Source of the DNA: Bryobacterales bacterium
Lineage (GTDB): Bacteria > Acidobacteriota > Terriglobia > Bryobacterales > Bryobacteraceae
NCBI GenBank assembly: GCA_020852755.1
Contig: JADZAF010000241.1
Span: 1 to 64,000 of the forward strand
Direction of reading: 5' to 3'
DNA length: 64,000 bases
Shown here in pieces: positions 1-64,000 of this stretch; position 1 is the first letter of the stretch, and the number at the start of each line of letters is the position of its first letter. A model generated the notes under the pieces. It made no database searches and was not told the DNA's origin. It worked only from the letters and a program-made list of their open reading frames with translations. The translations under genes and the position numbers were made by a program.

Positions 1-1445
1 GGGAGGTCATGGGCGACAATATGTTCCGCCTGAAGGACCGTTTCCAGCGCGATCTCTGCCTGGGCATGACCCACGAGGAGGTCATGACCAGCATCGCCCG
101 CGCCGGGCTGCGCAGCTACAAACAGCTGCCCCAGATCTGGTACCAGATCCAGACCAAGTTCCGCGATGAGCCGCGCCCCAAGTCCGGCCTGCTGCGCGTC
201 CGCCAGTTCCTCATGAAGGATTCCTACTCGTTCGACCTGGACCAGGCCGGCCTGGACGCCGCCTACGACAGGCATTACGAAGCCTACTGCCGCATCTTCA
301 GCCGCTGCGGCCTGACCTACATTCCCGTCGAAGCGCACTCCGGCGCCATGGGCGGCAGCCAGTCGCACGAATTCATGGTGGTATCCGACGCCGGCGAGGA
401 TTTCGTGGCCCGGTGCGCCGCGTGCGGCTACTCGGCCAACCTGGAAAAGGCGGTTTCGGTCGCTTCCCCGCCCCTGGCCCCCGATCCCGAGGGCGACCTC
501 TCCCCGGAGGAGTTTCACACTCCCAACCGCAAGAGCATCGCCGAGGTGGCCGAGTTCACCGGCCTCCCGGAAACCTCACAGATCAAGAGCCTGGTGATGT
601 CGGCCGGCAGCGAGCCTCTGCTGGTGCTGCTGCGCGGCGACCACCAGTTGAGCGAAACCAAACTGGCCGGCGTGGTCAGCGCCATCGACGTGCGGCCCGC
701 CCACCCGGTCGAAATCCGCGGCTGGTTCGGCGCCGATGCCGGCTCGCTCGGCCCGGTAGGCGTGCGCAACATGCGGATCGTTGCCGATACCGCCTTGCAG
801 GGACGCAGGAACATGATCGCCGGGGCGAACCGCGACGACTATCACCTCCGCCACGTCACCCCCGGAGAAGACTTCCAGGCCGAGTATTTCGATCTGCGCC
901 AGGCGGCCGCGGGCGACCGCTGCACCAACTGCGGCGCCGCGCTCGAACTGGTGAAGACCATCGAGATTGGCCATATCTTCAAGCTCGGCTACAAGTACTC
1001 CGACGCCATGGGCCTGCGGGTGCTCAAGGCCGACGGCGCCGAGGAGCGGGTGATCATGGGTTCCTACGGGATCGGCATCGAGCGGATCCTGAGCGCGGCG
1101 GTCGAACAGGGCCACGACGCGGACGGCATGATCCTGCCCCCCTCCATCGCGCCGTTCACCGTCGTGATCACCCCGGTCAACGGCGCCGACCGGGCGCAGA
1201 TGGATACCGCCCGCCGCATCTACGGGGAGTGCCTGGCCCTGGGCCTGGATGCCCTGCTGGACGACCGCGACGAGCGCCCCGGCGTCAAGTTCAAGGACGC
1301 CGACCTGGTCGGCATCCCCTTCCGCATTACGGTGGGCAAGAAGCTGGTTTCCGGAAAAGTGGAACTGGTGGAGCGTAAGAACAGGCAGGTCACCGAGGTG
1401 CCGCTGGATGGCGCGGCGGCTGCCGTGGAGGCCAGGCTCCGGTGA
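1..1445 (+). CDS. proS: Prolyl-tRNA synthetase, 5' end cut by window
   Basis: Class II synthetase that charges tRNA-Pro in the cytoplasm. The frame is open to base 3 with no stop, so the N-terminus (roughly 100 residues by family length) lies outside; the ATG at 9 is internal to the gene. Counting from that ATG I see THEE at 21-24, a motif 2 region with the R-x3-R spacing near residues 53-70, a YbaK-like editing insertion at about 165-300 (known to hydrolyse Ala-tRNA-Pro), motif 3 GIGIER near 354, and an anticodon-binding domain from about 380 to the end. The insertion marks the bacterial-type enzyme. The stop overlaps the next start by four bases. Identification is secure. Confidence 0.95.
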
Positions 1446-2575
1446 ACGTGAACTGGCAGACGCTCCGCGCTGAGTTTCCCGCCCTTTCCGGCTGGACCTA
1501 TCTCAACACCGCCACCTTCGGCCAGCTGCCCCGCTGCGCCGTGGAGGCTGTCCGGCGGCATTTCGAGCGCCGCGACCGCTTCGCCTGCACCGACTTTCTC
1601 GACTGGTTCGGCGATGCCGACGGCATGCGCGACGTGGTGGCGCAACTGATCGGCTGCCGCGCCTCGGACGTGGCCTTCATTCAGAACGCCTCGTCCGGCC
1701 TCTCCCTCCTGCTGGGCGGGCTGGAATGGAAACCGGGCGACCAGGTGGTCACCCTCGAACACGAATTCCCCAACCACTACTACTTCCCGCAACTGCTCCG
1801 CTACCGCCAGGTCGAGTTCATCGAAACCTGCTGGGACCGCTTCTACGACGTGATCACGCCGCGCACCCGCGTGGTCGCCATCAGCACCGTGAATTACACC
1901 ACCGGGTTCCGGGCCCCGGTCGCGGAGATCGCCCGCTTCCTCCGCGAGCGCGGCGTTCTGTTCTACCTGGACGGCACCCAGAGCGTCGGCGCCCTGGAGT
2001 TCTCCTGCGACGCCGTGCAACCCGACATGTTCGCCGTCAACGGCTACAAGTGGCTGCTTTCGCCCAACGGCGCCGGGTTCATGTACGTGAGCCCGGAGCT
2101 GCGCGAGCGGCTGCAGCCCAATATCATCGGGTGGCGCAGCCATAAGGAGTGGCGGCACCCCGAAAACCTGCACGAGGGTATGCCGGAGTTCAGCCCCGAC
2201 GCCGAAAAATACGAGGGCGGCATGCTCAGCTTCGCCCCGCTCTACGGGATGGCGGCCTCCATGAAGCTGATGCTGGAGATCGGGCCCCGGCGGATCGAGC
2301 AGCGGGTTCAGGAGATCGCGGAAGCCGCTCGCGAAACCTTGCGCAGCGCCGGCGCCCGGCTGCTGTGCGACGCCGCTCCGCACTTCGATGCGCCCCTCAT
2401 CGCCGCGCAGTTCCCCGGCCTGGATGCCTCCCGCCTGGCGCGCGATCTGCGGGCCTCCGGAGTGGTGGTCTCGGCGCGCCACGGGTATCTGAGGGTATCG
2501 CCCCACTTCTACAACGACGAAACCGACCTGGACCGTTTTGCGCGCGGTCTCAAGGCCGCCTGCGGGCCGGCCTGA
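1442..2575 (+). CDS. Class V aminotransferase (cysteine desulfurase/selenocysteine lyase-like)
   Basis: PLP-dependent enzyme of the class V aminotransferase superfamily, 377 residues, cytoplasmic. The cofactor lysine is K203 in a NGYKWL context, the pyridine-ring aspartate is D177 in YLDGTQSVG, and Q180 follows as in the family. The N-terminal substrate loop and a small C-terminal domain are both present. I do not see the cysteine-containing loop of true NifS/SufS, so desulfurase activity is not assured; kynureninase-like or isopenicillin-epimerase-like members are alternatives. The GTG start at 1442 overlaps the proS stop (GTGA), suggesting translational coupling; GTG at 1448 is an alternative. 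Nothing nearby fixes the substrate. Confidence 0.85.
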
Positions 2576-2613
2576 GACAGTAAGAAATCCATCAAATATT
2601 CAATAAGGCACGA

Positions 2614-2656
2614 TACATTTTCGCTTTGATTCACCTGGGCTATTTTGGAAAATGTA
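2614..2656. promoter_or_regulatory. 9-bp inverted repeat, possible activator site
   Basis: TACATTTTC at 2614-2622 and its exact reverse complement GAAAATGTA at 2648-2656, separated by 25 bases. It lies about 110-150 bases upstream of the -24/-12 element, which is where enhancer-binding proteins of sigma-54 systems commonly bind. It could equally be an operator or the stem of a weak terminator for the upstream aminotransferase gene. Confidence 0.35.
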
Positions 2657-2765
2657 GCGGCCGGTACAAGAAAGCATAGAAATTCCGGGCCGTTTCCTTT
2701 CTTCCCTCTTGACAGCCGCCGGGAACTCTGTGAAGAGAAAGAAGGATCAGATGAGACGGGGGTTT

Positions 2766-2781
2766 TGGCACCGTGCTTGCA
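2766..2781 (+). promoter_or_regulatory. Sigma-54 (-24/-12) promoter
   Basis: TGGCAC, five bases, TTGCA: this matches the RpoN consensus, with GG and GC dinucleotides separated by exactly ten bases. Predicted transcription start is near 2792, giving a leader of about 130 bases before the TonB receptor start at 2921. rpoN itself is in this window at 24403. The element sits inside an inverted repeat (CCGTGCTT at 2771-2778, AAGCACGG at 2784-2791), so a hairpin origin of the match cannot be excluded. Confidence 0.6.
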
Positions 2782-2920
2782 CCAAGCACGGCCAAACCGG
2801 ATCAACAGCCACTGACGGGTGGTGGTAGTTAAATCACCCGGGTAGTGGTGGGGTTTGCCTCATCGCTGGGATTCCAACCTGCAAGTTCTGTTTGAGGCGA
2901 AGGCTAAAGGGAGGGTTATT

Positions 2921-5900
2921 GTGAATCAACGAAGGACTCGCCGGATCAGTGTGCGCCCGCTGCCGCTGGCATCTCTGGGCGCCGCGCTGCTGCTCCTGCT
3001 TCCGGCTTACGGCCAGGAGCGTTTTGGAGCCATCCTGGGAACCGCTACCGACTCGAGCCGGGCCGTGCTGCCCGACGTGACGGTCACCATCACCAACAGA
3101 GCCACCAATCGTGCTTTCACCACGGCCACTCGGAGCGACGGGAATTTCAACGCCCCCGAGCTTGAGCCCGGCCGTTATTCCGTGCGGTTCGAGAAGACCG
3201 GGTTTTCCAGGTTCGAATCCCCGGACGTACTGCTGCTGGTCGGCCGGACCACGCGGGTCGACGCCGTCATGCAGGTGGGCACTCTCGAGCAGACGGTGCA
3301 GGTCACCGAAGCCGCGCCCCTGATCGACACCACCAGCACCATGATCGCCCACAACGTCACGGCCGAGGAGTTTGACCGCCTGCCCAAGGGACGCGATTTC
3401 CAGGGCGTGGCGCTGCTCTCCACGTCCGTCAATACCGGGCAGATCGAAGGCGGCTACCAGGTCAACGGAGCCAGCGCCGCCGAGAATAACTACTACATCG
3501 ACGGAGTATCCACCAACAGCCTGATCGACGGCAGCGCCCGCCAGAGCGCTCCCTTCGAATACCTGCAGGAAGTCCAGGTGAAGACGGCCGGCCTGGAAGC
3601 CGAGTACGGAGGCGCGCTGGGAGGAGTGGTTTCCGCCATCACCAAGTCCGGCGGCAACGACTTCCACGGCGAGGCTCACTACTACTACTTCGGCAACCGC
3701 CTGAATGCCGGTCCGGTCAAGCGCCTGCAACTGGACCCGATCACCGAAACCAGTTACTCCTACGTTCAGGACGAGAAGCAGAAACGCGATTTCCACGAGT
3801 TCGGCGCCTCGCTGGGCGGGCCATTCATCAAGAACAAGTTGTTCTTCTACAGCTCGATTTCGCCGCGCTGGCAGCGCGCCACTTACAACTACCTGTTCAA
3901 CAACGGGACCGAACCGGGCAGCCTGGATCGCAAGGCCCACGCCATGAGCTGGTTCAACAAGCTTTCGTTCGATCCCTGGAGCCGCGTGCGCACCAATTTC
4001 ACCTGGCTGTACACGCCCCAGTACCTGACCGGATCGCTGCCCGTCTACGACGGCATGCAGCCCAACGTCAGCACCCGCAGCCGCGAATCGGCTCTGGGCG
4101 GGAGCACCCGCGGGTTTAACCAGCCCGAGCAGAGTTACACAGGGAACATCGATCTGGCCGTCACCAATACCTCGCTGCTCAGCGTGCGCGGCGGACGTTA
4201 CTATCTGAACTACAAAGAGGTCGGCATCCCCTACAGCTATTACACCTGGTGGCAGGCCTCGTCAGTCGGCATGGAGGGCGTTCCGCCGCAGCTGCAATTG
4301 CCGCTCGGTTACGTCACTCCCAGCGCCGCCCAGACCATCTGGGACAATACCACCCGCACTTACGTGCAGGCCGATTTCAGTCAGTTCCTGAGCTTCGCGG
4401 GGCAGCACAATCTCAAGGCCGGCATCGGCACCCAGAAGAACGTCAACAACGTCAACGATTCCTGGTACGGGCCGCTGGGCCGGGCCCGCCTTTACTGGGG
4501 CCGCGCGTTCCGCGGCCTGACCGGAACCTACGGCTACTACCTGGTGGAGGACGGTCGCACCGAAGGTTCCACCGGGGGCCACATCACCCATATCTACATC
4601 CAGGATTCCTGGCGAATCCATCCGCGCTTGACCCTGAACATCGGCCTGCGAACCGAGAAGGAGACCATCCCGTCCTTCCGCCGCGACATTCAGGACTACG
4701 CCTTCCAGTTCGGCTACGGAGATAAGATTGCCCCCCGCGTGGGCGCCAGCTTCGACCTGTTCGGCGACGGCAAGGTGAAGATCTCCGGCGCCTGGGGCCG
4801 CTTCTACGACTGGACCAAGTACGACCTGGCGCGCGGCACCTTCGGCGGCGATATCTGGCACGGCTACTACCGCTCCCTGGACACCCTGGACGTCTTCAAC
4901 CTGAACCTGAAGAACATGCCGGGCCGCAACCTGTGGACTGGTGAGTTCCGCGACTTCCGTGTGCCGGGCTTCGAGGACCTGGATCCCAACGTGAAGCCCA
5001 TGAGCGCCGATATCCTCAACGTCGGCGTGGAGTACGAGATCCGCCCGCAGACCGTGTTCTCGGCCCGTTACGTGCGCAACCACTTGAACCGCACCATCGA
5101 GGACATGGGCGCCCTGGACGCCGAGGGCAACGAAGTGTACCGCTACGGGAACCCGGGCGAGGGCACCAACACCATCGCTCCCGTCTCCGGCGCCACCTGC
5201 GTGGTCACGCTGCCCAACGGGGCCTGCGGCTTCCCCATGCCCAGGGCCAAGCGCGTCTACGACGCCATGGAGTTGTCCCTGACGCGGCGCTTCAGCGGCG
5301 GCTGGTTCGCCAATGCCAGTTACGTCTATAGCAAGCTGTGGGGCAATTACGCGGGACTGCAGAGCACCGACGAGATCCGGCCGCCCACCCTGCCCTACAC
5401 TTCGCCCGGCAACCAGTCGTTTGCCGGCCAGATGCAGCGCACCGGCGGCAACGCCAACCGCTACTTCGACCTGGACGAGGCCATGTGGGACGCGAACGGC
5501 AACGCCGGGCTGTATGGCCGCCTGCCTACCGACCGGCCGCACGTTTTCAAGTTCTACGGATCCAGGCAGTTCGGTTTCGGAACCGAAGTCGGCGGATTCT
5601 TCCGCCTTACCAGCGGCACGCCCATGACCACCCAGGTCACCACCATCAACGGCATCCCGGTCTACGTGAACGGCCGCGGCGACATGGGCCGCACGCCGGT
5701 CTTCAGCCAGACCGACCTCGTGGTGGCCCACGAAGTGCGCATGGGTGAAGTCAAGAGGCTGCGCTTCGAATTCAACATGGTGAACCTCTTCAACCAGAAA
5801 ACCAGCATGTTCCTCTACGACCGGTACAACCGCGAGGAGAACTCCGGTTCCGCCGGCGTCGACCTGCATGCGGTCGATCTATCCAAGGGGTTCGATTACA

Positions 5901-6016
5901 AGGCGCTCGTGGCGCAGACCCCCGACGGGGCCAAGGCTCTCGATCCGCGCTACGGCAAGGATGCCATCTTCAACGAGGGCTTCCAGGGCCGCTTCGGCAT
6001 CAAGTTCATCTTCTGA
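2921..6016 (+). CDS. TonB-dependent receptor, Oar-like, with carboxypeptidase-regulatory-like domain
   Basis: Outer-membrane receptor of the large Oar-like family abundant in Acidobacteriota, thought to import bulky substrates such as glycans or peptides with TonB energy. I chose the GTG at 2921 (1031 residues) because AAAGGGAGGG lies just upstream and the protein then starts directly with a signal peptide: a basic N-terminus, a leucine-rich core, and likely cleavage near AYGQ. The longer frame from 2855 adds nonsense residues. Next come a beta-sandwich carboxypeptidase-regulatory-like domain (about 30-115), a plug domain (about 125-230) and a large beta barrel with aromatic-rich strands ending in F-I-F, typical for BAM recognition. 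Substrate unknown. Probably transcribed from the sigma-54 element upstream. Confidence 0.92.
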   Translation: MNQRRTRRISVRPLPLASLGAALLLLLPAYGQERFGAILGTATDSSRAVLPDVTVTITNRATNRAFTTATRSDGNFNAPELEPGRYSVRFEKTGFSRFESPDVLLLVGRTTRVDAVMQVGTLEQTVQVTEAAPLIDTTSTMIAHNVTAEEFDRLPKGRDFQGVALLSTSVNTGQIEGGYQVNGASAAENNYYIDGVSTNSLIDGSARQSAPFEYLQEVQVKTAGLEAEYGGALGGVVSAITKSGGNDFHGEAHYYYFGNRLNAGPVKRLQLDPITETSYSYVQDEKQKRDFHEFGASLGGPFIKNKLFFYSSISPRWQRATYNYLFNNGTEPGSLDRKAHAMSWFNKLSFDPWSRVRTNFTWLYTPQYLTGSLPVYDGMQPNVSTRSRESALGGSTRGFNQPEQSYTGNIDLAVTNTSLLSVRGGRYYLNYKEVGIPYSYYTWWQASSVGMEGVPPQLQLPLGYVTPSAAQTIWDNTTRTYVQADFSQFLSFAGQHNLKAGIGTQKNVNNVNDSWYGPLGRARLYWGRAFRGLTGTYGYYLVEDGRTEGSTGGHITHIYIQDSWRIHPRLTLNIGLRTEKETIPSFRRDIQDYAFQFGYGDKIAPRVGASFDLFGDGKVKISGAWGRFYDWTKYDLARGTFGGDIWHGYYRSLDTLDVFNLNLKNMPGRNLWTGEFRDFRVPGFEDLDPNVKPMSADILNVGVEYEIRPQTVFSARYVRNHLNRTIEDMGALDAEGNEVYRYGNPGEGTNTIAPVSGATCVVTLPNGACGFPMPRAKRVYDAMELSLTRRFSGGWFANASYVYSKLWGNYAGLQSTDEIRPPTLPYTSPGNQSFAGQMQRTGGNANRYFDLDEAMWDANGNAGLYGRLPTDRPHVFKFYGSRQFGFGTEVGGFFRLTSGTPMTTQVTTINGIPVYVNGRGDMGRTPVFSQTDLVVAHEVRMGEVKRLRFEFNMVNLFNQKTSMFLYDRYNREENSGSAGVDLHAVDLSKGFDYKALVAQTPDGAKALDPRYGKDAIFNEGFQGRFGIKFIF

Positions 6017-6033
6017 TCGCGCTCCCGGCGTAG

Positions 6034-6039
6034 TATCCT
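6034..6039 (+). promoter_or_regulatory. -10 element TATCCT, predicted leaderless start
   Basis: TATCCT ends six bases before the GTG start at 6046, so transcription would begin at about the first base of the start codon. There is no Shine-Dalgarno sequence. The same TATCCT-six-base arrangement occurs before the exported RidA gene at 28657. Confidence 0.4.
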
Positions 6040-6045
6040 GCCTGC

Positions 6046-6834
6046 GTGGGCGCCCCGATCCAGGTTCATGGCCATCGGGGCGCCCGCGCCGTTTTTCCCG
6101 AAAACACGCTGCCCGCCTTTCTGCACGCCATCGAAGCCGGCGCCGACGTTCTGGAACTCGACCTGGCGGTGACCCGGGACGACGTTCTGGTTGTCTGCCA
6201 CGATCCGGTCCTGAGCCGCCGCTGCCTCGGCCCGGGCGGCAGCCGGGTGATCCGCTCGCTGACCCTCCGGGAACTGCGCCGGTGGGACTGCGGCTCCATC
6301 CCCCATCCACGCTTTCCCCGTCAGCAACCAGTCCCGGGAGCCCCGGTGCCGACGCTGGACGAGATCTTTGAACTTGCCTCGCGCGGCCGCTTCCTGTTCA
6401 ACGTGGAAACCAAGATTTTCCGGCACCGGCCCCGCTATACGCCCTCTCCCGATCGCTACGCCGAGCTATTGCTGGAGCGCATCCGCGCGCACCGGCTCGA
6501 GCGCCGCGTGATCGTGCAATCCTTCGATTTCCGCACCCTGCGAGCCATGAAGCGGCTCGCTCCGGGAATCCGCCTGGCCGCTCTCTGCCAGGTGGGCCTG
6601 CGCAGTTTCCGCATGATCGCCCGCCGCGCCCTGGCGGATATCGTCTCCCCCGACCTGCGGCTGCTGACCCGCCGCCGGGTGGCCGCCGCGCATCGCGCCG
6701 GGCTCCAGGTCGTACCCTGGACCGCGAACACGCCCCGGCAGTGGGACCGCCTCATCCGCGCTGGGGTGGACGGCATCATCACCGACGACCCCGCCGGCCT
6801 CATCGCCTACCTGAAAAGCCGGGGACTGCGCTGA
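6046..6834 (+). CDS. Glycerophosphodiester phosphodiesterase
   Basis: GDPD-family TIM barrel (262 residues) that hydrolyses glycerophosphodiesters to glycerol 3-phosphate and an alcohol, usually in phospholipid turnover. The family landmarks are visible: HGHRGAR at 8-14, ENT at 19-21, the metal ligands ELD at 37-39, and the catalytic HDP at 52-54. The C-terminal WTAN and ITDDP motifs are also standard. There is no signal peptide, so it is probably cytoplasmic. The GTG at 6046 is the only reasonable start; a -10-like TATCCT lies six bases upstream. It follows the TonB receptor by 29 bases but probably has its own promoter. Confidence 0.93.
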   Translation: MGAPIQVHGHRGARAVFPENTLPAFLHAIEAGADVLELDLAVTRDDVLVVCHDPVLSRRCLGPGGSRVIRSLTLRELRRWDCGSIPHPRFPRQQPVPGAPVPTLDEIFELASRGRFLFNVETKIFRHRPRYTPSPDRYAELLLERIRAHRLERRVIVQSFDFRTLRAMKRLAPGIRLAALCQVGLRSFRMIARRALADIVSPDLRLLTRRRVAAAHRAGLQVVPWTANTPRQWDRLIRAGVDGIITDDPAGLIAYLKSRGLR

Positions 6835-6905
6835 TCGCCACAGGGCCGGTGGACTTCGGTGAGATTCCAGACGCAACGCGGCTTTCCACCCGCCTCCGCT
6901 CCGGG

Positions 6906-6911
6906 TATAAT
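6906..6911 (+). promoter_or_regulatory. Consensus -10 box TATAAT
   Basis: Perfect TATAAT with TTTCCA 17 bases upstream (6883-6888) as a partial -35. The predicted start of transcription near 6918 leaves a leader of about eight bases before the ATG at 6926, too short for a normal ribosome binding site. Confidence 0.5.
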
Positions 6912-6925
6912 TCTTCCCCACCGCT

Positions 6926-8560
6926 ATGTCTGGGATCCACAGAGGGGTCCGGCTTGCGCCGCTCGTACTCGCAGCCACGCTCTTCGTTGCGAACGACCTG
7001 GCGGTGCTGAGCGGCTGGTGGAAGACCCCGCCCGGTTATGTGCCCATGGGGGTGAATCGCACCATCGACGTGGCTCAGTACATCACGTGGCTGCAGGCCT
7101 TCCAGCACCAGGCGCTGATCCCCAATCATCACCTCCCCTGGATCACGGAGCCGGCCCTCTGGAACCCTTACTTCCTGGCAGTCGCCCGTCTCTCCCGTCT
7201 GGCCGGCATTGACCTCCGCGCCGGCTTCCAGTTCTCCCGGTTTCTGGTGTATCTGTTCACGGCCTACGCCCTGCTCTACGCTTTGCGGGTCTTTACGGAT
7301 TCCCGGGGACAGGCCCTGGCCGCGTTTCTGGTCGCCGTATGCGCCGTTCCCCTCCGGTCTCTCGTGCTGCTTCCCGTTCATGTTTTCGGAATCAGGACGG
7401 GACCCGCATTCTTTCTCGCGGCGCGCGACTTTGGGGAGATCACATCGGACGGGTTTCTTCACTGCATCACGGAGAACGTCCTGGTGACGTTCGGCACGGG
7501 GATCACCCTCCTGTGCATGGCCCTGCTGGGCCGCTACTTCCAGACACGGAAGATGCACTACCTGCGCTACGCGGCGACGGGGGCGTTCCTCTCGGCGTTG
7601 CTCCACCCTTTCGAGGTCGTCGTCATCGTGGCGGCCGGGTCTCTTGCCCTTCTCCTGGCCCGCGTCGACACCCTTCCGCGCACCGCGGCTGCAGTGCTGC
7701 TTCTGGCGATTCCCGGCGCACTCGGAACAGCGCCCTACGCGGTTCTGGCGTTCCGGCACGACTGGGTGCGGGACCTGGCGGAGTGGAACGAGTGGCGCCC
7801 CGTCCCGGTGGACGAGCTCCTCCTTGCACTCGGTTTGCCTTCCATGCTGGTCCTGTTGTTCCTGGTCTGGCGACCCAGGCTCGCACAATTCAGCGATCTG
7901 CTCCTGCAGTGCTGGTTCGTTGTGGCTCTGGCAGGAGTCTATGTTCCAGGCCTGCCTTTCCAGCGCCACTTTCTGGATGGAGTCCTGTACGCCGCCGGCC
8001 TGCTTCTGGTCCGCCAGTCCGTTCAGATTGCTCCCTTGATGCGTTTCCTTCTCGGCAAGCCCCACATCGCTTTCGCTGGGCTCGGCGCCGTGTTCCTGTT
8101 GTCCCTGGCGGCCCACGCGGCGTTTCGCCTCCAGGCCTTCAGAGACGGCTACGCCATCAAGCCCAGGTTCATGTACTCCTCGGTGGCTCCGGTGGATGAA
8201 GTTGCCGCAATCGAGTGGCTGCGGCGCAATGCCCGGTCCGACCAGCTCGTCCTCGCGCCTCACGAGAACGCACCCTGGTTCGCCACCGTGCCGATGCACA
8301 GCTTCGCAAGCCACCCGAAGTCCGGCATGGCCGAATACCGGAAGCACGTCGAACTGGCGAGGGCTTTCTATGCGGGAACTTTGGAGCATGAAACCGCCCG
8401 CCGGCTCCTCTCCGATCTCGGTGTTCGCTACGTTGTGGTTCCGAACGGGAGCCGGGCGCTCCGCTACCTCTCGGATTCCCTTCTCAGAATCCGGTTCAAC
8501 GAACTTGCCATACACGAGTTTCCGGAGAACTCGATGCGGCCCTACAGGACCTCGCACTGA
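6926..8560 (+). CDS. Polytopic membrane protein, GT-C-like
   Basis: 544-residue integral membrane protein that I do not recognise by name. About ten hydrophobic segments span residues 8-420. They are followed by a soluble C-terminal part (about 425-544) holding an EWLRRN start and a YVVVPNG strand, a layout common in GT-C glycosyltransferases and DUF-type relatives that use polyprenyl-linked sugars. A first loop with acidic residues (VNRTIDVAQY near 44-53) could be the catalytic loop but lacks the clear DD/DE pair of the GT39 family. A role in envelope glycan or lipid modification is inference. It stands alone, with its own TATAAT promoter and a convergent neighbour. Confidence 0.6.
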   Translation: MSGIHRGVRLAPLVLAATLFVANDLAVLSGWWKTPPGYVPMGVNRTIDVAQYITWLQAFQHQALIPNHHLPWITEPALWNPYFLAVARLSRLAGIDLRAGFQFSRFLVYLFTAYALLYALRVFTDSRGQALAAFLVAVCAVPLRSLVLLPVHVFGIRTGPAFFLAARDFGEITSDGFLHCITENVLVTFGTGITLLCMALLGRYFQTRKMHYLRYAATGAFLSALLHPFEVVVIVAAGSLALLLARVDTLPRTAAAVLLLAIPGALGTAPYAVLAFRHDWVRDLAEWNEWRPVPVDELLLALGLPSMLVLLFLVWRPRLAQFSDLLLQCWFVVALAGVYVPGLPFQRHFLDGVLYAAGLLLVRQSVQIAPLMRFLLGKPHIAFAGLGAVFLLSLAAHAAFRLQAFRDGYAIKPRFMYSSVAPVDEVAAIEWLRRNARSDQLVLAPHENAPWFATVPMHSFASHPKSGMAEYRKHVELARAFYAGTLEHETARRLLSDLGVRYVVVPNGSRALRYLSDSLLRIRFNELAIHEFPENSMRPYRTSH

Positions 8561-8669
8561 ACCGCCGGCCACGCTGGAAGGACTTGCCCAGTGATCACTC
8601 CCAGATGCGCCGCCAGGCAGCGGTAAGGGCTCGGACCGGCACGCGGCATTCTTCGGGCGGGACTTTCGC

Positions 8670-9092
8670 CTATCGGATCAGCAGGTAGGTTACTGTCAGG
8701 CGGTAAGGCGGCGGCGGCAGATTCACGGGATGGCACAGAAGCCGGATTTCCTTCCCGATAACCGGTTTCACCAGATAGCCGTTGATATACGACGTGAACC
8801 CGTTCCAGCCGATGACGGCTTTCTCGTAGTCGAAGGAGCCGCCGGTAAAATTGTGCATCAGCCGCACTTCGAGCTTCGCGTTCGCGGTCACCGGCGTAGC
8901 CGCGTAGTTGTCCACGAAGACGTGTACCCACACGCGGATCTCCTTCCAGCCGTTAACGGGAAGGTTCAGGTCGAACAGGACTTCGTAGCCCGGTCCGAAC
9001 GGGGTCGCCAGGGCCGCGACCGCCTCGTTTTTGACCGGTTCGCCGTACTTTGTCAACGCTATGTCGATTTTGGTAACAGGTAGTGGGGGCAT
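8670..9092 (-). CDS. Hypothetical protein
   Basis: 140 residues, not recognised. No signal peptide or membrane segment. The sequence alternates hydrophobic and polar residues with many aromatic and valine positions, suggesting an all-beta fold, and it ends in a short basic tail. Coding is supported by the Shine-Dalgarno GAGAGGAAG placed correctly before the ATG at 9092 and by a perfect TATAAT at 9126-9131 on the same strand. The gene is oriented against the membrane protein gene to its left. Confidence 0.6.
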   Translation of the reverse strand: MPPLPVTKIDIALTKYGEPVKNEAVAALATPFGPGYEVLFDLNLPVNGWKEIRVWVHVFVDNYAATPVTANAKLEVRLMHNFTGGSFDYEKAVIGWNGFTSYINGYLVKPVIGKEIRLLCHPVNLPPPPYRLTVTYLLIR

Positions 9093-9125
9093 GGCTTCCT
9101 CTCCCGGCTTTTTGCTCCGGGGGTG

Positions 9126-9131
9126 ATTATA
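9126..9131 (-). promoter_or_regulatory. Consensus -10 box for the 8670-9092 gene
   Basis: Reads TATAAT on the minus strand. It lies 33 bases upstream of the ATG at 9092, leaving room for a normal leader with the visible ribosome binding site. No convincing -35 is visible. Confidence 0.5.
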
Positions 9132-9138
9132 CTGCCAA

Positions 9139-9891
9139 TCACCGTCGCTGTTGCCCTTTTTTTCGATATCTGGGGATGGAGGGTACTAACATCGGCGCCG
9201 CGCGCTGGTATCGTCTGTAGCCGTCGCCGAACTCCGCCAGCAGATCACGCTCTTCCAGCCTTGCGCCCAACACGATCCATGCGGTGAACAGGCAATTCAG
9301 AATCAGCCGGTCCAGGGAAAGAACCGGAGCGGCCCACACGGCCAGGATTCCACAGCAGTAAAACGGATGGCGCACCCAGCGGTAAGGCCCTGCGATGGTA
9401 AGTACCGGCGCAGGGCCTGGGGTCCCGCGCACTTGAGAAAGAAACGCCTGCGTACCGAAGGCGTCGAACTCCTTCAGCGATCCGATGCCCCACAACACCC
9501 CCGCCAGAGAGAGCAGCAAAACCGCCCGGGCCAGCCACAGTTGCGTCCCTGAGGCGGCGTAAATCACCGTCGCCGAGCGCTGCCAGAGACCCGCCAGCAG
9601 AAGAAGCGCCGCGGCGGAAGCGATCGTATAGACGACGCCATGCCAGTGGCCCGGCAGCACCGCTCCCAGCCGGTCCCGGAATGACCTGCGGACCATGACG
9701 CTGTGCTGGACGAAGAACAGCAGGCAGAGCCCCGCGTCCCAGCCCCACACGACGCGCTCCGGCAGGCCCAGGTCAACGAGGCCCAGCGCGCCTCTCCACA
9801 GGAAGAGTCCGAAGAGCGCCAGCGAGCCGGCGCCAAGCACGCCGGTAATCGCCGCGATCGCATATGCAGCTGTCGTGCCCACCGTCTTCAT
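9139..9891 (-). CDS. Membrane methyltransferase of the MddA/NnrU/isoprenylcysteine methyltransferase type
   Basis: 250 residues with five to six membrane segments. The C-terminal half carries the hallmark of ICMT-like methyltransferases: GPYRWVRHPFY (about 167-177), then a helix and the LEERDLLAEFGDGYRRY region (about 208-224), where the acidic pair and GxxYxxY are conserved. Best matches by eye are the MddA (methanethiol S-methyltransferase, making dimethylsulfide) and NnrU families. MddA is found in soil bacteria, so dimethylsulfide formation is plausible but unproven; lipid or quinone methylation are alternatives. Nothing nearby concerns sulfur. Confidence 0.7.
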   Translation of the reverse strand: MKTVGTTAAYAIAAITGVLGAGSLALFGLFLWRGALGLVDLGLPERVVWGWDAGLCLLFFVQHSVMVRRSFRDRLGAVLPGHWHGVVYTIASAAALLLLAGLWQRSATVIYAASGTQLWLARAVLLLSLAGVLWGIGSLKEFDAFGTQAFLSQVRGTPGPAPVLTIAGPYRWVRHPFYCCGILAVWAAPVLSLDRLILNCLFTAWIVLGARLEERDLLAEFGDGYRRYQRAAPMLVPSIPRYRKKGQQRR

Positions 9892-10031
9892 GCTCCTGGC
9901 CTCCGCCGGTTCAGGTCCGGGTATGATTCTATCCCCCGGGGAGGACGGTGCAAAGCGCCAGCCGGGCCGGATGCCGGTCAGGCTGGACTGTGGGGGGCCG
10001 GCCGTCGAACACGGGCGGGCTTTCCTCCGTG

Positions 10032-11039
10032 CTACTTGTCTCTGCCTGCTTTCAGCGCCTGCTCGATCACCGCTTCCCGCTGCCGCTCATTCCAGGCTTT
10101 GTGAATCTCGGCCTCGGGAAGCCCCGCGATGCGGCCGGCCAGGATGAAAGCGGGCAGGGCATACTCGAGCGTCTTCCAGCGCGCCATCTCGACGACCGCC
10201 GGCAGGGCGCGCTTGCGGATCTGTTCCACGTCCGAGGGCCTGGCTTTCTCGGTCAGATGCGCCAGCGCGACCGACGCCCGGTGCCGGTCGCTCAGCACCA
10301 GCGAGTTCAGCATCTCGATGAACCAGGTGGTGGAGACTTCGATCTCGAGATCGGGTTTCCGCTCCGCCAGAATGGCGATCGCCTCCAGCGCGCGAATTGC
10401 GTTACTGCGGACCGGCGGGTCGGGGTCCTGCAAGGCGAACTGCAAGTCGTTCAGCACCGCCTTCTTCTTTTCGGCGTAGGCCAGGATATACGCGGCCGCG
10501 GCGCGGTGGTCGCTGTCGGAGGATTCCCTGAGCACCTGCCGCAGCAAGGGCTGCTCCCGGGCCGCGATCCGTAGGAACTCTTCCTGGTAGCTCCGGCACT
10601 CGGCGTCGGCCATCAGGGAATGGCCCTGAGTCAGGTCCTCCGCTGTGCGTCCCCGGGCCACCGCCGATTGGAGGGCGCCCAGAAAATCGCGGTATTGCTG
10701 CATGATGGCGTCGGGGAGAACGGCGCTCCCGGAGGGTTCGGAACGCACTGCGAAATGGACCGCGCCCTTCTCTTCGATGCCCACGAACAGCGATGCCGCC
10801 CCGCCTGCGCAGCAGACCGCCTCCAGGCGGGCCCGGATCACGCCGGGAATCGTCTCCAGGCGCTCCTCCACGTCCTCTTTGGAGGGCGGCAGCCGGTCGC
10901 TTTCCTCCACCTTCAGGACTTTCCGGATACGCTCTTCCGGCACCCTCCGGATCCCATAGAATTCCAGGGCGCCGATGCGAGGGATCTGAGCCGAAAGCAG
11001 GGCGGGCGCCAGGAACGTCAATAAGAACAGTCGCACCAT
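10032..11039 (-). CDS. Secreted POTRA-like plus helical-repeat protein
   Basis: 335 residues. Residues 1-17 are a signal peptide ending near LLSAQ. Residues 20-95 look like a POTRA domain: IGALEFYGIRRVPEERIRKVL followed by a helix with a PPS-KEDVEERL turn and IPGV, the pattern of BamA/FhaC/FtsQ POTRA modules. Residues 150-330 are helix pairs with DPDPPVRSNAIRALEAIA-type HEAT repeats. A POTRA domain with no beta barrel behind it suggests a periplasmic scaffold or a partner of an outer-membrane machine; this is inference. It follows the DUF4190/DUF2752/zinc-ribbon genes in the same direction and is probably last in that operon. Confidence 0.6.
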   Translation of the reverse strand: MVRLFLLTFLAPALLSAQIPRIGALEFYGIRRVPEERIRKVLKVEESDRLPPSKEDVEERLETIPGVIRARLEAVCCAGGAASLFVGIEEKGAVHFAVRSEPSGSAVLPDAIMQQYRDFLGALQSAVARGRTAEDLTQGHSLMADAECRSYQEEFLRIAAREQPLLRQVLRESSDSDHRAAAAYILAYAEKKKAVLNDLQFALQDPDPPVRSNAIRALEAIAILAERKPDLEIEVSTTWFIEMLNSLVLSDRHRASVALAHLTEKARPSDVEQIRKRALPAVVEMARWKTLEYALPAFILAGRIAGLPEAEIHKAWNERQREAVIEQALKAGRDK

Positions 11040-11108
11040 TCTTTGACGCAGCGGCGCCCACGCCGGGTACCACCGTTCCGGCCGGACGTCTGTCGCGAGG
11101 GCCGCCGC

Positions 11109-11579
11109 CTAGGCCTGCTTCTCGGCCAGCGGGCCGATCACCGGCAGAACCACCTTCTGGTCCTGGTAGGTCTTCCAAAGCAGGTACAGCCACAACACGA
11201 AGAAGGCCAGACCGATCAGCATGGAAAGGCCGCTGATCAGGCTGAACATGGCCCAGCTGATGGCCATCAGGATGGAGAAGAATATCTGGAGAACGATCCA
11301 CAGCGCGAACCAGGCCACACTCAGAAAGATGGACTGGAAGGCGTGGAAGCGTACTTTTTTGTTGCGGTTGTAGGGTTCCAGGACGAGAAACAGGATCCCG
11401 GTGATGAAACCGAGCACGTAGCAGAGCGTGCCCGCGACGTTATCCGCCATGCCGGTGGCAGCTGCGGCGGGAGGCGGAGGCGCGCCGGGGCCGGTTCCGG
11501 CCGGCGCTTCCAGCGCGGACCCGCACTTGCCACAGAAGCTGCCTTCCGTGGGCGCTCCGCAGTTCGGACAAAAAGCCAT
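11109..11579 (-). CDS. Zinc-ribbon membrane protein (DUF4870-like)
   Basis: 156 residues. I chose the ATG at 11579 because GAAGGAGG stands directly upstream and the protein then begins with a zinc ribbon, CPNC at 4-7 and CGKC at 16-19. A proline/alanine linker follows (about 25-45), then three hydrophobic segments with the GILFLVLEPYNRNKKVRFHAFQ signature (split here by the family's conserved P-Y-x-x-N), as in DUF4870/Tic20-like proteins. Function of the family is unknown. It sits with two other small membrane proteins on the same strand. Confidence 0.8.
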   Translation of the reverse strand: MAFCPNCGAPTEGSFCGKCGSALEAPAGTGPGAPPPPAAAATGMADNVAGTLCYVLGFITGILFLVLEPYNRNKKVRFHAFQSIFLSVAWFALWIVLQIFFSILMAISWAMFSLISGLSMLIGLAFFVLWLYLLWKTYQDQKVVLPVIGPLAEKQA

Positions 11580-11604
11580 TGATGGCCTCCTTCTCTCGGA
11601 AACT

Positions 11605-11958
11605 TTACCGATGTAAGCCGGCTTTCGCAACTTTACCCGGGACTATACCGGCTAGCACCCTGAGATTCAACCCCAGAGCCGCCAGGAAAAGTACCACCAG
11701 AGCGCCATAGATCCAGAGACTCCCCGCGTGTAAGCTCCTGGCCTCCGCCAGGTCGCCGCGGGAGATCGCGAGAAAAGCATGGCTTAGCCGGCACAAGGCA
11801 CAGGAACCGCCCGCCTGCCGGGCCGGGCAGGGCGGGAGCCGCGAGAGAATGCCGCTATCCAGGGTCTCCGGCTCGAGCAGGAAGGACGATGCCACCACCG
11901 TGAGCGCCACCGCGCCGAGGACGGCCAGCAGCGATCGCCCCACCACATTCCATTGCAC
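11605..11958 (-). CDS. DUF2752 family membrane protein
   Basis: 117 residues from the GTG at 11958; a GGAGGAG sequence precedes it inside the end of the upstream gene, though the spacing of about 13 bases is long. One N-terminal membrane helix is followed by a C-x-A-R-x7-C-x2-C motif with R-L-S-H-A and RGD, matching DUF2752 (usually CPxxxxTGxxCPGCGxTRA), then a second helix. The central CPGCG has become CALC. The larger frame reaching 12345 is an artefact of reading through the upstream gene. Gap to the DUF4190 gene is five bases, so they are co-transcribed. Confidence 0.7.
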   Translation of the reverse strand: MQWNVVGRSLLAVLGAVALTVVASSFLLEPETLDSGILSRLPPCPARQAGGSCALCRLSHAFLAISRGDLAEARSLHAGSLWIYGALVVLFLAALGLNLRVLAGIVPGKVAKAGLHR

Positions 11959-11963
11959 CCGCT

Positions 11964-12212
11964 TTATAGGACTCCTCCCCCCAACGCCAGGCGGATCAGT
12001 CCCAGCAGAACCGCGATCGCGCACATCACCAGCCCGGCCATGGCCGGACCCTTGGATGCGGCGTCCGACTTGGCAACCGCAATGATGGCGACCACCAGGC
12101 CGGCCGCCGAGAAGGGGATGTTGAGCCAGTTGAGCGCTCCCAGGCAGGGGAAGAATGCCACCACCATCCCCGCCAGCGCCAGGATGCCCCATATCAAGCT
12201 GAGCGTCTGCAT
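11964..12212 (-). CDS. DUF4190-type small membrane protein
   Basis: 82 residues, almost entirely two or three hydrophobic helices with the family pattern S-L-I-W-G-I-L-A at the start, PCLGALNW in the loop, and KGPAMAGLVM before the last helix. The ATG at 12212 has GAAGGAG at good spacing. First gene of a likely operon continuing into the DUF2752, zinc-ribbon and POTRA genes. Function unknown for the family. Confidence 0.75.
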   Translation of the reverse strand: MQTLSLIWGILALAGMVVAFFPCLGALNWLNIPFSAAGLVVAIIAVAKSDAASKGPAMAGLVMCAIAVLLGLIRLALGGGVL

Positions 12213-12358
12213 CTAGGTCTCCTTCCCCCCGCGACCGCAGCCCGGCGGCCGCCCGTGCGCCCGGCCCGCCCGCCAACCGCTCTTCCGGTATGGTGTACCG
12301 CATCCGCCGGCGCCGGTGCAAGCCGGGCGCCCCAGCCGGATCCACGGGCCCGGCCTGC

Positions 12359-12364
12359 TACCAT
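12359..12364 (+). promoter_or_regulatory. -10-like TACCAT before the phosphatase gene
   Basis: TACCAT ends 13 bases before the ATG at 12378 and covers the alternative ATG at 12363, which supports 12378 as the true start. No -35 or Shine-Dalgarno is evident. Confidence 0.3.
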
Positions 12365-12377
12365 GAGAGTTAACCCC

Positions 12378-13070
12378 ATGAGTCTGCTGTATCTCATTCG
12401 CCACGGGCAGGCCGGGACCCGGTCCGATTACGATATGCTCTCGGACCTGGGATGCCGCCAGGCGGCCTTGCTGGGGCAGTATTTCCGGTCTGCCGGCGTG
12501 CGTTTCCAGCGGGTGTATAGCGGCGCCCTGGAGCGGCAGAAACAGACCGCGGCCCTGGTGCTCGAATCGCTCCCCGGCGCCCCCGACCCGGTCGTCGACC
12601 CGCGCTGGAACGAGTTCGACCTGGCCGGCCTGTGGACCCACCTGGCTCCCCGCCTCATCGAAGCCGACAGCGGCTTCGCCCGCAACTACGATCTTCTGCA
12701 TCGCAACAATCCCGGCGTGGACCGGGAGATGACTGTGTGCGACGTGGAGTTGATCCGGGCCTGGATGAGCGGCTCCCATGCCTGCAACGGGCTGGAAACC
12801 TGGGATCAGTTCCGCTCCCGGGTGCAGGCTCCCCTGAACGACCTGGCCGTGGAATCCGGCGGCGACATCGCGGTTTTCACCTCCGCCACCCCGACCGCTA
12901 TCTGGTGCGGCCGGGCCCTGGAACTCGACGAACGCCGCATCTTCCGGGTGGTGTCCGTGCTCATGAATACGAGCTATAGCTGTTTCCGGCTGAAGGGCAA
13001 AGAGGTGTGGCTTACCGCCCTGAACAACGCCCCGCACCTCTGCGACCCGGCCATGCGCACCCTGCGCTGA
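12378..13070 (+). CDS. Histidine phosphatase family protein lacking the second catalytic histidine
   Basis: 230 residues. The nucleophile motif is intact: R8-H9-G10 in LIRHGQAG, and YSGALERQKQTA matches the following conserved arginine-helix region. The second half should contain an S-H-G motif after a hydrophobic strand; here residues 164-171 read I-A-V-F-T-S-A-T, so the second active-site histidine is replaced by alanine 170. A subgroup with FTSGG at this place exists to my knowledge, so the change is probably real, with altered or lost phosphatase activity. The start at 12378 gives the motif the usual distance from the N-terminus. The gene ends exactly where the convergent neighbour ends (13070/13071). 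Confidence 0.85.
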   Translation: MSLLYLIRHGQAGTRSDYDMLSDLGCRQAALLGQYFRSAGVRFQRVYSGALERQKQTAALVLESLPGAPDPVVDPRWNEFDLAGLWTHLAPRLIEADSGFARNYDLLHRNNPGVDREMTVCDVELIRAWMSGSHACNGLETWDQFRSRVQAPLNDLAVESGGDIAVFTSATPTAIWCGRALELDERRIFRVVSVLMNTSYSCFRLKGKEVWLTALNNAPHLCDPAMRTLR

Positions 13071-13916
13071 TTATTCGATGCGGAACGCGCCTCTGGCCTC
13101 GCCGGTCTGGTTTCCGATGCGGTCGCGCGCGCTGATCACCAGGGTGTACTCGCCGGCCGGAGTGCCCGGCTGCACCGTCAGGTTCATGATCCCCGGCACG
13201 TAGCGCTTGGGGTAGAAGGACCCGCCTTCCTCCACCGCCGCCTGGGGCTGCGAGAAGACGGTCTTGCCGCTGGGCGCCACGATCGCCACCCCGTATTCCA
13301 CTTCCACCCGGTTGCCCGGCCCGAACTTGTAGCCCGTGATGTCGAACTTGGACCACAGCACGTCGCCCGCCCGGTAAGCCGCCACTTTCAAGGCTTCGCG
13401 ATCGTCCTCGGAACGCGCAAAGCGGAGATTGCGGATGGCCAGCGTTTCGCTCGGCTGCACCTGGTGGCCCTGCACGTCGAAGAAGATCTCGTTGGCCGCC
13501 GCCGTTCCGCCGATCTCGTCTTTTGCCGAGGCGGCGATGCGGTACCTTCCCGAGCCGGCGAAGGGCGGGATGACGATAGTCCGCCGGACCTTGGGCTTCC
13601 AGTCCTTGTCCTCCGGGAGGATACCCGCGTCGATCTGCCCGGTGTGCGTTTCCACGATCCGGACGCCGTTCGGATCGAACGCATCGACCTGGTAGGATAT
13701 CCGGACCTTGTCCTCGGGCGAAGCCTGGTAGCCCTCGAGTTGGAAACTGTAGAAGAGGGTCTCCCCCGGAACATGGGTGACGCCTTGCGGGACCCTTTCT
13801 CCATCCTCGGTCAGGTGTATCCCCGCCTGCACGAAGACGATTTGCTTCGCGGCCGGCCGGGCCGTTGCGGCGGCCAGCAGTAACAGCCAGCAAACGATGA
13901 AACGCCTCACCGCCAC
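13071..13916 (-). CDS. Secreted beta-sandwich protein of unknown function
   Basis: 281 residues with a signal peptide (about 1-19). The mature part looks like two or three Ig-like beta-sandwich domains: repeated patterns such as GETLFYSFQLEGY, GRYRIAASAKDEIGG and GEYTLVISARDRIGNQ recall bacterial Ig-like and CARDB folds. No catalytic motif is seen. It probably acts in the periplasm or on the surface as a binding or structural module. A TAGAAT hexamer at 13926-13931 on the minus strand ends nine bases before the GTG start. Confidence 0.6.
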   Translation of the reverse strand: MAVRRFIVCWLLLLAAATARPAAKQIVFVQAGIHLTEDGERVPQGVTHVPGETLFYSFQLEGYQASPEDKVRISYQVDAFDPNGVRIVETHTGQIDAGILPEDKDWKPKVRRTIVIPPFAGSGRYRIAASAKDEIGGTAAANEIFFDVQGHQVQPSETLAIRNLRFARSEDDREALKVAAYRAGDVLWSKFDITGYKFGPGNRVEVEYGVAIVAPSGKTVFSQPQAAVEEGGSFYPKRYVPGIMNLTVQPGTPAGEYTLVISARDRIGNQTGEARGAFRIE

Positions 13917-13948
13917 CTGCCTTTTATTCTAGCGCCGCGCGGCCCGGC

Positions 13949-14464
13949 TTACTGCGAGGGGCTCTCGGTGGTAATGGTATCCCGCTCGTAGCGGAACGGG
14001 ATGTCCACGTAGGCGTACCGTTCCTGCTCGGAATTGTCGGCCAGCCGGAGCCGGTAATGGCCGGGCGCTACATCGAACACGATGTTCCCCTGCGCGGTCT
14101 CGGCCGGCCGCACGTTCCGGTTGAAGCCCAGCCAGTTGGGATCCGAGGTTACGCTGGGCACTTCCGGATGGGAATTCTCGCGGTCGTCGACCAGAGCCAG
14201 CGGGGGAACCAGGGCGGCGGAGGCGCCGCCATTCGTCACGCTGACGCGGATCGACATGAAGCGCTGGTTCGGCGTCCGCACATCCTGCCCTTCACCCAGC
14301 CGGGTCAGCCACTGATTCTCAAATACCTGATAGGTGAAATAGCCGACAGTGACTCTCTCTCCCAGGGGATGGGTCTTGATCTCGGGCGTCTGAACCTGCC
14401 CGCATCCGGCCAGGATCAGTGACAGGGCGAGGCCGGCAACGCGGAGAACCGGAATGTGGCGCAT
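13949..14464 (-). CDS. Lipoprotein with DUF4352-like domain
   Basis: 171 residues. I chose the ATG at 14464 over a start at 14536 because it places a proper lipoprotein signal at the N-terminus with a lipobox L-A-G-C at about residues 18-21. The mature domain (about 35-160) has the DUF4352 pattern: a strand ending in YQVFENQW, then R-F-M-S-I-R-V-S-V-T-N-G and a late G-N-I-V-F-D-V strand. Such domains are immunoglobulin-like and often bind partner proteins or ligands. Anchored to a membrane facing the periplasm. Function not known. Confidence 0.75.
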   Translation of the reverse strand: MRHIPVLRVAGLALSLILAGCGQVQTPEIKTHPLGERVTVGYFTYQVFENQWLTRLGEGQDVRTPNQRFMSIRVSVTNGGASAALVPPLALVDDRENSHPEVPSVTSDPNWLGFNRNVRPAETAQGNIVFDVAPGHYRLRLADNSEQERYAYVDIPFRYERDTITTESPSQ

Positions 14465-14568
14465 ACCACAGGGATTCTCCACCGGATGTGGCGGGCGTGT
14501 CAAGACTTGGCGAAGCGCTGGGACGTTCCCTCGCATGGTTCCCGGGCCCCCTCCGGTCGCGCGCGTTG

Positions 14569-16014
14569 CTACTCGCCGAACACCTGCGCGGAATACGTGT
14601 ACAGCGTGCCCCGCCGGTCCCGGTAGGCCTTGGCGGGCAGGCCGGCCTTCTGCGCCAGGTTCTCCAGGAACTGGTCCCGGCTCCAGTTGTTCTCGGCGGC
14701 TACCTGAGGCAGCAGCAGGCCGGATTTGCCGTCCAGCACCAGGATCGCCCCCTGGCCCAGCCGGAAGTCACGCCAGGTCGCCAGCTTGCGCAACGGAGTC
14801 AGCAGCGAGATCTCCAGGCTGAAGGGACCTTCCTGCTTGGTCAGGGGCTTGAAGCGCGGATCCTGCGTGGCGGCCGCCAGGGTCCGGTCGGCCACCGCCT
14901 CCCATAGAGGCATCTGCGGAGTCAGGGCGCCTACACAGCCGCGCAGCCGGCCGTCCTTCTTGATGGTGACGAAAACACCGGTGCGATGGCTCAGTTCTCC
15001 GTTTCGATCCCCCGCGGGGACCGGCACCGGCGTCTTGGCTCCCGTCTCCAGGTAAGCCTCCAGTGTCTGCCTGGCCGAGAGCAGCAGTTTTTTCTGCTCG
15101 GCCGGACCCACCTCGAATGCCCGCGCCGGGTAGAATGCCAGGGCCCCGTAAGTGACGCTCAGCGAGTAATCCTTGGTGAGCGCGCCGGAAGGGAGGTAGT
15201 CGAGCGCCTGGACGTAGTGCGGCTCGCTCCGCCTGGCCAGCGCGGCCTGCAGCAACAGGATGGGCGCCCGCCCGCAGGTGGTGTCCCCGGTTTCGCTCAG
15301 AAACTGGTCGAACGAGCCGGTGTCCAGCGATCCCACGCGCTCGAAAAGGGAAAGCGCGCGCTCGAACAGCCGCTTGGGCAGCTGGTCATCCCGGGGGAAC
15401 GGTTCGTAACGGTAGGCCTTCCCGTAATGGGTGAAATCGGACGACGCCACGATCACGTCGCCCTTGTCCAGCCGGGCGGCAAGTTTCCGCGCAACGGCCT
15501 TCCTCCGCGCCTCATCCATTTCGCCTACGATCAGCGGCGTCACGGTCGCTTCGGGCGCCGCCCGCAGGATGAAGGGCAGCTGGTTCTCCACCGAGTGATC
15601 GCATAGCGCTTTCTCGGGCCCCACCTGCACCTTCAGTTCCCGCATCACCGCGCGGTTCACCTTGACCTCTCCGGCCGGAGTGGCGTACGCATCCAGGTCG
15701 GGCGCGGCCACGCCGTCGATATGGCGGGAATGGCTGAAGCCCAGCACGATCACGTTGCGCGGCTGATGGAGGCGGCTGTAGGCCGCCGCGGCAATCGTTC
15801 CGGAGTAAGGAAGCGCGGCGTGCGGGGCTATGATCGCGGCCAGATGCCGGCGGTGCGGGGCCCCTCCCGTTCGCTTCTGGGCGAGCCGGAAAGCCTCGTC
15901 CAGCAGTTTCCGCAGGGCGGCGGGATCCGAGGGGTACCATTGCGGGGAAACGGGCACCCTGTGTACCTGTCCCCAGCTCAACGAGACGGCGGCCAGTGCG
16001 AGGACGGCTCTCAT
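14569..16014 (-). CDS. Exported Memo-AMMECR1 fusion (AmmeMemoRadiSam proteins B and A)
   Basis: 481 residues joining two families. Residues 20-270 are Memo-like (AmmeMemoRadiSam protein B): AAIIAPHAALPYSG, LGFSHSRH, DHSVENQLPF and SSDFTHYG carry the conserved histidines and aspartate. Residues 300-481 are AMMECR1-like (protein A): LRGCVGAL, RFKPLTKQE, and a terminal Y-S-A-Q-V-F. These proteins normally work with a radical SAM enzyme (AmrS), which is not in this window. Residues 1-16 form a short signal-like sequence ending in SWGQ, unexpected for a cytoplasmic system. The start overlaps the PHP phosphatase stop by four bases. The biochemical role of the family is not established. Confidence 0.88.
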   Translation of the reverse strand: MRAVLALAAVSLSWGQVHRVPVSPQWYPSDPAALRKLLDEAFRLAQKRTGGAPHRRHLAAIIAPHAALPYSGTIAAAAYSRLHQPRNVIVLGFSHSRHIDGVAAPDLDAYATPAGEVKVNRAVMRELKVQVGPEKALCDHSVENQLPFILRAAPEATVTPLIVGEMDEARRKAVARKLAARLDKGDVIVASSDFTHYGKAYRYEPFPRDDQLPKRLFERALSLFERVGSLDTGSFDQFLSETGDTTCGRAPILLLQAALARRSEPHYVQALDYLPSGALTKDYSLSVTYGALAFYPARAFEVGPAEQKKLLLSARQTLEAYLETGAKTPVPVPAGDRNGELSHRTGVFVTIKKDGRLRGCVGALTPQMPLWEAVADRTLAAATQDPRFKPLTKQEGPFSLEISLLTPLRKLATWRDFRLGQGAILVLDGKSGLLLPQVAAENNWSRDQFLENLAQKAGLPAKAYRDRRGTLYTYSAQVFGE

Positions 16015-16799
16015 GCCCAGAACCGGTACCAGGGCTTCCCTTCAGGCGGCGGTTCCGGCTCCCACACGATGGTCTCGCCCGACAGCACCGCCTGGGGATT
16101 CTGCCGGAACAGCGCCTCGGCCCGCGGTTCGCCCCATTTCCGCGCCACGTAATCGTAGGCCTCGCGCAGCAGCGGCGGGCGGTTCACGGTGTCGTGCGCG
16201 TCGCTGGCGATCACATGCACCAGCCCGCGCTGCATCAGCTCGTCGGAAAAAGCCTTGGCTTCGCGCCCCCAGCGGCCCAGGAACGACTGCGCCGTCACCT
16301 GCAGCAGCACGCCGGCCGAGGCCCAGGCTTGGAGCTGCTCCAGGCGCTTGCGCAGCAGCATATTCCGTTCCGGGTGGGTGATGATGGGGATCATTCCCGC
16401 TACCTGCATCCGGTAGAAAACCTCGTCCGCCGTCTTGATGATCAGTAAATCGGAGAATTCCACCAGCACGTAGCGCTTGTTATTGATGGCATACTTCGAC
16501 GGGTGCTCCAGAGCGTCCTGGATATTGTCGTAGTAAAGGTGGAAATCGCAGCCCCGGTAGATGGGAATTACCGCGCCGCAGGCCTCGCTCAGCTCGGCGA
16601 TTCCCCGGTCGACCGTGGCCGGGTCGTACTTGTACTGGAGGTCGGAGTGCGGAGTCGCCACGATGTGCCGGGTACCCTCTTCGGCAGCCATACGGACCAT
16701 GGCCACCGCCTCCTCCAGGTCCCTGGCGCCGTCGTCCAGGCCCGGCAGGATGTGGGTGTGAATGTCAACCATGTATCGGAACCGCTTGCGCGCCGCCAC
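16011..16799 (-). CDS. PHP-type tyrosine-protein phosphatase (CpsB/YwqE family)
   Basis: 262 residues of the PHP superfamily, cytoplasmic. Metal-binding motifs are in order: D-I-H-T-H (12-16), ATPHSD near 49-54, a central GCDFHLYYD, THPERN near 142, and ASDAHD near 195. In polysaccharide loci these enzymes dephosphorylate the tyrosine kinase that controls chain length of capsule or exopolysaccharide. No kinase or Wzx/Wzy gene is close, so its partner is elsewhere. The GTG start at 16799 is used; the ATG at 16772 would shorten it by nine residues without losing a motif. Confidence 0.88.
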   Translation of the reverse strand: MAARKRFRYMVDIHTHILPGLDDGARDLEEAVAMVRMAAEEGTRHIVATPHSDLQYKYDPATVDRGIAELSEACGAVIPIYRGCDFHLYYDNIQDALEHPSKYAINNKRYVLVEFSDLLIIKTADEVFYRMQVAGMIPIITHPERNMLLRKRLEQLQAWASAGVLLQVTAQSFLGRWGREAKAFSDELMQRGLVHVIASDAHDTVNRPPLLREAYDYVARKWGEPRAEALFRQNPQAVLSGETIVWEPEPPPEGKPWYRFWA

Positions 16800-16822
16800 A
16801 AGGCGCGCTCAGTTCCATTCTA

Positions 16823-17329
16823 TTAGATGAACATCTCCTCGTCCTGCGTGACCCGGTCCACCCGGCCCTGGGGACCGTGCAGCAGGGTGAGCAGGAAGGC
16901 ACGGGCTCCGGCCGCCACCGCGCCGGCCTCGCGGACCGGCCGCACCGCGGCGCTGCGCACCGACGAGGCCGCCTGCTGGAGATTCTGGGCCGCGCCGTCC
17001 AGCGCGGCATCCACGCTCGCCGCCTTCATCCGGGCGCGCTCGGAGATGTCGCCCACCGCCTCGGCGAGCCTGCCCAATTCCGCCCGGCTGGTCCGGGTGA
17101 TCTCCGATAAATCGGCGGAAATTTGCTCGATTTTGGGCCGGGTCTCTTCCACCATCCGGTGGGTCGAGTCCAGAATCGGCCCGGCCCGCTCCACCAGCTC
17201 GTTGATTTTCGCACGCGCGTCCCGGACCGCGCGGGCGAGGATCACGGCCACCGCCGCCTGCACGCAAAAACCGATCGCGGCCAGCAACACGCCAGCCGCG
17301 ACCACCCAGCGGAATAGGTTTTCGTCCAT
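16823..17329 (-). CDS. DUF948-like membrane-anchored coiled-coil protein
   Basis: 168 residues: one membrane helix at about 8-34 followed by a long heptad-patterned amphipathic region (about 38-130) with few prolines, then a short hydrophobic-basic tail. This is the layout of DUF948 proteins, often found beside YtxH genes as here. Likely a cell-envelope structural or stress protein. It lies 19 bases after the YtxH gene and 23 before the PHP phosphatase gene, consistent with one transcript. Confidence 0.7.
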   Translation of the reverse strand: MDENLFRWVVAAGVLLAAIGFCVQAAVAVILARAVRDARAKINELVERAGPILDSTHRMVEETRPKIEQISADLSEITRTSRAELGRLAEAVGDISERARMKAASVDAALDGAAQNLQQAASSVRSAAVRPVREAGAVAAGARAFLLTLLHGPQGRVDRVTQDEEMFI

Positions 17330-17348
17330 GGATCAGAGAGGCCGGCAG

Positions 17349-17663
17349 CTACGCAGGATTCGGTTCGGAACTCGCGGGCTGCGTCCCACCTACGGTTTCG
17401 CGGTACGCCTGCTTTCCGGCTTCCACGGCTTCGGCGATGTGCTCCTTCTGACGGCCCACCGCTTCACGGCCTTTCTCCACCAGCTCGCCGGCCGTCTCGC
17501 GCAGTTCATGGCTGCGCCGTTTCACGTAGTCCTTGCCCTCGTCTGCCTTGTTCTTGAGGTATCCGCGAGTCTCCTGGCCGGACTGAGGTGCGAACAGAAT
17601 GCCGACACCCACACCAATGCCCAACCCGAGCAGAAAGAACGAGAGTTTGTTCTGGTCCGCCAT
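17349..17663 (-). CDS. YtxH-domain protein
   Basis: 104 residues. One glycine-rich membrane helix (about 8-25) leads into FAPQSGQETR, the YtxH signature, followed by a charged helical tail. The family is linked to general stress in Gram-positive bacteria; the molecular role is unknown. The ATG at 17663 is preceded by GGAGGAGG. A CAGTATACTG palindrome at 17716-17725 gives a TATACT -10 on this strand, about 50 bases upstream. Confidence 0.85.
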   Translation of the reverse strand: MADQNKLSFFLLGLGIGVGVGILFAPQSGQETRGYLKNKADEGKDYVKRRSHELRETAGELVEKGREAVGRQKEHIAEAVEAGKQAYRETVGGTQPASSEPNPA

Positions 17664-17765
17664 AAGTCCTCCTCCATTTTGCCGCGGGCGCGAAAAAGCG
17701 GCGCCCCGGCACCTTCAGTATACTGCGAGGCCGCGGGCCGCAGGTCGCCTCCGGGTAAGAGTTGG

Positions 17766-17771
17766 TACAAT
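17766..17771 (+). promoter_or_regulatory. Extended -10 before recX
   Basis: TGG followed by TACAAT forms an extended -10 (TGn-TANNNT). It ends ten bases before the ATG at 17782, predicting a leader of about four bases. Confidence 0.45.
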
Positions 17772-17781
17772 CCGAAAATCC

Positions 17782-18318
17782 ATGCGAGTGAAACGCCTGG
17801 ATGCCGAAGCCCTGTATCAGTACGCCGTCAAGGCCTTGGCCGCACGCTCCCATGCGGCCGGGGAGCTGCGCCAGAAACTCGCCGCCCGGGCGGAGAAGCC
17901 GGGGGACGCCGACGCCGTGATCGTCCGTCTCAAGGAGTACGGCTACCTGGACGACAAGCGCTTCGCCGAAAGCTACGCGGCGGCGCGCCTGGAAAGCCAG
18001 GGTCTCGGCAAGGCCCGCGTCGTCCGCGATTTGCGCAGGCGCCGTGTGGCCCCTGCGGTAGCCGAGCGCGCGGCCGGCAAGGTCTACCGCGACACCTCCG
18101 AGGAGCAGCTCATCGAGGAGTTTCTGCGCCGCAAGTACCGCAACCACGCGCCCGGAGATTTCCTGCGGGAACCCAAAAACCTGGCTGCCGCCTACCGCAG
18201 GCTGCTCTACGCCGGTTTCTCCTCCGGCGCGGCCATCGCCGTGCTGAAGCGCTTCGCCGCCGACCCCGGCCTGCTGGACCACTTCGAGCCGCCCGCCGAA
18301 GAACCAGAGAACGACTGA
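17782..18318 (+). CDS. recX: Regulatory protein RecX
   Basis: 178 residues. RecX binds RecA filaments and modulates recombination and SOS. The three tandem three-helix units are visible: AALYQ-like start with AARSHAAGELRQKL (about 15-35), the GYLDDKRFAESY signature (about 54-65), and GFSSGAAIAVLKRF near the C-terminus (about 150-163). I chose ATG 17782 because it begins the conserved part; the longer frame from 17599 runs through the divergent YtxH gene. recA is not in the window. The promoter leaves almost no leader. Confidence 0.9.
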   Translation: MRVKRLDAEALYQYAVKALAARSHAAGELRQKLAARAEKPGDADAVIVRLKEYGYLDDKRFAESYAAARLESQGLGKARVVRDLRRRRVAPAVAERAAGKVYRDTSEEQLIEEFLRRKYRNHAPGDFLREPKNLAAAYRRLLYAGFSSGAAIAVLKRFAADPGLLDHFEPPAEEPEND

Positions 18319-18359
18319 TTTCCGCGGCTGGCCCCGCCGCTCCGGGTGCGGCCTCTCAG

Positions 18360-18450
18360 CCGCGACCGGGAGACCCGCATACCGAGCCGCGGCCGGGCGA
18401 CCCGCATACCGAGCCGCGACCGGGAGACCCGCATACCGAGCCGCGACCGG
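18360..18450. repeat. 27-bp tandem repeat, 3.4 copies
   Basis: Three full units (18360-18386, 18387-18413, 18414-18440) and a 10-base partial fourth. Each unit starts CCGCGACCGGG and ends CCCGCATACCGAG; unit 2 differs by two substitutions. The period is a multiple of three, so reading frames stay open across it on both strands, which creates spurious long ORFs. It lies in the 207-base gap between recX and the methyltransferase gene. Confidence 0.9.
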
Positions 18451-18453
18451 AGG

Positions 18454-18470
18454 AAGCGGTTCAACCGCTT
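18454..18470. repeat. Perfect 8-bp palindrome after the tandem repeat
   Basis: AAGCGGTT-C-AACCGCTT: two perfect 8-base arms around a single base. It could be a protein-binding operator for the downstream genes. It is a poor terminator because the loop is too small and no T-tract follows. Confidence 0.5.
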
Positions 18471-18509
18471 GGGCCACGGCTCGGCAACGGCGATAATGTA
18501 TCATCGGGT

Positions 18510-18515
18510 TATACT
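18510..18515 (+). promoter_or_regulatory. -10-like TATACT before the methyltransferase operon
   Basis: TATACT ends ten bases before the ATG at 18526. A second candidate lies upstream: TTGGGC (18469-18474), 17 bases, GATAAT (18492-18497). Either would start a transcript through the methyltransferase, thiE and permease genes. Confidence 0.4.
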
Positions 18516-18525
18516 TCAACCCCCT

Positions 18526-19143
18526 ATGAAAGCCCTGGCCCTGCTGCTTGGCTTCGCCGCCGCGTCTCTCGCCCAGACCGGCCACCAGCACCATCCGCCC
18601 CGTTCGGCCGAGGAGTACATCCGCGTTCTCAACGACCCCAAGCGGGATGCCTGGCAGAAGCCGGATGAGGTAGTCAAGGCTCTGAACCTGAAGCGGGACG
18701 AAACCGTGGCCGATATCGGCGCCGGCTCCGGCTACTTCACCCGCCGGTTCGCCGCCCGCGCCGGCAAGGTCTACGCGGTGGACATCGACCCGAAGCTGCT
18801 GGAAGCCGTCCGCGACGGCGCTCCCCCGAACCTGGTCACTGTCCTGGCCGCTCCCGACGACCCGGGACTGCCTCCCGCTTCCGTTGATACCCTGTTCTTC
18901 TGCAACGTTCTCCACCACATCCGCAATCGCGCCGCATACTACGGGAAGCTGGACCTCGCTCTCAAACCCGGCGGACGCATCGTCATCCTCGAGTTCTACA
19001 AGAAGCCGCTTCCCGTCGGCCCGCCCGAGTCCATGAAACTCACCGCGGAGGAGGTCGTTTCCGAATTGCGCGGGGCCGGTTTCCGGAAGACCCGGAGCTT
19101 CGATTTCCTGCCCTATCAATACTTCCTGGTGTTTGAGCGGTGA
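18526..19143 (+). CDS. SAM-dependent methyltransferase with signal peptide
   Basis: 205 residues. Residues 1-17 are a clear signal peptide (MKALALLLGFAAASLAQ). The rest is a class I Rossmann methyltransferase: motif I VADIGAGSGYFTR, the acidic end of strand 2 (YAVDIDPK), motif IV CNVLHHIRN, and LKPGGRIVILEF. The closest general type is the UbiE/methyltransf_11 group. Export of an enzyme that needs S-adenosylmethionine is odd because the cofactor is cytoplasmic; either the segment is a retained membrane anchor or the protein has another role. A histidine pair (HQHH) follows the cleavage site. The stop overlaps the thiE start (GTGA). Confidence 0.85.
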   Translation: MKALALLLGFAAASLAQTGHQHHPPRSAEEYIRVLNDPKRDAWQKPDEVVKALNLKRDETVADIGAGSGYFTRRFAARAGKVYAVDIDPKLLEAVRDGAPPNLVTVLAAPDDPGLPPASVDTLFFCNVLHHIRNRAAYYGKLDLALKPGGRIVILEFYKKPLPVGPPESMKLTAEEVVSELRGAGFRKTRSFDFLPYQYFLVFER

Positions 19144-19763
19144 TTCCCCCCATCTACGCCATCCTCGATACCGGAGCCCTGGCGCGGCGCAACCTGCCTC
19201 CGGAGGCCGCCGCCGAAGCCATGCTGAACGGAGGCGCGCGCCTCCTCCAGTTCCGCCATAAGGGCCACTGGTCGCGCGGCATGTTCGCAGCCGCCGAACG
19301 CATCGCCGCCCTGTGCGCCGCCCGCTCCGTGCCGCTGATCGTCAATGACCGGGCCGATTTCGCCCTCCTGCTTGGCGCCGGACTGCACGTCGGCCAGGAC
19401 GACCTGCCGCCCGGTCACGCTCGCCGCCTGATCGGACCGGACCTCATCCTCGGCTTCTCCACTCATAACCCGGACCAGCTCGCCGCTGCCGCCGCCCAAT
19501 CCCTCACCTACGTCGCGCTCGGCCCCGTCTTTCCCACCGGGTCGAAGGAGAACCCGGACCCCGTGATCCAGCGTGAATGGCTGCGCCTGCCGCGCCCCTG
19601 CCCGCTGGTGGCCATCGGCGGCATCACCCGCGCCAACGCCCTGGAAGTCCTCGAAGCGGGCGCCGATTCCGTGGCCGTCATCGCCGATCTGCTTCCCGAC
19701 CCCTGTACCCCGGAAACCGTCCGCGCCCGGATGGAGGAATGGCAACGGCTGCTGACCGCGTGA
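19140..19763 (+). CDS. thiE: Thiamine-phosphate synthase family protein
   Basis: 207-residue TIM barrel that joins HMP-pyrophosphate and HET-phosphate to thiamine phosphate. Conserved parts are present: Q-F-R-H-K near residues 38-42 (the usual Q-x-R-x-K), VNDRADFALLLGAGLHVGQDDLP (split by the substrate aspartates), GFSTHN, YVALGPVFPTGSKE and AIGGI. No other thiamine gene is close and no TPP riboswitch is visible, so a TenI-like or salvage role is possible. It starts with GTG overlapping the methyltransferase stop, and its end overlaps the permease start. Confidence 0.85.
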   Translation: MIPPIYAILDTGALARRNLPPEAAAEAMLNGGARLLQFRHKGHWSRGMFAAAERIAALCAARSVPLIVNDRADFALLLGAGLHVGQDDLPPGHARRLIGPDLILGFSTHNPDQLAAAAAQSLTYVALGPVFPTGSKENPDPVIQREWLRLPRPCPLVAIGGITRANALEVLEAGADSVAVIADLLPDPCTPETVRARMEEWQRLLTA

Positions 19764-21130
19764 ACGGCGAAACCGGGCTGGTCAAGGGCCTCGGGCTCCT
19801 GGATGCCACCACCCTGGTGATGGGATCCATGATCGGCTCCGGCATCTTCATCGTCCCGGCCGATATTGCCCGCCAGGTCGGCTCGCCCGGCCTGCTCATC
19901 CTGGTCTGGGTGGTCACGGCCGCCCTCACCCTCACCGCCGCCCTCAGCTACGGTGAACTCGCCGCCGCGCTTCCCCGGGCCGGGGGACAGTACGTCTACC
20001 TGCGCGAAGCCTTCGGCCCGCTCAGCGGTTTCCTCTACGGCTGGACCTCCTTCCTGGTCATCCAGACCGGCACCATCGCCGCCGTGGGCGTGGCTTTCGC
20101 CAAGTTCCTGGGCGTCTTCTTTCCCGTCATCTCCACCCGCAACCGGCTGATGCCGGGCCTCGATACCCAGCAGCTCGCCGCCATTGCCGTGATCGTGCTC
20201 CTGAGTTGGGTGAATACCCGGGGCATCCGCACCGGCGCCGCCGTGCAGAACGTCTTCACCTTCGCCAAGACCGCCGCCCTGCTGGGCCTGATTGCCTTCG
20301 GCTTCCTCCTCGGCCGGAATGAAGCCGCGCTTCATGCCAATTTGGGCGACTTCTGGGGGAACGCCGGCTGGGGCTGGGAGAGCGTCCGGCTGGTGGGCGT
20401 CGCCATGGTGGGCGCCCTGTTCTCCTCCGACGCCTGGAACAACGTCACCTTCACGGCCGGCGAAGTGCGCAACCCGCGCCGCAACCTGCCCCTGTCTCTC
20501 GGCCTGGGCGTGGTCCTGGTTTCGGCCCTGTACCTGGCTTCCAATCTCGCCTACCTGAACGTTCTGCCCCTGGATGCCATCCAGCGGGCTCCGGAAGACC
20601 GGGTCGGCACCGCGGCGGCCAGCGCCATGTTCGGCCCGGTGGGCGTGCAGTTGATGGCCGCCGCCATCGTCATCGCGACCTTCGGCTGCCTGAACGGCCT
20701 GATCCTGGCCGGCGCCCGCGTCTACTACGCCATGGCTCTCGACGGCCTCTTCTTCCGCCGGGCCGCAAGCCTCGATCCGCGCCGCCACACGCCCGTGGTC
20801 TCGCTCGGCATGCAGTGTGTCTGGAGCGTCCTCCTTACCCTGACGGGAACCTACAGCGACCTGCTGGACTATGTTATCTTCGCAGTTCTACTCTTCTACA
20901 TCCTGACGATCGCCGGCATTTTCGTTCTCCGGCGCTCCCGTCCGGATCTGGAGAGGCCCTACCGCGCGGCCGGGTATCCGTTCCTTCCGGCGGCATATAT
21001 CGCGGCGGCGGGCTTGATTGAGGTGCTGCTGTTGCTTTATAAGCCGAGCTACACGTGGCCCGGCCTGATCATCGTCATGTTGGGGATTCCGGTTTACTAC
21101 GTTTGGCGGAGAAGAGAGAAACATTCATGA
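19739..21130 (+). CDS. APC-family amino acid permease (first of a pair)
   Basis: 463 residues with about 12 membrane helices. The first helix carries the APC signature GSMIGSGIFIVPADIA, and the DAWNNVTFTAGEVRNPRRNLP segment between helices 6 and 7 is standard for the LAT/YfnA type, importing or exchanging amino acids at the inner membrane. The ATG at 19739 overlaps the end of thiE by 25 bases; GTG 19760 is an alternative overlapping the stop. Overlap with both neighbours indicates one operon. Substrate cannot be read from sequence. Confidence 0.9.
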   Translation: MATAADRVNGETGLVKGLGLLDATTLVMGSMIGSGIFIVPADIARQVGSPGLLILVWVVTAALTLTAALSYGELAAALPRAGGQYVYLREAFGPLSGFLYGWTSFLVIQTGTIAAVGVAFAKFLGVFFPVISTRNRLMPGLDTQQLAAIAVIVLLSWVNTRGIRTGAAVQNVFTFAKTAALLGLIAFGFLLGRNEAALHANLGDFWGNAGWGWESVRLVGVAMVGALFSSDAWNNVTFTAGEVRNPRRNLPLSLGLGVVLVSALYLASNLAYLNVLPLDAIQRAPEDRVGTAAASAMFGPVGVQLMAAAIVIATFGCLNGLILAGARVYYAMALDGLFFRRAASLDPRRHTPVVSLGMQCVWSVLLTLTGTYSDLLDYVIFAVLLFYILTIAGIFVLRRSRPDLERPYRAAGYPFLPAAYIAAAGLIEVLLLLYKPSYTWPGLIIVMLGIPVYYVWRRREKHS

Positions 21131-22581
21131 GTCTTTGGGCAACCAAATCCCTGGAGGTAATTCGCGCCGAATCCGAAGGCGGCGCCCACACCCTGCGGCG
21201 CACCCTCGGCGCGGGCCACCTGGTGGCGCTGGGCATCGGCGCCATCATCGGCGCCGGACTGTTCTCGCTCACCGGAATCGCGGCGGCCGAAAACGCCGGC
21301 CCGGCCGTCGTGCTGTCGTTCCTGGTGGCCGCCTTCGGCTGCGCCTTCGCCGGACTGTGTTACAGCGAGTTCTCGACCATGATCCCCATCGCCGGCAGCG
21401 CCTACACCTACGCCTATGCGACCATGGGCGAGCTGCTGGCCTGGATTATCGGCTGGGATCTCGTGCTCGAATACGCGGTGGGCGCCTCCACCGTATCCAT
21501 CAGCTGGTCGGCCTACGTGATCTCGCTGCTGCACGATTTCGGCATCCACCTGCCGTACGAGCTGGTGGCCTCGCCCTGGCAGCCGGTGCAGCTCCCCGAC
21601 GGCACCACCGCCTACGGCATCATCAACCTGCCGGCCGTGTTCATCGTCTGCGTGATCTCTCTCCTGCTGATGGTCGGCATCAAGGAATCGGCCCGAACCA
21701 ACGCCATCATCGTGGTCATCAAGGTGGCGGTGGTCATCGTCTTCATCGGGGCCGGCGTCTGGTACATCAAGGCCGACAACTACGTGCCCTTTATTCCGCC
21801 GAATACCGGCACTTTCGGCGAATTCGGCATCAGCGGAATCATGCGGGCGGCGGGCGTCATCTTCTTCGCCTACATCGGTTTCGACGCCGTGTCCACCGCC
21901 GCCCAGGAGGCCCGGAACCCGCAGCGCGACATGCCCATCGGCATCATCGGATCGCTCATAATCTGCACGGTCCTGTACGTCGCTTTCTCGGCCGTCATGA
22001 CCGGCCTGGTGAAGTACACCGACCTCAAGGTCGCCGCCCCGGTGGCCCTGGCCATCGATCAGACGCCCTTCCAGTGGCTGAAAACGGCGGTCAAGCTGGC
22101 CATCATCGCCGGGTTCACCTCGGTCATTCTGGTGATGCTGCTGGGCCAGTCCCGCGTCTTCTTCTCCATGTCGCGCGACGGACTGCTCCCCGGGGTCTTT
22201 TCCGACATCCATCCCAAGTTCCGCACGCCCTGGCGCTCCAACCTGCTGTTCATGCTCTTCGTGAGCCTCTTCTCCGCCTTCGCGCCCATCTCCATGGTCG
22301 GCCACATGACCAGCATCGGAACCCTGCTGGCCTTTGTGATTGTCTGCACCGGCATCATGATCATGCGCCGCACCCAGCCGCAGCTGCACCGTCCGTTCCG
22401 GACTCCCTGGGTTCCCTTCGTGCCGGTTGCGGGCATTGTGGTCTGTTTCGCCATGATGGCGTCGCTGGGCCTGGACAACTGGCTGCGGCTGATCGTCTGG
22501 CTGGTGATCGGCCTGACGATCTATTTCACATACAGCCGGAAGCACAGCCACCTGGCCAAATCGGCCGGCGTGAAGCGCTGA
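21127..22581 (+). CDS. APC-family amino acid permease (cationic amino acid transporter-like)
   Basis: 484 residues, about 12 helices. The N-terminal LGAGHLVALGIGAIIGAG signature and GFDAVSTAAQEARNPQRDMP motif place it in the cationic amino acid transporter/YhdG branch, distinct from the preceding permease. The ATG at 21127 overlaps the upstream stop (ATGA). Two different APC permeases in tandem suggest coordinated uptake of more than one amino acid. Inner membrane; driven by proton or exchange. Confidence 0.92.
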   Translation: MSLWATKSLEVIRAESEGGAHTLRRTLGAGHLVALGIGAIIGAGLFSLTGIAAAENAGPAVVLSFLVAAFGCAFAGLCYSEFSTMIPIAGSAYTYAYATMGELLAWIIGWDLVLEYAVGASTVSISWSAYVISLLHDFGIHLPYELVASPWQPVQLPDGTTAYGIINLPAVFIVCVISLLLMVGIKESARTNAIIVVIKVAVVIVFIGAGVWYIKADNYVPFIPPNTGTFGEFGISGIMRAAGVIFFAYIGFDAVSTAAQEARNPQRDMPIGIIGSLIICTVLYVAFSAVMTGLVKYTDLKVAAPVALAIDQTPFQWLKTAVKLAIIAGFTSVILVMLLGQSRVFFSMSRDGLLPGVFSDIHPKFRTPWRSNLLFMLFVSLFSAFAPISMVGHMTSIGTLLAFVIVCTGIMIMRRTQPQLHRPFRTPWVPFVPVAGIVVCFAMMASLGLDNWLRLIVWLVIGLTIYFTYSRKHSHLAKSAGVKR

Positions 22582-22639
22582 GCGAAACCCGGGGCGGCTC
22601 GCGTGCCGAAGGATCCCGAACCCACCGGGACACGCTCGC

Positions 22640-22652
22640 GGACCGCCGGTCC
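22640..22652. terminator. Small hairpin between convergent genes
   Basis: GGACC-GCC-GGTCC, five-base perfect arms, in the 78-base gap between the permease (+) and the GT-C gene (-). It could end transcription from both sides, but no T-tract is present. Confidence 0.3.
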
Positions 22653-22659
22653 CTGACGC

Positions 22660-24216
22660 TCAGCGGATCCGCGAGATCGCCACACCCTCCGAACGGTAGA
22701 TCCGCTCCCCCAGGAAGGGCGCCGGGTCGAAGCCACCCTGCTGCCGCAGGTCCTGCTCGAAATCCACGCTGGTCGAGATATGAACGCCGGCCCGGTGGGT
22801 GCGGGCGAAATCGGGCAGACTGCGGGCCGCTCGCCGGATGGGTCCCATGTCGCCCGTGAAGGCCGGACCCACCGGCAGCAACAGGCGCACGGCCTTGCGT
22901 CCGGTGTACAGGTACAGCATGCCGTCGTGATCCGCAACCGCGTTGACACCCGGAGGCAGGTGGCGGTCCAGCCAATCATAGGCCGCGCGGTGCTCGTCGG
23001 TGACCGCGCGCCGCTGCCGCAGGAGATCGGGCAGAAAACCGGCCAGCGCCTGGCCGTTCCTGGTCGCCGCCGCCATTGTTAGAAAACCGAGAAAGCCCGC
23101 CGCGGCGGCGGCCGCCGGAGCACGCGACATCCGCATCGCATCCGCGAGCCGCAGAATCTCCCGCGCCAGGCCCGCCAGCAGGACCGGGAGGACCGGAAAG
23201 AGTAGCCGCTCGTTGGGCGGGTAATTCCAGTTCAGAAGAACCGCCAGGTAGAGCGCGGCGAACGCCAGCCCGTGAAGCCCCGCGCCGCTCCGCGCCAGGC
23301 GGCAGCAACCCGCCAGCGCGCCGGCCGCCAGCACATGCGAACAGGCGAGGCCGGCCGCCGATCCGCTCAGCTGGAATGCCGTCAGATCGCCCGCTGCCCG
23401 CACCAGGTAGTGGAGATTCATCCACACCATTCCGGGCCACTCGCTCCACGAGACCGCGCGCTGCCACTGGCCGGCGTAGCTCGTGTAGAACAGCCACACT
23501 TCGTCTCCGCCGCGCGGCCCGTGAATCCAGACCCACCACTGCCAGGCCGCCACCGCCGGAAACATGCCCGCCATGAAGAGTCCTGCGGCGGCCCGGCGTT
23601 TTCGGATCAGGAAGACCAGCGGCGCGCTTGCCAGCAGCGGCAGCGCCGCCGACCTCGCCAGGAAAGCAACCCCGCCCAGCAGGCCCGCCGCCGCGGCCGT
23701 TTTGCGCGAACCGCTTCGCTCGGCGCACCCGCACAGAACCAGCGCGGCCATCAGGAGACAGGAGAAGATCAGCTCCGGCAGCAGGCTCAGCGTGAAGAAC
23801 ACTACGTAGGGACTCACCGCCAGCGCGCCGGCCAGGCAGGCGCGCGCGGCCGGGCTCAATCCGAAGTCCCCGAACCAGCGCCATGCCAGCAGCAGGTACG
23901 CCGGCAGAAACAGAAAGTTCAGGCAGGCTGCCGCCGCCAGATTGCCGGGAAAGGCCCCGTTCAGCCTCCACACCAGCGAAAGCAGCCAGGGATACAGCGG
24001 CGGGAACTTGGTCTGGTACGGCTCTCCGGGGAGACTCGCGATGCGGTATCCGGCGCCGGCGGCCAGCGATCGCGCGCACACCCAGTAGATGCTGTCGTCG
24101 TGGAAGTAGCCCAGGTGCGGAACCCCAGGGTGGGTCCACAACAGCAGCCCGGCCGGCAGCAGAGCGAGGCAGAGCAGGGCGGCGGCCAGGCGGCGCATAC
24201 AGCCCGAAAGTACCAT
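22660..24216 (-). CDS. GT-C type membrane glycosyltransferase (GT39-like)
   Basis: About 518 residues from the ATG at 24216 (ATG 24198 is an equal alternative; neither has a clear ribosome binding site). About eleven membrane helices. The first periplasmic loop has HDDSIYWVCA followed by G-x-Y-x-KFPPLYPW, the acidic-pair layout of dolichyl-phosphate-mannose mannosyltransferase relatives that move a sugar from a polyprenyl-phosphate carrier. A C-terminal soluble part (EHRAAYDWLDRHLPP onward) is typical of this group. Acceptor unknown. Single gene, convergent with the permeases. Confidence 0.75.
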   Translation of the reverse strand: MVLSGCMRRLAAALLCLALLPAGLLLWTHPGVPHLGYFHDDSIYWVCARSLAAGAGYRIASLPGEPYQTKFPPLYPWLLSLVWRLNGAFPGNLAAAACLNFLFLPAYLLLAWRWFGDFGLSPAARACLAGALAVSPYVVFFTLSLLPELIFSCLLMAALVLCGCAERSGSRKTAAAAGLLGGVAFLARSAALPLLASAPLVFLIRKRRAAAGLFMAGMFPAVAAWQWWVWIHGPRGGDEVWLFYTSYAGQWQRAVSWSEWPGMVWMNLHYLVRAAGDLTAFQLSGSAAGLACSHVLAAGALAGCCRLARSGAGLHGLAFAALYLAVLLNWNYPPNERLLFPVLPVLLAGLAREILRLADAMRMSRAPAAAAAAGFLGFLTMAAATRNGQALAGFLPDLLRQRRAVTDEHRAAYDWLDRHLPPGVNAVADHDGMLYLYTGRKAVRLLLPVGPAFTGDMGPIRRAARSLPDFARTHRAGVHISTSVDFEQDLRQQGGFDPAPFLGERIYRSEGVAISRIR

Positions 24217-24402
24217 TGCGCACGAGCGGACACTATCGGAGAAAGACCTGAATTCCGCTCCGCGCTTCTCCCGCACCGGGAAGCGGTTCACATTCCCGGC
24301 CGCCGGCCGGTGCCCAGGCGGCCCGTTCGCCAGCACCCGTGGTTCCAATACCCCCCTTGCACGCCTTCCAATGGCTGATTCGCTTCTCAGGAACGCGTTA
24401 TC

Positions 24403-26010
24403 ATGAAAGCGATGAGTTTGCTTTCGCCCAGATTGCAGTTGAAACTAGCGCAGAAGCAAATCCTCACGCCCAGCCTCCTGCAAATGGTGAACCTGCTCCA
24501 GTTGAACCGGCTGGAGTTGAAGGAAACGATCACCCAGGAACTGGAGAAGAACCCGGTCCTGGAAGAGGCCACCGAAGAAGCCGGCGAGGAGGTGACGCCG
24601 GAGGAGTTGGCCCCGTTACTGGAAGCCGAGGATGCGGCCGCCGCCGTGAACGCCGCGCTGCCTGACGGGGTGCTGCCCGACTCGAACCAACTGGACGGCG
24701 AGTCCGGTGAAGCCTCCCTCAATCCGGCCCTGTTCAGCGAGCCGCCCGCGGAAACCCTCGCCCCCAGCGACACGGAAACCGTCCCCGAAGCGGCGGTCGA
24801 ACCGGCCGCAACCGACCCTTTCGAAGAGATCGATTTCGGCAGCTTCTTCGACGACTATCTGGACCCCGGCTACCGCAGCCCGGCTTCGGAATCGGTGGAG
24901 AAGCCGTCCTTCGAAACCTTCCTCTCGGCCCCCATGACGCTGTGCGACCACCTGCGCTCGCAACTGTCCATCAGCGTCCTGGACGAGAACGTGCGCGACG
25001 CCGCCGAGACCATCATCGGCAACCTCGACGAGGACGGCTACCTGACGGCCTCTCTGGACGAGATCGCCGCCTCGGGCGACCACAGCATGGAGGAAGTGGA
25101 AGCCGCGCTGCGGGTGGTGCAGGGGCTCGACCCGGCCGGCATCGGCGCCCGGGACCTGCGCGAGTGCCTGCTGCTGCAACTGGAAAGCCAGAACGCCCGC
25201 GGCGGCGTGGCCTGGCAGATCGTGGCGAATCACCTCAAGCTGCTCGAGACCCGGCAGTACCGCGAACTGGCCCGGGTGCTCGGCCGCCCGGCCGAACACA
25301 TCGAGATCGCCGTGGCCGCCATCCGCCGCCTTAACGGCAGGCCGGGCCTGCGGTTCTCCGCCAGCGGAGCCCGGGTCATCGAGCCCGATGTCTACTTCAT
25401 CAAGGACGGCGAGGAATTCATCATCCAGATGAATGACGAGGAAGTGCCCCAGTTGCGCCTTAACGCCCAGTACCGCCGCCTGCTGGACCGCGACAGCCAG
25501 GAGGCCGCTCCCAAGGAAGTGCGCAACTACATCAAGGAGCGCTACACCTCCGCCATCCAGCTGATGAAGAACATCGAGCAGCGCAAGCAGACCATCCTCA
25601 AGGTCTGCGAGACCATCGTGCGCCGCCAGCACGACTTCCTGACCCAGGGGATCGACGCGCTCAAGCCCATGATGATCAAGGACGTAGCTGAGGAAGTGGG
25701 CGTGCACCCCTCCACCGTGAGCCGGGCGGTGGCCAACAAGTACGCGCACACGCCCCACGGTGTGTTCGAACTGCGGTACTTCTTCTCCGAGGCGGTTCAG
25801 GGTCCCAAGGGCGGCTCCACCCCCCTGTTGATCCTGAAGCGCAGGGTGAAGAAAATGATCGAGGAGGAGGATCGCACCCATCCCCTCACCGACGAGCAGA
25901 TCACCGCCCTGCTCGAGGCCGAGGGCATTCAGGTGACCCGGCGGACGGTGGCCAAGTACCGCGAGGACATGAAGATTCCGTCGACGCATCAAAGGCGTAT
26001 CCGCGACTGA
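24403..26010 (+). CDS. rpoN: RNA polymerase sigma-54 factor
   Basis: 535 residues. Region I (1-55) is the Q/L-rich activator-interacting segment (LQLKLAQKQILTPSLLQM). An acidic linker (about 55-165) is longer than in enteric RpoN. The core-binding region follows, then the helix-turn-helix VHPSTVSRAVANKY (about 430-443) and the RpoN box RRTVAKYRE (513-521) that contacts the -24 element. ATG 24403 has AGGAA nine bases upstream; ATG 24412 is an alternative. First of the rpoN-hpf-rapZ block. A matching -24/-12 promoter exists upstream of the TonB receptor. Confidence 0.97.
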   Translation: MKAMSLLSPRLQLKLAQKQILTPSLLQMVNLLQLNRLELKETITQELEKNPVLEEATEEAGEEVTPEELAPLLEAEDAAAAVNAALPDGVLPDSNQLDGESGEASLNPALFSEPPAETLAPSDTETVPEAAVEPAATDPFEEIDFGSFFDDYLDPGYRSPASESVEKPSFETFLSAPMTLCDHLRSQLSISVLDENVRDAAETIIGNLDEDGYLTASLDEIAASGDHSMEEVEAALRVVQGLDPAGIGARDLRECLLLQLESQNARGGVAWQIVANHLKLLETRQYRELARVLGRPAEHIEIAVAAIRRLNGRPGLRFSASGARVIEPDVYFIKDGEEFIIQMNDEEVPQLRLNAQYRRLLDRDSQEAAPKEVRNYIKERYTSAIQLMKNIEQRKQTILKVCETIVRRQHDFLTQGIDALKPMMIKDVAEEVGVHPSTVSRAVANKYAHTPHGVFELRYFFSEAVQGPKGGSTPLLILKRRVKKMIEEEDRTHPLTDEQITALLEAEGIQVTRRTVAKYREDMKIPSTHQRRIRD

Positions 26011-26041
26011 GCGGATTGCGAAACCGGGAATAGGGGGACAG

Positions 26042-26596
26042 ATGAAAGTCACGTACACGGGCCGGCAAGTCGAACTCGGCCCGCCTCAAATGCGCAAGAT
26101 CGAGACCCGCTTCCTGAAGATCGGCAAACTCCTGGACGGCAAGGAAGAGCGCGAGGCGCGGGTGATCCTGTCTCAGGAGCGGCACCTGCACCACGCCGAA
26201 ATCACGGTGAATTACCGCGATCATTCGCTCGTAGTCGTGGCTTCCGACGCGGACCTGTTCACCGCCATCCTCTCCGCCGCTGAAAAACTGGAAAAACAGG
26301 CCCTGCGGGTGCGGGAGAAGTGGCGCGATACCAAGCGGCAGCCGCGCAAGGAAGAGATGTCCGCGGAAGTCCCCGAGACCTCCGGCGCACCCGTGGAAGA
26401 AGAGGACGAAGGCGTTCCGGAAGTCTTCCGCGTCAACCATCATCAGCGCCGCAAGCCCATGGCCCTGGAAGAGGCCCTTCTCGAAATCCAGCGCAATAAG
26501 ACCCTCGACTACGTGGTCTACAGGGACATCGAAAGCGACCGGGTCTGCGTGCTGCTGCGCCGGCGGGACGGCAACTTCGACCTGGTGGAGGCGTAG
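26042..26596 (+). CDS. hpf: Ribosome hibernation-promoting factor, long form
   Basis: 184 residues. N-terminal S30AE/RaiA domain (about 1-105) with the YRDHSLVV and DLFTAILSAAEKLEKQ patterns binds the 30S decoding region; a charged linker follows; the C-terminal dimerisation domain (about 128-184) has KPMALEEALLEI, YVVYRD and RRRDGNFDLVE, as in long HPF that forms 100S ribosome dimers. AGGGGA precedes the ATG. It lies 31 bases after rpoN, the usual arrangement. Confidence 0.95.
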   Translation: MKVTYTGRQVELGPPQMRKIETRFLKIGKLLDGKEEREARVILSQERHLHHAEITVNYRDHSLVVVASDADLFTAILSAAEKLEKQALRVREKWRDTKRQPRKEEMSAEVPETSGAPVEEEDEGVPEVFRVNHHQRRKPMALEEALLEIQRNKTLDYVVYRDIESDRVCVLLRRRDGNFDLVEA

Positions 26597-26608
26597 CCGG
26601 GCCCGCGG

Positions 26609-27502
26609 ATGAAGCAGGGGAGCGCACCGGTTGCCTCGCCCGCCCGCCCGGAATTACTGATCATCACGGGACTCAGCGGGTCGGGGAAAGGCTCTGTCCT
26701 CAAGGCCCTGGAGGACCTCGGCTATTACTCGGTCGACAACCTGCCTATCGACCTGATCCCCAAGTTCGCCGAATTGACCCGCGAGTCGCCCAGCATTCGG
26801 TCCGCCGCGCTGGTGGTGGACGTGCGCGAACGCGAAGGACTCAATCGTTTTCCGGCCATCTACAAGAAAGTGCGCCGCCAGCTGGCCACCACCCTGCTCT
26901 TCCTCGAAGCCGACGACCAGACTCTGCTGCGGCGCTTCAGCGAGACCCGCCGCCCGCATCCCCTGGGAACCGGCCAGCCGGTGGCCGAGAGCATCCAGTC
27001 CGAGCGGCTTGAGCTGGCGCCCATCCGGGCCATGTCCGACATGGTGCTGGACACCGCCAAGTTCACCGCACACGAGTTGCGCGACTTCATCCGCGAAAAG
27101 TTCCGCGGGCAGCGCGAGGAGTCGAAGATTGTCATCTACATCAACAGTTTCGGCTTCCGCCACGGCGTGCCGCCGGACAGCGATCTGGTTTTTGACGTCC
27201 GCTTCCTGCCCAACCCGAACTACATCCCCCGTTTCAAGAAGCTCTCCGGACGCCACCCCAGCGTGGCCCGCTACATCCGCTCGTTCCCCCAGACCCGCGA
27301 ATTCGTGGAGCGCATCTCGCAGCTGCTGGTCTACCTTCTGCCCCACTACATCCGGGAAGGAAAGAGCTACCTGACCATCTCGTTCGGCTGCACCGGCGGG
27401 CGGCACCGCTCGGTCATGATGGCCGATGAGATCCGGAAGAACCTCGTCCGGGCGGGTTACAAGGCCAAAACCGCGCACCGGGACATGGAAAAGCCGGCCT
27501 GA
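26609..27502 (+). CDS. rapZ: RNase adapter / nucleotide-binding protein RapZ (YvcJ)
   Basis: 297 residues. Walker A GLSGSGKG at 21-28, then the conserved GYYSVDNLP region, and a C-terminal domain with GCTGGRHRSV near 270. In E. coli RapZ guides RNase E to the GlmZ small RNA and so controls amino-sugar synthesis; in other bacteria the RNA target is not known. It follows hpf by 12 bases. The PTS genes (ptsN, HPr or HPr kinase) that often sit in this block are absent here. Confidence 0.95.
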   Translation: MKQGSAPVASPARPELLIITGLSGSGKGSVLKALEDLGYYSVDNLPIDLIPKFAELTRESPSIRSAALVVDVREREGLNRFPAIYKKVRRQLATTLLFLEADDQTLLRRFSETRRPHPLGTGQPVAESIQSERLELAPIRAMSDMVLDTAKFTAHELRDFIREKFRGQREESKIVIYINSFGFRHGVPPDSDLVFDVRFLPNPNYIPRFKKLSGRHPSVARYIRSFPQTREFVERISQLLVYLLPHYIREGKSYLTISFGCTGGRHRSVMMADEIRKNLVRAGYKAKTAHRDMEKPA

Positions 27503-27504
27503 GT

Positions 27505-28521
27505 TCAGTTTCGCCGCGGCGGGCGGGCCGGATTCTGTCTCAACGGAGGCTCGGCCGTCCCTGCCCCCGCCTGCCCCGGCATGTCCAGCGTGGAGAGCCG
27601 CCGCCAGCCGTTCTCCGCTCCGTAGCGGACCAGCACCCCGCTCGGCCCCACAATCCATACCCGGTCGTCACCGGGCAGCAGCCGTCCCAGGAATACGTCC
27701 GCGGTTACGCCGGTGCGCTGCCAGGTCGCGCCCCCGTCGGGGCTCTCCAGCAGTTCCGTCCCCGCCGCCAGCCAGCCCCTGCCCTGCCGGTCGAAGACAA
27801 TCGAGGTCAGCCAGTCCCGCACCGGAAGCGGCTGCACGTGCCAGGTCTTTCCGCCGTCGCCCGTCCGCAGCAGCGTGCCCAGCATCCCGGTGATCCAGCC
27901 GCCGCGCTCGTCTTTGAAGAAAACCGAGGTCAGGGTCTCGTTCACGCCGGGCACGGGCACGGCCCTCCAGTTGGCTCCTCCGTCCGTGGTTCGCAATACG
28001 GTTCCCGACCAGCCGACCGCCCAGCCCGACCGCTCATCCAGAAACTGCACGCTTTCCAGCGAAGCCCCCGTGAAGGTCCGCTGCTGCTGCCAGGTCTTGC
28101 CCGCATCGCCGGAATGCAGCATCCCGCCTCCGTAGGACGCCACCCAGACGCGCTCGCCGGCAATCGCGATGTCGGTCAGGTGCTGCGTGGTGCCGCTCTC
28201 GATCCGGGTCCAGGTCTCGCCGCCGTCGGAGGTGGCCAGAAGGAGACCTTCATCGCCGGCCAGCAGGCCGCGCCGGTCGTCGATGAACCCGATGCTGCGG
28301 AACTTCCACTCCGGATTGAGGGCGCGCTCCTGCCAGGTGGCGCCCTCGTCCCGGCTCACCAGCAGCCGGCCGCCGTCGCAGGTCAGCCAGGCCGAGCGGC
28401 CTGGCGTGAGCACGCCATCCTGCAGCCAGCACTTGGGAACCTGCGCGGCAAAGGCTCCGGACACAAACGGGAGGAGCCGCACCAAAACTGTCAGTGCCGC
28501 GAGAATGAGGACCTTCATCAT
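27505..28521 (-). CDS. Secreted Ycf48-like beta-propeller
   Basis: 338 residues with a signal peptide (about 1-26). Six Asp-box/BNR turns of the S-x-D-x-G-x-T-W type are spaced regularly (SRDEGATW, SDGGETW, SGDAGKTW, TTDGGANW, TGDGGKTW, SPDGGATW), giving a propeller like Ycf48/HCF136, a photosystem II assembly factor. In non-photosynthetic bacteria such propellers are secreted and of unknown role. A proline/arginine-rich tail follows. It converges with rapZ, ending two bases from its stop. A TATAGT lies upstream of its start. Confidence 0.82.
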   Translation of the reverse strand: MMKVLILAALTVLVRLLPFVSGAFAAQVPKCWLQDGVLTPGRSAWLTCDGGRLLVSRDEGATWQERALNPEWKFRSIGFIDDRRGLLAGDEGLLLATSDGGETWTRIESGTTQHLTDIAIAGERVWVASYGGGMLHSGDAGKTWQQQRTFTGASLESVQFLDERSGWAVGWSGTVLRTTDGGANWRAVPVPGVNETLTSVFFKDERGGWITGMLGTLLRTGDGGKTWHVQPLPVRDWLTSIVFDRQGRGWLAAGTELLESPDGGATWQRTGVTADVFLGRLLPGDDRVWIVGPSGVLVRYGAENGWRRLSTLDMPGQAGAGTAEPPLRQNPARPPRRN

Positions 28522-28644
28522 CGTAGGCCGCGGGCCGGCCTTCCGGTAGCTGTATTCCTTAGAACTATAGCAGATTAAGGACTCCGAAGCCCCGCGAGCC
28601 TCCGCCCGGCAGGCGCGCCAGGGCGCTCCGGCTTCGGCCTGCGC

Positions 28645-28650
28645 TATCCT
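28645..28650 (+). promoter_or_regulatory. -10 element TATCCT, predicted leaderless start
   Basis: TATCCT ends six bases before the ATG at 28657, so the predicted first transcribed base is the A of the start codon. Identical layout to the GDPD gene at 6046. Confidence 0.45.
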
Positions 28651-28656
28651 GACGCT

Positions 28657-29076
28657 ATGCGAATATTCCTGCTTACCCTATTGCTGGCTTTCTCAGCCCT
28701 TGCCGAGAAGCGCGTCATTCAGCCCAAGGAGTTCGCTCCGGGCGCGCCCTTCAGTCCTGGCATCCTGGTGGATGGCACTCTGTACATCTCCGGCCAGACC
28801 GGACAGGACCTCAAGACCCGCCAGATCCCGGAGAACTTCGAAGCCGAGGTCCGGCAAACGCTGGAGAACATCGGAATTGTTCTCAAGGCCGCGGGCATGA
28901 GTTTCCAGGATGCGATCTCGGTGCAGGTCTACCTCACCGACATGAGCCTGTTCCCACGGATGAACGCGGTCTACACCACCTATTTCAAGGACCCGCGCCC
29001 CACCCGCACCACCGTCGGGATCGCCAAGCTCGTGGGGACCGCCCGGATCGAGATCACCGTGACGGCAAGGAAATAG
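28657..29076 (+). CDS. RidA-family protein with signal peptide
   Basis: 139 residues. The RidA/YjgF/UK114 fold is clear: YISGQTGQD, a central Q-T-L-E-N-I-G-I-V-L-K-A-A-G, VQVYLTDM, and a C-terminal R-I-E-I-T-V strand holding the arginine that binds the substrate carboxylate in imine deaminases. Residues 1-16 (MRIFLLTLLLAFSALA) are a typical signal peptide, so the trimer would form in the periplasm, unlike cytoplasmic RidA. It is followed two bases later by a PhzF-like gene, suggesting shared function in small-molecule processing. Confidence 0.88.
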   Translation: MRIFLLTLLLAFSALAEKRVIQPKEFAPGAPFSPGILVDGTLYISGQTGQDLKTRQIPENFEAEVRQTLENIGIVLKAAGMSFQDAISVQVYLTDMSLFPRMNAVYTTYFKDPRPTRTTVGIAKLVGTARIEITVTARK

Positions 29077-29078
29077 GT

Positions 29079-29870
29079 ATGCCGGTCCCCCTCCTGCAGG
29101 TTGACGCCTTCACCAGCCGGCCGTTCGGAGGCAATCCGGCTGCCGTGTGCCTGCTGGACTCGCCGCGCAGCGAGTCCTGGATGCAGGCGGTCGCCGCCGA
29201 GATGAATCTCTCGGAGACGGCCTTCCTGCACCCCGAGGGGGACGGCTACCGCCTCCGCTGGTTCACTCCGGAGGTAGAAGTAGAGTTGTGCGGGCACGCC
29301 ACCCTGGCCAGCGCTCACGTCCTCTGGGAAACGGGCCGGCTGGCCCCGGACGCCCGGGCCAGCTTCCATACCCTGAGCGGGGCGCTGGGCGCCGGGCGCG
29401 AGGGAGACTGGATCGTGCTCGATTTCCCGGCCACTCCGCAGACTCCGGCCGCCATGCCGCCCGGCCTCCTGGACGCCCTGGGAGCGCCGGCGGTCCACAC
29501 CGGCCGCACCCGTTTCGACTTCTTTGTCGAGCTCGGGGGGGAACAGGCGGTGCGCGGGCTGAAGCCGGACTTCCAGGCGCTGGCGGCGGCCGGCGCCCGG
29601 GGGATCATCGTAACCGCCCGGGCGGACGGACCCGAGTACGATTTCGTCTCGCGCTTCTTCGCCCCGGCATCCGGAATCAACGAGGACCCCGTCACCGGGT
29701 CGGCCCATTGCTGCCTGGCCCCGTACTGGAGCGAACGCCTGGGAAAGACTTCGCTGACGGCCTGGCAGGCGTCCAAACGCGGCGGAATGCTCCGCCTGCG
29801 CGTGGAGGGCGACCGGGTGCGCATTGCCGGGCAGGCAGTCACCGTCCTGCGCGGGGAGTTGGCAGCGTAA
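29079..29870 (+). CDS. PhzF-family isomerase
   Basis: 263 residues of the diaminopimelate-epimerase-like fold. DAFTSRPFGGNPAAV at the N-terminus and LSETAFL with the catalytic glutamate (E46) are diagnostic; the second half has GINEDPVTGSAHCCL. PhzF isomerises DHHA in phenazine synthesis, but no other phenazine genes are present, so this is one of the many PhzF-like proteins of unknown substrate. Cytoplasmic. Co-transcribed with the RidA-like gene (2-base gap). Confidence 0.92.
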   Translation: MPVPLLQVDAFTSRPFGGNPAAVCLLDSPRSESWMQAVAAEMNLSETAFLHPEGDGYRLRWFTPEVEVELCGHATLASAHVLWETGRLAPDARASFHTLSGALGAGREGDWIVLDFPATPQTPAAMPPGLLDALGAPAVHTGRTRFDFFVELGGEQAVRGLKPDFQALAAAGARGIIVTARADGPEYDFVSRFFAPASGINEDPVTGSAHCCLAPYWSERLGKTSLTAWQASKRGGMLRLRVEGDRVRIAGQAVTVLRGELAA

Positions 29871-29974
29871 ATTTCCCCGGTAGAGGTTCCACCCGGAGAA
29901 TACCGGAACCAGGCGCGATGACGGGGCGTGGTGCCCGCCTGCATCAAGGAAACTCAGGGAACGCCGTTTCCGGG

Positions 29975-29993
29975 CCGCGGCCGCAGGCCGCGG
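29975..29993. terminator. GC-rich hairpin between convergent genes
   Basis: CCGCGGCC-GCA-GGCCGCGG: perfect 8-base arms with a 3-base loop, in the gap between phzF-like (+) and the HTH gene (-). A strong stem that could stop transcription from both directions; no T-tract follows. Confidence 0.45.
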
Positions 29994-30036
29994 TCACCGC
30001 TTCGCGTCAGGACTGGTCCGTCTGTTCCCCCCGACT

Positions 30037-30402
30037 TTACGCCCCCTCCGCCGGTTCCGGACGCCGGACGTTCAACTGCCCGCCGCCCCGCTCGCTCGAA
30101 GACGGGGTCCCGGCGCCCGCCGGGCGAGGCAGGCCGGTTTTGGCGTAGTAGAAAGCCAGCAGTTCGTTTTCGTCGAAGTCGATCGCCCGGGCATATTGGC
30201 GTATGTAGCTGATGTCGTAAATTCCGCCCGGGAGTTTCTTGAAGTCGCCCTGTTCGATGGCGCGCAGCGTCCGAATGCCGATCTTCGTGTCGTTGGCGAT
30301 CTGTTCGAGGGTAATTCCTTTCTTGTTGCGGACCGTTACCACGGTATGCAGGACTGCGTTATTAACCAACGGATGATGAGCTTGTGGAGCGTTATGAGCC
30401 AC
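30037..30402 (-). CDS. RodZ-type helix-turn-helix protein
   Basis: 121 residues. Residues 18-85 form the HTH_25/RodZ-like helix-turn-helix: KKGITLEQIANDTKIGIRTLRAIEQGDF, broken only by usual substitutions, then LPGGIYDISYIRQYARAIDFDENELL. In RodZ this domain binds MreB, but here the membrane helix and periplasmic part are missing, so it may be a DNA-binding or adapter protein. The GTG start at 30402 has GGAGG upstream. The tail from about 90 is disordered. Confidence 0.8.
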   Translation of the reverse strand: MAHNAPQAHHPLVNNAVLHTVVTVRNKKGITLEQIANDTKIGIRTLRAIEQGDFKKLPGGIYDISYIRQYARAIDFDENELLAFYYAKTGLPRPAGAGTPSSSERGGGQLNVRRPEPAEGA

Positions 30403-30419
30403 TCTGCCTCCAGGAACCG

Positions 30420-30447
30420 ATTATCAGACCCAAGACTATCATACAAA
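30420..30447 (-). promoter_or_regulatory. Candidate promoter for the HTH gene
   Basis: On the minus strand TTTGTA (30442-30447), 16 bases, GATAAT (30420-30425). Placed about 18 bases upstream of the GTG start with the ribosome binding site between. Confidence 0.4.
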
Positions 30448-30559
30448 CTTCCGGCAGCCGGAAGACCGGCCTGTACATGTAGTTCCCTTCAGAAACGATT
30501 TCGCTCAGCAGAATCCGGCGGTTTGCGCCCGGAAAGGACTCAACCCGCCCCTCGGTGCA

Positions 30560-30826
30560 TTAGCACCACACCAGCCAATCCTCCGCGCCTGCCGGCTGCC
30601 ACTCCACCCCCGGCAAGACCGGCAAATCCGCGTGCTTTCTCTCATGCACGTAGTTCCGGGCCAGGGTGACCGCATGATCCTGAGCCTTTGCCACGCTGAA
30701 CTGGCGGGTCCCATGGATGGTCATGCCGGGACTGTAGAGCATCACCCGCCACTCGTTGAATTCCTCGGCGACCAGCAAGGTAAGATCGTGGTATTGGGCT
30801 TTGTAGCCGGAGAGAGAGCGAAACAT
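30560..30826 (-). CDS. Small hypothetical protein
   Basis: 88 residues, not recognised. It has a compact alpha/beta look: an N-terminal strand pair (LTLLVAEEFNEWRVMLYSPG), then FSVAKAQDHAVTLARNYVHE as a helix, and a tryptophan-rich end with WLVWC. A strong GGAGGAAGG before the ATG supports it as real. Isolated between two genes of the same strand. Confidence 0.55.
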   Translation of the reverse strand: MFRSLSGYKAQYHDLTLLVAEEFNEWRVMLYSPGMTIHGTRQFSVAKAQDHAVTLARNYVHERKHADLPVLPGVEWQPAGAEDWLVWC

Positions 30827-30982
30827 TTATGCCTTCCTCCAGGAGAAATCTATCCGGTCCGCTTGCAGAATACGCCAAGTGGGAGGCTTGAATCAATAGA
30901 TTTCAGGACCTCGTAGTCCTGATCCGGCCGCGGGCGCGAGGCTGAGGGCGCCGGCTGGAACCGGCTCTCCCCGTGCCTGCCC

Positions 30983-32047
30983 TCAGTAGCCCCGGCGCAT
31001 GTCCACCCGGTTGCGCAGCATCTCCCCGCGAGAAAAGCGCCGGACGTTGTCCTTGATCAACTCCAGCCGGCGGGGTCTTTCTCCGTCTGTTTCCGTGGCC
31101 ATATGGGGGGTGATGATCACGTTGTTGAACTTCCACAAGGGGTGTCCCGGAGGCAGCGGCTCCGGGGTGGCGACGTCCACCCCCGCGCCCGCCAGTCTTT
31201 TGCTCTCCAGCGCGTGGACGAGCGCCTCCATACGGTACAGGCCGCCTCTCGAGATGGCGATGAAATAACTGCCCTTCTTCATCAGCCGGAACTGGCGTTC
31301 GCCCATCATGCCCTCGCTCTCCGGCGTCAGCGGCGCGCTGACAAAGACGGCGTCGGCCAGCGGGAGGACCTCGTCCAGGCGGCCCGGATAGACCATGCGG
31401 CGCACGAAGGGGCTGGGCGGCATCTCCCTGGGGTCCACGCCGATGACGTTCATGTCGAAGGCGTGGACTCTTCGCGCGATCTGGGAACCGATGTTGCCTA
31501 CCCCGATGATCAGCGCGGTCTTGTCCTTGAGTTCCAGCAATCCATACGGCCGCCGCTCCCACTTCTCCCGGGTGCGGATTTCCGCGAAGTAGGCCAGCCT
31601 GCGAGTCAGCCCCAGGAGCATTCCCACCGCGTGATCGGCAATGCCCGGGCTGGCGATCCCCCGGCCGTTCGTCACCATGATGCGCCCGTCCAGCAGTTCG
31701 GGATAGCGGTACTCGTCCACCCCCGCGCTCAGGATCTGCACCCACCGGACCTTCTTGGCCGCTTGCAGCATCTCCCGCGTAGGGCCTCCGATGATGGCGT
31801 CCGCATCCGCCAGTTCCCGCATCAAAGCCGCCTCCTGCTCGGAACTCTCGGCCCGGTCGGCGGTCACGGCCGTGACATCCGGGGCCTTCTTCGTCAGCGG
31901 CGCCACCAGGTTGACGTCCGGGTTGGCCTCCCGGATCTCGGCCACGTCTCCGGGCGACATCTGCAAAACCACGATTTTCGTGCTCCGGGCGGCCGGAGCC
32001 GGGAAGAGGCTGGCGATGGAACAGGCGAGAACCCCCCAGGCTCGCAT
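30983..32047 (-). CDS. D-2-hydroxyacid dehydrogenase with signal peptide
   Basis: 354 residues. Rossmann motif GVGNIG at 182-187, then the catalytic trio: R267 (ISRGG), E296 (TPEPLP) and H315 (TPHMA). This is the NAD(P)H-dependent 2-hydroxyacid dehydrogenase family (glyoxylate/hydroxypyruvate reductase-like). Residues 1-20 form a signal-like segment (hydrophobic core, AAR end), so the enzyme may be exported, where NADH is not expected. The protein is otherwise complete. GGAGGG precedes the ATG. Separated from the esterase gene by 34 bases on the same strand. Confidence 0.87.
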   Translation of the reverse strand: MRAWGVLACSIASLFPAPAARSTKIVVLQMSPGDVAEIREANPDVNLVAPLTKKAPDVTAVTADRAESSEQEAALMRELADADAIIGGPTREMLQAAKKVRWVQILSAGVDEYRYPELLDGRIMVTNGRGIASPGIADHAVGMLLGLTRRLAYFAEIRTREKWERRPYGLLELKDKTALIIGVGNIGSQIARRVHAFDMNVIGVDPREMPPSPFVRRMVYPGRLDEVLPLADAVFVSAPLTPESEGMMGERQFRLMKKGSYFIAISRGGLYRMEALVHALESKRLAGAGVDVATPEPLPPGHPLWKFNNVIITPHMATETDGERPRRLELIKDNVRRFSRGEMLRNRVDMRRGY

Positions 32048-32081
32048 GCGGCCCTCCTTAGCCCTCCGGATGTAAGGCCGG

Positions 32082-33374
32082 TTACCGGCCCTTGAGATGT
32101 TTGTCCGCGAACGCCAGGAACTGGTCCCAGTCGTAGGCGGTCACATCGTGTTTCCCCGCCCGTATATGATATCCCACGCTGTTCATGATGGGCTGATGCA
32201 CCGGCGGCATCTGGTCCGTGCCCAGCCCTTGCTTTCCCAACAGCTCGAACACTGGCCCGGCGTTGACCGCCGCCAGGAACTCGCCGCGCGGGTCGGCCCA
32301 CAGGTCCTCCTGGGCGCTGGCCACGTAGACCGGCCGTGGAGCCGCCAGGGCGATCAGCATGTGCTGGTCGAAGGGCGCCTCATCCTCCCGGTCGTTGTAC
32401 TTCCGGTAATTCAGGCAGAACCAGTGGGGGAAGCGTGTATTCAGGTCGCGAATGGTCTCCCCGAACCGCCGCCGGCTGAGCGCCGCGCCGCCTTCGCCCG
32501 AATCGTTCGAGATCACCATTGCGAAACGGGTATCCTGCGCCGCCGCCCACAATGCCGTCTTGCCCAGGCGGGAATGCCCCATCACCGCTACCTTTCCGGC
32601 GTCGACGTCCCGGTCCGTTTCCAGGTAATCCAACGCCCGGCTCAGGCCCCAGGCCCAGGCCCCGATGGCGCCCCATTCGTCCGCTTCCGGCGCTTTGCGC
32701 CCCGCGCGGAGGAACAGGGACCGCACGCTGTAGGGGAGGCCCCCGTCGAAATCCGGCTCGATGTCACAGTAGTAGCCCGTCGCCAGGCCGTAGCCCTTCT
32801 CCAGCACCTTCTCCACCTGCCAGCGGCCCGACGCGCTGCCCCGCGATTCGACCGTGGCCGGACGCTTCACTCCCGGCTTCCCGGCCTCGCCCCGGGTCCA
32901 GACCTCTCCAAGCCGGATGCCGGGGTCGGCATTCACCGCGTGATTGCCGCCGAAGTTCAACCCCAGAAAGACCGGAACCGGCCTGGCCGCGCCGGCCGGC
33001 AGGTAGATCAGCAGGTGCATGGCCGGGGCATCCGGCTTGTCGGAGAACCGCACGGTGACTTCCTTGCGGACCGCCTTGCCGCCCAAAGCCTGCTTCTCCA
33101 GGGAGGTCAACTCGAACCGCATGTGCCGCGGCCGGCCCGGACTGCGCCCGTAAACATGCTCCTGGAACAGAGCCAGCACCTCCTGCCGGCGGCGCCGGTT
33201 CCATGTGGCGGCGTCCTTCACCGGCTCCCCGTTCTTAAGCTTCAGCAGGCCGGGCAACAGGTAATTCGGCACTTTGGCTTCGTCGTAATTCGCGCCGGCG
33301 GGCTGGGCCGCGGCCGGTCCCGCCAGCAGGGCCGCGAAAACCAGGCAGCCGGCAACTTCGGCTCTGAGATTCAT
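32082..33374 (-). CDS. Secreted glucuronoyl-esterase-like (CE15) alpha/beta hydrolase
   Basis: 430 residues; signal peptide about 1-23. The hydrolase core has VFLGLNFGGNHAV, then the nucleophile elbow GHSRLGKTALW (CE15 consensus GCSRxGKGA), a late aspartate/glutamate region and the catalytic histidine near KHDVTAYDW. CE15 enzymes cut ester bonds between lignin alcohols and glucuronic acid side chains of xylan. The elbow cysteine/histidine change makes the exact substrate uncertain; acetyl xylan esterase-like activity is an alternative. I chose ATG 33374 for its signal peptide; the longer frame to 34349 overlaps the divergent lyase gene. Divergent from the pectate lyase gene, 45 bases apart. 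Confidence 0.8.
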   Translation of the reverse strand: MNLRAEVAGCLVFAALLAGPAAAQPAGANYDEAKVPNYLLPGLLKLKNGEPVKDAATWNRRRRQEVLALFQEHVYGRSPGRPRHMRFELTSLEKQALGGKAVRKEVTVRFSDKPDAPAMHLLIYLPAGAARPVPVFLGLNFGGNHAVNADPGIRLGEVWTRGEAGKPGVKRPATVESRGSASGRWQVEKVLEKGYGLATGYYCDIEPDFDGGLPYSVRSLFLRAGRKAPEADEWGAIGAWAWGLSRALDYLETDRDVDAGKVAVMGHSRLGKTALWAAAQDTRFAMVISNDSGEGGAALSRRRFGETIRDLNTRFPHWFCLNYRKYNDREDEAPFDQHMLIALAAPRPVYVASAQEDLWADPRGEFLAAVNAGPVFELLGKQGLGTDQMPPVHQPIMNSVGYHIRAGKHDVTAYDWDQFLAFADKHLKGR

Positions 33375-33419
33375 GCGCGATTTCTCCCGACCCATTACGA
33401 TATCAGGGGTAGGTGCCCG

Positions 33420-35063
33420 ATGCGAATTCCGATTGTATTCCTCAGCCTGTGCTTCACCCTTGCCGCCCAGCAGCCGCCCTCCCGCGAGGAAACGCTGGCC
33501 GCCATGCGCAGGGCCGCCGCCTTCTTCACCGGCAAGGTCGCCACCGGGGGCGGATATCACTACTACTACGCCGAAGACTTGAGCTATGGCCGCTCCGAGC
33601 ACGGCGAAGGTCCCACCCAGATTGAAGTGCAGCGCGAGGCCACACCCGTGGTCGGCATGGCCTACCTGGAAGCCTGGCACGCTGCCCGCGACCCGGTGTT
33701 TCTCGAAGCCGCCCGCCAGGCCGCCCGCGCCCTCGTCGCCGGCCAGTTCTGTTCGGGCGGCTGGGATTACATCATCGAGTTCGATCCAGCCAGACGAAAG
33801 AACTATCCCTACCGGACCGTGCATGACTGCGGTTCGGCCGCGCTCCCCCGCAGGCCGCCGACCACGCTCGATGACAACGTTACCCAGGCCGCTACCCGCC
33901 TGCTGATGCGCGTCGACCGGGCGCTCGATTTCAAAGACGCCGCGATCCACGAGGCTGCCCGGTTCGCCCTCGAAAGCCTGCTGCACGCCCAATATGACAA
34001 CGGCGCCTGGCCCCAGCGCTATGCGGCGCCCGCGGAGCGCGGCCGGCACCCCGCCCGGCGCGCCGGCTATCCCGCGGACTGGCCGCGCCAGTGGCCGGGT
34101 GAAAACTACCAGGCCCATTACACCTTCAACGACAACTCGATCCTGGACGCCATCGATACCATGCTGGAAGCCGCCCGGGTCTACGGCGACTCTCGCTATC
34201 GCCAGTCGGCCGAACGCGGCGGCGCATTCATCCTGGCGGCCCAGATGCCCGATCCCCAGCCCGCCTGGGCGCAGCAGTACGACGCCGAAATGCATCCCGC
34301 CTGGGCCCGCATCTTCGAACCGCCTTCCGTCACCGGCGGCGAATCGCAAGGTGTGATGAAGATGCTGCTGGCGCTATATCGCGAAACCGGCGAGAAGAAG
34401 TACCTGGACGCGGTGCCGCGCGCGCTCGATTATCTGGAACGCTCCGTGCTGCCGTGGCCCGAGCGTCCCAGCGAAGCCTGGAGCCGCTTCCGGCGCGGCG
34501 AACCGGTGCTGGCCCGCTTCTTCGAGCTCCGGACCAACCGCCCCCTGTTCATCACCAAGGGCACCCGGGTTCGCGCGCAGGGCCTGGGCTCAAAGCTGGT
34601 GGATGGGTACCAGCTCAGCTACACGGACGAATCGGTCATCACTCACTACAGCGTTCTGATCGGCGGCGGGGGCCTGGAGGCCATTCGCGCCGAGTACGAG
34701 CGGCTGCGGGGCGCCCCTCCGGCTGCCATCCGGCGCCCGGCCCGGCTGAGCGGCCTTTCTCCCTGGGCGGAATACCGTGACGGCCCCGAACCACGGCCAT
34801 CCGCCGCCAAAGTGCGCTCGATCCTCAATGCCATGGATTCGCGCGGGGCTTGGGTCGAGCCGGGCGTGATCGGCAAGGCCGACCAGCTGGTTTCCGTGTT
34901 CGCTGCCCGGCCCATGGTCCTGACCATCAATGGCCGCGCCATCCAGATCGACGAGAACGACACCCTCGAGTTGTTTCAGGGCCCTCAGCCTCCGCGCACC
35001 CGCATCATCCGCTCCGGCGCCTTTGCCGAAAACCTGGAGACCCTGGCGGCCTGGCTGAAATGA
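33420..35063 (+). CDS. Secreted pectate lyase-like protein (PL10-type) with C-terminal extension
   Basis: 547 residues; signal peptide about 1-16 (AAQQ end). The alpha/alpha toroid shows the PL10 hallmarks: DDNVTQAA, a NGAWPQRY block (family GGWPQ) and HYTFNDNSILD (family TFNDNAM), with the catalytic arginine probably in the later region. It would cleave polygalacturonate in the periplasm or outside. The C-terminal part (about 360-547) is longer than in minimal PL10 enzymes. It shares a 45-base divergent region with the CE15-like gene; start ATG 33420. Confidence 0.8.
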   Translation: MRIPIVFLSLCFTLAAQQPPSREETLAAMRRAAAFFTGKVATGGGYHYYYAEDLSYGRSEHGEGPTQIEVQREATPVVGMAYLEAWHAARDPVFLEAARQAARALVAGQFCSGGWDYIIEFDPARRKNYPYRTVHDCGSAALPRRPPTTLDDNVTQAATRLLMRVDRALDFKDAAIHEAARFALESLLHAQYDNGAWPQRYAAPAERGRHPARRAGYPADWPRQWPGENYQAHYTFNDNSILDAIDTMLEAARVYGDSRYRQSAERGGAFILAAQMPDPQPAWAQQYDAEMHPAWARIFEPPSVTGGESQGVMKMLLALYRETGEKKYLDAVPRALDYLERSVLPWPERPSEAWSRFRRGEPVLARFFELRTNRPLFITKGTRVRAQGLGSKLVDGYQLSYTDESVITHYSVLIGGGGLEAIRAEYERLRGAPPAAIRRPARLSGLSPWAEYRDGPEPRPSAAKVRSILNAMDSRGAWVEPGVIGKADQLVSVFAARPMVLTINGRAIQIDENDTLELFQGPQPPRTRIIRSGAFAENLETLAAWLK

Positions 35064-35087
35064 AGGCCTGGATACCTGCACTCTGGC

Positions 35088-35124
35088 GCACGCTCCAGCG
35101 TGCCGTGGCGGCACTCTTGCCGCC
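35088..35124. repeat. Three overlapping GC-rich inverted repeats
   Basis: GCACGCT/AGCGTGC (35088-35103), GTGCCG/CGGCAC (35100-35114) and GGCGGC/GCCGCC (35107-35124). The middle one shares bases with both others, so the stems are mutually exclusive. They lie 25 bases after the lyase stop in the 267-base gap before the peptidase gene; may serve as terminator or be a genomic repeat element. Confidence 0.6.
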
Positions 35125-35330
35125 GCGCTTCAGTCAAATCCAGCCGGGAGTGCTGCCGGAGAGGAAACAGCCGTTCGATATGGGTCGTCGGGATCCCGAT
35201 TGCGCCGCGGTGAGGCTTGGGGATTCCTCGATGAACGTTCACCCTGGATCCTCCGCCGCAGCAGCCTGCCTGCCGCTTCACCCGGTTTGTCCCCCGCCGT
35301 TCCGGGATGCTACCCTGAGTCCTTCTCTTT

Positions 35331-36863
35331 ATGAAAAAGCTTGCCGTAGTCTTCCTTCTCGGCGTCTGTTTATTGACCGCCGAAACCGTTGATCTGCTGG
35401 TCATCAACCGGATCAAAGCCGAGGCCTTCGACAACTCCAGGGTGATGGAGAGCGCCTTCTACCTGTCGGACGTCCATGGCCCCCGCCTGACCGGTTCCCC
35501 GGGCTACCGCGCGGCCGGCGAATGGGCCAGGAAGCGCCTGGAAGAGTGGGGCCTCTCGAATGTTCGCTTCGAGAACCTGCCCTTCGGCCGGAGTTGGTCC
35601 TGCTCCCGCTTCGCCGCCCACATGAAGGAGCCGCAATACGCGCCCCTGATCGGCTTCGCGCGTCCCTGGTCGCCCGGCACTCAGGGCCCCGTGTCCGGCC
35701 AGCCGCAGATGGCGGTGATGAGTTCGGAAGCCGATTTCCAGCAGTTCAAGGGCAAGCTGAAAGGCAGGATCGTCCTCCTGGACCGGCCGCGCGACCTGGC
35801 GCTCCCGACCTCTCCCCTGGCGAGCCGGTATACCGACAGAGAACTGGCCGCGGACGAACTGGCCCCCGACCCTGGCCGCCCGTTCTTCGCGCGCCCCCGC
35901 AGGGGACCGAACTGGGAAAGCATGCGCCAGTTTCGCAACAAGCTGAACCAGTTCCTCTCCGACGAAGGCGTCGCGGTGGTCCTTTCCATCGGCGATCGCG
36001 GCGACGGCGGCACCGTGCGCGCATCGGCCCAGGGTTCCCGCGACCCCAAGGATCCCGTGCCTCCGCCCTCCGTGGCCCTCGCGCCCGAGCACTACAACCG
36101 CGTTGCCCGCCTCATCGAGAAGAAGATTCCCGTCACCCTGGAGTTCGATATCCAGGCCAGGTTCCACTCCGACACTCAGGAAACCTTCAACGTCCTGGCG
36201 GACCTCCCCGGAACGGACCGCAAGGACGAACTGGTCCTGCTGGGCGCCCACCTGGACTCCTGGACGGGCGGCACCGGCGCCACCGACGATGCCTCCGGCT
36301 GCGCCGTCATGATGGAGGCCATGCGCATCCTGAAGACCCTGGACCTGAAGATGCGCCGCACCGTGGGCGTGGCGCTCTGGGCCGGAGAGGAGCAGGGCTT
36401 CCTGGGCTCCATCGCCTACGTCAAGCAGCACCTCGGCGACCGCGAAACCATGACGCTCAAGCCCGGCCACGCGCGCCTCTCGGGCTACTTCAACTACGAT
36501 AACGGGGGCGGCCGGATCCGCGGCATCAACCTTCAGAACAATGACATGATGCGGCCCATCGCCGAGGCCTGGCTGGCTCCTTTCAAGGACCACGGCGCCG
36601 CTTCCGTCACCATCCGCAACACCGGCGGCACCGACCACATTCCCTTCGACGGCATCGGCATTCCCGGCTTCCAGTTCATTCAGGATCCCCTGGACTACGG
36701 AACCCGCACCCACCATACCAACATGGACGTCTTCGACCGGCTGCAACCCGGCGACCTGATGCAGTCCGCCGCCATTGTCGCCTCCATCGCCTACCACGCC
36801 GCCAACCGCGAGGAACTGCTGCCGCGCAAGCCGCTGCCCAAGCCGGAGCCGAAGAAGCCATGA
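35331..36863 (+). CDS. Secreted M28-family zinc aminopeptidase
   Basis: 510 residues; signal peptide about 1-17. The M28 dizinc centre is complete: H307, bridging D319, catalytic E353 with ligand E354, D390, and H462. A PA-like insertion lies between about 100 and 260. It would release N-terminal residues from peptides in the periplasm or outside. A TACCCT hexamer at 35311-35316 precedes the ATG by 14 bases. The stop overlaps the transporter start (ATGA), so uptake and peptide processing genes are translationally coupled. Confidence 0.92.
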   Translation: MKKLAVVFLLGVCLLTAETVDLLVINRIKAEAFDNSRVMESAFYLSDVHGPRLTGSPGYRAAGEWARKRLEEWGLSNVRFENLPFGRSWSCSRFAAHMKEPQYAPLIGFARPWSPGTQGPVSGQPQMAVMSSEADFQQFKGKLKGRIVLLDRPRDLALPTSPLASRYTDRELAADELAPDPGRPFFARPRRGPNWESMRQFRNKLNQFLSDEGVAVVLSIGDRGDGGTVRASAQGSRDPKDPVPPPSVALAPEHYNRVARLIEKKIPVTLEFDIQARFHSDTQETFNVLADLPGTDRKDELVLLGAHLDSWTGGTGATDDASGCAVMMEAMRILKTLDLKMRRTVGVALWAGEEQGFLGSIAYVKQHLGDRETMTLKPGHARLSGYFNYDNGGGRIRGINLQNNDMMRPIAEAWLAPFKDHGAASVTIRNTGGTDHIPFDGIGIPGFQFIQDPLDYGTRTHHTNMDVFDRLQPGDLMQSAAIVASIAYHAANREELLPRKPLPKPEPKKP

Positions 36864-37852
36864 TCTCCCTCGGCATCTTCTACGCCGTTCTCTCGGGCAT
36901 CTGCAACGGCCTGTTTTCCGCACCCATGAAGATGATCCGGGGCTGGAAATGGGAGAACATCTGGCTGGTCTTCATCGTGGTGGCCTGCCTGGCCATGCCC
37001 TTCACCGTCGTCATGGCCACCGTCGGCGATTACCGGGCGGTGCTGGCGGAAGCGCCCGGCGGAGCCGTCGCGGCGGCCTTCGCCTTCGGATTCGCCTGGG
37101 GCTTCGGCGCCATCCTGTTCGGCCTCTCGGTGGACCGCCTGGGGGTTTCGCTCGCCAACACGCTGGTGATCGGGCTCAGTTCCGCTCTGGGCTCGGTGGT
37201 GCCCCTGCTGATCGGCGGCGCCTGGAACCTGGGCGCGCGGCTCGCCCTGCTCCTGCTGGGCGTCGCCACCTTTATCCTCGGCGTATGGATTTGCGGGCGG
37301 GCCGGCCGTATGCGGGACGGCGCTGCCGCCGGGGCTTCAGGAACGGGCTACCTGTTCGCCATCGGCAGCGGGGTCATGTCGGCGGTGTTCAATATCGGGT
37401 ACAGCCTGGCATTGCCGGTCGCCGACGCCGGCCAGCGCCTGGGCTACTCCCGTTTCACGGCGACCAATTGCATCTGGCTGGCCATGCTGGGAGCCGGCTC
37501 GATCCCCAGTATCGTCTACTGCGGCCTGTTGATGCGCCGCCATGCCAGCGCCCCCCTGTTCGTTCGCGAGACTCCCGCGCGGGGCTGGACGCTCAGCGTC
37601 CTGATGGGCCTGCTGTGGGGCGCCAGCATCTTCCTCTACGGCGCCGCGACCCCCCTGCTGGGAGACATCGGCCCCTCCATCGGCTGGCCCTTGAGCCTGG
37701 CCGTGGGGCTGCTGGTGGCCAACCTGATGGGACTCTTTCTGGGCGAGTGGCGCACGGCGCCCGCTTCCGCGTCGCGCCTCATGCGGGCCGGGATCCTGAC
37801 GCTGCTGGCGGCCATCGTGCTGTGCGCTCTCTCCTCCGGGGCCGGGGCATGA
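36860..37852 (+). CDS. RhaT-like sugar/proton symporter
   Basis: 330 residues, ten hydrophobic segments. Conserved L-rhamnose transporter features: GIFYAVLSGICNGLFSAPMK, KWENIWLVF, WGFGAILFGL, and FNIGYS in the middle. By family it moves L-rhamnose with protons across the inner membrane. However, the gene overlaps the NanE-ROK fusion (ATGA) and no rhamnose catabolic gene is present, so the substrate may be another sugar such as an amino sugar. Overlaps the peptidase gene by four bases as well. Confidence 0.87.
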   Translation: MISLGIFYAVLSGICNGLFSAPMKMIRGWKWENIWLVFIVVACLAMPFTVVMATVGDYRAVLAEAPGGAVAAAFAFGFAWGFGAILFGLSVDRLGVSLANTLVIGLSSALGSVVPLLIGGAWNLGARLALLLLGVATFILGVWICGRAGRMRDGAAAGASGTGYLFAIGSGVMSAVFNIGYSLALPVADAGQRLGYSRFTATNCIWLAMLGAGSIPSIVYCGLLMRRHASAPLFVRETPARGWTLSVLMGLLWGASIFLYGAATPLLGDIGPSIGWPLSLAVGLLVANLMGLFLGEWRTAPASASRLMRAGILTLLAAIVLCALSSGAGA

Positions 37853-39456
37853 AGGAACGGCTCGCGCGGCTCCAGGGAAAGCTGCTGGTTTCCTGCCAGG
37901 CTTCCGAAGGCGACGCCTTCCACGACCCGCCGTCCATGGCCCGCTTCGCGCGGGCGGCCGTGCGGGGCGGAGCGGCCGGCATCCGGGCCAACGGTCCCGC
38001 CGATATTGCCGCTATCCGCGCCGCCGTGGATGTCCCCATCGTGGGCATCCAGAAACGGCTGCACCCCGACGGCCGCATTCTGATCACGCCCGGGTTCGAC
38101 GACGCGCGCGCCCTGGTGGAAGCCGGGGCGGACATGATCGCCCTGGACTCGACCGCGCGCGGGCAGCGCTACGGCGCCTTGGAACGGCTGGCGCGCATCA
38201 AGGCCGCGCTCGGCGTGCCGGTGCTGGCCGATATCGCCACCGTGGAGGAGGCCGTGGCCGCCGCCCGGGCGGGCGCCGATTTCGTGCTCTCCACCATGCG
38301 CGGCTACACGGAGGAAACGGCCGCGGTTCAGGAGTTCCAGCCCGGTTTCATTCGCGACCTGGTGGCCGCGGTGCCCGTGCCCGTGATCGCCGAGGGCCGC
38401 ATCAGGACGCCGGACCAAGCCGCCGCGGCCATCCGGGCCGGAGCCTTCGCTGTGATCGTCGGCAGCGCCGTCACGCGCCCGCACGAAATCACGGACTGGT
38501 TCGCCCGCGCCGTCGGGAATGCCTGGACCCGCCTGAATCAGCCCCTCTGGATCGCCGGCATCGACCTGGGCGGGACCAACACCAAGTTCGGCCTGGTCAG
38601 CCGCACAGGCGAGCTGCGCGCGGAGAGCTTTGCCCCCACTCCCTCCGGCGGGCGTCAGCCGCTGCTGGACCACCTCAAATCCACCGGCGCCCGGGTGATC
38701 TCCGAAGCGCGCGCCGCCGGACGCGAGCCCGCCGCCCTGGGCGTGGCCACCGCCGGCTGGGTGGACCCGGCCGCCGGCCGCGTCGTGTATGCGACGGAAA
38801 ACCTGCCGGGCTGGACCGGAACGCCCATCGCCGGGGAATTGAGCGCCGCTCTCGGCCTTCCCGTAGCAGTGGAGAACGACGCCAACTCCCTGGCGGTCGC
38901 CGAGCACCGGTTCGGTGCAGGGAGGGATTCGGGCGACTTCGTCTGCATCACCCTGGGCACCGGAGTGGGCGGCGGCTGCTACACCGGAGGACGGTTGAAC
39001 CGCGGCTCGCACTTCTTCGCCAACGCCCTGGGCCATATCCGGATCGAAGCGGACGGCCTGCCCTGCACCTGCGGCCAGCGCGGCTGCCTGGAGGTCTACT
39101 CGAACGCGGCGGCACTGCTGCGCTATGCCGGCCCGGGATTCCAGAACGCGGAGCAGGTGGTCTCCGCCGCCAAAACGGGCAACCAGACCGCCGTGGAAGC
39201 CGTCCGCATCCTGGCCCGCCGCCTGGCCCAGGGCTGCTCCACCCTGGTTCACCTGCTGGATCCCGAGCTGCTCATCCTTTCCGGCGGCATCGCCCAGGAC
39301 AACCAGTTGCTCATCGCCGAACTCGAACGCGAACTCGCCGCCTGCACCACGGTCTGGGAGCAGCGGCGCCTGCGAATCCGCCTCTCCCCCCTGGCCTACT
39401 ACGGGGGTGTGCTGGGCGCGGCGGCCGTGGCCCTGGAACACTTCGACTGGCTATAG
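37849..39456 (+). CDS. nanE: Fused N-acetylmannosamine-6-P epimerase (NanE) and ROK kinase
   Basis: 535 residues. Residues 1-225 are NanE: a TIM barrel with GIQKRLHPDGRILITP (catalytic lysine region), ATVEEAVAAARAGADFV and AEGRIRTPDQA. Residues 232-535 are a ROK sugar kinase: GIDLGGTNTKF at 237-247, catalytic D344 in ENDANS, and the zinc motif C406-x-C408-G...C413. Together they would phosphorylate ManNAc and convert ManNAc-6-P to GlcNAc-6-P. The substrate-binding stretch reads FANALGH where many ROK kinases have GELGH. No NanA lyase is nearby, so ManNAc may come from a source other than sialic acid. Start ATG 37849 overlaps rhaT-like stop. Confidence 0.9.
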   Translation: MKERLARLQGKLLVSCQASEGDAFHDPPSMARFARAAVRGGAAGIRANGPADIAAIRAAVDVPIVGIQKRLHPDGRILITPGFDDARALVEAGADMIALDSTARGQRYGALERLARIKAALGVPVLADIATVEEAVAAARAGADFVLSTMRGYTEETAAVQEFQPGFIRDLVAAVPVPVIAEGRIRTPDQAAAAIRAGAFAVIVGSAVTRPHEITDWFARAVGNAWTRLNQPLWIAGIDLGGTNTKFGLVSRTGELRAESFAPTPSGGRQPLLDHLKSTGARVISEARAAGREPAALGVATAGWVDPAAGRVVYATENLPGWTGTPIAGELSAALGLPVAVENDANSLAVAEHRFGAGRDSGDFVCITLGTGVGGGCYTGGRLNRGSHFFANALGHIRIEADGLPCTCGQRGCLEVYSNAAALLRYAGPGFQNAEQVVSAAKTGNQTAVEAVRILARRLAQGCSTLVHLLDPELLILSGGIAQDNQLLIAELERELAACTTVWEQRRLRIRLSPLAYYGGVLGAAAVALEHFDWL

Positions 39457-39458
39457 CG

Positions 39459-42080
39459 TCAGGCGCGGCCGGCGAGGAAGCGGTCGATCTCCCGTGCCGC
39501 GCGGGCGCCTTCCGCCACCGCCTGCACCACGGTAGTTCCGCCGTTGACGATGTCGCCCGCGGCAAACACTCCCTTCCGGCTGGTGGCCAGCGAGCCGCCG
39601 GTCACTTCAATGAGGCCGGCGCGGGTCAGCCGGACGCCCCGCAGCGCGGCGCCGGCTCCCGGATCGATCTGCTGGCCGATCGCCTCCACCACCAGGTCCG
39701 CCGGCAGCACGTGCTCCGTCGACGCGATGGCTTCCGGCCGGCGGCGGCCGTCCGGCCCAGGCGCCCCCAGCCGCGTGCGGACCACCTTCAGCCCGGTCAG
39801 CCGGCCGTCCTCGCCGCAAACGTATCCTACCGGCTGGGTCAGGATCAGGAAATTTACTCCCTCGCGGATGGCCGCATCCCGCTCCTCCGGCCAGGCCGGC
39901 ATTTCGGCAAACGAGCGCCGGTAGACGATCGAGACGTCCGCCCCGCCGGCTCGTTTGGCGGAAAGCGCGGCGTCAATCGCCGTGTTCCCTCCCCCCAGCA
40001 CCAGCACGGTGCCCGAAACCCGCTCGCCGCGCTTCACCCGGGCCAGGAAGTCCAGGGCTCCGGCAACCCCCGACGCAGGACGCGCCGTGCCGGGAAGCGG
40101 CGTGGACCGCGTCAGGCCGATCGCCAGCAGCACGGCGTCGAAGCCTTCACCCGCCACGTCGTCCAGCGTGTAACCCGCCCCCAGGGAAGCCGCGCGCCGC
40201 TCGATGCGGTCTCCCGCCGAGGCCAGCACCTGCTCGATCTCCTGCCCTAAAACCTGCAGCGGCAGCCGCTCGGCCGGGATGGTTTCCCGCGCCGTGCCGC
40301 CATATTCCCGGGCCCGCTCGAACAGCGTCACGCGGTGTCCCAGCGCTGCAAGAGTAGTCGCCGCCGAGACGCCCGCCGCTCCCGCGCCCAGCACCGCCAC
40401 CCGCTTGCCGCTCTCCGGAGCCGCGCCGGCCCGTTCCGCCGCCCAGCCTTCCTCCACCGCCTTGCGGCTGACCCAGCGCTGCAGATGCCGTATCGGCACG
40501 CTCTCCGTGTAGTGCTGGTTGATGCAGACGCCTTCGCACAGGGTCTCGGACGGGCACACATAGCCGCACACCGCCGCCAGCGCGTTGCGGTCGCGCAGCG
40601 TCCGGTACGCTTCGCGAAAACGGCCTGCGGCGATGTGGCCCACGAATACCGGTATGTCCACCTGCGCCGGACAGCCGGCGACGCAGGTCGGGTCGTTGCA
40701 CTGCCGGCAGGTGGCCGCCATGGCCCGGATGGTGTCCAGCGCCTCCGCCCGGCCGCTCTTGTAGATCGGCTCGTAGATCTCCGCGTCGCGCGGAACGCAC
40801 CCCGAGCGTCCGCCGTCCCGCATGATCTGGCTGCAGGCCGAGCAGGCCACACAGACCCGCTCGGGATCCAGCCGGCCCTTCTCCATCAGGTCCCGCGGAT
40901 AGTCCGGGTACGCGAACGACATGCGGCCCGCCCCGGCCAGCGACACCCATCCGCTGCCGGCCGCCCCCGCCACCACGTTCGGGAAGAACTGCCGCAGCCA
41001 GGAATAGCCGCCGCCGAGCACCGCCACGTCCGGAACCGCCGCCTGGATCCGCCGCACGATGTGCACGAACCGCGCCACCCCCTCCAGCGGATGCTCGGGG
41101 GGGATCGGCAGCCCGGCGGAGGGCAGATCGAACGGCCGGTTCACGTGCGGGTTGTAGTAGGGGTTGCCGATGGTGATGTTCACCAGCGGCGCTCCGGCGT
41201 TCTTCAGAAAGCGCACCAGCTCGATCGGTTCCGCCAGGTCCGGTTTGTTGACGTCCTCCCGGTCCACGCCGAAGCCGTAGGGATACGCCATGGCATCGTA
41301 GGCGTTCATCCGCGAAGTGACCAGCAGGCCGGGCACCGCGTCCTTGATCTTCAGCACGATGTTCCGGATCAGGCGCGAGCGGTTCTCGAACGGTCCGCCG
41401 TAGCGCCCCTCGCGGGTATGCGACGCCAGCAGCTCCGAGATCAGGTAGCGGTGGCAGGCCTTGACGTCCACGCCGTCGAAGCCCGCCCGCCAGGCGCAGC
41501 GCGCCGCTTCCACGTAAACGTCTTCCAGACGCTCCAGCTCGGAATCCGAAATCACCGGGTAGTCCGGGCCCAGGTTGTGAAGCGGGTCCAGGTAGAGCGA
41601 GCGGTGGGCGATGATCGGCTGCGGGCCGCGGCCCGGCTTGCTGTATCGCCCCGAGTGGGTCAGCTGCACGATCATCAGCGGCTTGTGCGAGGCGCCGAAC
41701 ACGTCCTGCGCCGCCTGGCGCGTCTGCTCCGCCAGGGCGGCGAACGCGGGGACCGTCTCCTCGCGAATCCAGATCTGGCGCGGGTTGGCGCGCGCCTCGC
41801 GCACCACCGCCGTCGCCTCGATCCACAGCAGGCCCGCGCCGCCGGACGCGAAGCGGCGGTAACGCCGGAAGGTCAGCTCGCCCGGCGAGCCGTCGTCCAG
41901 CCCGTCGCAGCCCTCCATGGGCAGCACGGCCAGGCGGTTGGGAAGCCGGTAAGGCCCGGCCTGGAAACTCTCCAGCAGCACCGCCGGACTGTCCGCAACA
42001 GGCAGGTCCAGCCCGAGTTCCGCGATCGCCGCGCGCAACTCGTTCAGGGTCCGGTAGCGAAACGGTTGGTGCTGGCTCAC
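39459..42080 (-). CDS. Fusion of old-yellow-enzyme-like reductase with GltD-like FeS/FAD oxidoreductase
   Basis: 873 residues. Residues 35-400 are an OYE/2,4-dienoyl-CoA-reductase-like FMN barrel (HSGRYSKPG, ACHRYLISELL, GGPFENR). Cysteines 410, 413, 416 and 428 match the single [4Fe-4S] site of that family. Residues 450-530 are then a GltD/dihydropyrimidine-dehydrogenase N-terminal domain with C458, C461, C466, C470 and C505, C509, C515, C519, which normally hold two more clusters. FAD-binding GAGAAG is at 565-570, NADPH-binding GGGNTA at 697-702, and the final AAGD near 840. A chain NADPH-FAD-FeS-FMN is implied. Substrate unknown; the clustered VOC gene gives no decisive hint. Ends two bases from the convergent nanE-ROK gene. 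Confidence 0.9.
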   Translation of the reverse strand: MSQHQPFRYRTLNELRAAIAELGLDLPVADSPAVLLESFQAGPYRLPNRLAVLPMEGCDGLDDGSPGELTFRRYRRFASGGAGLLWIEATAVVREARANPRQIWIREETVPAFAALAEQTRQAAQDVFGASHKPLMIVQLTHSGRYSKPGRGPQPIIAHRSLYLDPLHNLGPDYPVISDSELERLEDVYVEAARCAWRAGFDGVDVKACHRYLISELLASHTREGRYGGPFENRSRLIRNIVLKIKDAVPGLLVTSRMNAYDAMAYPYGFGVDREDVNKPDLAEPIELVRFLKNAGAPLVNITIGNPYYNPHVNRPFDLPSAGLPIPPEHPLEGVARFVHIVRRIQAAVPDVAVLGGGYSWLRQFFPNVVAGAAGSGWVSLAGAGRMSFAYPDYPRDLMEKGRLDPERVCVACSACSQIMRDGGRSGCVPRDAEIYEPIYKSGRAEALDTIRAMAATCRQCNDPTCVAGCPAQVDIPVFVGHIAAGRFREAYRTLRDRNALAAVCGYVCPSETLCEGVCINQHYTESVPIRHLQRWVSRKAVEEGWAAERAGAAPESGKRVAVLGAGAAGVSAATTLAALGHRVTLFERAREYGGTARETIPAERLPLQVLGQEIEQVLASAGDRIERRAASLGAGYTLDDVAGEGFDAVLLAIGLTRSTPLPGTARPASGVAGALDFLARVKRGERVSGTVLVLGGGNTAIDAALSAKRAGGADVSIVYRRSFAEMPAWPEERDAAIREGVNFLILTQPVGYVCGEDGRLTGLKVVRTRLGAPGPDGRRRPEAIASTEHVLPADLVVEAIGQQIDPGAGAALRGVRLTRAGLIEVTGGSLATSRKGVFAAGDIVNGGTTVVQAVAEGARAAREIDRFLAGRA

Positions 42081-42451
42081 GGCATCGGCTGCTCGCGCTG
42101 GATGAGGTGCAGGATGTTGCCCTCGGGATCGGTGAAGAAGACCACCTGGTTGCCCTTGCTGCTCACCGGTTCGGTGAGAAAGGTGGCGCCCACCGCCTTG
42201 AGCCTGGCGTAGACGTTCTCGAAATCGTCTACCGCCAGCGCCAGGTGCCGCAGCCCGGGATCCTTCTGCCGGGGACGCGCAAGCTCGCCTTCCGACACGA
42301 TCATCTCGATCATCGAGCCGTCCGGCGCCTTCACGAAGGTCGCGTTCTTTGACTGGTAGTTGATGATGAAGCCGAGGTTATCGACGTACCATTGGGCCAG
42401 CTTCTCCGGATTGGGCGAAGCGATGGCGGCGTGTTCGATTCCTTTGACCAT
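42077..42451 (-). CDS. VOC-superfamily protein (glyoxalase/dioxygenase-like)
   Basis: 124 residues with two beta-alpha-beta-beta-beta modules: IEHAAIASPNPEKLAQWY with a metal-site histidine, MIEMIV with the first glutamate, LRHLALAVDD with the second histidine, and NILHLIQ at the end. A metal-dependent lyase, isomerase or resistance protein; the substrate cannot be told. The stop overlaps the start of the OYE-GltD fusion gene by four bases, so the two proteins are probably made together. A TACAAT lies exactly six bases before the ATG. Confidence 0.87.
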   Translation of the reverse strand: MVKGIEHAAIASPNPEKLAQWYVDNLGFIINYQSKNATFVKAPDGSMIEMIVSEGELARPRQKDPGLRHLALAVDDFENVYARLKAVGATFLTEPVSSKGNQVVFFTDPEGNILHLIQREQPMP

Positions 42452-42457
42452 ACGGGG

Positions 42458-42463
42458 ATTGTA
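42458..42463 (-). promoter_or_regulatory. Extended -10, predicted leaderless start of the VOC gene
   Basis: On the minus strand TGA-TACAAT, an extended -10, ends six bases before the ATG at 42451. Transcription would begin at the start codon of the VOC-OYE operon. Confidence 0.5.
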
Positions 42464-42490
42464 TCATCCGAAATTCCGCCCCCGCCCGGC

Positions 42491-43441
42491 TCACTCCTCG
42501 ACCACCGCCCGTATGGTCTCCGGCGCATTGCCCTCCAGCCGGTTGTTCACGAACAGAAAGGCCAGCTGCCGGTTGCGCCGGGCGCGGCGCACCAGTTCCC
42601 GTAGCGCTTCCCGCGCCCCGGGATTCGGGTCCTGAACCCGTTCGTAAGGCGTGAACAGCCGCACCGCCTCCTCGTAGGCGCGGCCGCGCCGCAGCAGCGC
42701 GCGGCACACCAGGAATCCGGCCGTGGCGGCCTGCGGGATGGATAGCTGCACCCCCAGCTCCGGCATGCGGCTCCAGGCGTTGTATACGTGCGCCACCCCG
42801 TGGCTGCGCAGCAGGTCGAAGTAGGCGTCTTCCAGAAACTCCGGGTTGCGCACTTCCACCGCATAGCGGAATCTGCGCGGCAGCTTCCGGAGAAATGCGT
42901 CCAGCGGCCCGAGGAATTCGTCCGGTCCGGACACGCTGCGCTTTGCGAAGGTCCCGAACTCGAGAATCAGGACTCCCACCGACCCCGCGTAGGGCTCCAG
43001 CGGCCGCAGAAACGATTCCTCGAGCAGCCCCGCGTCCAGGAACGTCTCGTTCTCCCGGCCCGCCTGCCGCCCGTAGCGCTCATGCGCGGGAAACGTTTTG
43101 CAGGTGATTTGTTCCGGCACTTTGAAGCCGAACTGGAACCCCGGCGGCGCCTGCTGGAACAGTCTCCGCCAGTAATCGTCGGAGGGAAACTGGTAGAAGG
43201 AAAAATCGCCGCACACCGCGGGAAAGGTCCGGGCATACTCCCGCAGGCAGGTGGCTTCGAACAGTTTCTGCGAGAAACGGCCGCGGGTCAGGTAATTCGA
43301 GCGCGAGTACACCTGCCCGATCCAGCCCGGATACTTCCAGGAACTGCCCCCGAAGTAGATGCCCTCCGCGGCCAGTCCGGCCAGTTTCAGCGCCAGGCCG
43401 TCGCGGTCGAATCCGGGAGTCTCGTCAAACAGGGAGTCCAT
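42491..43441 (-). CDS. DUF72 family protein (YecE-like)
   Basis: 316 residues of the DUF72 TIM-barrel family. Landmarks: YFGGSSWKYPGWIG near residues 28-41, the PxxFxFxxKxP-type segment FQFGFKVPEQIT, the LEFG region, and VEVRNPEF. Function of the family is unknown; an FeS-related or metal-binding role has been proposed for some members. It lies alone and points away from the DinB gene. Confidence 0.88.
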   Translation of the reverse strand: MDSLFDETPGFDRDGLALKLAGLAAEGIYFGGSSWKYPGWIGQVYSRSNYLTRGRFSQKLFEATCLREYARTFPAVCGDFSFYQFPSDDYWRRLFQQAPPGFQFGFKVPEQITCKTFPAHERYGRQAGRENETFLDAGLLEESFLRPLEPYAGSVGVLILEFGTFAKRSVSGPDEFLGPLDAFLRKLPRRFRYAVEVRNPEFLEDAYFDLLRSHGVAHVYNAWSRMPELGVQLSIPQAATAGFLVCRALLRRGRAYEEAVRLFTPYERVQDPNPGAREALRELVRRARRNRQLAFLFVNNRLEGNAPETIRAVVEE

Positions 43442-43481
43442 TCGCAGGGGCGCGCGGAAGTCGCTTTCGCCTCCCCTATCT

Positions 43482-43487
43482 TATAAT
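43482..43487 (+). promoter_or_regulatory. Consensus -10 box TATAAT before the DinB gene
   Basis: Perfect TATAAT; it covers the ATG at 43486, so that ATG lies in the promoter and the real start is 43510, which has AGGGGT five bases upstream. No strong -35. Confidence 0.5.
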
Positions 43488-43509
43488 GGTCGCGGATAGC
43501 AGGGGTCTT

Positions 43510-44010
43510 ATGAGCGAACTCGCCGACTTGTTGGAACGCTTCCGCCGGGGGCCGGAGGTGATGGCCGTGGTCCTGACCGGACTGGGCCTCGAAGAGCAGG
43601 ACTACCGCACCGAGCCGGGCAGGTGGACCATACGCGAGATCGTGGCCCACGTGGCCGACTCCGAAATCGTCGGCGCGCAGCGCTTCCGCCGGATCATCGC
43701 CGAGGAGAACCCGGTCATCATGGCCTACGATCAGGAAGCCTGGGCCCGCAACCTGGACTACTCCCGCAGAAAGCCGGCCGCATCCCTGGAAACCTTCCGG
43801 CGCACCCGCGCGGAGAACTACGAACTGCTCAAGGACCTGCCCGCCGAAACCTTCGAGCGCGCCGGCAACCACAGCGAGCGCGGCCGCATGACGCTGGCCG
43901 ATGCCCTGCGGATCTACGCCCGGCACGCCGAGGAACACGCCCGGCAGATCCAGGCCCTCCGCGACCGCTACCGCCAGTCGCGAGCCGCCCGCGGCGCCCC
44001 GCCCTCGTGA
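43510..44010 (+). CDS. DinB-family protein (YfiT/DUF664-like four-helix bundle)
   Basis: 166 residues forming a four-helix bundle with the family's three metal-ligand histidines: H in EIVAHVADSE, and two in YARHAEEHARQI near the end. Members are thiol-dependent transferases or hydrolases (mycothiol/bacillithiol type) in some bacteria; the cofactor here is unknown. I chose ATG 43510 over 43486 because the latter lies inside a TATAAT box. It precedes the UroD-like gene by 13 bases. Confidence 0.87.
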   Translation: MSELADLLERFRRGPEVMAVVLTGLGLEEQDYRTEPGRWTIREIVAHVADSEIVGAQRFRRIIAEENPVIMAYDQEAWARNLDYSRRKPAASLETFRRTRAENYELLKDLPAETFERAGNHSERGRMTLADALRIYARHAEEHARQIQALRDRYRQSRAARGAPPS

Positions 44011-44023
44011 ACACCGGCCGGAT

Positions 44024-45196
44024 ATGACCTCCAGACAGCGCTTCCTCAAGACCATTCGCGGCGAGATGCCCGACCGCGTCCCCGTCACTCTCTTCATCTG
44101 CGACGGCGGCCACTTCATCAACCAGGTCTACCCGGACATCGATTCCTGGGATTTCGAAGCCCTCCAGCTCAAGGTCGTCGAAATCCAGAAACAGTTCGGC
44201 GCCGACGTCTTCGTCCGCCTGCTCTACGGGGTCAACGACCCCCTCTGGATTCACATGGGCGGTCTTGACGTTTCCCGGCAGACCGAAAACTGGGAGGTCC
44301 ATACCGCTCAGATCCGGCACGGCAACACCTCCATCGCCCGCTCTACCATCCGTACTCCCGCCGGCACGCTCACCCAGGACTTCTCCACCACCGAAGTTCG
44401 CCCCGGCACCTTCGTCTTCGCCTGCACCAGGAAGCCCGTGCAGTCGCCGGACGATCTCGAGATCGCCATCCGCTACGAGCCCCGCATGCCGGAGTGCTGG
44501 AAGCAGCAGGTCAAGCGCCGCGTCTCGCGCATCCGCCAGGCCCTGGGCGAAGACGGGATCCTGGGCGCCTGGACGCCGCACGGCCCCTTCAACAACGCCT
44601 CCCTGCTGGTGGATCACGACGTCCTCTACTCGCTGTTCCGCACCGATTACGCCTTCTACGAGCGCCTGATGAACTTCGCCATGGAGCGCATCCTGGACTA
44701 CACCGCCGCCATCGACGCGGCCGGCCCGGACGTGCACTGCGTGGGAGGCAACGTTCCCGGCGGTTTCCTGGGCCGCCGGAACTACGACCGCTACATCCTG
44801 CCCTTCGAGCGGCGCTACATCGAATTCGTGCAGCGCAACGGCATCCCCGCCATGTATCACAACTGCGGCCAGATCATGGCGCTGGCCGAATCCTACGTAG
44901 ACCTGGGCGCCCGCATCGTGGAGCCCTTTGCCCCTCCGCCGCTGGGCGATGCCGCCCTCGCCCGGGCGCGCGAGATCGTCAACGGCCGCTACGTGATGCT
45001 CAGCGGCATCGACCAGGTGAACGTGCTCCAGAAAGGCGCCCTGGACGACGTGCGGCGCGCCACCGTCGAGGCCATGCAGGCCGGCAAGCCGGGAGGCCGC
45101 TTCATCATGCAGCCGGTCGATTTCCTGGAATACGGAACGCCGCTGGAAAACGTGCAGGCCTACGTCCGCACGGCCATCGAGCACGCCGGATACTGA
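44024..45196 (+). CDS. Uroporphyrinogen decarboxylase-family protein (methyltransferase-like)
   Basis: 390 residues of the UroD barrel family. Several hallmark residues of true UroD (the RxPxWxMRQAGR start) are missing, while the C-terminal half has a H-N-C-G zinc-type motif (YHNCGQIMAL near 284-293), as in the methylcobamide methyltransferases MtaA/CmuA. It is therefore probably a methyl-transfer or related enzyme, not a haem enzyme. Many such paralogues occur in Acidobacteriota and Planctomycetes with no known substrate. The SDR gene begins at the base after its stop. Confidence 0.8.
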   Translation: MTSRQRFLKTIRGEMPDRVPVTLFICDGGHFINQVYPDIDSWDFEALQLKVVEIQKQFGADVFVRLLYGVNDPLWIHMGGLDVSRQTENWEVHTAQIRHGNTSIARSTIRTPAGTLTQDFSTTEVRPGTFVFACTRKPVQSPDDLEIAIRYEPRMPECWKQQVKRRVSRIRQALGEDGILGAWTPHGPFNNASLLVDHDVLYSLFRTDYAFYERLMNFAMERILDYTAAIDAAGPDVHCVGGNVPGGFLGRRNYDRYILPFERRYIEFVQRNGIPAMYHNCGQIMALAESYVDLGARIVEPFAPPPLGDAALARAREIVNGRYVMLSGIDQVNVLQKGALDDVRRATVEAMQAGKPGGRFIMQPVDFLEYGTPLENVQAYVRTAIEHAGY

Positions 45197-45907
45197 ATGC
45201 GCGGCAGGATTGTACTGGTGACGGGCGCGGCCAAACGCATCGGGCGCGGGATCGCACTGCGCCTGGCCGCCGAAGGCGCCCGCCCCATCGTCCACTACAA
45301 CCACTCGGAAGCCGAGGCCCGGGCCACGGCGGAGGAGTGCGGCGGCGCCCCGCTGGTGCGCGCCGACCTGGCGCGCGTGGACCAGATCGCGCGCATGTTC
45401 TCCGAAATCGGCGAGCGCTTCGGCCGCCTGGACGGCCTGGTCAACAACGCCGCCCGCTTCACCCGCCTCAGCCCTCTCGAGATCACCGAGGCCGACTGGG
45501 ACTTCATCCACTCCGTGAACCTGAAAGCAGTCTTCTTCTGCTGCCAGCAGGCCGCGCGGCTCATGCTGCCCCTGGGCGGCGGGCGCATCGTCAACATCAG
45601 TTCCCTGGGCGGCATTCGCCCCTGGGCCGAGCACGCCCACTACTGCGCTTCGAAAGCCGGCGTCATCATGCTCACCCGCGCGCTGGCCAAGGCCTTCGCC
45701 CCAACCATCACGGTGAATTCGGTGGCGCCCGGAGTGATCCCCTTCGAGGACATCGATGCCGAGGGATTACGCCTCATCCGCGTGACCCCCGCCGGCCGCG
45801 GCGGAACCCCGGCCGAGGTGGCGGACGCCGTCCTCTACTTCCTGAAGGCTTCGGAATTCGTCACCGGCCAGGTGCTGGCCGTCGACGGCGGATTGAGCCA
45901 GCGATAG
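45197..45907 (+). CDS. Short-chain dehydrogenase/reductase
   Basis: 236 residues. The start TGAAKRIGRGIA resembles pteridine reductase/FolM and FabG-like SDRs; NNAA, the catalytic serine in NISSLGG, and Y-C-A-S-K are present, and the C-terminus ends in a usual VDGGLS. NADPH dependence is likely from the arginine in the first turn, and dihydropteridine or 3-oxoacyl substrates are possible. It starts at the base following the UroD-like stop and ends two bases from the convergent lactonase gene. Confidence 0.88.
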   Translation: MRGRIVLVTGAAKRIGRGIALRLAAEGARPIVHYNHSEAEARATAEECGGAPLVRADLARVDQIARMFSEIGERFGRLDGLVNNAARFTRLSPLEITEADWDFIHSVNLKAVFFCCQQAARLMLPLGGGRIVNISSLGGIRPWAEHAHYCASKAGVIMLTRALAKAFAPTITVNSVAPGVIPFEDIDAEGLRLIRVTPAGRGGTPAEVADAVLYFLKASEFVTGQVLAVDGGLSQR

Positions 45908-45908
45908 C

Positions 45909-47033
45909 CTACTTCAGCCGCAGGAACCGAATGCAGATCGGCGTCGGCGCCTTCACCTGGTCTCCGGTAGCCTTCAGACGCCCGGTCTTCCTGTCCACCC
46001 GGTAGACCGCGATGTTGTGCGTATCCTGGTTGGCCGCCAGCAGCCACGACCCGCTCGGGTCCAGGTTGAAGTTCCGCGGGAACTTGCCCTGAGTGGAAAC
46101 CTGCTCGATGGGCGTCAGCGTTCCCCTCCCCGGATCGATGGAGAACACCGCGATGCTGTCATGCCCACGGTTCGACCCGTACAAGAAGCGCCCCCTGGGG
46201 TGGACCACCACCTCGGCGCAATAACTTGTGCCGCTGAAGCCCTCCGGCAGCGTCGTGATGTCCTGGATCTCGGTCAGCGCTCCCCGCCTGGCATCGTACG
46301 AGAACGCCGTCACCGTATTGCCCATTTCGTTGATCGCATACGCGAAACGGCCGCTGGTGTGAAAAGCGAAGTGGCGCGGCCCCGACCCCGGCTTCACCTT
46401 GGCGAAGGGCGGATCGTTCGGAACCAGCGTTCCCTTGGCCGCGTTGAAGCGGTAGATCAGGATCTGGTCGGTGCCCAGATCCGCCGCCATGGCAAAACGG
46501 TTGTCGGGCGAAAGGTTGATCGAATGGGCGTGCGGCTCCTTCTGGCGTTGAGGATTCACGCTCGATCCGGTGTGCTGGATGAAGGCCGTGGCTTCCTCCA
46601 GCCCCCCATCCTCCCGGATGGGCACCACGGCTACGCTGCCGCTGCCGTAATTGGCGATCAGAGCGTTCTTCGCCGTGCGGTCCAGGCTGATATGGCAGGG
46701 GCCCGCGCCGCGCGCCGAGACGCTGTTGATCGGCGCCAGTTGCCCGGTGGCCGCATCGATTTTGAAGGCCATCACGCTGCCTTCCTTCCCGGAGCCGCCC
46801 ACCGCGTACAGGAAACGCCGGTTGGGGTGCAGCGCCAGGAAGTTCGGGTTCACCGCTTCGGCCGCCAGTTGCGGCTCCGTCATCTTGCCGCTGCCGGCGT
46901 CAAAGCGGGAAACATAGATTCCCTTGCTGTTACGTCCCGATGTCCCGATGTAGACCAGGTACTCCGGTCCGGCCGCCCAGAGGGCGGGCGCCGACAACAG
47001 AGTTGCGATGAAGAAATGCTTCAATCCGTTCAT
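45909..47033 (-). CDS. Secreted lactonase-type beta-propeller (Pgl/YbhE family)
   Basis: 374 residues; signal peptide about 1-20. Seven-bladed propeller of the lactonase family: GIYVSRFDAGSGKMT, ANPNFLALHPNRRFLYAV-type blades (here with V for A), KEPHAHSINLSPDNRF, and QGKFPRNFNLDPSGSWLLAANQ. Cytoplasmic members hydrolyse 6-phosphogluconolactone; secreted ones are common in soil bacteria and probably act on other lactones or sugars. It precedes the SBBP gene in no operon: a gap of 39 bases, same strand, with its own start. Confidence 0.85.
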   Translation of the reverse strand: MNGLKHFFIATLLSAPALWAAGPEYLVYIGTSGRNSKGIYVSRFDAGSGKMTEPQLAAEAVNPNFLALHPNRRFLYAVGGSGKEGSVMAFKIDAATGQLAPINSVSARGAGPCHISLDRTAKNALIANYGSGSVAVVPIREDGGLEEATAFIQHTGSSVNPQRQKEPHAHSINLSPDNRFAMAADLGTDQILIYRFNAAKGTLVPNDPPFAKVKPGSGPRHFAFHTSGRFAYAINEMGNTVTAFSYDARRGALTEIQDITTLPEGFSGTSYCAEVVVHPRGRFLYGSNRGHDSIAVFSIDPGRGTLTPIEQVSTQGKFPRNFNLDPSGSWLLAANQDTHNIAVYRVDRKTGRLKATGDQVKAPTPICIRFLRLK

Positions 47034-47072
47034 GATGTCTATCTACCCCGGCGCCGCGGCCGCGGTCCCGCC

Positions 47073-49223
47073 TCACTGGCTCTGGGGCGGCGCGCATTCC
47101 GTAGCGCTGATCCTGGTAACAAACAGCTCGGCATACCCGGCCGTGGCAGGCCGGTACGCTCCCGGGTCCGCTTCGAGCGACCCCGAGGTCGTCGATCCGG
47201 CGACGAAGGCGTTGCCCGCCGCATCCGCCGCCACCCAGTTCCCCACCTCGATGCCCGGGCTGGCGATATACATCGAACAGGTCAGCCCTTCGGCCGCCGG
47301 CTTGGAGGGATCCAGCCGGACGAAAAAGCCATCCGCGGCGCCCAGGTAAGTTCGGGCCGAACCGGCATTCATCAACGGGAAATCGTCGGAGTACGTATAG
47401 CCGGTCAGCAGCACTTGCCCGTTGGCATCCAGCGCCATGCTGGAAGCCAGGTCCGACCGGCTCCCGCCCACATACGTGCTGTACGTCAGGCTCTCGAAAG
47501 CCGGTTTGGACCAGTCCAGCCGCGCCACAAATGCGTCGGCTGCGCCCGCGCTGACCATCCGGTAAGCGTTCAGGCTGGTCGGAAAATCGCTGGAGAGGGT
47601 GTATCCCGCGATGTAGATCTCCTGGCCCGCGGCCGCCGTCAGGCTCTTGGGCGCTTCGTAGTCGCTGCCGCCCAGGTAGGTCGCGTACACCAGGGCTTCC
47701 AGCCCCGGCTTCGAAAGATCCACCACCGTTACGAAGGCGTCTCCGCCGCCCCGGTAGCCCAGCTGGTACGAGTCGCCCGCAACCGGGAAGTCACCCGACA
47801 TGGTGTAGCCCGCCAGGATCACGCGGCCGGCCTGGTCGACGGCGATCGCCGTGGCCACATCCGTGCTCACGCCTCCCAGGTAGGTCGAGTACACCCCGGT
47901 GGCGCTCTCGCTCAAAGAGGGATCGGCCACAAACAGGAAAGCCTCCCAGCCGCCGCGGTTGGCCGGCTGCAGACTTCCGCCCAGCAGCGGCAGCTTCTCG
48001 GTCGAGGTGGTGTAGCCCGCCGCGTAGATCTTCCCTGCCGCGTCCGCCGATACGGCATTGGCCACCTCCCGGTCCGCTCCGCCGAAGTAGCTGGAGTACC
48101 ACAGGATCGAGGATCCGGTCTCCGCCACGTTCAGCCAGATCACGAATGCGTCGCGGTCGCCGCCGTTAGAGGACTGATAGCCGTTGGCGATCGGAAAATC
48201 GGTCGAGGCGGTCGACCCGGCAATGTAGAGGTTGCTGCCCCTCATGAAGACGCTGGTCGGCTCGTCGTCGTCGCTGCCTCCCAGGTAGGTCGAATAAACC
48301 AGGGCGTCGGCCCCCTGAAGCGAGGGGTTTAAACGCGCCACGAAGATGTCGGTCTTGCCCTTCAGCGCATCCGCCACCGGCTCGCCCGCCAGGGGGAGTT
48401 CCGCCGAGTTGGTCTTGCCCACCACCCAGAGGAAGCCCTCCGGATCGACCGCCACGCCCACCGCATCGTCCTTGCCGGAGGTGCCGAAGTAGGTCAGCAC
48501 GGGGTCGATCACCAGCGTGCGGGTCGGGTCGTAGCGGCCCACCTCGAAGACGATCTCTTTCTTCCCCACCAGGCGGTAGCCGCCTTCGACCGGTTCCGGC
48601 GACCGCGGCGTTCCCTGGTAGATGAAGGGCTTGGGCTGGTGCAGCAGCGCCCGCCCGATCTTCATGACCAGCGTGCCGTCCCGGTCGATCCACATCTTGT
48701 CCGCCCCGTCGAACCGCAGCCGCACGCGCGAGGGTTCCGCCCCCGGAGCCACCACGAAGTCGTATTCCAGCCGCCTGCCGCGTCCCCGGTAGATCAGGTC
48801 GATGCCCGGATACACCTCCCGGTAGCTCACTGCCCCGTACTGCCTCACTCCGGTCCGCCAGGCCGCCGGGCGCGGGCCCAGGTAGTAGCTGCTCCGCGCG
48901 GGCAGCAGGTCCGTCCCGGTCAGCCGCGGCGCCGGATTCCCGCCCTGCGGCCGTATGGAAAGCACCCGGTCGCTCAGTTGCAGAATGGCCTCGTTCTCGG
49001 TGAACAGCACCAGTTGCTCGGACGACCGCGAGTAGTACTTGACTTGGGGATGCAGCTGGCCTTCATTGGCCTCGAAGCGCATCGGCAGCTTGCGCAGCAT
49101 CTCCTGGGCGGCCTGCGGGCCGGGGGGCTCGTAGCGGCCTCCGTGCATTGCGGCCTGCCCGGCTGGGCACCAGAGCGCGGCAGCCAGCGCCGCCAGCAGC
49201 GGAGAGCGGGAAACTTCAACCAT
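47073..49223 (-). CDS. Secreted SBBP-repeat beta-propeller protein
   Basis: 716 residues from the ATG at 49223 (a TTG at 49235 is in frame but unlikely). Signal peptide about 1-25. An N-terminal beta domain (about 45-240), ending in TLVIDPVLTY, is followed by seven SBBP repeats with the YSTYLGG...D...G..y.aG.T.S.dFP pattern, continuing to the end. Such proteins are secreted or surface-bound and common in Acidobacteriota; they probably bind carbohydrates or proteins. Follows the Gfo/Idh gene by 12 bases, so it may be the last gene of the sugar run. Confidence 0.87.
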   Translation of the reverse strand: MVEVSRSPLLAALAAALWCPAGQAAMHGGRYEPPGPQAAQEMLRKLPMRFEANEGQLHPQVKYYSRSSEQLVLFTENEAILQLSDRVLSIRPQGGNPAPRLTGTDLLPARSSYYLGPRPAAWRTGVRQYGAVSYREVYPGIDLIYRGRGRRLEYDFVVAPGAEPSRVRLRFDGADKMWIDRDGTLVMKIGRALLHQPKPFIYQGTPRSPEPVEGGYRLVGKKEIVFEVGRYDPTRTLVIDPVLTYFGTSGKDDAVGVAVDPEGFLWVVGKTNSAELPLAGEPVADALKGKTDIFVARLNPSLQGADALVYSTYLGGSDDDEPTSVFMRGSNLYIAGSTASTDFPIANGYQSSNGGDRDAFVIWLNVAETGSSILWYSSYFGGADREVANAVSADAAGKIYAAGYTTSTEKLPLLGGSLQPANRGGWEAFLFVADPSLSESATGVYSTYLGGVSTDVATAIAVDQAGRVILAGYTMSGDFPVAGDSYQLGYRGGGDAFVTVVDLSKPGLEALVYATYLGGSDYEAPKSLTAAAGQEIYIAGYTLSSDFPTSLNAYRMVSAGAADAFVARLDWSKPAFESLTYSTYVGGSRSDLASSMALDANGQVLLTGYTYSDDFPLMNAGSARTYLGAADGFFVRLDPSKPAAEGLTCSMYIASPGIEVGNWVAADAAGNAFVAGSTTSGSLEADPGAYRPATAGYAELFVTRISATECAPPQSQ

Positions 49224-49235
49224 AATCGGGGACAA

Positions 49236-50453
49236 TCACCTTTCTTTCGCGGGGATCTGCACCAGCCGCCCGCCGTTCAGGATCGACTCCCGCGCGGCCT
49301 CGATTACCTGCTCGTTGTAACTCGAGTTGGCCGGCGTGGCCATGATCCCTGCCTGGTCGTATTCAAGCAGTAGTTGACGGCGCCGGACCGGATCCGGTTC
49401 CGCTTCCACCCGCAGACACGCCTTCACTATGTACTCGATCGAGCGGTAGCCGTAGCCCACCGGCACGAGTCCCGGTCCGCCCAGGTCCACGTACTGCAAG
49501 TAGTCGGGACTCGGTTCGGCGTATATCGTAGACCCCGGATCGGCGCTCTTGCGCGTGTAAGAGTATTTTAACCCGCGGTACTGGTCCGAGTGGGACAGCA
49601 GCGCGCCGTTGTCCCCGCCCCGGCAGTACATCGTCAGCCCCTGCGTGTTGGTGCCCGGCGCTTCGTCCGGAAAACCCAGCGCGTTCTGCACGTTGAGACA
49701 GGCGCCGTTGTTCCAGATCACCCGGGCGTCGGTCCACAGAAAGCCTTCCTTCCCGTTGGGGTACCGGTCCCGGATGCCGTACACGCTCACCGCCGCCGGC
49801 AGCAGTCCGGTGATGAAGTGGACCAGGTCCACGTAGTGGCAGCCGATGTAGGTGAAAGCGTCGGAATTCTCCACCGTGCACCAGTTCTGAAAATTGGAGT
49901 GCCGGTAGTACCACTTCTCCAGCAGGCAGGCCGTGCCCAGCATGAATTCGCCGAACAACCCCTGCCGGTACTTCCTCCGCGCCATCAGGCTGCGGTCGTC
50001 AAAACGCTTGTGATACTCGACGCCCACCACCAGATCGCGGGAGCGCGCCTCGCACTCGATCTCCACCGCCTGCCGGTGGCGCAGCACCAGCGGCTTGACC
50101 GTCAACACGTGCTGGTCGTGCCGCAGCGCCTTCAAAATCACCTCGTAATGCAACTGGTCCGGAACCGCCACCACCACCAGGTTGCGCGGCGGCAGCCCGG
50201 CGATCACGTCCTGATACAACTCCGGCTGTGGGTCATCCGGACTCCCCGCCGGGGGGAAGGCGCGAAAGCTCTGCCCCGGAAAGGCCTGCCGGATGCCCTC
50301 CGCCCGTTCCAGCGCTTCGAGGATGCTGCGCTTCAAGGCGCACACCGAAATCTCGCCGATCGCGCCGTTGCGCTGCATCTGGTACAGGGACGGCAGGATC
50401 TGGTCGTGCGTGATCATGCCGCCGCCGATGACGGCTACCTGCATGGCCGCCAT
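49236..50453 (-). CDS. Gfo/Idh/MocA-family oxidoreductase
   Basis: 405 residues. N-terminal Rossmann domain with AVIGGGMITHDQ and a late T-V-K-P-L where most members have EKP, holding the lysine of the active site; then YHKRFDD and GCHYVDLVHF in the C-terminal beta-sheet domain. NAD(P)-dependent oxidation or reduction of a sugar or cyclitol; no twin-arginine signal, so cytoplasmic. It overlaps the aminotransferase stop by three bases (TGATG pattern), a classic pairing for making or breaking amino-sugar or amino-cyclitol compounds. Confidence 0.85.
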   Translation of the reverse strand: MAAMQVAVIGGGMITHDQILPSLYQMQRNGAIGEISVCALKRSILEALERAEGIRQAFPGQSFRAFPPAGSPDDPQPELYQDVIAGLPPRNLVVVAVPDQLHYEVILKALRHDQHVLTVKPLVLRHRQAVEIECEARSRDLVVGVEYHKRFDDRSLMARRKYRQGLFGEFMLGTACLLEKWYYRHSNFQNWCTVENSDAFTYIGCHYVDLVHFITGLLPAAVSVYGIRDRYPNGKEGFLWTDARVIWNNGACLNVQNALGFPDEAPGTNTQGLTMYCRGGDNGALLSHSDQYRGLKYSYTRKSADPGSTIYAEPSPDYLQYVDLGGPGLVPVGYGYRSIEYIVKACLRVEAEPDPVRRRQLLLEYDQAGIMATPANSSYNEQVIEAARESILNGGRLVQIPAKER

Positions 50454-51835
50454 CAGGCCACCGCCGCCTTGGCCGCCAGGGCCTCGACGAACGCCTCTTC
50501 CAGCGCCGCAACGCTGTCCAGGATGGCGTCCTGTGTGATCACCAGCGGAGGGGAAATTTTGATGGTTCCGCCCCCCAGGCCGACCGGAGAGAACATCAGG
50601 ACTCCCTTTTCGATGCAGCGGCGCACGACGTCCCAGGCCAGGTCCGGGTCCGGGTCCTTGCTCTTCGGCCGCACGCAGGCCACACCCGCCACCAGTCCCT
50701 TGCCGTCCACGCAGCCGATCTGCCGGAAGCGGGATTGCAGCCCGTGCAGCTTCTCATGCAGCACGGCCCCCACCTTGCGGGCGTTTCCCGCCAGGTCTTC
50801 CTTGACAATCAAGTCGATGGAGGCCAGCGCGGCCGCGCAGCAGACCGGGTTTCCCGTGTGGGTCGAGGTCATGCTGCCGGGCGGGTGCAGGTCCATCACG
50901 TCCGGCCGCCCGGCCACCGCCGCCAGCGGCAGCGAACTGGTGATGCCTTTCCCGAACAGGGCCAGGTCCGGCACGATCCCGTAGTGCTCGAAGCCCCACA
51001 GGGTGCCGCAGCGGCCGAATGCCGCCTGGACTTCATCGCATACCAGCAGCGCCTTGTGCCCCGTGCACCATTCGCGAAGACGCCGCATGTAGGGCGGCGG
51101 CGCGAACGACGCGCTGCCTCCCTGGTAGGTCTCCAGGATGACCCCGCAGACGTTGGCCGGCTCGATCTCCTGCTCCCGCAGCGTGTTCTCGAATAGCTCG
51201 AAGGAGATATCCGGCGTGCGGAAGCCGTCCGGGAACGGCACCTGCACGAACCCCGGATCCAGGTTCACGATCCATTCCTTCAGGCCCGGGATGCCGCCCG
51301 CCTGCTGGGAACCGAGGGTCCTGCCGTGAAACGCCTTGTCGAAGCTGACGATGACGTGCTTGTTGCGCCCTCCTGCCTTGACTCCGTGCGTGCGGCAGAG
51401 CTTGATGGCGCACTCCACCGTCTCCGACCCGGTGGTCAGCAGGAACACCTTCTTGAGCGGCTCCGGCAGCAGCGTGGCCAGGCGCTCCACCAGGCGCGCC
51501 CGGATCTCGCTGGGAAAACAATAATTGGTCAGCAGCCGGGAAGCCGCCTGGCCGGCGATGGCCTCGGCCACCTCGCGCCGGCCATGCCCGGCATTGGTGA
51601 TCAGCACCCCCGAGGACCAGTCCACCCACTGGTTGCCCCAGGCGTCGTAGACCTGAAAGCCCTCCGCGCGGTGCCACACCACCGGCGGCTGCCCCCGCAT
51701 CGCCGCCGGCTCATAGCGGTGCAGGCGTTCCAGAACGGCCAGCGATTCGGGCACCGGAAAATCGGTGACAATCCGCCGGAAAGGAGTCTCCACTCGCGGC
51801 ACACGCCGGGGGGTGAGGTCGAATTCTTTGGACAT
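50453..51835 (-). CDS. Class III aminotransferase
   Basis: 460 residues of the acetylornithine/4-aminobutyrate/glutamate-semialdehyde type PLP enzymes. Recognisable: TTGSETVECAIKL for cofactor phosphate binding, KAFHGRTLGSQQ, VCDEVQAAFGRCG with the aspartate, and the Schiff-base lysine in LFGKGITS. The product partner, a Gfo/Idh dehydrogenase, overlaps its 3' end, suggesting an oxidation-transamination pair acting on a sugar or cyclitol. It starts 53 bases after the DUF362 gene. Confidence 0.9.
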   Translation of the reverse strand: MSKEFDLTPRRVPRVETPFRRIVTDFPVPESLAVLERLHRYEPAAMRGQPPVVWHRAEGFQVYDAWGNQWVDWSSGVLITNAGHGRREVAEAIAGQAASRLLTNYCFPSEIRARLVERLATLLPEPLKKVFLLTTGSETVECAIKLCRTHGVKAGGRNKHVIVSFDKAFHGRTLGSQQAGGIPGLKEWIVNLDPGFVQVPFPDGFRTPDISFELFENTLREQEIEPANVCGVILETYQGGSASFAPPPYMRRLREWCTGHKALLVCDEVQAAFGRCGTLWGFEHYGIVPDLALFGKGITSSLPLAAVAGRPDVMDLHPPGSMTSTHTGNPVCCAAALASIDLIVKEDLAGNARKVGAVLHEKLHGLQSRFRQIGCVDGKGLVAGVACVRPKSKDPDPDLAWDVVRRCIEKGVLMFSPVGLGGGTIKISPPLVITQDAILDSVAALEEAFVEALAAKAAVA

Positions 51836-51865
51836 GGCTAATGAAAGCCCATTGTCTCAAAAACA

Positions 51866-51888
51866 CAACGGGGGGCGCGGGGGCGCCT
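51866..51888 (-). terminator. Possible terminator after DUF362 gene
   Basis: On the minus strand GGCGC-CCCC-GCGCC forms a five-base stem directly after the DUF362 stop and a GTTGTGTTTTT run follows a few bases later. It would partly separate the six-gene operon from the aminotransferase genes. Confidence 0.35.
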
Positions 51889-53169
51889 CTACAGCTTCAC
51901 GCGGTCGTAATCGAACGGTTCGTTCACCAGGTGGTACAGCGGCTCTCCCGCTTTCTGCAAATAGTAGGTCTTCAGCAGCGTCCGCGGGAAATCGGTCAGC
52001 TTGCGCCGCACCGGACCCTGCGCCGTCCACTCGTAGACCGGCACTTCCCACGGGTTGAACGTGTTGCTCAGGCCGCGCTCCTTGGCGATCCGGTAGAAGT
52101 GCACGTTGCCCGGCTCGTGGCCGCCCAGCCACAGCCCCACCACGTCCAGCCGGAACGGATCCTTGCCGAACATCACCATGTTGGGCAGAAACTCCCGTAC
52201 CGGGTCGGCGGGATCCTCGTTGCGCGCATAAATGGCCTCGATCATGTGCAGCCCGGCCCTGAGCGCGCTCAGGTTGTCGCAGGTCTTGTGCGCCCAGATC
52301 TCCTGTTCCACGGGACCCAGTTTCGCCGTGCTCTGGTAGCGCGAGTAGCCCATGCGGCGGTGGCTCTCCAGGTAGCGGTTCACCCGCTCCACCACGTCGG
52401 TGCAGATGTACGGCTTCATGGCGTCCGGAACGCCCGTCACCATCGCCCATCCCGAGCAGAAGCGCTGGAACGGCCAGACCGTGAGGCCCTGCGCGTTCTT
52501 GCAGGCCTGCGTGAGGCACATGCCGTGCGACCGCCACTTGGCGTAGTTCAGCAGCCAGGTGTCCGGCTCGTTGATCGGCGGATAGTGCGGCACTTCCCGG
52601 TACACCACCGCATCCGCCGGCCGGGTCCAGTTCATCTCGAAGCCGTCCTTGAAGTGGCGCGCCCGCCGCTCCGGTTCGCAGATCTCCACTCCCATCCGGT
52701 CATGGATATCGTCGTACTGCGCGCTCCAGCGCGACGTGCGGTAGTTGGCTTCGGCGTAGTAGAACTTCCTCAGGCCCAGCTCCCGAAGAGCCGCCAGCAG
52801 ACCTTCATAGAAGTCCGGATCCGACCCCCAGTTCACCCGCGTGCCGTCCCGGCCCCGGTGGGTCAGCACGTTAGGCTTCAGCACCACCCGGTGCGATATC
52901 GGAAGGCCCGGCCGGTCCAGGGATACGAAGATCTCCCTCCCCAGCTGCAGTCCTTCTCCCCGCATCCCTGCCCCGTCCATCCGGCCGGCCGCCCGCGTGC
53001 GCCGGATGAACACCGCGCCGGGATTGGCCTCGATGAAGGGATGCAGCCCGAAGTACGGCGCCGGCTTTGCCAGAGCCTGCGCGGCCATGGCCGCTCCGCC
53101 CGCCAGAAACCCCCTCCGCGAGAGTTTCGGTGACAGGCTACATAACCCCCAAACTCCAGATGTCCTCAT
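51889..53169 (-). CDS. Tat-exported DUF362 protein
   Basis: 426 residues. A twin-arginine signal SRRGFLAGG lies at about 17-25, so the folded protein is exported. The mature part matches DUF362 (VVLKPNVLTH, FYYAEANYR, LLNYAKWRSHGMCLTQACKNAQG, split here, and GKDPFRLDVVG). DUF362 proteins are often FeS-carrying, but the paired ferredoxin motif is not present here. Function unknown. The start overlaps the CBM9-like stop (ATGA), tying it to the sugar genes upstream. Confidence 0.8.
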   Translation of the reverse strand: MRTSGVWGLCSLSPKLSRRGFLAGGAAMAAQALAKPAPYFGLHPFIEANPGAVFIRRTRAAGRMDGAGMRGEGLQLGREIFVSLDRPGLPISHRVVLKPNVLTHRGRDGTRVNWGSDPDFYEGLLAALRELGLRKFYYAEANYRTSRWSAQYDDIHDRMGVEICEPERRARHFKDGFEMNWTRPADAVVYREVPHYPPINEPDTWLLNYAKWRSHGMCLTQACKNAQGLTVWPFQRFCSGWAMVTGVPDAMKPYICTDVVERVNRYLESHRRMGYSRYQSTAKLGPVEQEIWAHKTCDNLSALRAGLHMIEAIYARNEDPADPVREFLPNMVMFGKDPFRLDVVGLWLGGHEPGNVHFYRIAKERGLSNTFNPWEVPVYEWTAQGPVRRKLTDFPRTLLKTYYLQKAGEPLYHLVNEPFDYDRVKL

Positions 53170-53894
53170 TTGACAAACTCCAGCCAGCCGAATCGCTGGG
53201 GTACGTGAAAGTTAGGCTGTTCGGTCATGGTCGGGCTCCAGGCCAGGTGAATCCGTTTCGGCCCCTGCCGGGGCGGACCCTCGATCCGGTAGAAGTTCGC
53301 CCGCCAGCGGCCGCCCGCCCTGGGAACCGCCAGGTGCCGTATGGGAATGGCTGCCGAGACCCACCAGCGCTTCTTCTCCCTGTCGATCCCGGCCAGCACC
53401 GGCATCCCCGTGTTCCAGGCCACCTCCACCTTGATCCGCCCGTTGGGATTGTGGATCCGCGCGTCGAACCACTCGCCCGCCGGGCTCCACTCGAATTCCT
53501 TGTAATTCTGAAGATCGTCCGGATCCGTGGCCGCGAAAAACTCCGCGCAGTCGCGCTCGTAAATCGGCTGATCGGTCGTCAGGTCCGGGTTCGGCGCCAC
53601 GTTCAGCGTGGCGAAACGGCAGTCGAAAAGGATATGGAAATAGTCCTCGTTCCACAGCGTCACCGCCGTGGTGGCCTGCTCCGGATGCGCCACCGCACCG
53701 TTCCACGAACGCTGATAGCGGATGGCCCGGCCCGATCTCCAGGCCTTGTCCCCAAGCTTGAGGGCCTCGGCCCCGAGCGACTTGACGTAACGGCAGTACG
53801 CGGTAGGCAGCGCCGGTTCAGCCCGGAGCGTGGCAGCGGCGGCGGTCCCGGCCAGAAGTTGGCGGCGGGTGAGAAGATGAGCGCGCATAGTCAT
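53166..53894 (-). CDS. Exported carbohydrate-binding family-9-like protein
   Basis: 242 residues. The N-terminus has TRRQLLAG, a twin-arginine-like signal. The mature domain resembles family 9 carbohydrate-binding-like modules: TAVTLWNEDYFHILFDCRF, a central D-C-A-E-F-F-A-A-T-D, and late WWVSAAIPIRHLAVP strands. No catalytic residues seen. It probably binds a glycan in the periplasm or outside. Start ATG 53894 overlaps the stop of the glycosidase-like gene; its own stop overlaps the DUF362 start. Confidence 0.75.
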   Translation of the reverse strand: MTMRAHLLTRRQLLAGTAAAATLRAEPALPTAYCRYVKSLGAEALKLGDKAWRSGRAIRYQRSWNGAVAHPEQATTAVTLWNEDYFHILFDCRFATLNVAPNPDLTTDQPIYERDCAEFFAATDPDDLQNYKEFEWSPAGEWFDARIHNPNGRIKVEVAWNTGMPVLAGIDREKKRWWVSAAIPIRHLAVPRAGGRWRANFYRIEGPPRQGPKRIHLAWSPTMTEQPNFHVPQRFGWLEFVK

Positions 53895-55822
53895 TATTCC
53901 AATGGTACGCTTCCTCCGTGCCAGGGAAAGGCATAGCTGGGCCGGTTGGCGAAGCGCCGTGTACCCAGCTCCAGACGGATGCCCGTCCCCGGCGGCAGTT
54001 CCACCCCCAGGTACTTCCCGTTCACCGGCAGTTCCACTTCCGTCTTACCCGCCGCGTGCTTCACCGAAGTGAACTGGTGCTCGCCGAAGGCGCCCGCCTG
54101 CACGACCAGCCTGCGGGCATGCGTCGCCCCCAGGTTCACCAGTTGCACCACCGTCCGCTCCGCCTCCAGCCTTTCCACCAGCGCCGCGACGTCCTTGGGC
54201 AGCCCCGGCCGCATCCGTTCCGCGTCGAAGTAGCGCACCCGCGCCCGCAGCAGTCCTCCGTTGTAGATCGTCTGCGGCGCCCCCAGGGTCACCTGCGCCA
54301 GCGCCTTGGTGATCACCGGGTTGTACTGATACAGATCGTCGCCGAAAATCCGGGTGGGCGCCCGCTTCTCCGTCCGGATCCTCTCCAGCCGCCGCTGCGA
54401 CTCCAGGTAGTCGGCCCGCAACGCCTTCTCCGGCCAGTCCGGGTTCTTGCCCGCGTAATACATCAGGCTCGGGTAGCGGGTCAGGGTGAAGTCCATGCGG
54501 TCCCCTCCCACCGGCACTTCCGTCCAGTCCTCGTTGGAGCCCGCCCGCACCCGCTCGATGCGCTCCCAGTCCTTCGAATCCATGGACTCGTGCCACAGGT
54601 GGGCCAGGTCGCGCAGCGGCATCGGGCGGAACTTCTCCCAGCCGTTCGGGCCATAGTTGTGCGGCGCCACCAGGCGGCCCTGTTCCCTCCGGGCCTGGCC
54701 GAGGATCACGTCCAGCTGGGACCGCAGCAGGTCCAGGTATTTGGCGTCGCCGGTGAGCAATTGCGCGCACTCCGCCGCCACGGTCAGCGAGCCGTGAATC
54801 ATATGCAGCGAATACAGTCCGGTCCAGCCGAAGTGCCCGCCCCACCATTGCCCGTCCCGGTACTCGCCGATCCTGCCGCTCAGCCCTACGTTGTCCGGCA
54901 CAATGCCGTTGTTCCGCCGGATGCGCTCCATCCACGCTTCCACATAATCAATGACCCACTGCTTGTATTTCTCCTCGCCGGTGTAAAGATACGCGTTGGT
55001 TACCAGTCCGGTGGCGGCCAGGTTCACCGGCACGTCGCCTCGCATCACCAGGCGGTCGAAGATATCCAGCACCTCCTCGCGCCGCTTGGGATCCTCGTAC
55101 CAGCGCGGCTCCAGGTTTTTGATGGCCGGGTAGATGCTGGCGTGGTTGCCCCGTTCCAACCGGTAGCGGACGAAGCCCAGCCGGTCTCCGCTCCAGGCAA
55201 ACAACGGCCCCTGGCTGCTGGTGAAGGGCGCCCGGATCAACTTCAGTTTCGGATCGTAGTTGATCGCCTCCGGGCCCTCGTTCATGTAGAATCCGGCGAA
55301 GCGCTTGGCCCTGCGCACGTTCTCCGGTATGGCCGGCTCCCCCACCGCGAAATCGTAGAAGGCCATCATGCCTTCGCTGATGTGGAACCAGTCGCAGTCC
55401 GCGTGGCGGGAGTAGAACTCCTTGTGAAGCTGCGGAGTGTAGCGGCGGTTCTTCGGATATCCTTCCGGCGGCGCGAACAGGTGCTCGTGGTGGCGGGTGA
55501 TTCCGTTGTAGTTCTCCAGCGCCCGGTGGAACAGGTCCTCATCCGCGCCCATGGCATAGAACAGCGGCCAGTTGAAGAACATCTCGTACACGTCGTCCAC
55601 GGGACCTTCGCCGTAGGTGGTGCCTCCCGGCCGCACGAAGTGCTTCACGAACACAGGCGCGGCCTCTTCCATGGTCCGGATCAGGTGGCGCTGCATCACC
55701 GCCCAGCCGGGCGGCGGCGTCCGCTGATCCGCCTTCACCCACACCATCTCGGGCATCGCCTGTCCGCTCATCAGGTCCGCGGCCAGCAGGGCAATCGCAA
55801 GAATGCGTATCCGCTTCATCAT
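53894..55822 (-). CDS. Secreted helical-toroid glycosidase-like protein
   Basis: 642 residues; signal peptide about 1-20. The main part (about 40-500) is aromatic-rich and helical, with D-V-Y-E-M-F-F-N-W, HADCDWFHISEGMMAFYDF and GWTGLYSLHMIHG, which suggests an alpha/alpha-barrel glycoside hydrolase or lyase, followed by a beta-sandwich tail (about 520-642). I cannot assign a CAZy family. Start overlaps the aldolase stop by four bases. A secreted enzyme whose products feed the kinase-mutase-aldolase genes of the same operon is a plausible reading. Confidence 0.6.
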   Translation of the reverse strand: MMKRIRILAIALLAADLMSGQAMPEMVWVKADQRTPPPGWAVMQRHLIRTMEEAAPVFVKHFVRPGGTTYGEGPVDDVYEMFFNWPLFYAMGADEDLFHRALENYNGITRHHEHLFAPPEGYPKNRRYTPQLHKEFYSRHADCDWFHISEGMMAFYDFAVGEPAIPENVRRAKRFAGFYMNEGPEAINYDPKLKLIRAPFTSSQGPLFAWSGDRLGFVRYRLERGNHASIYPAIKNLEPRWYEDPKRREEVLDIFDRLVMRGDVPVNLAATGLVTNAYLYTGEEKYKQWVIDYVEAWMERIRRNNGIVPDNVGLSGRIGEYRDGQWWGGHFGWTGLYSLHMIHGSLTVAAECAQLLTGDAKYLDLLRSQLDVILGQARREQGRLVAPHNYGPNGWEKFRPMPLRDLAHLWHESMDSKDWERIERVRAGSNEDWTEVPVGGDRMDFTLTRYPSLMYYAGKNPDWPEKALRADYLESQRRLERIRTEKRAPTRIFGDDLYQYNPVITKALAQVTLGAPQTIYNGGLLRARVRYFDAERMRPGLPKDVAALVERLEAERTVVQLVNLGATHARRLVVQAGAFGEHQFTSVKHAAGKTEVELPVNGKYLGVELPPGTGIRLELGTRRFANRPSYAFPWHGGSVPLE

Positions 55823-56490
55823 GACGTAGTTCTCATCCGCGCCAGCAGCTGCTGGCGGTACTGCTCGCTCGAAAGCGCCGTCAAACGCCCGGCTTCTTCC
55901 CGGCTCAGGAACCGCGGCGCGCCGGCCGTCGCGGCCAGCAGCTGGATCCGGGCGCCTTCTTCCACGGTACAGGCTCGCCAGAACGCCTGCTTGAGATTCT
56001 CCCCCAGGGTGATGGCGCCGTGGTTGCGCAGGATCACGCAGTTCGCCTCGCCCACCACGGCCTCGACCGCACAGGCCAGCTCCGGCGTCGTCACCGTGAC
56101 GTAATCCACGTGCGGGATGTCGTACCCCAGGTAGATCACGAAGTCCGCGAACATGGGCTTCAGGTCGTGCCCCGAGCTGGTGAGCGCGATGGTGTACTGC
56201 GGGTGGGTGTGGATCAGCGCCCGGATGTCCGGACGGCGGCGGTAGCAGGCCAGGTGCATCAGCACTTCCGACGACGGCCGCGGCGTGCCCGGCTCGATGG
56301 CCCCCGTGGCGATGTCCACCGCTACGTACTCCTCCGGCTTCACTTCTTCCAGCGAGAAACCGGACGGCGAGATCAGCATCGCCGGGCCCTCCCGGGCGCT
56401 GATGTTTCCTCCCGCCCCGGTGGCCAGCCCCTGCCGCAGAATCCGTTTCGAGTATTCGGCCAGTTCGGCCCTGACTCTCTCCAGGCTCAT
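55819..56490 (-). CDS. Class II aldolase (fuculose-1-P/rhamnulose-1-P aldolase-like)
   Basis: 223 residues. The zinc-dependent aldolase site is complete: E75 (PSSE), H94 and H96 (IHTHPQ) and H157 (RNHGA). The family cleaves L-fuculose-1-P or L-rhamnulose-1-P to DHAP and lactaldehyde, or is a ribulose-5-P 4-epimerase-like enzyme. With an FGGY kinase three genes upstream this gives a kinase-aldolase pathway, but the isomerase is missing. Overlaps both neighbours (ATGA). Confidence 0.9.
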   Translation of the reverse strand: MSLERVRAELAEYSKRILRQGLATGAGGNISAREGPAMLISPSGFSLEEVKPEEYVAVDIATGAIEPGTPRPSSEVLMHLACYRRRPDIRALIHTHPQYTIALTSSGHDLKPMFADFVIYLGYDIPHVDYVTVTTPELACAVEAVVGEANCVILRNHGAITLGENLKQAFWRACTVEEGARIQLLAATAGAPRFLSREEAGRLTALSSEQYRQQLLARMRTTS

Positions 56491-57830
56491 AACCACTCCG
56501 CGATTCTCTCTTCCAGCAGAGGCGCCGCCCTCAGGCAGGTCCGCGCCAGCCTGCGCAGGGCCTCCCGGTCGCACCCCTCGATGCTCAGGGTCACCACCGG
56601 CTCGGTCACCGACTCCCGCAGCAGCACGGTCCCAAAAGCCGTCTCCAGCCGGAGCCCGTCCAGCCGCGTTTCCTTCGCCCCGGGGAACAGCTCCCGCAGC
56701 TTCTCGACCGTCTCCGCGAACGGCACGGCCTCGGCCGGAAGTCGCAGGTCCGGCGTGGCGAAGATGGGTGGCACTGTCTTTCGTAGACGGCTCAGTGAAC
56801 CGCCTTCCGCCACTACCTGGCTCGTCAGCAGCGCCGTGAACAGCCCGTCGTCGCCGCCTTCGAGCTCTCCATGGAAGTAGTGGCCGCTCGCCTCGCACCC
56901 GAACAGGCAGTCTTCGACGATCATGCGGGTCTTCAGGAACGAGTGCCCGCTGCGCTCCATGATGGGTACCCCGCCCGCTGCCAGAACCTCGCGGCGTACT
57001 ACGTCGGAGAGCTTGATGTCGTGGACCACCTTCTCGCCCCGCCGTTCTTCCAGCAGATGGCGAGCCAGCAGCACGGCGATTTCGTCCGCCCGCGCCACGC
57101 TGCCCGTCTCGTCCACGAACGCCACCCGGTCGCCATCCCCGTCCCAGGCGATGCCCAGCCGGGCGCCGGTTCTCACCACCGCTTCCCTCACGGCGTTCAG
57201 GTTTTCCGCCCGGGCGCTGTCCGGCGCACGGTTGGGGTAGCGCCCGTCGAATTCGCAGAACAGGCGGTGCACTTCGAATCCGAGCGTCTCGAAAACCTCC
57301 GGGCCCAATTCGCTCCAGGCGCCGTTGCCCGCGTCCAGCACCACGCGCAGCCCGTCCGAGCCTCGCCAGCGCTCCAGAATCCACTCCCGGTACGGGATCG
57401 CGGGGTTGATCGTCTCCAGGCACCCCTCGGCCCGCCGCCGGCGCCCGGATTCCGTTCGATGGCGCAGGCTGCCAAGGTCCTCCGGCGTGGCCGGCAGCGA
57501 CCCGGTCATCAGCTTCAAGCCGTTGTGGTCGGGCGGGTTGTGCGAGGCCGTCACGATTGTCACCGCGTGCGCGCGCCAGTGCTTCTGGGCGAAATAGGCC
57601 AGCGGCGTGGGGACCTGCCCGGCATCCAGAACCCGCGCTCCGGCGCCCAGCAGGCCCTCCATCAGCGCCCGCTTCAGGACCGGAGTGCTCTCCCGGAAGT
57701 CCCCCGCCACGACCACCCGGGCCCGCAACGGCAGGCCGGAGGCAAAGGCCGCTCCGATCTTCTCGAACAGCTCCCCGGAGACCTCGCCGGGAAACGGACC
57801 CCGGAGGTCGCAGGCCTTCCAGGCGGTCAT
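56487..57830 (-). CDS. Phosphomannomutase/phosphoglucomutase family protein
   Basis: 447 residues of the alpha-D-phosphohexomutase family. Phosphoserine loop TASHNPP with S96, metal loop DGDGDR at 230-235, sugar loop CEASGHYF near 313, and a C-terminal phosphate-binding region. It moves phosphate between C1 and C6 of hexoses. In this operon it may return or activate a sugar phosphate, or act on an unusual sugar. Start ATG 57830 overlaps the kinase stop. Confidence 0.9.
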   Translation of the reverse strand: MTAWKACDLRGPFPGEVSGELFEKIGAAFASGLPLRARVVVAGDFRESTPVLKRALMEGLLGAGARVLDAGQVPTPLAYFAQKHWRAHAVTIVTASHNPPDHNGLKLMTGSLPATPEDLGSLRHRTESGRRRRAEGCLETINPAIPYREWILERWRGSDGLRVVLDAGNGAWSELGPEVFETLGFEVHRLFCEFDGRYPNRAPDSARAENLNAVREAVVRTGARLGIAWDGDGDRVAFVDETGSVARADEIAVLLARHLLEERRGEKVVHDIKLSDVVRREVLAAGGVPIMERSGHSFLKTRMIVEDCLFGCEASGHYFHGELEGGDDGLFTALLTSQVVAEGGSLSRLRKTVPPIFATPDLRLPAEAVPFAETVEKLRELFPGAKETRLDGLRLETAFGTVLLRESVTEPVVTLSIEGCDREALRRLARTCLRAAPLLEERIAEWL

Positions 57831-59209
57831 GGTCCGTACCCCCGCCGCGCGCAGGCCTCGCGGAAACGGCCGTAGAGTTCCGCATAGCGCGGCGCCAGGT
57901 CCGAAGCAGGATCGAAAGTTGCGCGCACCCGCGTCATGGCTCGGATCGCCGCCGCCGCGTCCCCGGCGAAGAAAGCTCCGGACGCGGCCAGCACCGCCGC
58001 GCCGAATGCCGAGGTGGGGTGCTGTGCCAGGATGACCGGGCGGTTCAGGACGCTGGCGCGCAGCGAGGAGTAGACCGCGCTGCGGGCCGCGCCTCCGGCC
58101 GAGTAAACCGCGCCTCCGGCCGGGATGCCGCACTCCTGCATCACTTCGTAACCCCAGCGCTCCACGAAGGCCAGCGATTGCAGGCGCGCCGCGTGCCGTT
58201 CCCCGCAGGTGCCCGCTGCGCCTTCCAGGAACGTCTCCGCTTGCGCATTCAGGAACGGAAACCGCTCTCCCGGCGCACTCAGAAAGTAGCCCACCGCCTC
58301 GCATGGCAGGCAGCCGTTCGCCTTGACGTCCTTTTCGGCCTCCCCGGTTTCCCTGTCCACCACCCGCAGCATTCCCGGCCCGGTGTTGCTGGCGGCCCCC
58401 GGCGCCCAAAGCCCGCAGGGGTGCAGGTGGCAGTAGATGCCGCGCGCGGCCTCCGGCCGGACCGCTGCCAGCGCCTTCCAGACCAGGGTAGTGCCGAGCG
58501 TCGTATTGGCATCCCCCGGCCGGCTCGCGCCGGAGGCCGCCAGCCCCGCCATGCCGTCGGTGGCGCCCGCATACACCGGGACTCCGGCCGGGATGCCGGT
58601 CTGCTCCGCCGCCCGGCAGGTGATCTCTCCGATACGCTCTCCGGGCTTCACCACTCGCGGCAGCCGCTCGCCGGGCAGTCCGGCCGCGCGAACCGCTTCG
58701 TTCCAGCCGCGCGCTTCGGGGTCGTAGCCCAGCTTCAATCCATTGGAGTAATCGGAGAGGCCGAAAACGCCGGTCAGCTTGCCCGCCAGCCAGTCGGCCG
58801 GGTGCAGGAGGTACCGCGCCCGTTCCCACAGTTCGGGCTCCCGCTCCCTGACCCAGACCGCCTTGGCCAATGAATACGATGCGTTCAACCCCAGGCGCGA
58901 CCCGACCTCGGCGCTGCGGCCGTCGTCATAAAGGATGGCGGGACGCACCGGCCGCCCGTCCGCCCCGGTGAGCACCAGGCTTCCCGAGGTGGAGGTGATC
59001 GCCACCCCCGCGATCTCACCCCGGCAGACCCGCTGCGTCACCGCGCACACCGCCCGCCACCAGTCCTCCGGCGACTGTTCGTGCAGCGGCCCGCTGCGGC
59101 GGTCGGAAACCAGCTCCGCCTGGGCTTCGCTGATCACGCCGCCCTTGCAGTCTGCTGCAACGCCTCGCACGCCGCTGGTTCCCACGTCGATCCCTATCAC
59201 CGCTGCCAT
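57827..59209 (-). CDS. FGGY-family carbohydrate kinase
   Basis: 460 residues. ATP-binding D8-V-G-T and catalytic D218 (AGATDGMAG) are present, with the FGGY C-terminal ATPase half (AGGAARS, TSAFGAAVLA). Nearest in style to xylulokinase/gluconokinase; the substrate cannot be read. First of six overlapping genes (through DUF362), probably transcribed from just upstream of 59209, where TAGATT lies 15 bases before the ATG. Confidence 0.9.
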   Translation of the reverse strand: MAAVIGIDVGTSGVRGVAADCKGGVISEAQAELVSDRRSGPLHEQSPEDWWRAVCAVTQRVCRGEIAGVAITSTSGSLVLTGADGRPVRPAILYDDGRSAEVGSRLGLNASYSLAKAVWVREREPELWERARYLLHPADWLAGKLTGVFGLSDYSNGLKLGYDPEARGWNEAVRAAGLPGERLPRVVKPGERIGEITCRAAEQTGIPAGVPVYAGATDGMAGLAASGASRPGDANTTLGTTLVWKALAAVRPEAARGIYCHLHPCGLWAPGAASNTGPGMLRVVDRETGEAEKDVKANGCLPCEAVGYFLSAPGERFPFLNAQAETFLEGAAGTCGERHAARLQSLAFVERWGYEVMQECGIPAGGAVYSAGGAARSAVYSSLRASVLNRPVILAQHPTSAFGAAVLAASGAFFAGDAAAAIRAMTRVRATFDPASDLAPRYAELYGRFREACARRGYGP

Positions 59210-59333
59210 CGCAGTCCGGCGTCGAATCTACCACAACCCGATTCCAGGCCACAATGACAGTGCAGGCCCTCCCTCGATGAGCTTCCTCCCCCGGTGATGC
59301 CATAATGGAATTGCAGCCTTCCGTTTGAGCACT

Positions 59334-61466
59334 ATGCAGGCAACCGAGCCGAGGAGCGCACCGGTGCTGGCCGTCAGCGCCACCTTCACCGCCGAGTTGA
59401 TTGAAGATACGCTACGGTTCTGGATGCGCGAGCTGGGACTGGATTTCGAGATCCGGTTCGCCCCCTACAACCAGGTCTTCCAGCAACTCCTCGACCCCGG
59501 CAGCCTGCTGCTCGGCAACCGGTCCGGCGTCAACCTGGTGCTGGCCCGCCTGGAAGACTGGGCCCAGTCGGGACCCGAAGCCCTCGAGTCCAACGTCCGC
59601 CACTTCATTTCCTGCCTCCACAGCGCGGCTGCGGCGGTCGCCGCGCCCCTGGTGGTCTGCCTCTGTCCCGACTCCCCGCGTTTTCTCTCCGGCCGCGAGG
59701 AGACCATCGAGCGCCTGCACCAATCCGTGTGTACCGCGGCCGCGGAGCTCAATTCCGTCTACGTGCTCACGGCCGGCGCGATTCTGCGCTCCTATCCCGT
59801 GTCCGGCTACTACGACCCGCACGGCGACGAACTCGGCCACGTCCCTTACACACCGGCGTTCTTCGCCGCCCTGGGCACCGCCGCCGCCCGCCGCATACGC
59901 TCCCTCCGCGTAACCCCTTATAAAGTGGTCGTGCTCGACTGCGACGAGACGCTCTGGTCGGGAATCTGCGGCGAGGACGGCCCGGAGGGCATCCGCATCG
60001 ATCCGCCGCGCCGCGCGCTCCAGGAGTTCATGCTGGCCCAGCACGATGCCGGCATGCTGCTTTGCCTGTGCAGCAAGAACAACGAAGAGGACGTGCTCGA
60101 AACCTTCCGGCTCAATCCGGACATGCCGCTCCGGCTCGAACATTTCGCCAGCCGGCGCATCAACTGGGAACCGAAGTCCAGCAACCTGGTGGTCCTGGCC
60201 GAGGAGTTGGGCCTGGGCCTGGAAAGCTTCATTCTGGTGGACGACAACCCCAAGGAGTGCGCCGAGGTCCAGGCCAACCGGCCGGAGGTCCTGACCCTGC
60301 AGCTGCCGTCCGATCCCTCCGGGATTCCCGGCTTCCTCGAGCACGTCTGGGCCTTCGACCACCTGAAAACCACCGCCGAGGACAGCCGGCGTACGCTGCT
60401 CTATTCCCAGCGGGCCGAACGCCACCGCCTGGAGAAGCAGGCCGTCAGCCTGGAAGCCTTCCTGGAAGCGCTGGATTTGAAGATCGAGATTGCCCCGGTG
60501 CGCCGGGAGCAGATCGCGCGCGTCTCTCAACTCACCCAGCGCACCAACCAGATGAACTTCACCGCCGTGCGCCGGACCGAAGGCCAGATCCAGGCCCTGC
60601 TGCGCGCCGGCGCGGAGTGCCTCACCGTCGAGGTGAAGGATCGCTTCGGCAGCTACGGCCTGGTCGGCGTCATGATCTTCGAATCTTCGCCGGAGGCCCT
60701 GACTCTGGACACCTTCCTGCTCAGCTGCCGGGCGCTCGGCCGCGGCGTCGAGCACCGCATGCTGGCGCGGCTGGGCGAACTGGCCCCCGAACGCGGAGCC
60801 GGGTGGGTGCTGGTCCGCTTCCGGCCGGCCGCCCGCAACCGCCCCGCCCTCGACCTTCTGCGCTCCGTGGGCAGGGACTTCGAGCAGCCGGACGGCGAGA
60901 GCCTGCTCTTCCGTTTTCCGGCCGCATACCTGGCGGGAGTGCGGTACAAGCCCAACGAGCGGCCGTCCAAGCCTTCATTCGAGAAACCGCTCGAGACGGT
61001 GGCCAACAACGGCCGGCCGGAAACCGACTTCGCCCGCATCGCTCGCGAACTCTCCCGTCCGGAGCGCATCCTGGAGCATGTTCGGGCCGGACGCCAGGCT
61101 TCCAGCGCCGCAGCCAACTCCGACGCCGCTCCCCGCACCGGCCTGGAGCGCGAGTTGACTGCCTTGTGGTCCCGTCTCCTCCACGTGCCTTCCCTGGGGG
61201 TTCACGACAACTTCTTCGACTTGGGCGGCCACTCCCTGCTGGCCGTGCAGTTGATCTCCGAGGTACGCCGGAAGTTCAACGTGGACCTCTCCCTGCAAAT
61301 CATCTACGGCGGCGCCTTCACCGTGGCGGAGCTGGCCAAGGCGATCGAGCTCTTCCAGATCGAGCAGGCCGGGGCGGGCGGGTATGACGATCTGCTGGCC
61401 GAGCTGGAAGGCCTTTCCGACGAGGAAGTGAAAGCCCTGCTGGCCCGCGAGCAGGGCGCCGGATAG
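59334..61466 (+). CDS. FkbH-like HAD protein with C-terminal carrier domain
   Basis: 710 residues (an in-frame TTG at 59325 is less likely). Residues 1-195 are the N-terminal SGNH-like half seen in FkbH proteins. DCDETLW at about 202-208 is the HAD nucleophile motif, with LVDDNPKE near 302; a GNAT-like region follows (about 370-540). FkbH proteins load glyceryl from 1,3-bisphosphoglycerate onto a carrier protein, giving glyceryl- or methoxymalonyl-type extender units. Here a carrier domain is fused at about 605-690, with its phosphopantetheine serine in LGGHSLL (about 634), and a helical LEGLSDEEV tail typical of assembly-line proteins. Heads a plus-strand run with two glycosyltransferases. 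Confidence 0.88.
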   Translation: MQATEPRSAPVLAVSATFTAELIEDTLRFWMRELGLDFEIRFAPYNQVFQQLLDPGSLLLGNRSGVNLVLARLEDWAQSGPEALESNVRHFISCLHSAAAAVAAPLVVCLCPDSPRFLSGREETIERLHQSVCTAAAELNSVYVLTAGAILRSYPVSGYYDPHGDELGHVPYTPAFFAALGTAAARRIRSLRVTPYKVVVLDCDETLWSGICGEDGPEGIRIDPPRRALQEFMLAQHDAGMLLCLCSKNNEEDVLETFRLNPDMPLRLEHFASRRINWEPKSSNLVVLAEELGLGLESFILVDDNPKECAEVQANRPEVLTLQLPSDPSGIPGFLEHVWAFDHLKTTAEDSRRTLLYSQRAERHRLEKQAVSLEAFLEALDLKIEIAPVRREQIARVSQLTQRTNQMNFTAVRRTEGQIQALLRAGAECLTVEVKDRFGSYGLVGVMIFESSPEALTLDTFLLSCRALGRGVEHRMLARLGELAPERGAGWVLVRFRPAARNRPALDLLRSVGRDFEQPDGESLLFRFPAAYLAGVRYKPNERPSKPSFEKPLETVANNGRPETDFARIARELSRPERILEHVRAGRQASSAAANSDAAPRTGLERELTALWSRLLHVPSLGVHDNFFDLGGHSLLAVQLISEVRRKFNVDLSLQIIYGGAFTVAELAKAIELFQIEQAGAGGYDDLLAELEGLSDEEVKALLAREQGAG

Positions 61467-61469
61467 CCC

Positions 61470-62756
61470 ATGCGGGTTCTGCTGGCCGCCAACGCCTCCT
61501 ACGTGCCCCCGCGCGGCGGCGCCACCCGCAGCAACCTGGTCTGGCTCGGCGAACTCTCCGCGGCGGGGCACGAGTGCCGGGTGGTGGCCGCCGCTCCCCC
61601 GCGCGACACCGCCGCCCAGCGTGAGCAGCTCGAATCCGAGCTTCGCCGGCAGCGCATCCCGTTCACTCCCGCCGCCGGTCTCGCCCGTGACGCCGTCGAG
61701 ACCGCCCAGGTGCGGGACATCGCGGTGTATTCCGCTTCCGGCCCGGCGCGCCGCAGCGCCCTGCTCCGCGAACAGATCCGCGGGTTTCAGCCTGATTGGG
61801 TGCTGGTCTCCTCCGAGGATATCGGCCAGGTCCTGTTGCGCGAGGCCCTGAATGCCGCGCCCGGCCGGGTGGTCTACCTGGCCCATACCCCCCAGTTCTT
61901 CGGCTTCGGCCCTCAAAGCTGGAACCCGGACCCTCATGGCGTCGAACTGATGCAGGCGGTCGCGGGGATCGTGGCCATCGGCCGTCATATGGCGGAGTAC
62001 ATCCAGCGCCACTGCGGGCGCCCGGCCGCCGTGGTCCATCCCCCGGTCTACGGACGTGGTCCCTGGACGTCCTGCGCCTCGCTCGAAGGCGGCGCCGTCG
62101 CCATGATCAACCCGTGCGCCATCAAAGGCCTTCCCATCTTCCTCGAGGTCGCCCGGCGGTTTCCGCACCTTCCGTTCGCCGCCCTGCCGGGATGGGGCAC
62201 CACCGCCGCGGACCGGGCGGCGCTCTCCGCCCTGCCCAACCTGACCCTGCTGCCCCCCTGCCCCGATATCGAGGATTTTCTGCGCCAGACCCGCCTCCTG
62301 TTGATGCCCTCGCTCTGGTACGAGGGCTTCGGACTGATCGTGGTGGAGGCTATGCTGCGGGGAATCCCGGTGGTCTCCAGCGATTCGGGCGGCCTGGCGG
62401 AAGCCAAGCTGGGCACCGGCTTTGTGATCCCCGTGCGCCCCATCGAAAGCTATCTGCCCGAGTATGACGAGCACGCCATACCCAGGGCCGTGATCCCGGA
62501 GCAGGACATCGAGCCCTGGACCGCGGCGGTTGAGAGCCTGGCTGCGGACCGCGAGGTCTACCAACGCGAGTCGCGGGCAGCCCGCGAAGCCGCTTTGCGC
62601 TTCGTCGCCGGCGTGCGGCCGGACGGGTTGCAGGAGTTCCTGGAAAGCCTGGCGCCCGCCGCCGCGCCTCCATCTCCCGGCGATCTCCTCACCCGGCTGT
62701 CTCCCGAAAAACGAGCCCTGCTGCTGGCCCGCCTGCGCCGGCGCGCCGCGCAGTGA
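61470..62756 (+). CDS. Family 4-type glycosyltransferase with assembly-line-like tail
   Basis: 428 residues, GT-B fold. N-terminal GGATRSNLVWLGEL loop, C-terminal INPCAIKGLPIFLEVA, GWGTT, and the E-x7-E pair in LWYEGFGLIVVEAM, the retaining-enzyme donor site. Residues 405-425 read LTRLSPEKRALLLARLRRR, which resembles the short helical docking or condensation-entry motifs found in NRPS proteins, so the enzyme may act on a carrier-bound or assembly-line product. Starts three bases after the FkbH-like gene. Donor sugar unknown. Confidence 0.82.
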   Translation: MRVLLAANASYVPPRGGATRSNLVWLGELSAAGHECRVVAAAPPRDTAAQREQLESELRRQRIPFTPAAGLARDAVETAQVRDIAVYSASGPARRSALLREQIRGFQPDWVLVSSEDIGQVLLREALNAAPGRVVYLAHTPQFFGFGPQSWNPDPHGVELMQAVAGIVAIGRHMAEYIQRHCGRPAAVVHPPVYGRGPWTSCASLEGGAVAMINPCAIKGLPIFLEVARRFPHLPFAALPGWGTTAADRAALSALPNLTLLPPCPDIEDFLRQTRLLLMPSLWYEGFGLIVVEAMLRGIPVVSSDSGGLAEAKLGTGFVIPVRPIESYLPEYDEHAIPRAVIPEQDIEPWTAAVESLAADREVYQRESRAAREAALRFVAGVRPDGLQEFLESLAPAAAPPSPGDLLTRLSPEKRALLLARLRRRAAQ

Positions 62757-62767
62757 ACCGTCCCGCC

Positions 62768-64000
62768 ATGCGCATCCTTTTGGCCCACAACTCGCTGTAC
62801 TATCCTTCGCACGGCGGCGGCGACCGCTCCAACCGTTTGCTGATGGAAGCCCTGGCGGCCTCCGGCCACGAGTGTGCGGTGGTGGCCCGCACGGGCAGCG
62901 CCGGCCCCGAAGCGCTCACCGGCCTGCTGCGGGAGCTGGCCGCCCGCGCGGTCCGGCCCGATTCCGTCGAGGGCGGAGTAGTGCGCTTTCAACTGCGCGG
63001 GACCACGGTCCACACCGTGGCCGACCATCCCAACCTGCGGGCCTATTTTTCCACGCAGGCCGCGGCCTTTCAACCGGACGTGATCCTGGCCTCCACCGAC
63101 GATCCGGCCCAGGTCCTGCTGGAGGCCGCCCTGCGCGCCGGCCCGCCCGTTGTCTACCTCGCCCGCGCCACCCTGGCCCTCCCCTTCGGGCCCGACTGCG
63201 CCTTTCCGAGCGAGGCCAAGACCGGGCAGTTGCGCCGCGCCGCCCGGGTGGTGGGAGTCAGCGGCTACGTGGCGGACTATGTACGCCGCTTCGGCGGCCT
63301 GCCGGCCGTGCACGTGCCCATCTCGCTGCTCGACCCGGGCCCCTGGCCGGACCTCGGCCGCTTCGACAACCAGTTCGTCACCCTGGTCAACCCCTGCGCG
63401 GTGAAAGGCGTCGCCATTTTCACGGCGCTGGCCGGCGCTCTGCCCGGCGTGCGCTTTGCGGCCGTGCCCACCTGGGGCACCAGCCAGGCCGACCTGGAAG
63501 AACTGCGCCGCCGCCCCAACATCGAACTGCTCGAACCGGTGGACGACATCGACCGGCTCCTCGAACGGACCCGCGTGCTGCTCGTGCCGTCCCTGTGGGC
63601 CGAGGCGCGTTCGCGGATCGTGGTGGAGGCCATGCTGCGCGGAGTGCCCGTCGTGGCCAGTAATATCGGGGGTATCCCGGAGGCCAAGATGGGCGTTCCC
63701 TACCTGCTGCCGGTCGCGCCCATCCAGCGCTACCGTCCCGAGTTGGACGAGCACATGGTCCCGGTCGCCGAGGTTCCGCCGCAGAACATACACCCATGGA
63801 AAGAGGCGCTGCAGCGGTTGACCTCCGATCCCTCGCACTACCGCGAGGTCTCCGTGCAGTCCCGTGCCGCGGCCCTGCGCTATGCGGAAGAACTCAGCGC
63901 GCGGCCCTTTGAGGACCTGCTGCGGGAAGCCGTGCGGGAACCGCGTACCGCCGCCCTCCCCGCCTCGGCGTCTCCTCCACGGCCGGCCGGGCCGCTCGAA
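62768..64000 (+). CDS. Second family 4-type glycosyltransferase, 3' end outside window
   Basis: Open for 411 codons to the window edge, so no stop is seen. ATG 62768 begins the conserved MRILLAHNS...GGGDRSN start; GTG 62753, overlapping the preceding stop, is an alternative. It is a clear paralogue of the previous gene: VNPCAVKG, TWGTS, and E-x7-E in LWAEARSRIVVEAM. The last 35 residues turn into an alanine/proline-rich linker (about 385 onward), so another domain probably follows beyond the window. Likely same pathway as the FkbH-like gene. Confidence 0.85.
   Translation, partial: MRILLAHNSLYYPSHGGGDRSNRLLMEALAASGHECAVVARTGSAGPEALTGLLRELAARAVRPDSVEGGVVRFQLRGTTVHTVADHPNLRAYFSTQAAAFQPDVILASTDDPAQVLLEAALRAGPPVVYLARATLALPFGPDCAFPSEAKTGQLRRAARVVGVSGYVADYVRRFGGLPAVHVPISLLDPGPWPDLGRFDNQFVTLVNPCAVKGVAIFTALAGALPGVRFAAVPTWGTSQADLEELRRRPNIELLEPVDDIDRLLERTRVLLVPSLWAEARSRIVVEAMLRGVPVVASNIGGIPEAKMGVPYLLPVAPIQRYRPELDEHMVPVAEVPPQNIHPWKEALQRLTSDPSHYREVSVQSRAAALRYAEELSARPFEDLLREAVREPRTAALPASASPPRPAGPLE

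Follow-up and report, generated by a model that had tools for sequence, protein, structure and literature searches.

A three-gene FkbH-carrier, glycosyltransferase and thioesterase cassette in Bryobacteraceae that may build a glycosylated glycerate on a carrier protein

I found that a soil acidobacterium of the Bryobacteraceae has a cassette of three genes, which encode an FkbH protein with its own carrier domain (FkbH-ACP), a GT4 glycosyltransferase (GT1), and a second GT4 glycosyltransferase fused to a thioesterase (GT2-TE). The cassette crosses the right edge of the window, which is the whole stretch of 64,000 nucleotides analysed (positions 1-64000 of contig C241 in a genome of 7.4 Mb). 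At a rough probability of 60%, the cassette encodes a self-contained pathway in which a carrier-bound glycoside would be loaded, glycosylated, released, and in many genomes exported.

The cassette and its surroundings

The FkbH-ACP gene (59325-61466, plus strand) encodes 713 amino acids from a TTG codon at 59325, with an alternative ATG start at 59334. The protein consists of an N-terminal FkbH region, an FkbH HAD domain (residues 199-520), a carrier domain (610-674), and an acidic C-terminal tail. A first-pass annotation of the window had recognised an FkbH protein with its own carrier domain, and profile searches agree: TIGR01686 matches residues 199-520 with 293 bits against a cut-off of 146.65, and PF00550 matches residues 610-674 with 56.8 bits against a cut-off of 20.8 (61.3 bits in the genome scan). 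In the catalytic domain (59919-60884, plus strand), the HAD residues D205, C206, D207, T209, S250, K284, D306, and D307 are intact, and across 26 cassette relatives they are conserved at a level of 95% or more. The carrier (PP-binding) domain (61152-61346, plus strand) has the motif LGGHSLL, in which GGHSL starts at residue 634 and the phosphopantetheine serine is residue 637. The GGHSL motif, whose serine the annotation had regarded as decisive for its reading, was found in all of the 26 cassette relatives checked. The FkbH proteins of the cassettes group together in a tree with moderate support.

The GT1 gene (61470-62756, plus strand, 428 amino acids) begins three bases past the FkbH-ACP stop codon, and its product ends with LSPEKRALLLARLRRRAAQ, both as first described. 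The GT2 gene (62753-64000 within the window, plus strand, with a likely ATG start at 62768) passes the window edge; a basic helix follows from 64001, then a type II-like thioesterase, and the gene ends at contig position 64807. GT2 is about 40% identical to GT1, which bears out the suspected paralogy. All of the features that the first-pass annotation had seen were thus confirmed, and all are far above chance.

Contig C241 ends at 76197, 12.2 kb beyond the window. No NRPS or PKS domain was found by Pfam scans in the 12.2 kb from the window edge to the contig end, and genome-wide Pfam scans found no carrier or condensation domain on the 3′ side of GT2-TE up to the contig end. Nor does the cassette have the adenylation, condensation, or ketosynthase domains that mark an NRPS/PKS cluster. 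The genes following GT2-TE encode a GFO/IDH/MocA oxidoreductase, then TerB, DUF418, an aldo/keto-reductase-like protein, sugar-metabolism enzymes, and others. The GFO/IDH oxidoreductase was considered as a cluster member and rejected, as it has no relative in the other cassette loci compared. The cluster consists of three genes only, here and in relatives. Because the contig could be followed for another 12.2 kb and the cluster has no genes beyond these three, the idea that a larger megasynthase locus has its left edge here is rejected. Carrier-dependent enzymes, the lack of which downstream had been named as an objection to the original reading, are present, since the GT2 gene ends in a thioesterase.

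Sugar-metabolism genes lie directly 5′ of the cassette on the minus strand in divergent orientation (55819-59209); one encodes an FGGY kinase according to Pfam, and others resemble phosphoglucomutase and class II aldolase. At another locus, DhaK- and DhaL-like dihydroxyacetone kinase genes, recognised by eye, are located near the contig end (L009:15302-16910), approximately 9.5 kb past the cassette.

Co-occurrence of the three proteins and an exporter

Is the cassette common in the family? It was revealed that the FkbH-ACP/GT1/GT2-TE block recurs in more than 20 genomes with mostly unrelated flanks. Nearly all of these genomes are assigned to the Bryobacteraceae/Bryobacterales or to the family of the window genome. 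The family was sampled with one genome per genus, 37 in total: all three proteins occur in 20 of them, FkbH occurs by itself in one (G032, adjoining an NRPS), and 16 contain none of the three, a partial GT match in G030 being left out of the count. The co-occurrence gives a Fisher p of 1.3e-9, in a test that ignores shared ancestry. The genes need not be adjacent. In G029, they lie on three contigs (C102, C64, and C82) and are still all present; in G014 (contigs C91 and C205), the FkbH-ACP gene is in the middle of a contig, apart from the GT genes; and in G025, an unrelated gene sits between the two GT genes. Thus, the main evidence that FkbH-ACP, GT1, and GT2-TE act together is that they co-occur even when unlinked. 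In five genomes, GT1, GT2, and TE form a single polypeptide of about 1000 amino acids, which links the sugar steps to thioester release.

The FkbH-ACP loci of cyanobacteria were not accepted as the same cassette; their FkbH proteins are close, but the GT pair is absent within 10 kb, with the exception of an NRPS-embedded GT in Crocosphaera. No description of a GT/GT-TE partnership with FkbH, and none of Bryobacteraceae with such clusters, was found in the literature searched, in which subscription papers are thinly covered, so that both are weak negatives.

A gene for an EntS-like MFS transporter adjoins the cassette in five loci (L034:8508-9776, L126:6763-8046, L127:11912-13207, L129:6875-8173, and L035) and lies 7 kb off in L043. 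In a tree of MFS relatives, two clades (support 100/99 and 100/100) contain cassette genomes only, whether or not the gene is adjacent; a third clade occurs generally in the group. A member of the two clades was found in 12 of the 20 cassette genomes versus none of the 17 others (p = 7e-5, shared ancestry being ignored). According to the same tree, the window genome has no exporter of these clades (A/B), only the general MFS type.

Glycosyltransferases, helices, and assembly-line relatives

GT1 matches the GT4 profiles PF13692, PF00534, and PF13439. The EX7E glutamates (E285/E293 in GT1 and E284/E292 in GT2) are retained here in both proteins according to ortholog alignments, although the catalytic E293 of GT1 is changed to Q in one relative (L041). 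The canonical GT4 histidine of GT1 is replaced by arginine in GT2. The AlphaFold models are confident (pLDDT 89.3 for GT1 and 87.6), and MshA, BshA, and PimA are PDB neighbours of the GTs. These share the GT-B fold, and the acceptor of BshA is L-malate, a small hydroxy acid; they do not depend on a carrier, have no assembly-line helix, and are only 12-18% identical to the cassette GTs.

The TE domain matches PF00975 with 153.7 bits and has the motifs GHSMG, GGRDDPN, and GGHFF. It resembles the type II thioesterases RifR and RedJ in both sequence and fold, with the catalytic serine in GHSMG; the PDB neighbours BorB, RifR, and RedJ are 35-41% identical in the top Foldseek hits, and another search gave E about 3e-43. 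Type II thioesterases are often mere editing hydrolases. Whereas RifR, RedJ, and BorB are separate editing proteins of PKS/NRPS systems, the cassette TE is not free-standing; nearly all loci encode it as part of the GT2 glycosyltransferase protein.

The first-pass annotation had reported the FkbH-ACP tail LLAELEGLSDEEVKALL, which was found as claimed, and had compared such tails with those of assembly lines. The comparison holds within this genome: the acidic tail LLAELEGLSDEEVKALLAREQGAG (61392-61463, plus strand), which is conserved in relatives and may be a docking motif, and the basic C-terminal helix of GT1 LSPEKRALLLARLRRRAAQ (62697-62753, plus strand; residues 412-427 in the AlphaFold model), a putative docking helix, match motifs of bona fide PKS/NRPS subunits encoded on contig C95, where one protein ends with LLAEIERLSDREARSLL and another starts with LSDRIAGLSPEKRALLLARL. 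In the sets measured, the net charge is -3 to -9 for the FkbH-ACP tails and +3 to +6 for the GT1 tails of the orthologs. A helix of the LSPEKRALL type also sits between the GT and the condensation domain in NRPS relatives. In the five fused GT-GT-TE proteins, the copy of the helix after GT1 is gone and the copy before the TE is kept. Thus, there is one helix per polypeptide, the pattern expected of a docking element. Motif, charge, and presence pattern together suggest that the acidic carrier tail docks with the basic GT helices. An extra GT2-like protein with the same LSPEKRALL helix end was observed as a free-standing protein away from a cassette (L230:1997-3370, in G499:C38).

Strong GT matches outside the family are few in a phylum sample of 396 genomes. 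The GT matches outside the family, including those in genomes of other FkbH-ACP loci, are mostly domains of NRPSs, and the hosts of such GT-embedded NRPSs are Acidobacteriota, a Chloroflexota genome, and the cyanobacterium Crocosphaera. A GT4 is fused ahead of the condensation (C) domain in GT-C-A proteins (L064:12504-19754, L196:8170-17058, and L225:9898-13575), a GT-C-dioxygenase protein (L226:6495-10379), and a GT-C-FkbH-ACP protein of Crocosphaera (L227:9696-14543). In L064, the GT-C-A protein follows a C-FkbH-ACP protein. A GT4 with a conserved helix linker before a C domain may possibly be an undescribed type of NRPS domain. A midpoint-rooted tree resolves GT1 and GT2 as two distinct clades, with the NRPS-embedded GTs as basal branches on the GT2 side. 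From these sequences, the cassette would be a reduced NRPS line that has kept the GT-helix and FkbH-ACP parts and lost the C and A domains.

The GTs might instead not act on the carrier at all, if FkbH-ACP and the TE served to attach a glyceryl ester to a glycan assembled separately by the GTs. TE domains can transfer onto hydroxyls, the PDB neighbours of the GTs use free small acceptors or lipids, and in G057 an FkbH domain, a carrier, and a thioesterase are joined in one protein of 977 amino acids (L203:9057-11987) without adjoining cassette GTs, possibly a minimal glyceryl-transfer enzyme. It is difficult to reconcile such a role with GTs that bear an assembly-line helix, a TE fusion, and NRPS-embedded relatives, and genes for glycan assembly are never recurrent beside the cassette in the loci compared. 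I therefore regard this explanation as rather improbable.

Does the cassette serve an NRPS or PKS encoded elsewhere? The window genome itself has NRPS/PKS genes (C95, C97, and others) with 13 condensation-domain matches, and the C95 proteins share the tail and helix motifs. Thus, the cassette could be an accessory that supplies a distant line with a glycosylated glyceryl starter, its TE acting only in editing. In contrast, no condensation domain was found at E <= 1e-20 in 12 of the 20 cassette genomes (G004, G005, G006, G011, G012, G018, G021, G022, G025, G028, G029, and G035), and nine of the 12 are at least 92% complete. An NRPS partner is therefore not required, and since the cassette is kept in these genomes, a general dependence on NRPS/PKS is impossible. 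The accessory role is very improbable. An obligate condensation or FAAL partner acting in trans in the window genome was likewise rejected, since most cassette genomes have no condensation domain and the window genome gave no FAAL match at E <= 1e-60.

Two loci depart from the usual layout. In G033, a protein of 1857 amino acids (L041:6572-12145) consists of a FAAL-like AMP-binding domain, an ACP, a condensation domain, FkbH, and an ACP, and is followed by GT and GT-TE; this assembly is likely a glycolipid line. The contig end truncates the condensation domain that stands ahead of FkbH-ACP in L040, where the usual GT and GT-TE follow. Trees place the two as sister lineages inside the cassette group. 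These loci could mean that the cassette in general is a glycolipid line, in which glyceryl-ACP would be acylated first, by a condensation domain fused or in trans or by another acyltransferase, and then glycosylated and released. Yet most cassettes have no acylation domains, the 12 genomes above have no condensation domain of any kind, and the window genome has no FAAL match at E <= 1e-60. Thus, this is an unlikely reading for the cassette as a whole, although it is the least improbable of the three alternatives.

The proposed pathway and its product

The preferred reading remains a self-contained pathway on the fused carrier. The cassette has the complete domain set (FkbH, ACP, GT4, GT4, and TE) with its catalytic motifs retained. 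Glyceryl loading, glycosylation on the carrier, docking, release by the TE, and export are inferences. Judging from the intact motifs, FkbH would load glycerate from 1,3-bisphosphoglycerate as a thioester on the fused carrier. Both GT4s would then bind the carrier protein, probably via the acidic tail and the basic LSPEKRALL helices, and would transfer sugars in turn, probably twice, onto one or more hydroxyls of the glyceryl unit, with nucleotide sugars as donors. The fused type II-like TE would hydrolyse the thioester or hand the acyl group to an acceptor, giving mono- or diglycosylated glycerate or an ester of it, which the co-inherited EntS-like MFS transporter may export in many relatives. 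Where a condensation domain precedes FkbH, as in two relatives, acylation of the glyceryl unit is probable as well and would give a glycolipid. Glycerate that carries one or two sugars, free or as an ester, is thus predicted as the most likely product, with an acyl group added in some relatives. Of the first-pass proposal, a glyceryl unit held on the carrier and leading to a glycosylated product or glycolipid is still the best reading, while the megasynthases expected past 64000 were not borne out.

As for the tetromadurin pairs Mad7/Mad8 and Mad14/Mad12, in which an FkbH HAD protein works with an ACP, a glyceryl thioester from 1,3-bisphosphoglycerate is expected here. OzmB is another example of glyceryl-ACP loading by FkbH. 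In these systems, glyceryl-ACP goes on to a tetronate or to methoxymalonyl-ACP for a PKS, whereas here two GT4s and a TE follow and there is no synthase. The FkbH chemistry itself is already known, from glyceryl-ACP loading in the two tetromadurin systems (PMC7489565) and from DysB of dysinosin, whose FkbH and carrier domains load glyceric acid in an assembly line (PMC6520454). DysB shares with the cassette an FkbH with a carrier that loads glyceric acid, and its glyceryl unit is also decorated. On the other hand, DysB belongs to the NRPSs and contains C, A, and E domains; its decoration is sulfation rather than carrier-bound glycosylation, and a GT-TE fusion is not described for it.

Pathways of the GpgS type start from free 3-phosphoglycerate and use other glycosyltransferase families and no carrier protein. 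The predicted end product, glycerate with one or two sugars, is nevertheless similar to that of the GpgS and MGLP pathways. Such glucosyl- and diglucosylglycerate pathways are known for GpgS and for mycobacterial MGLP precursors (PMC2581804, PMC4555173).

A wider proposal, somewhat short of even odds and made tentatively, is that a dedicated assembly-line GT4 family glycosylates thioester-bound hydroxyacyl groups, here glyceryl, and has been pared down in Bryobacteraceae to a megasynthase-free line of three proteins that makes and exports glycosylglycerate. Sugars of natural products are usually added after release from the synthase. If true, the cassette would be a minimal and easily testable case of sugar addition on an assembly line, and a clean system of three proteins, without a megasynthase, for studies of docking between carriers and GTs. 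Its product would be an unrecognised, possibly exported metabolite, retained in roughly half of the examined genera of a family that is common in soil.
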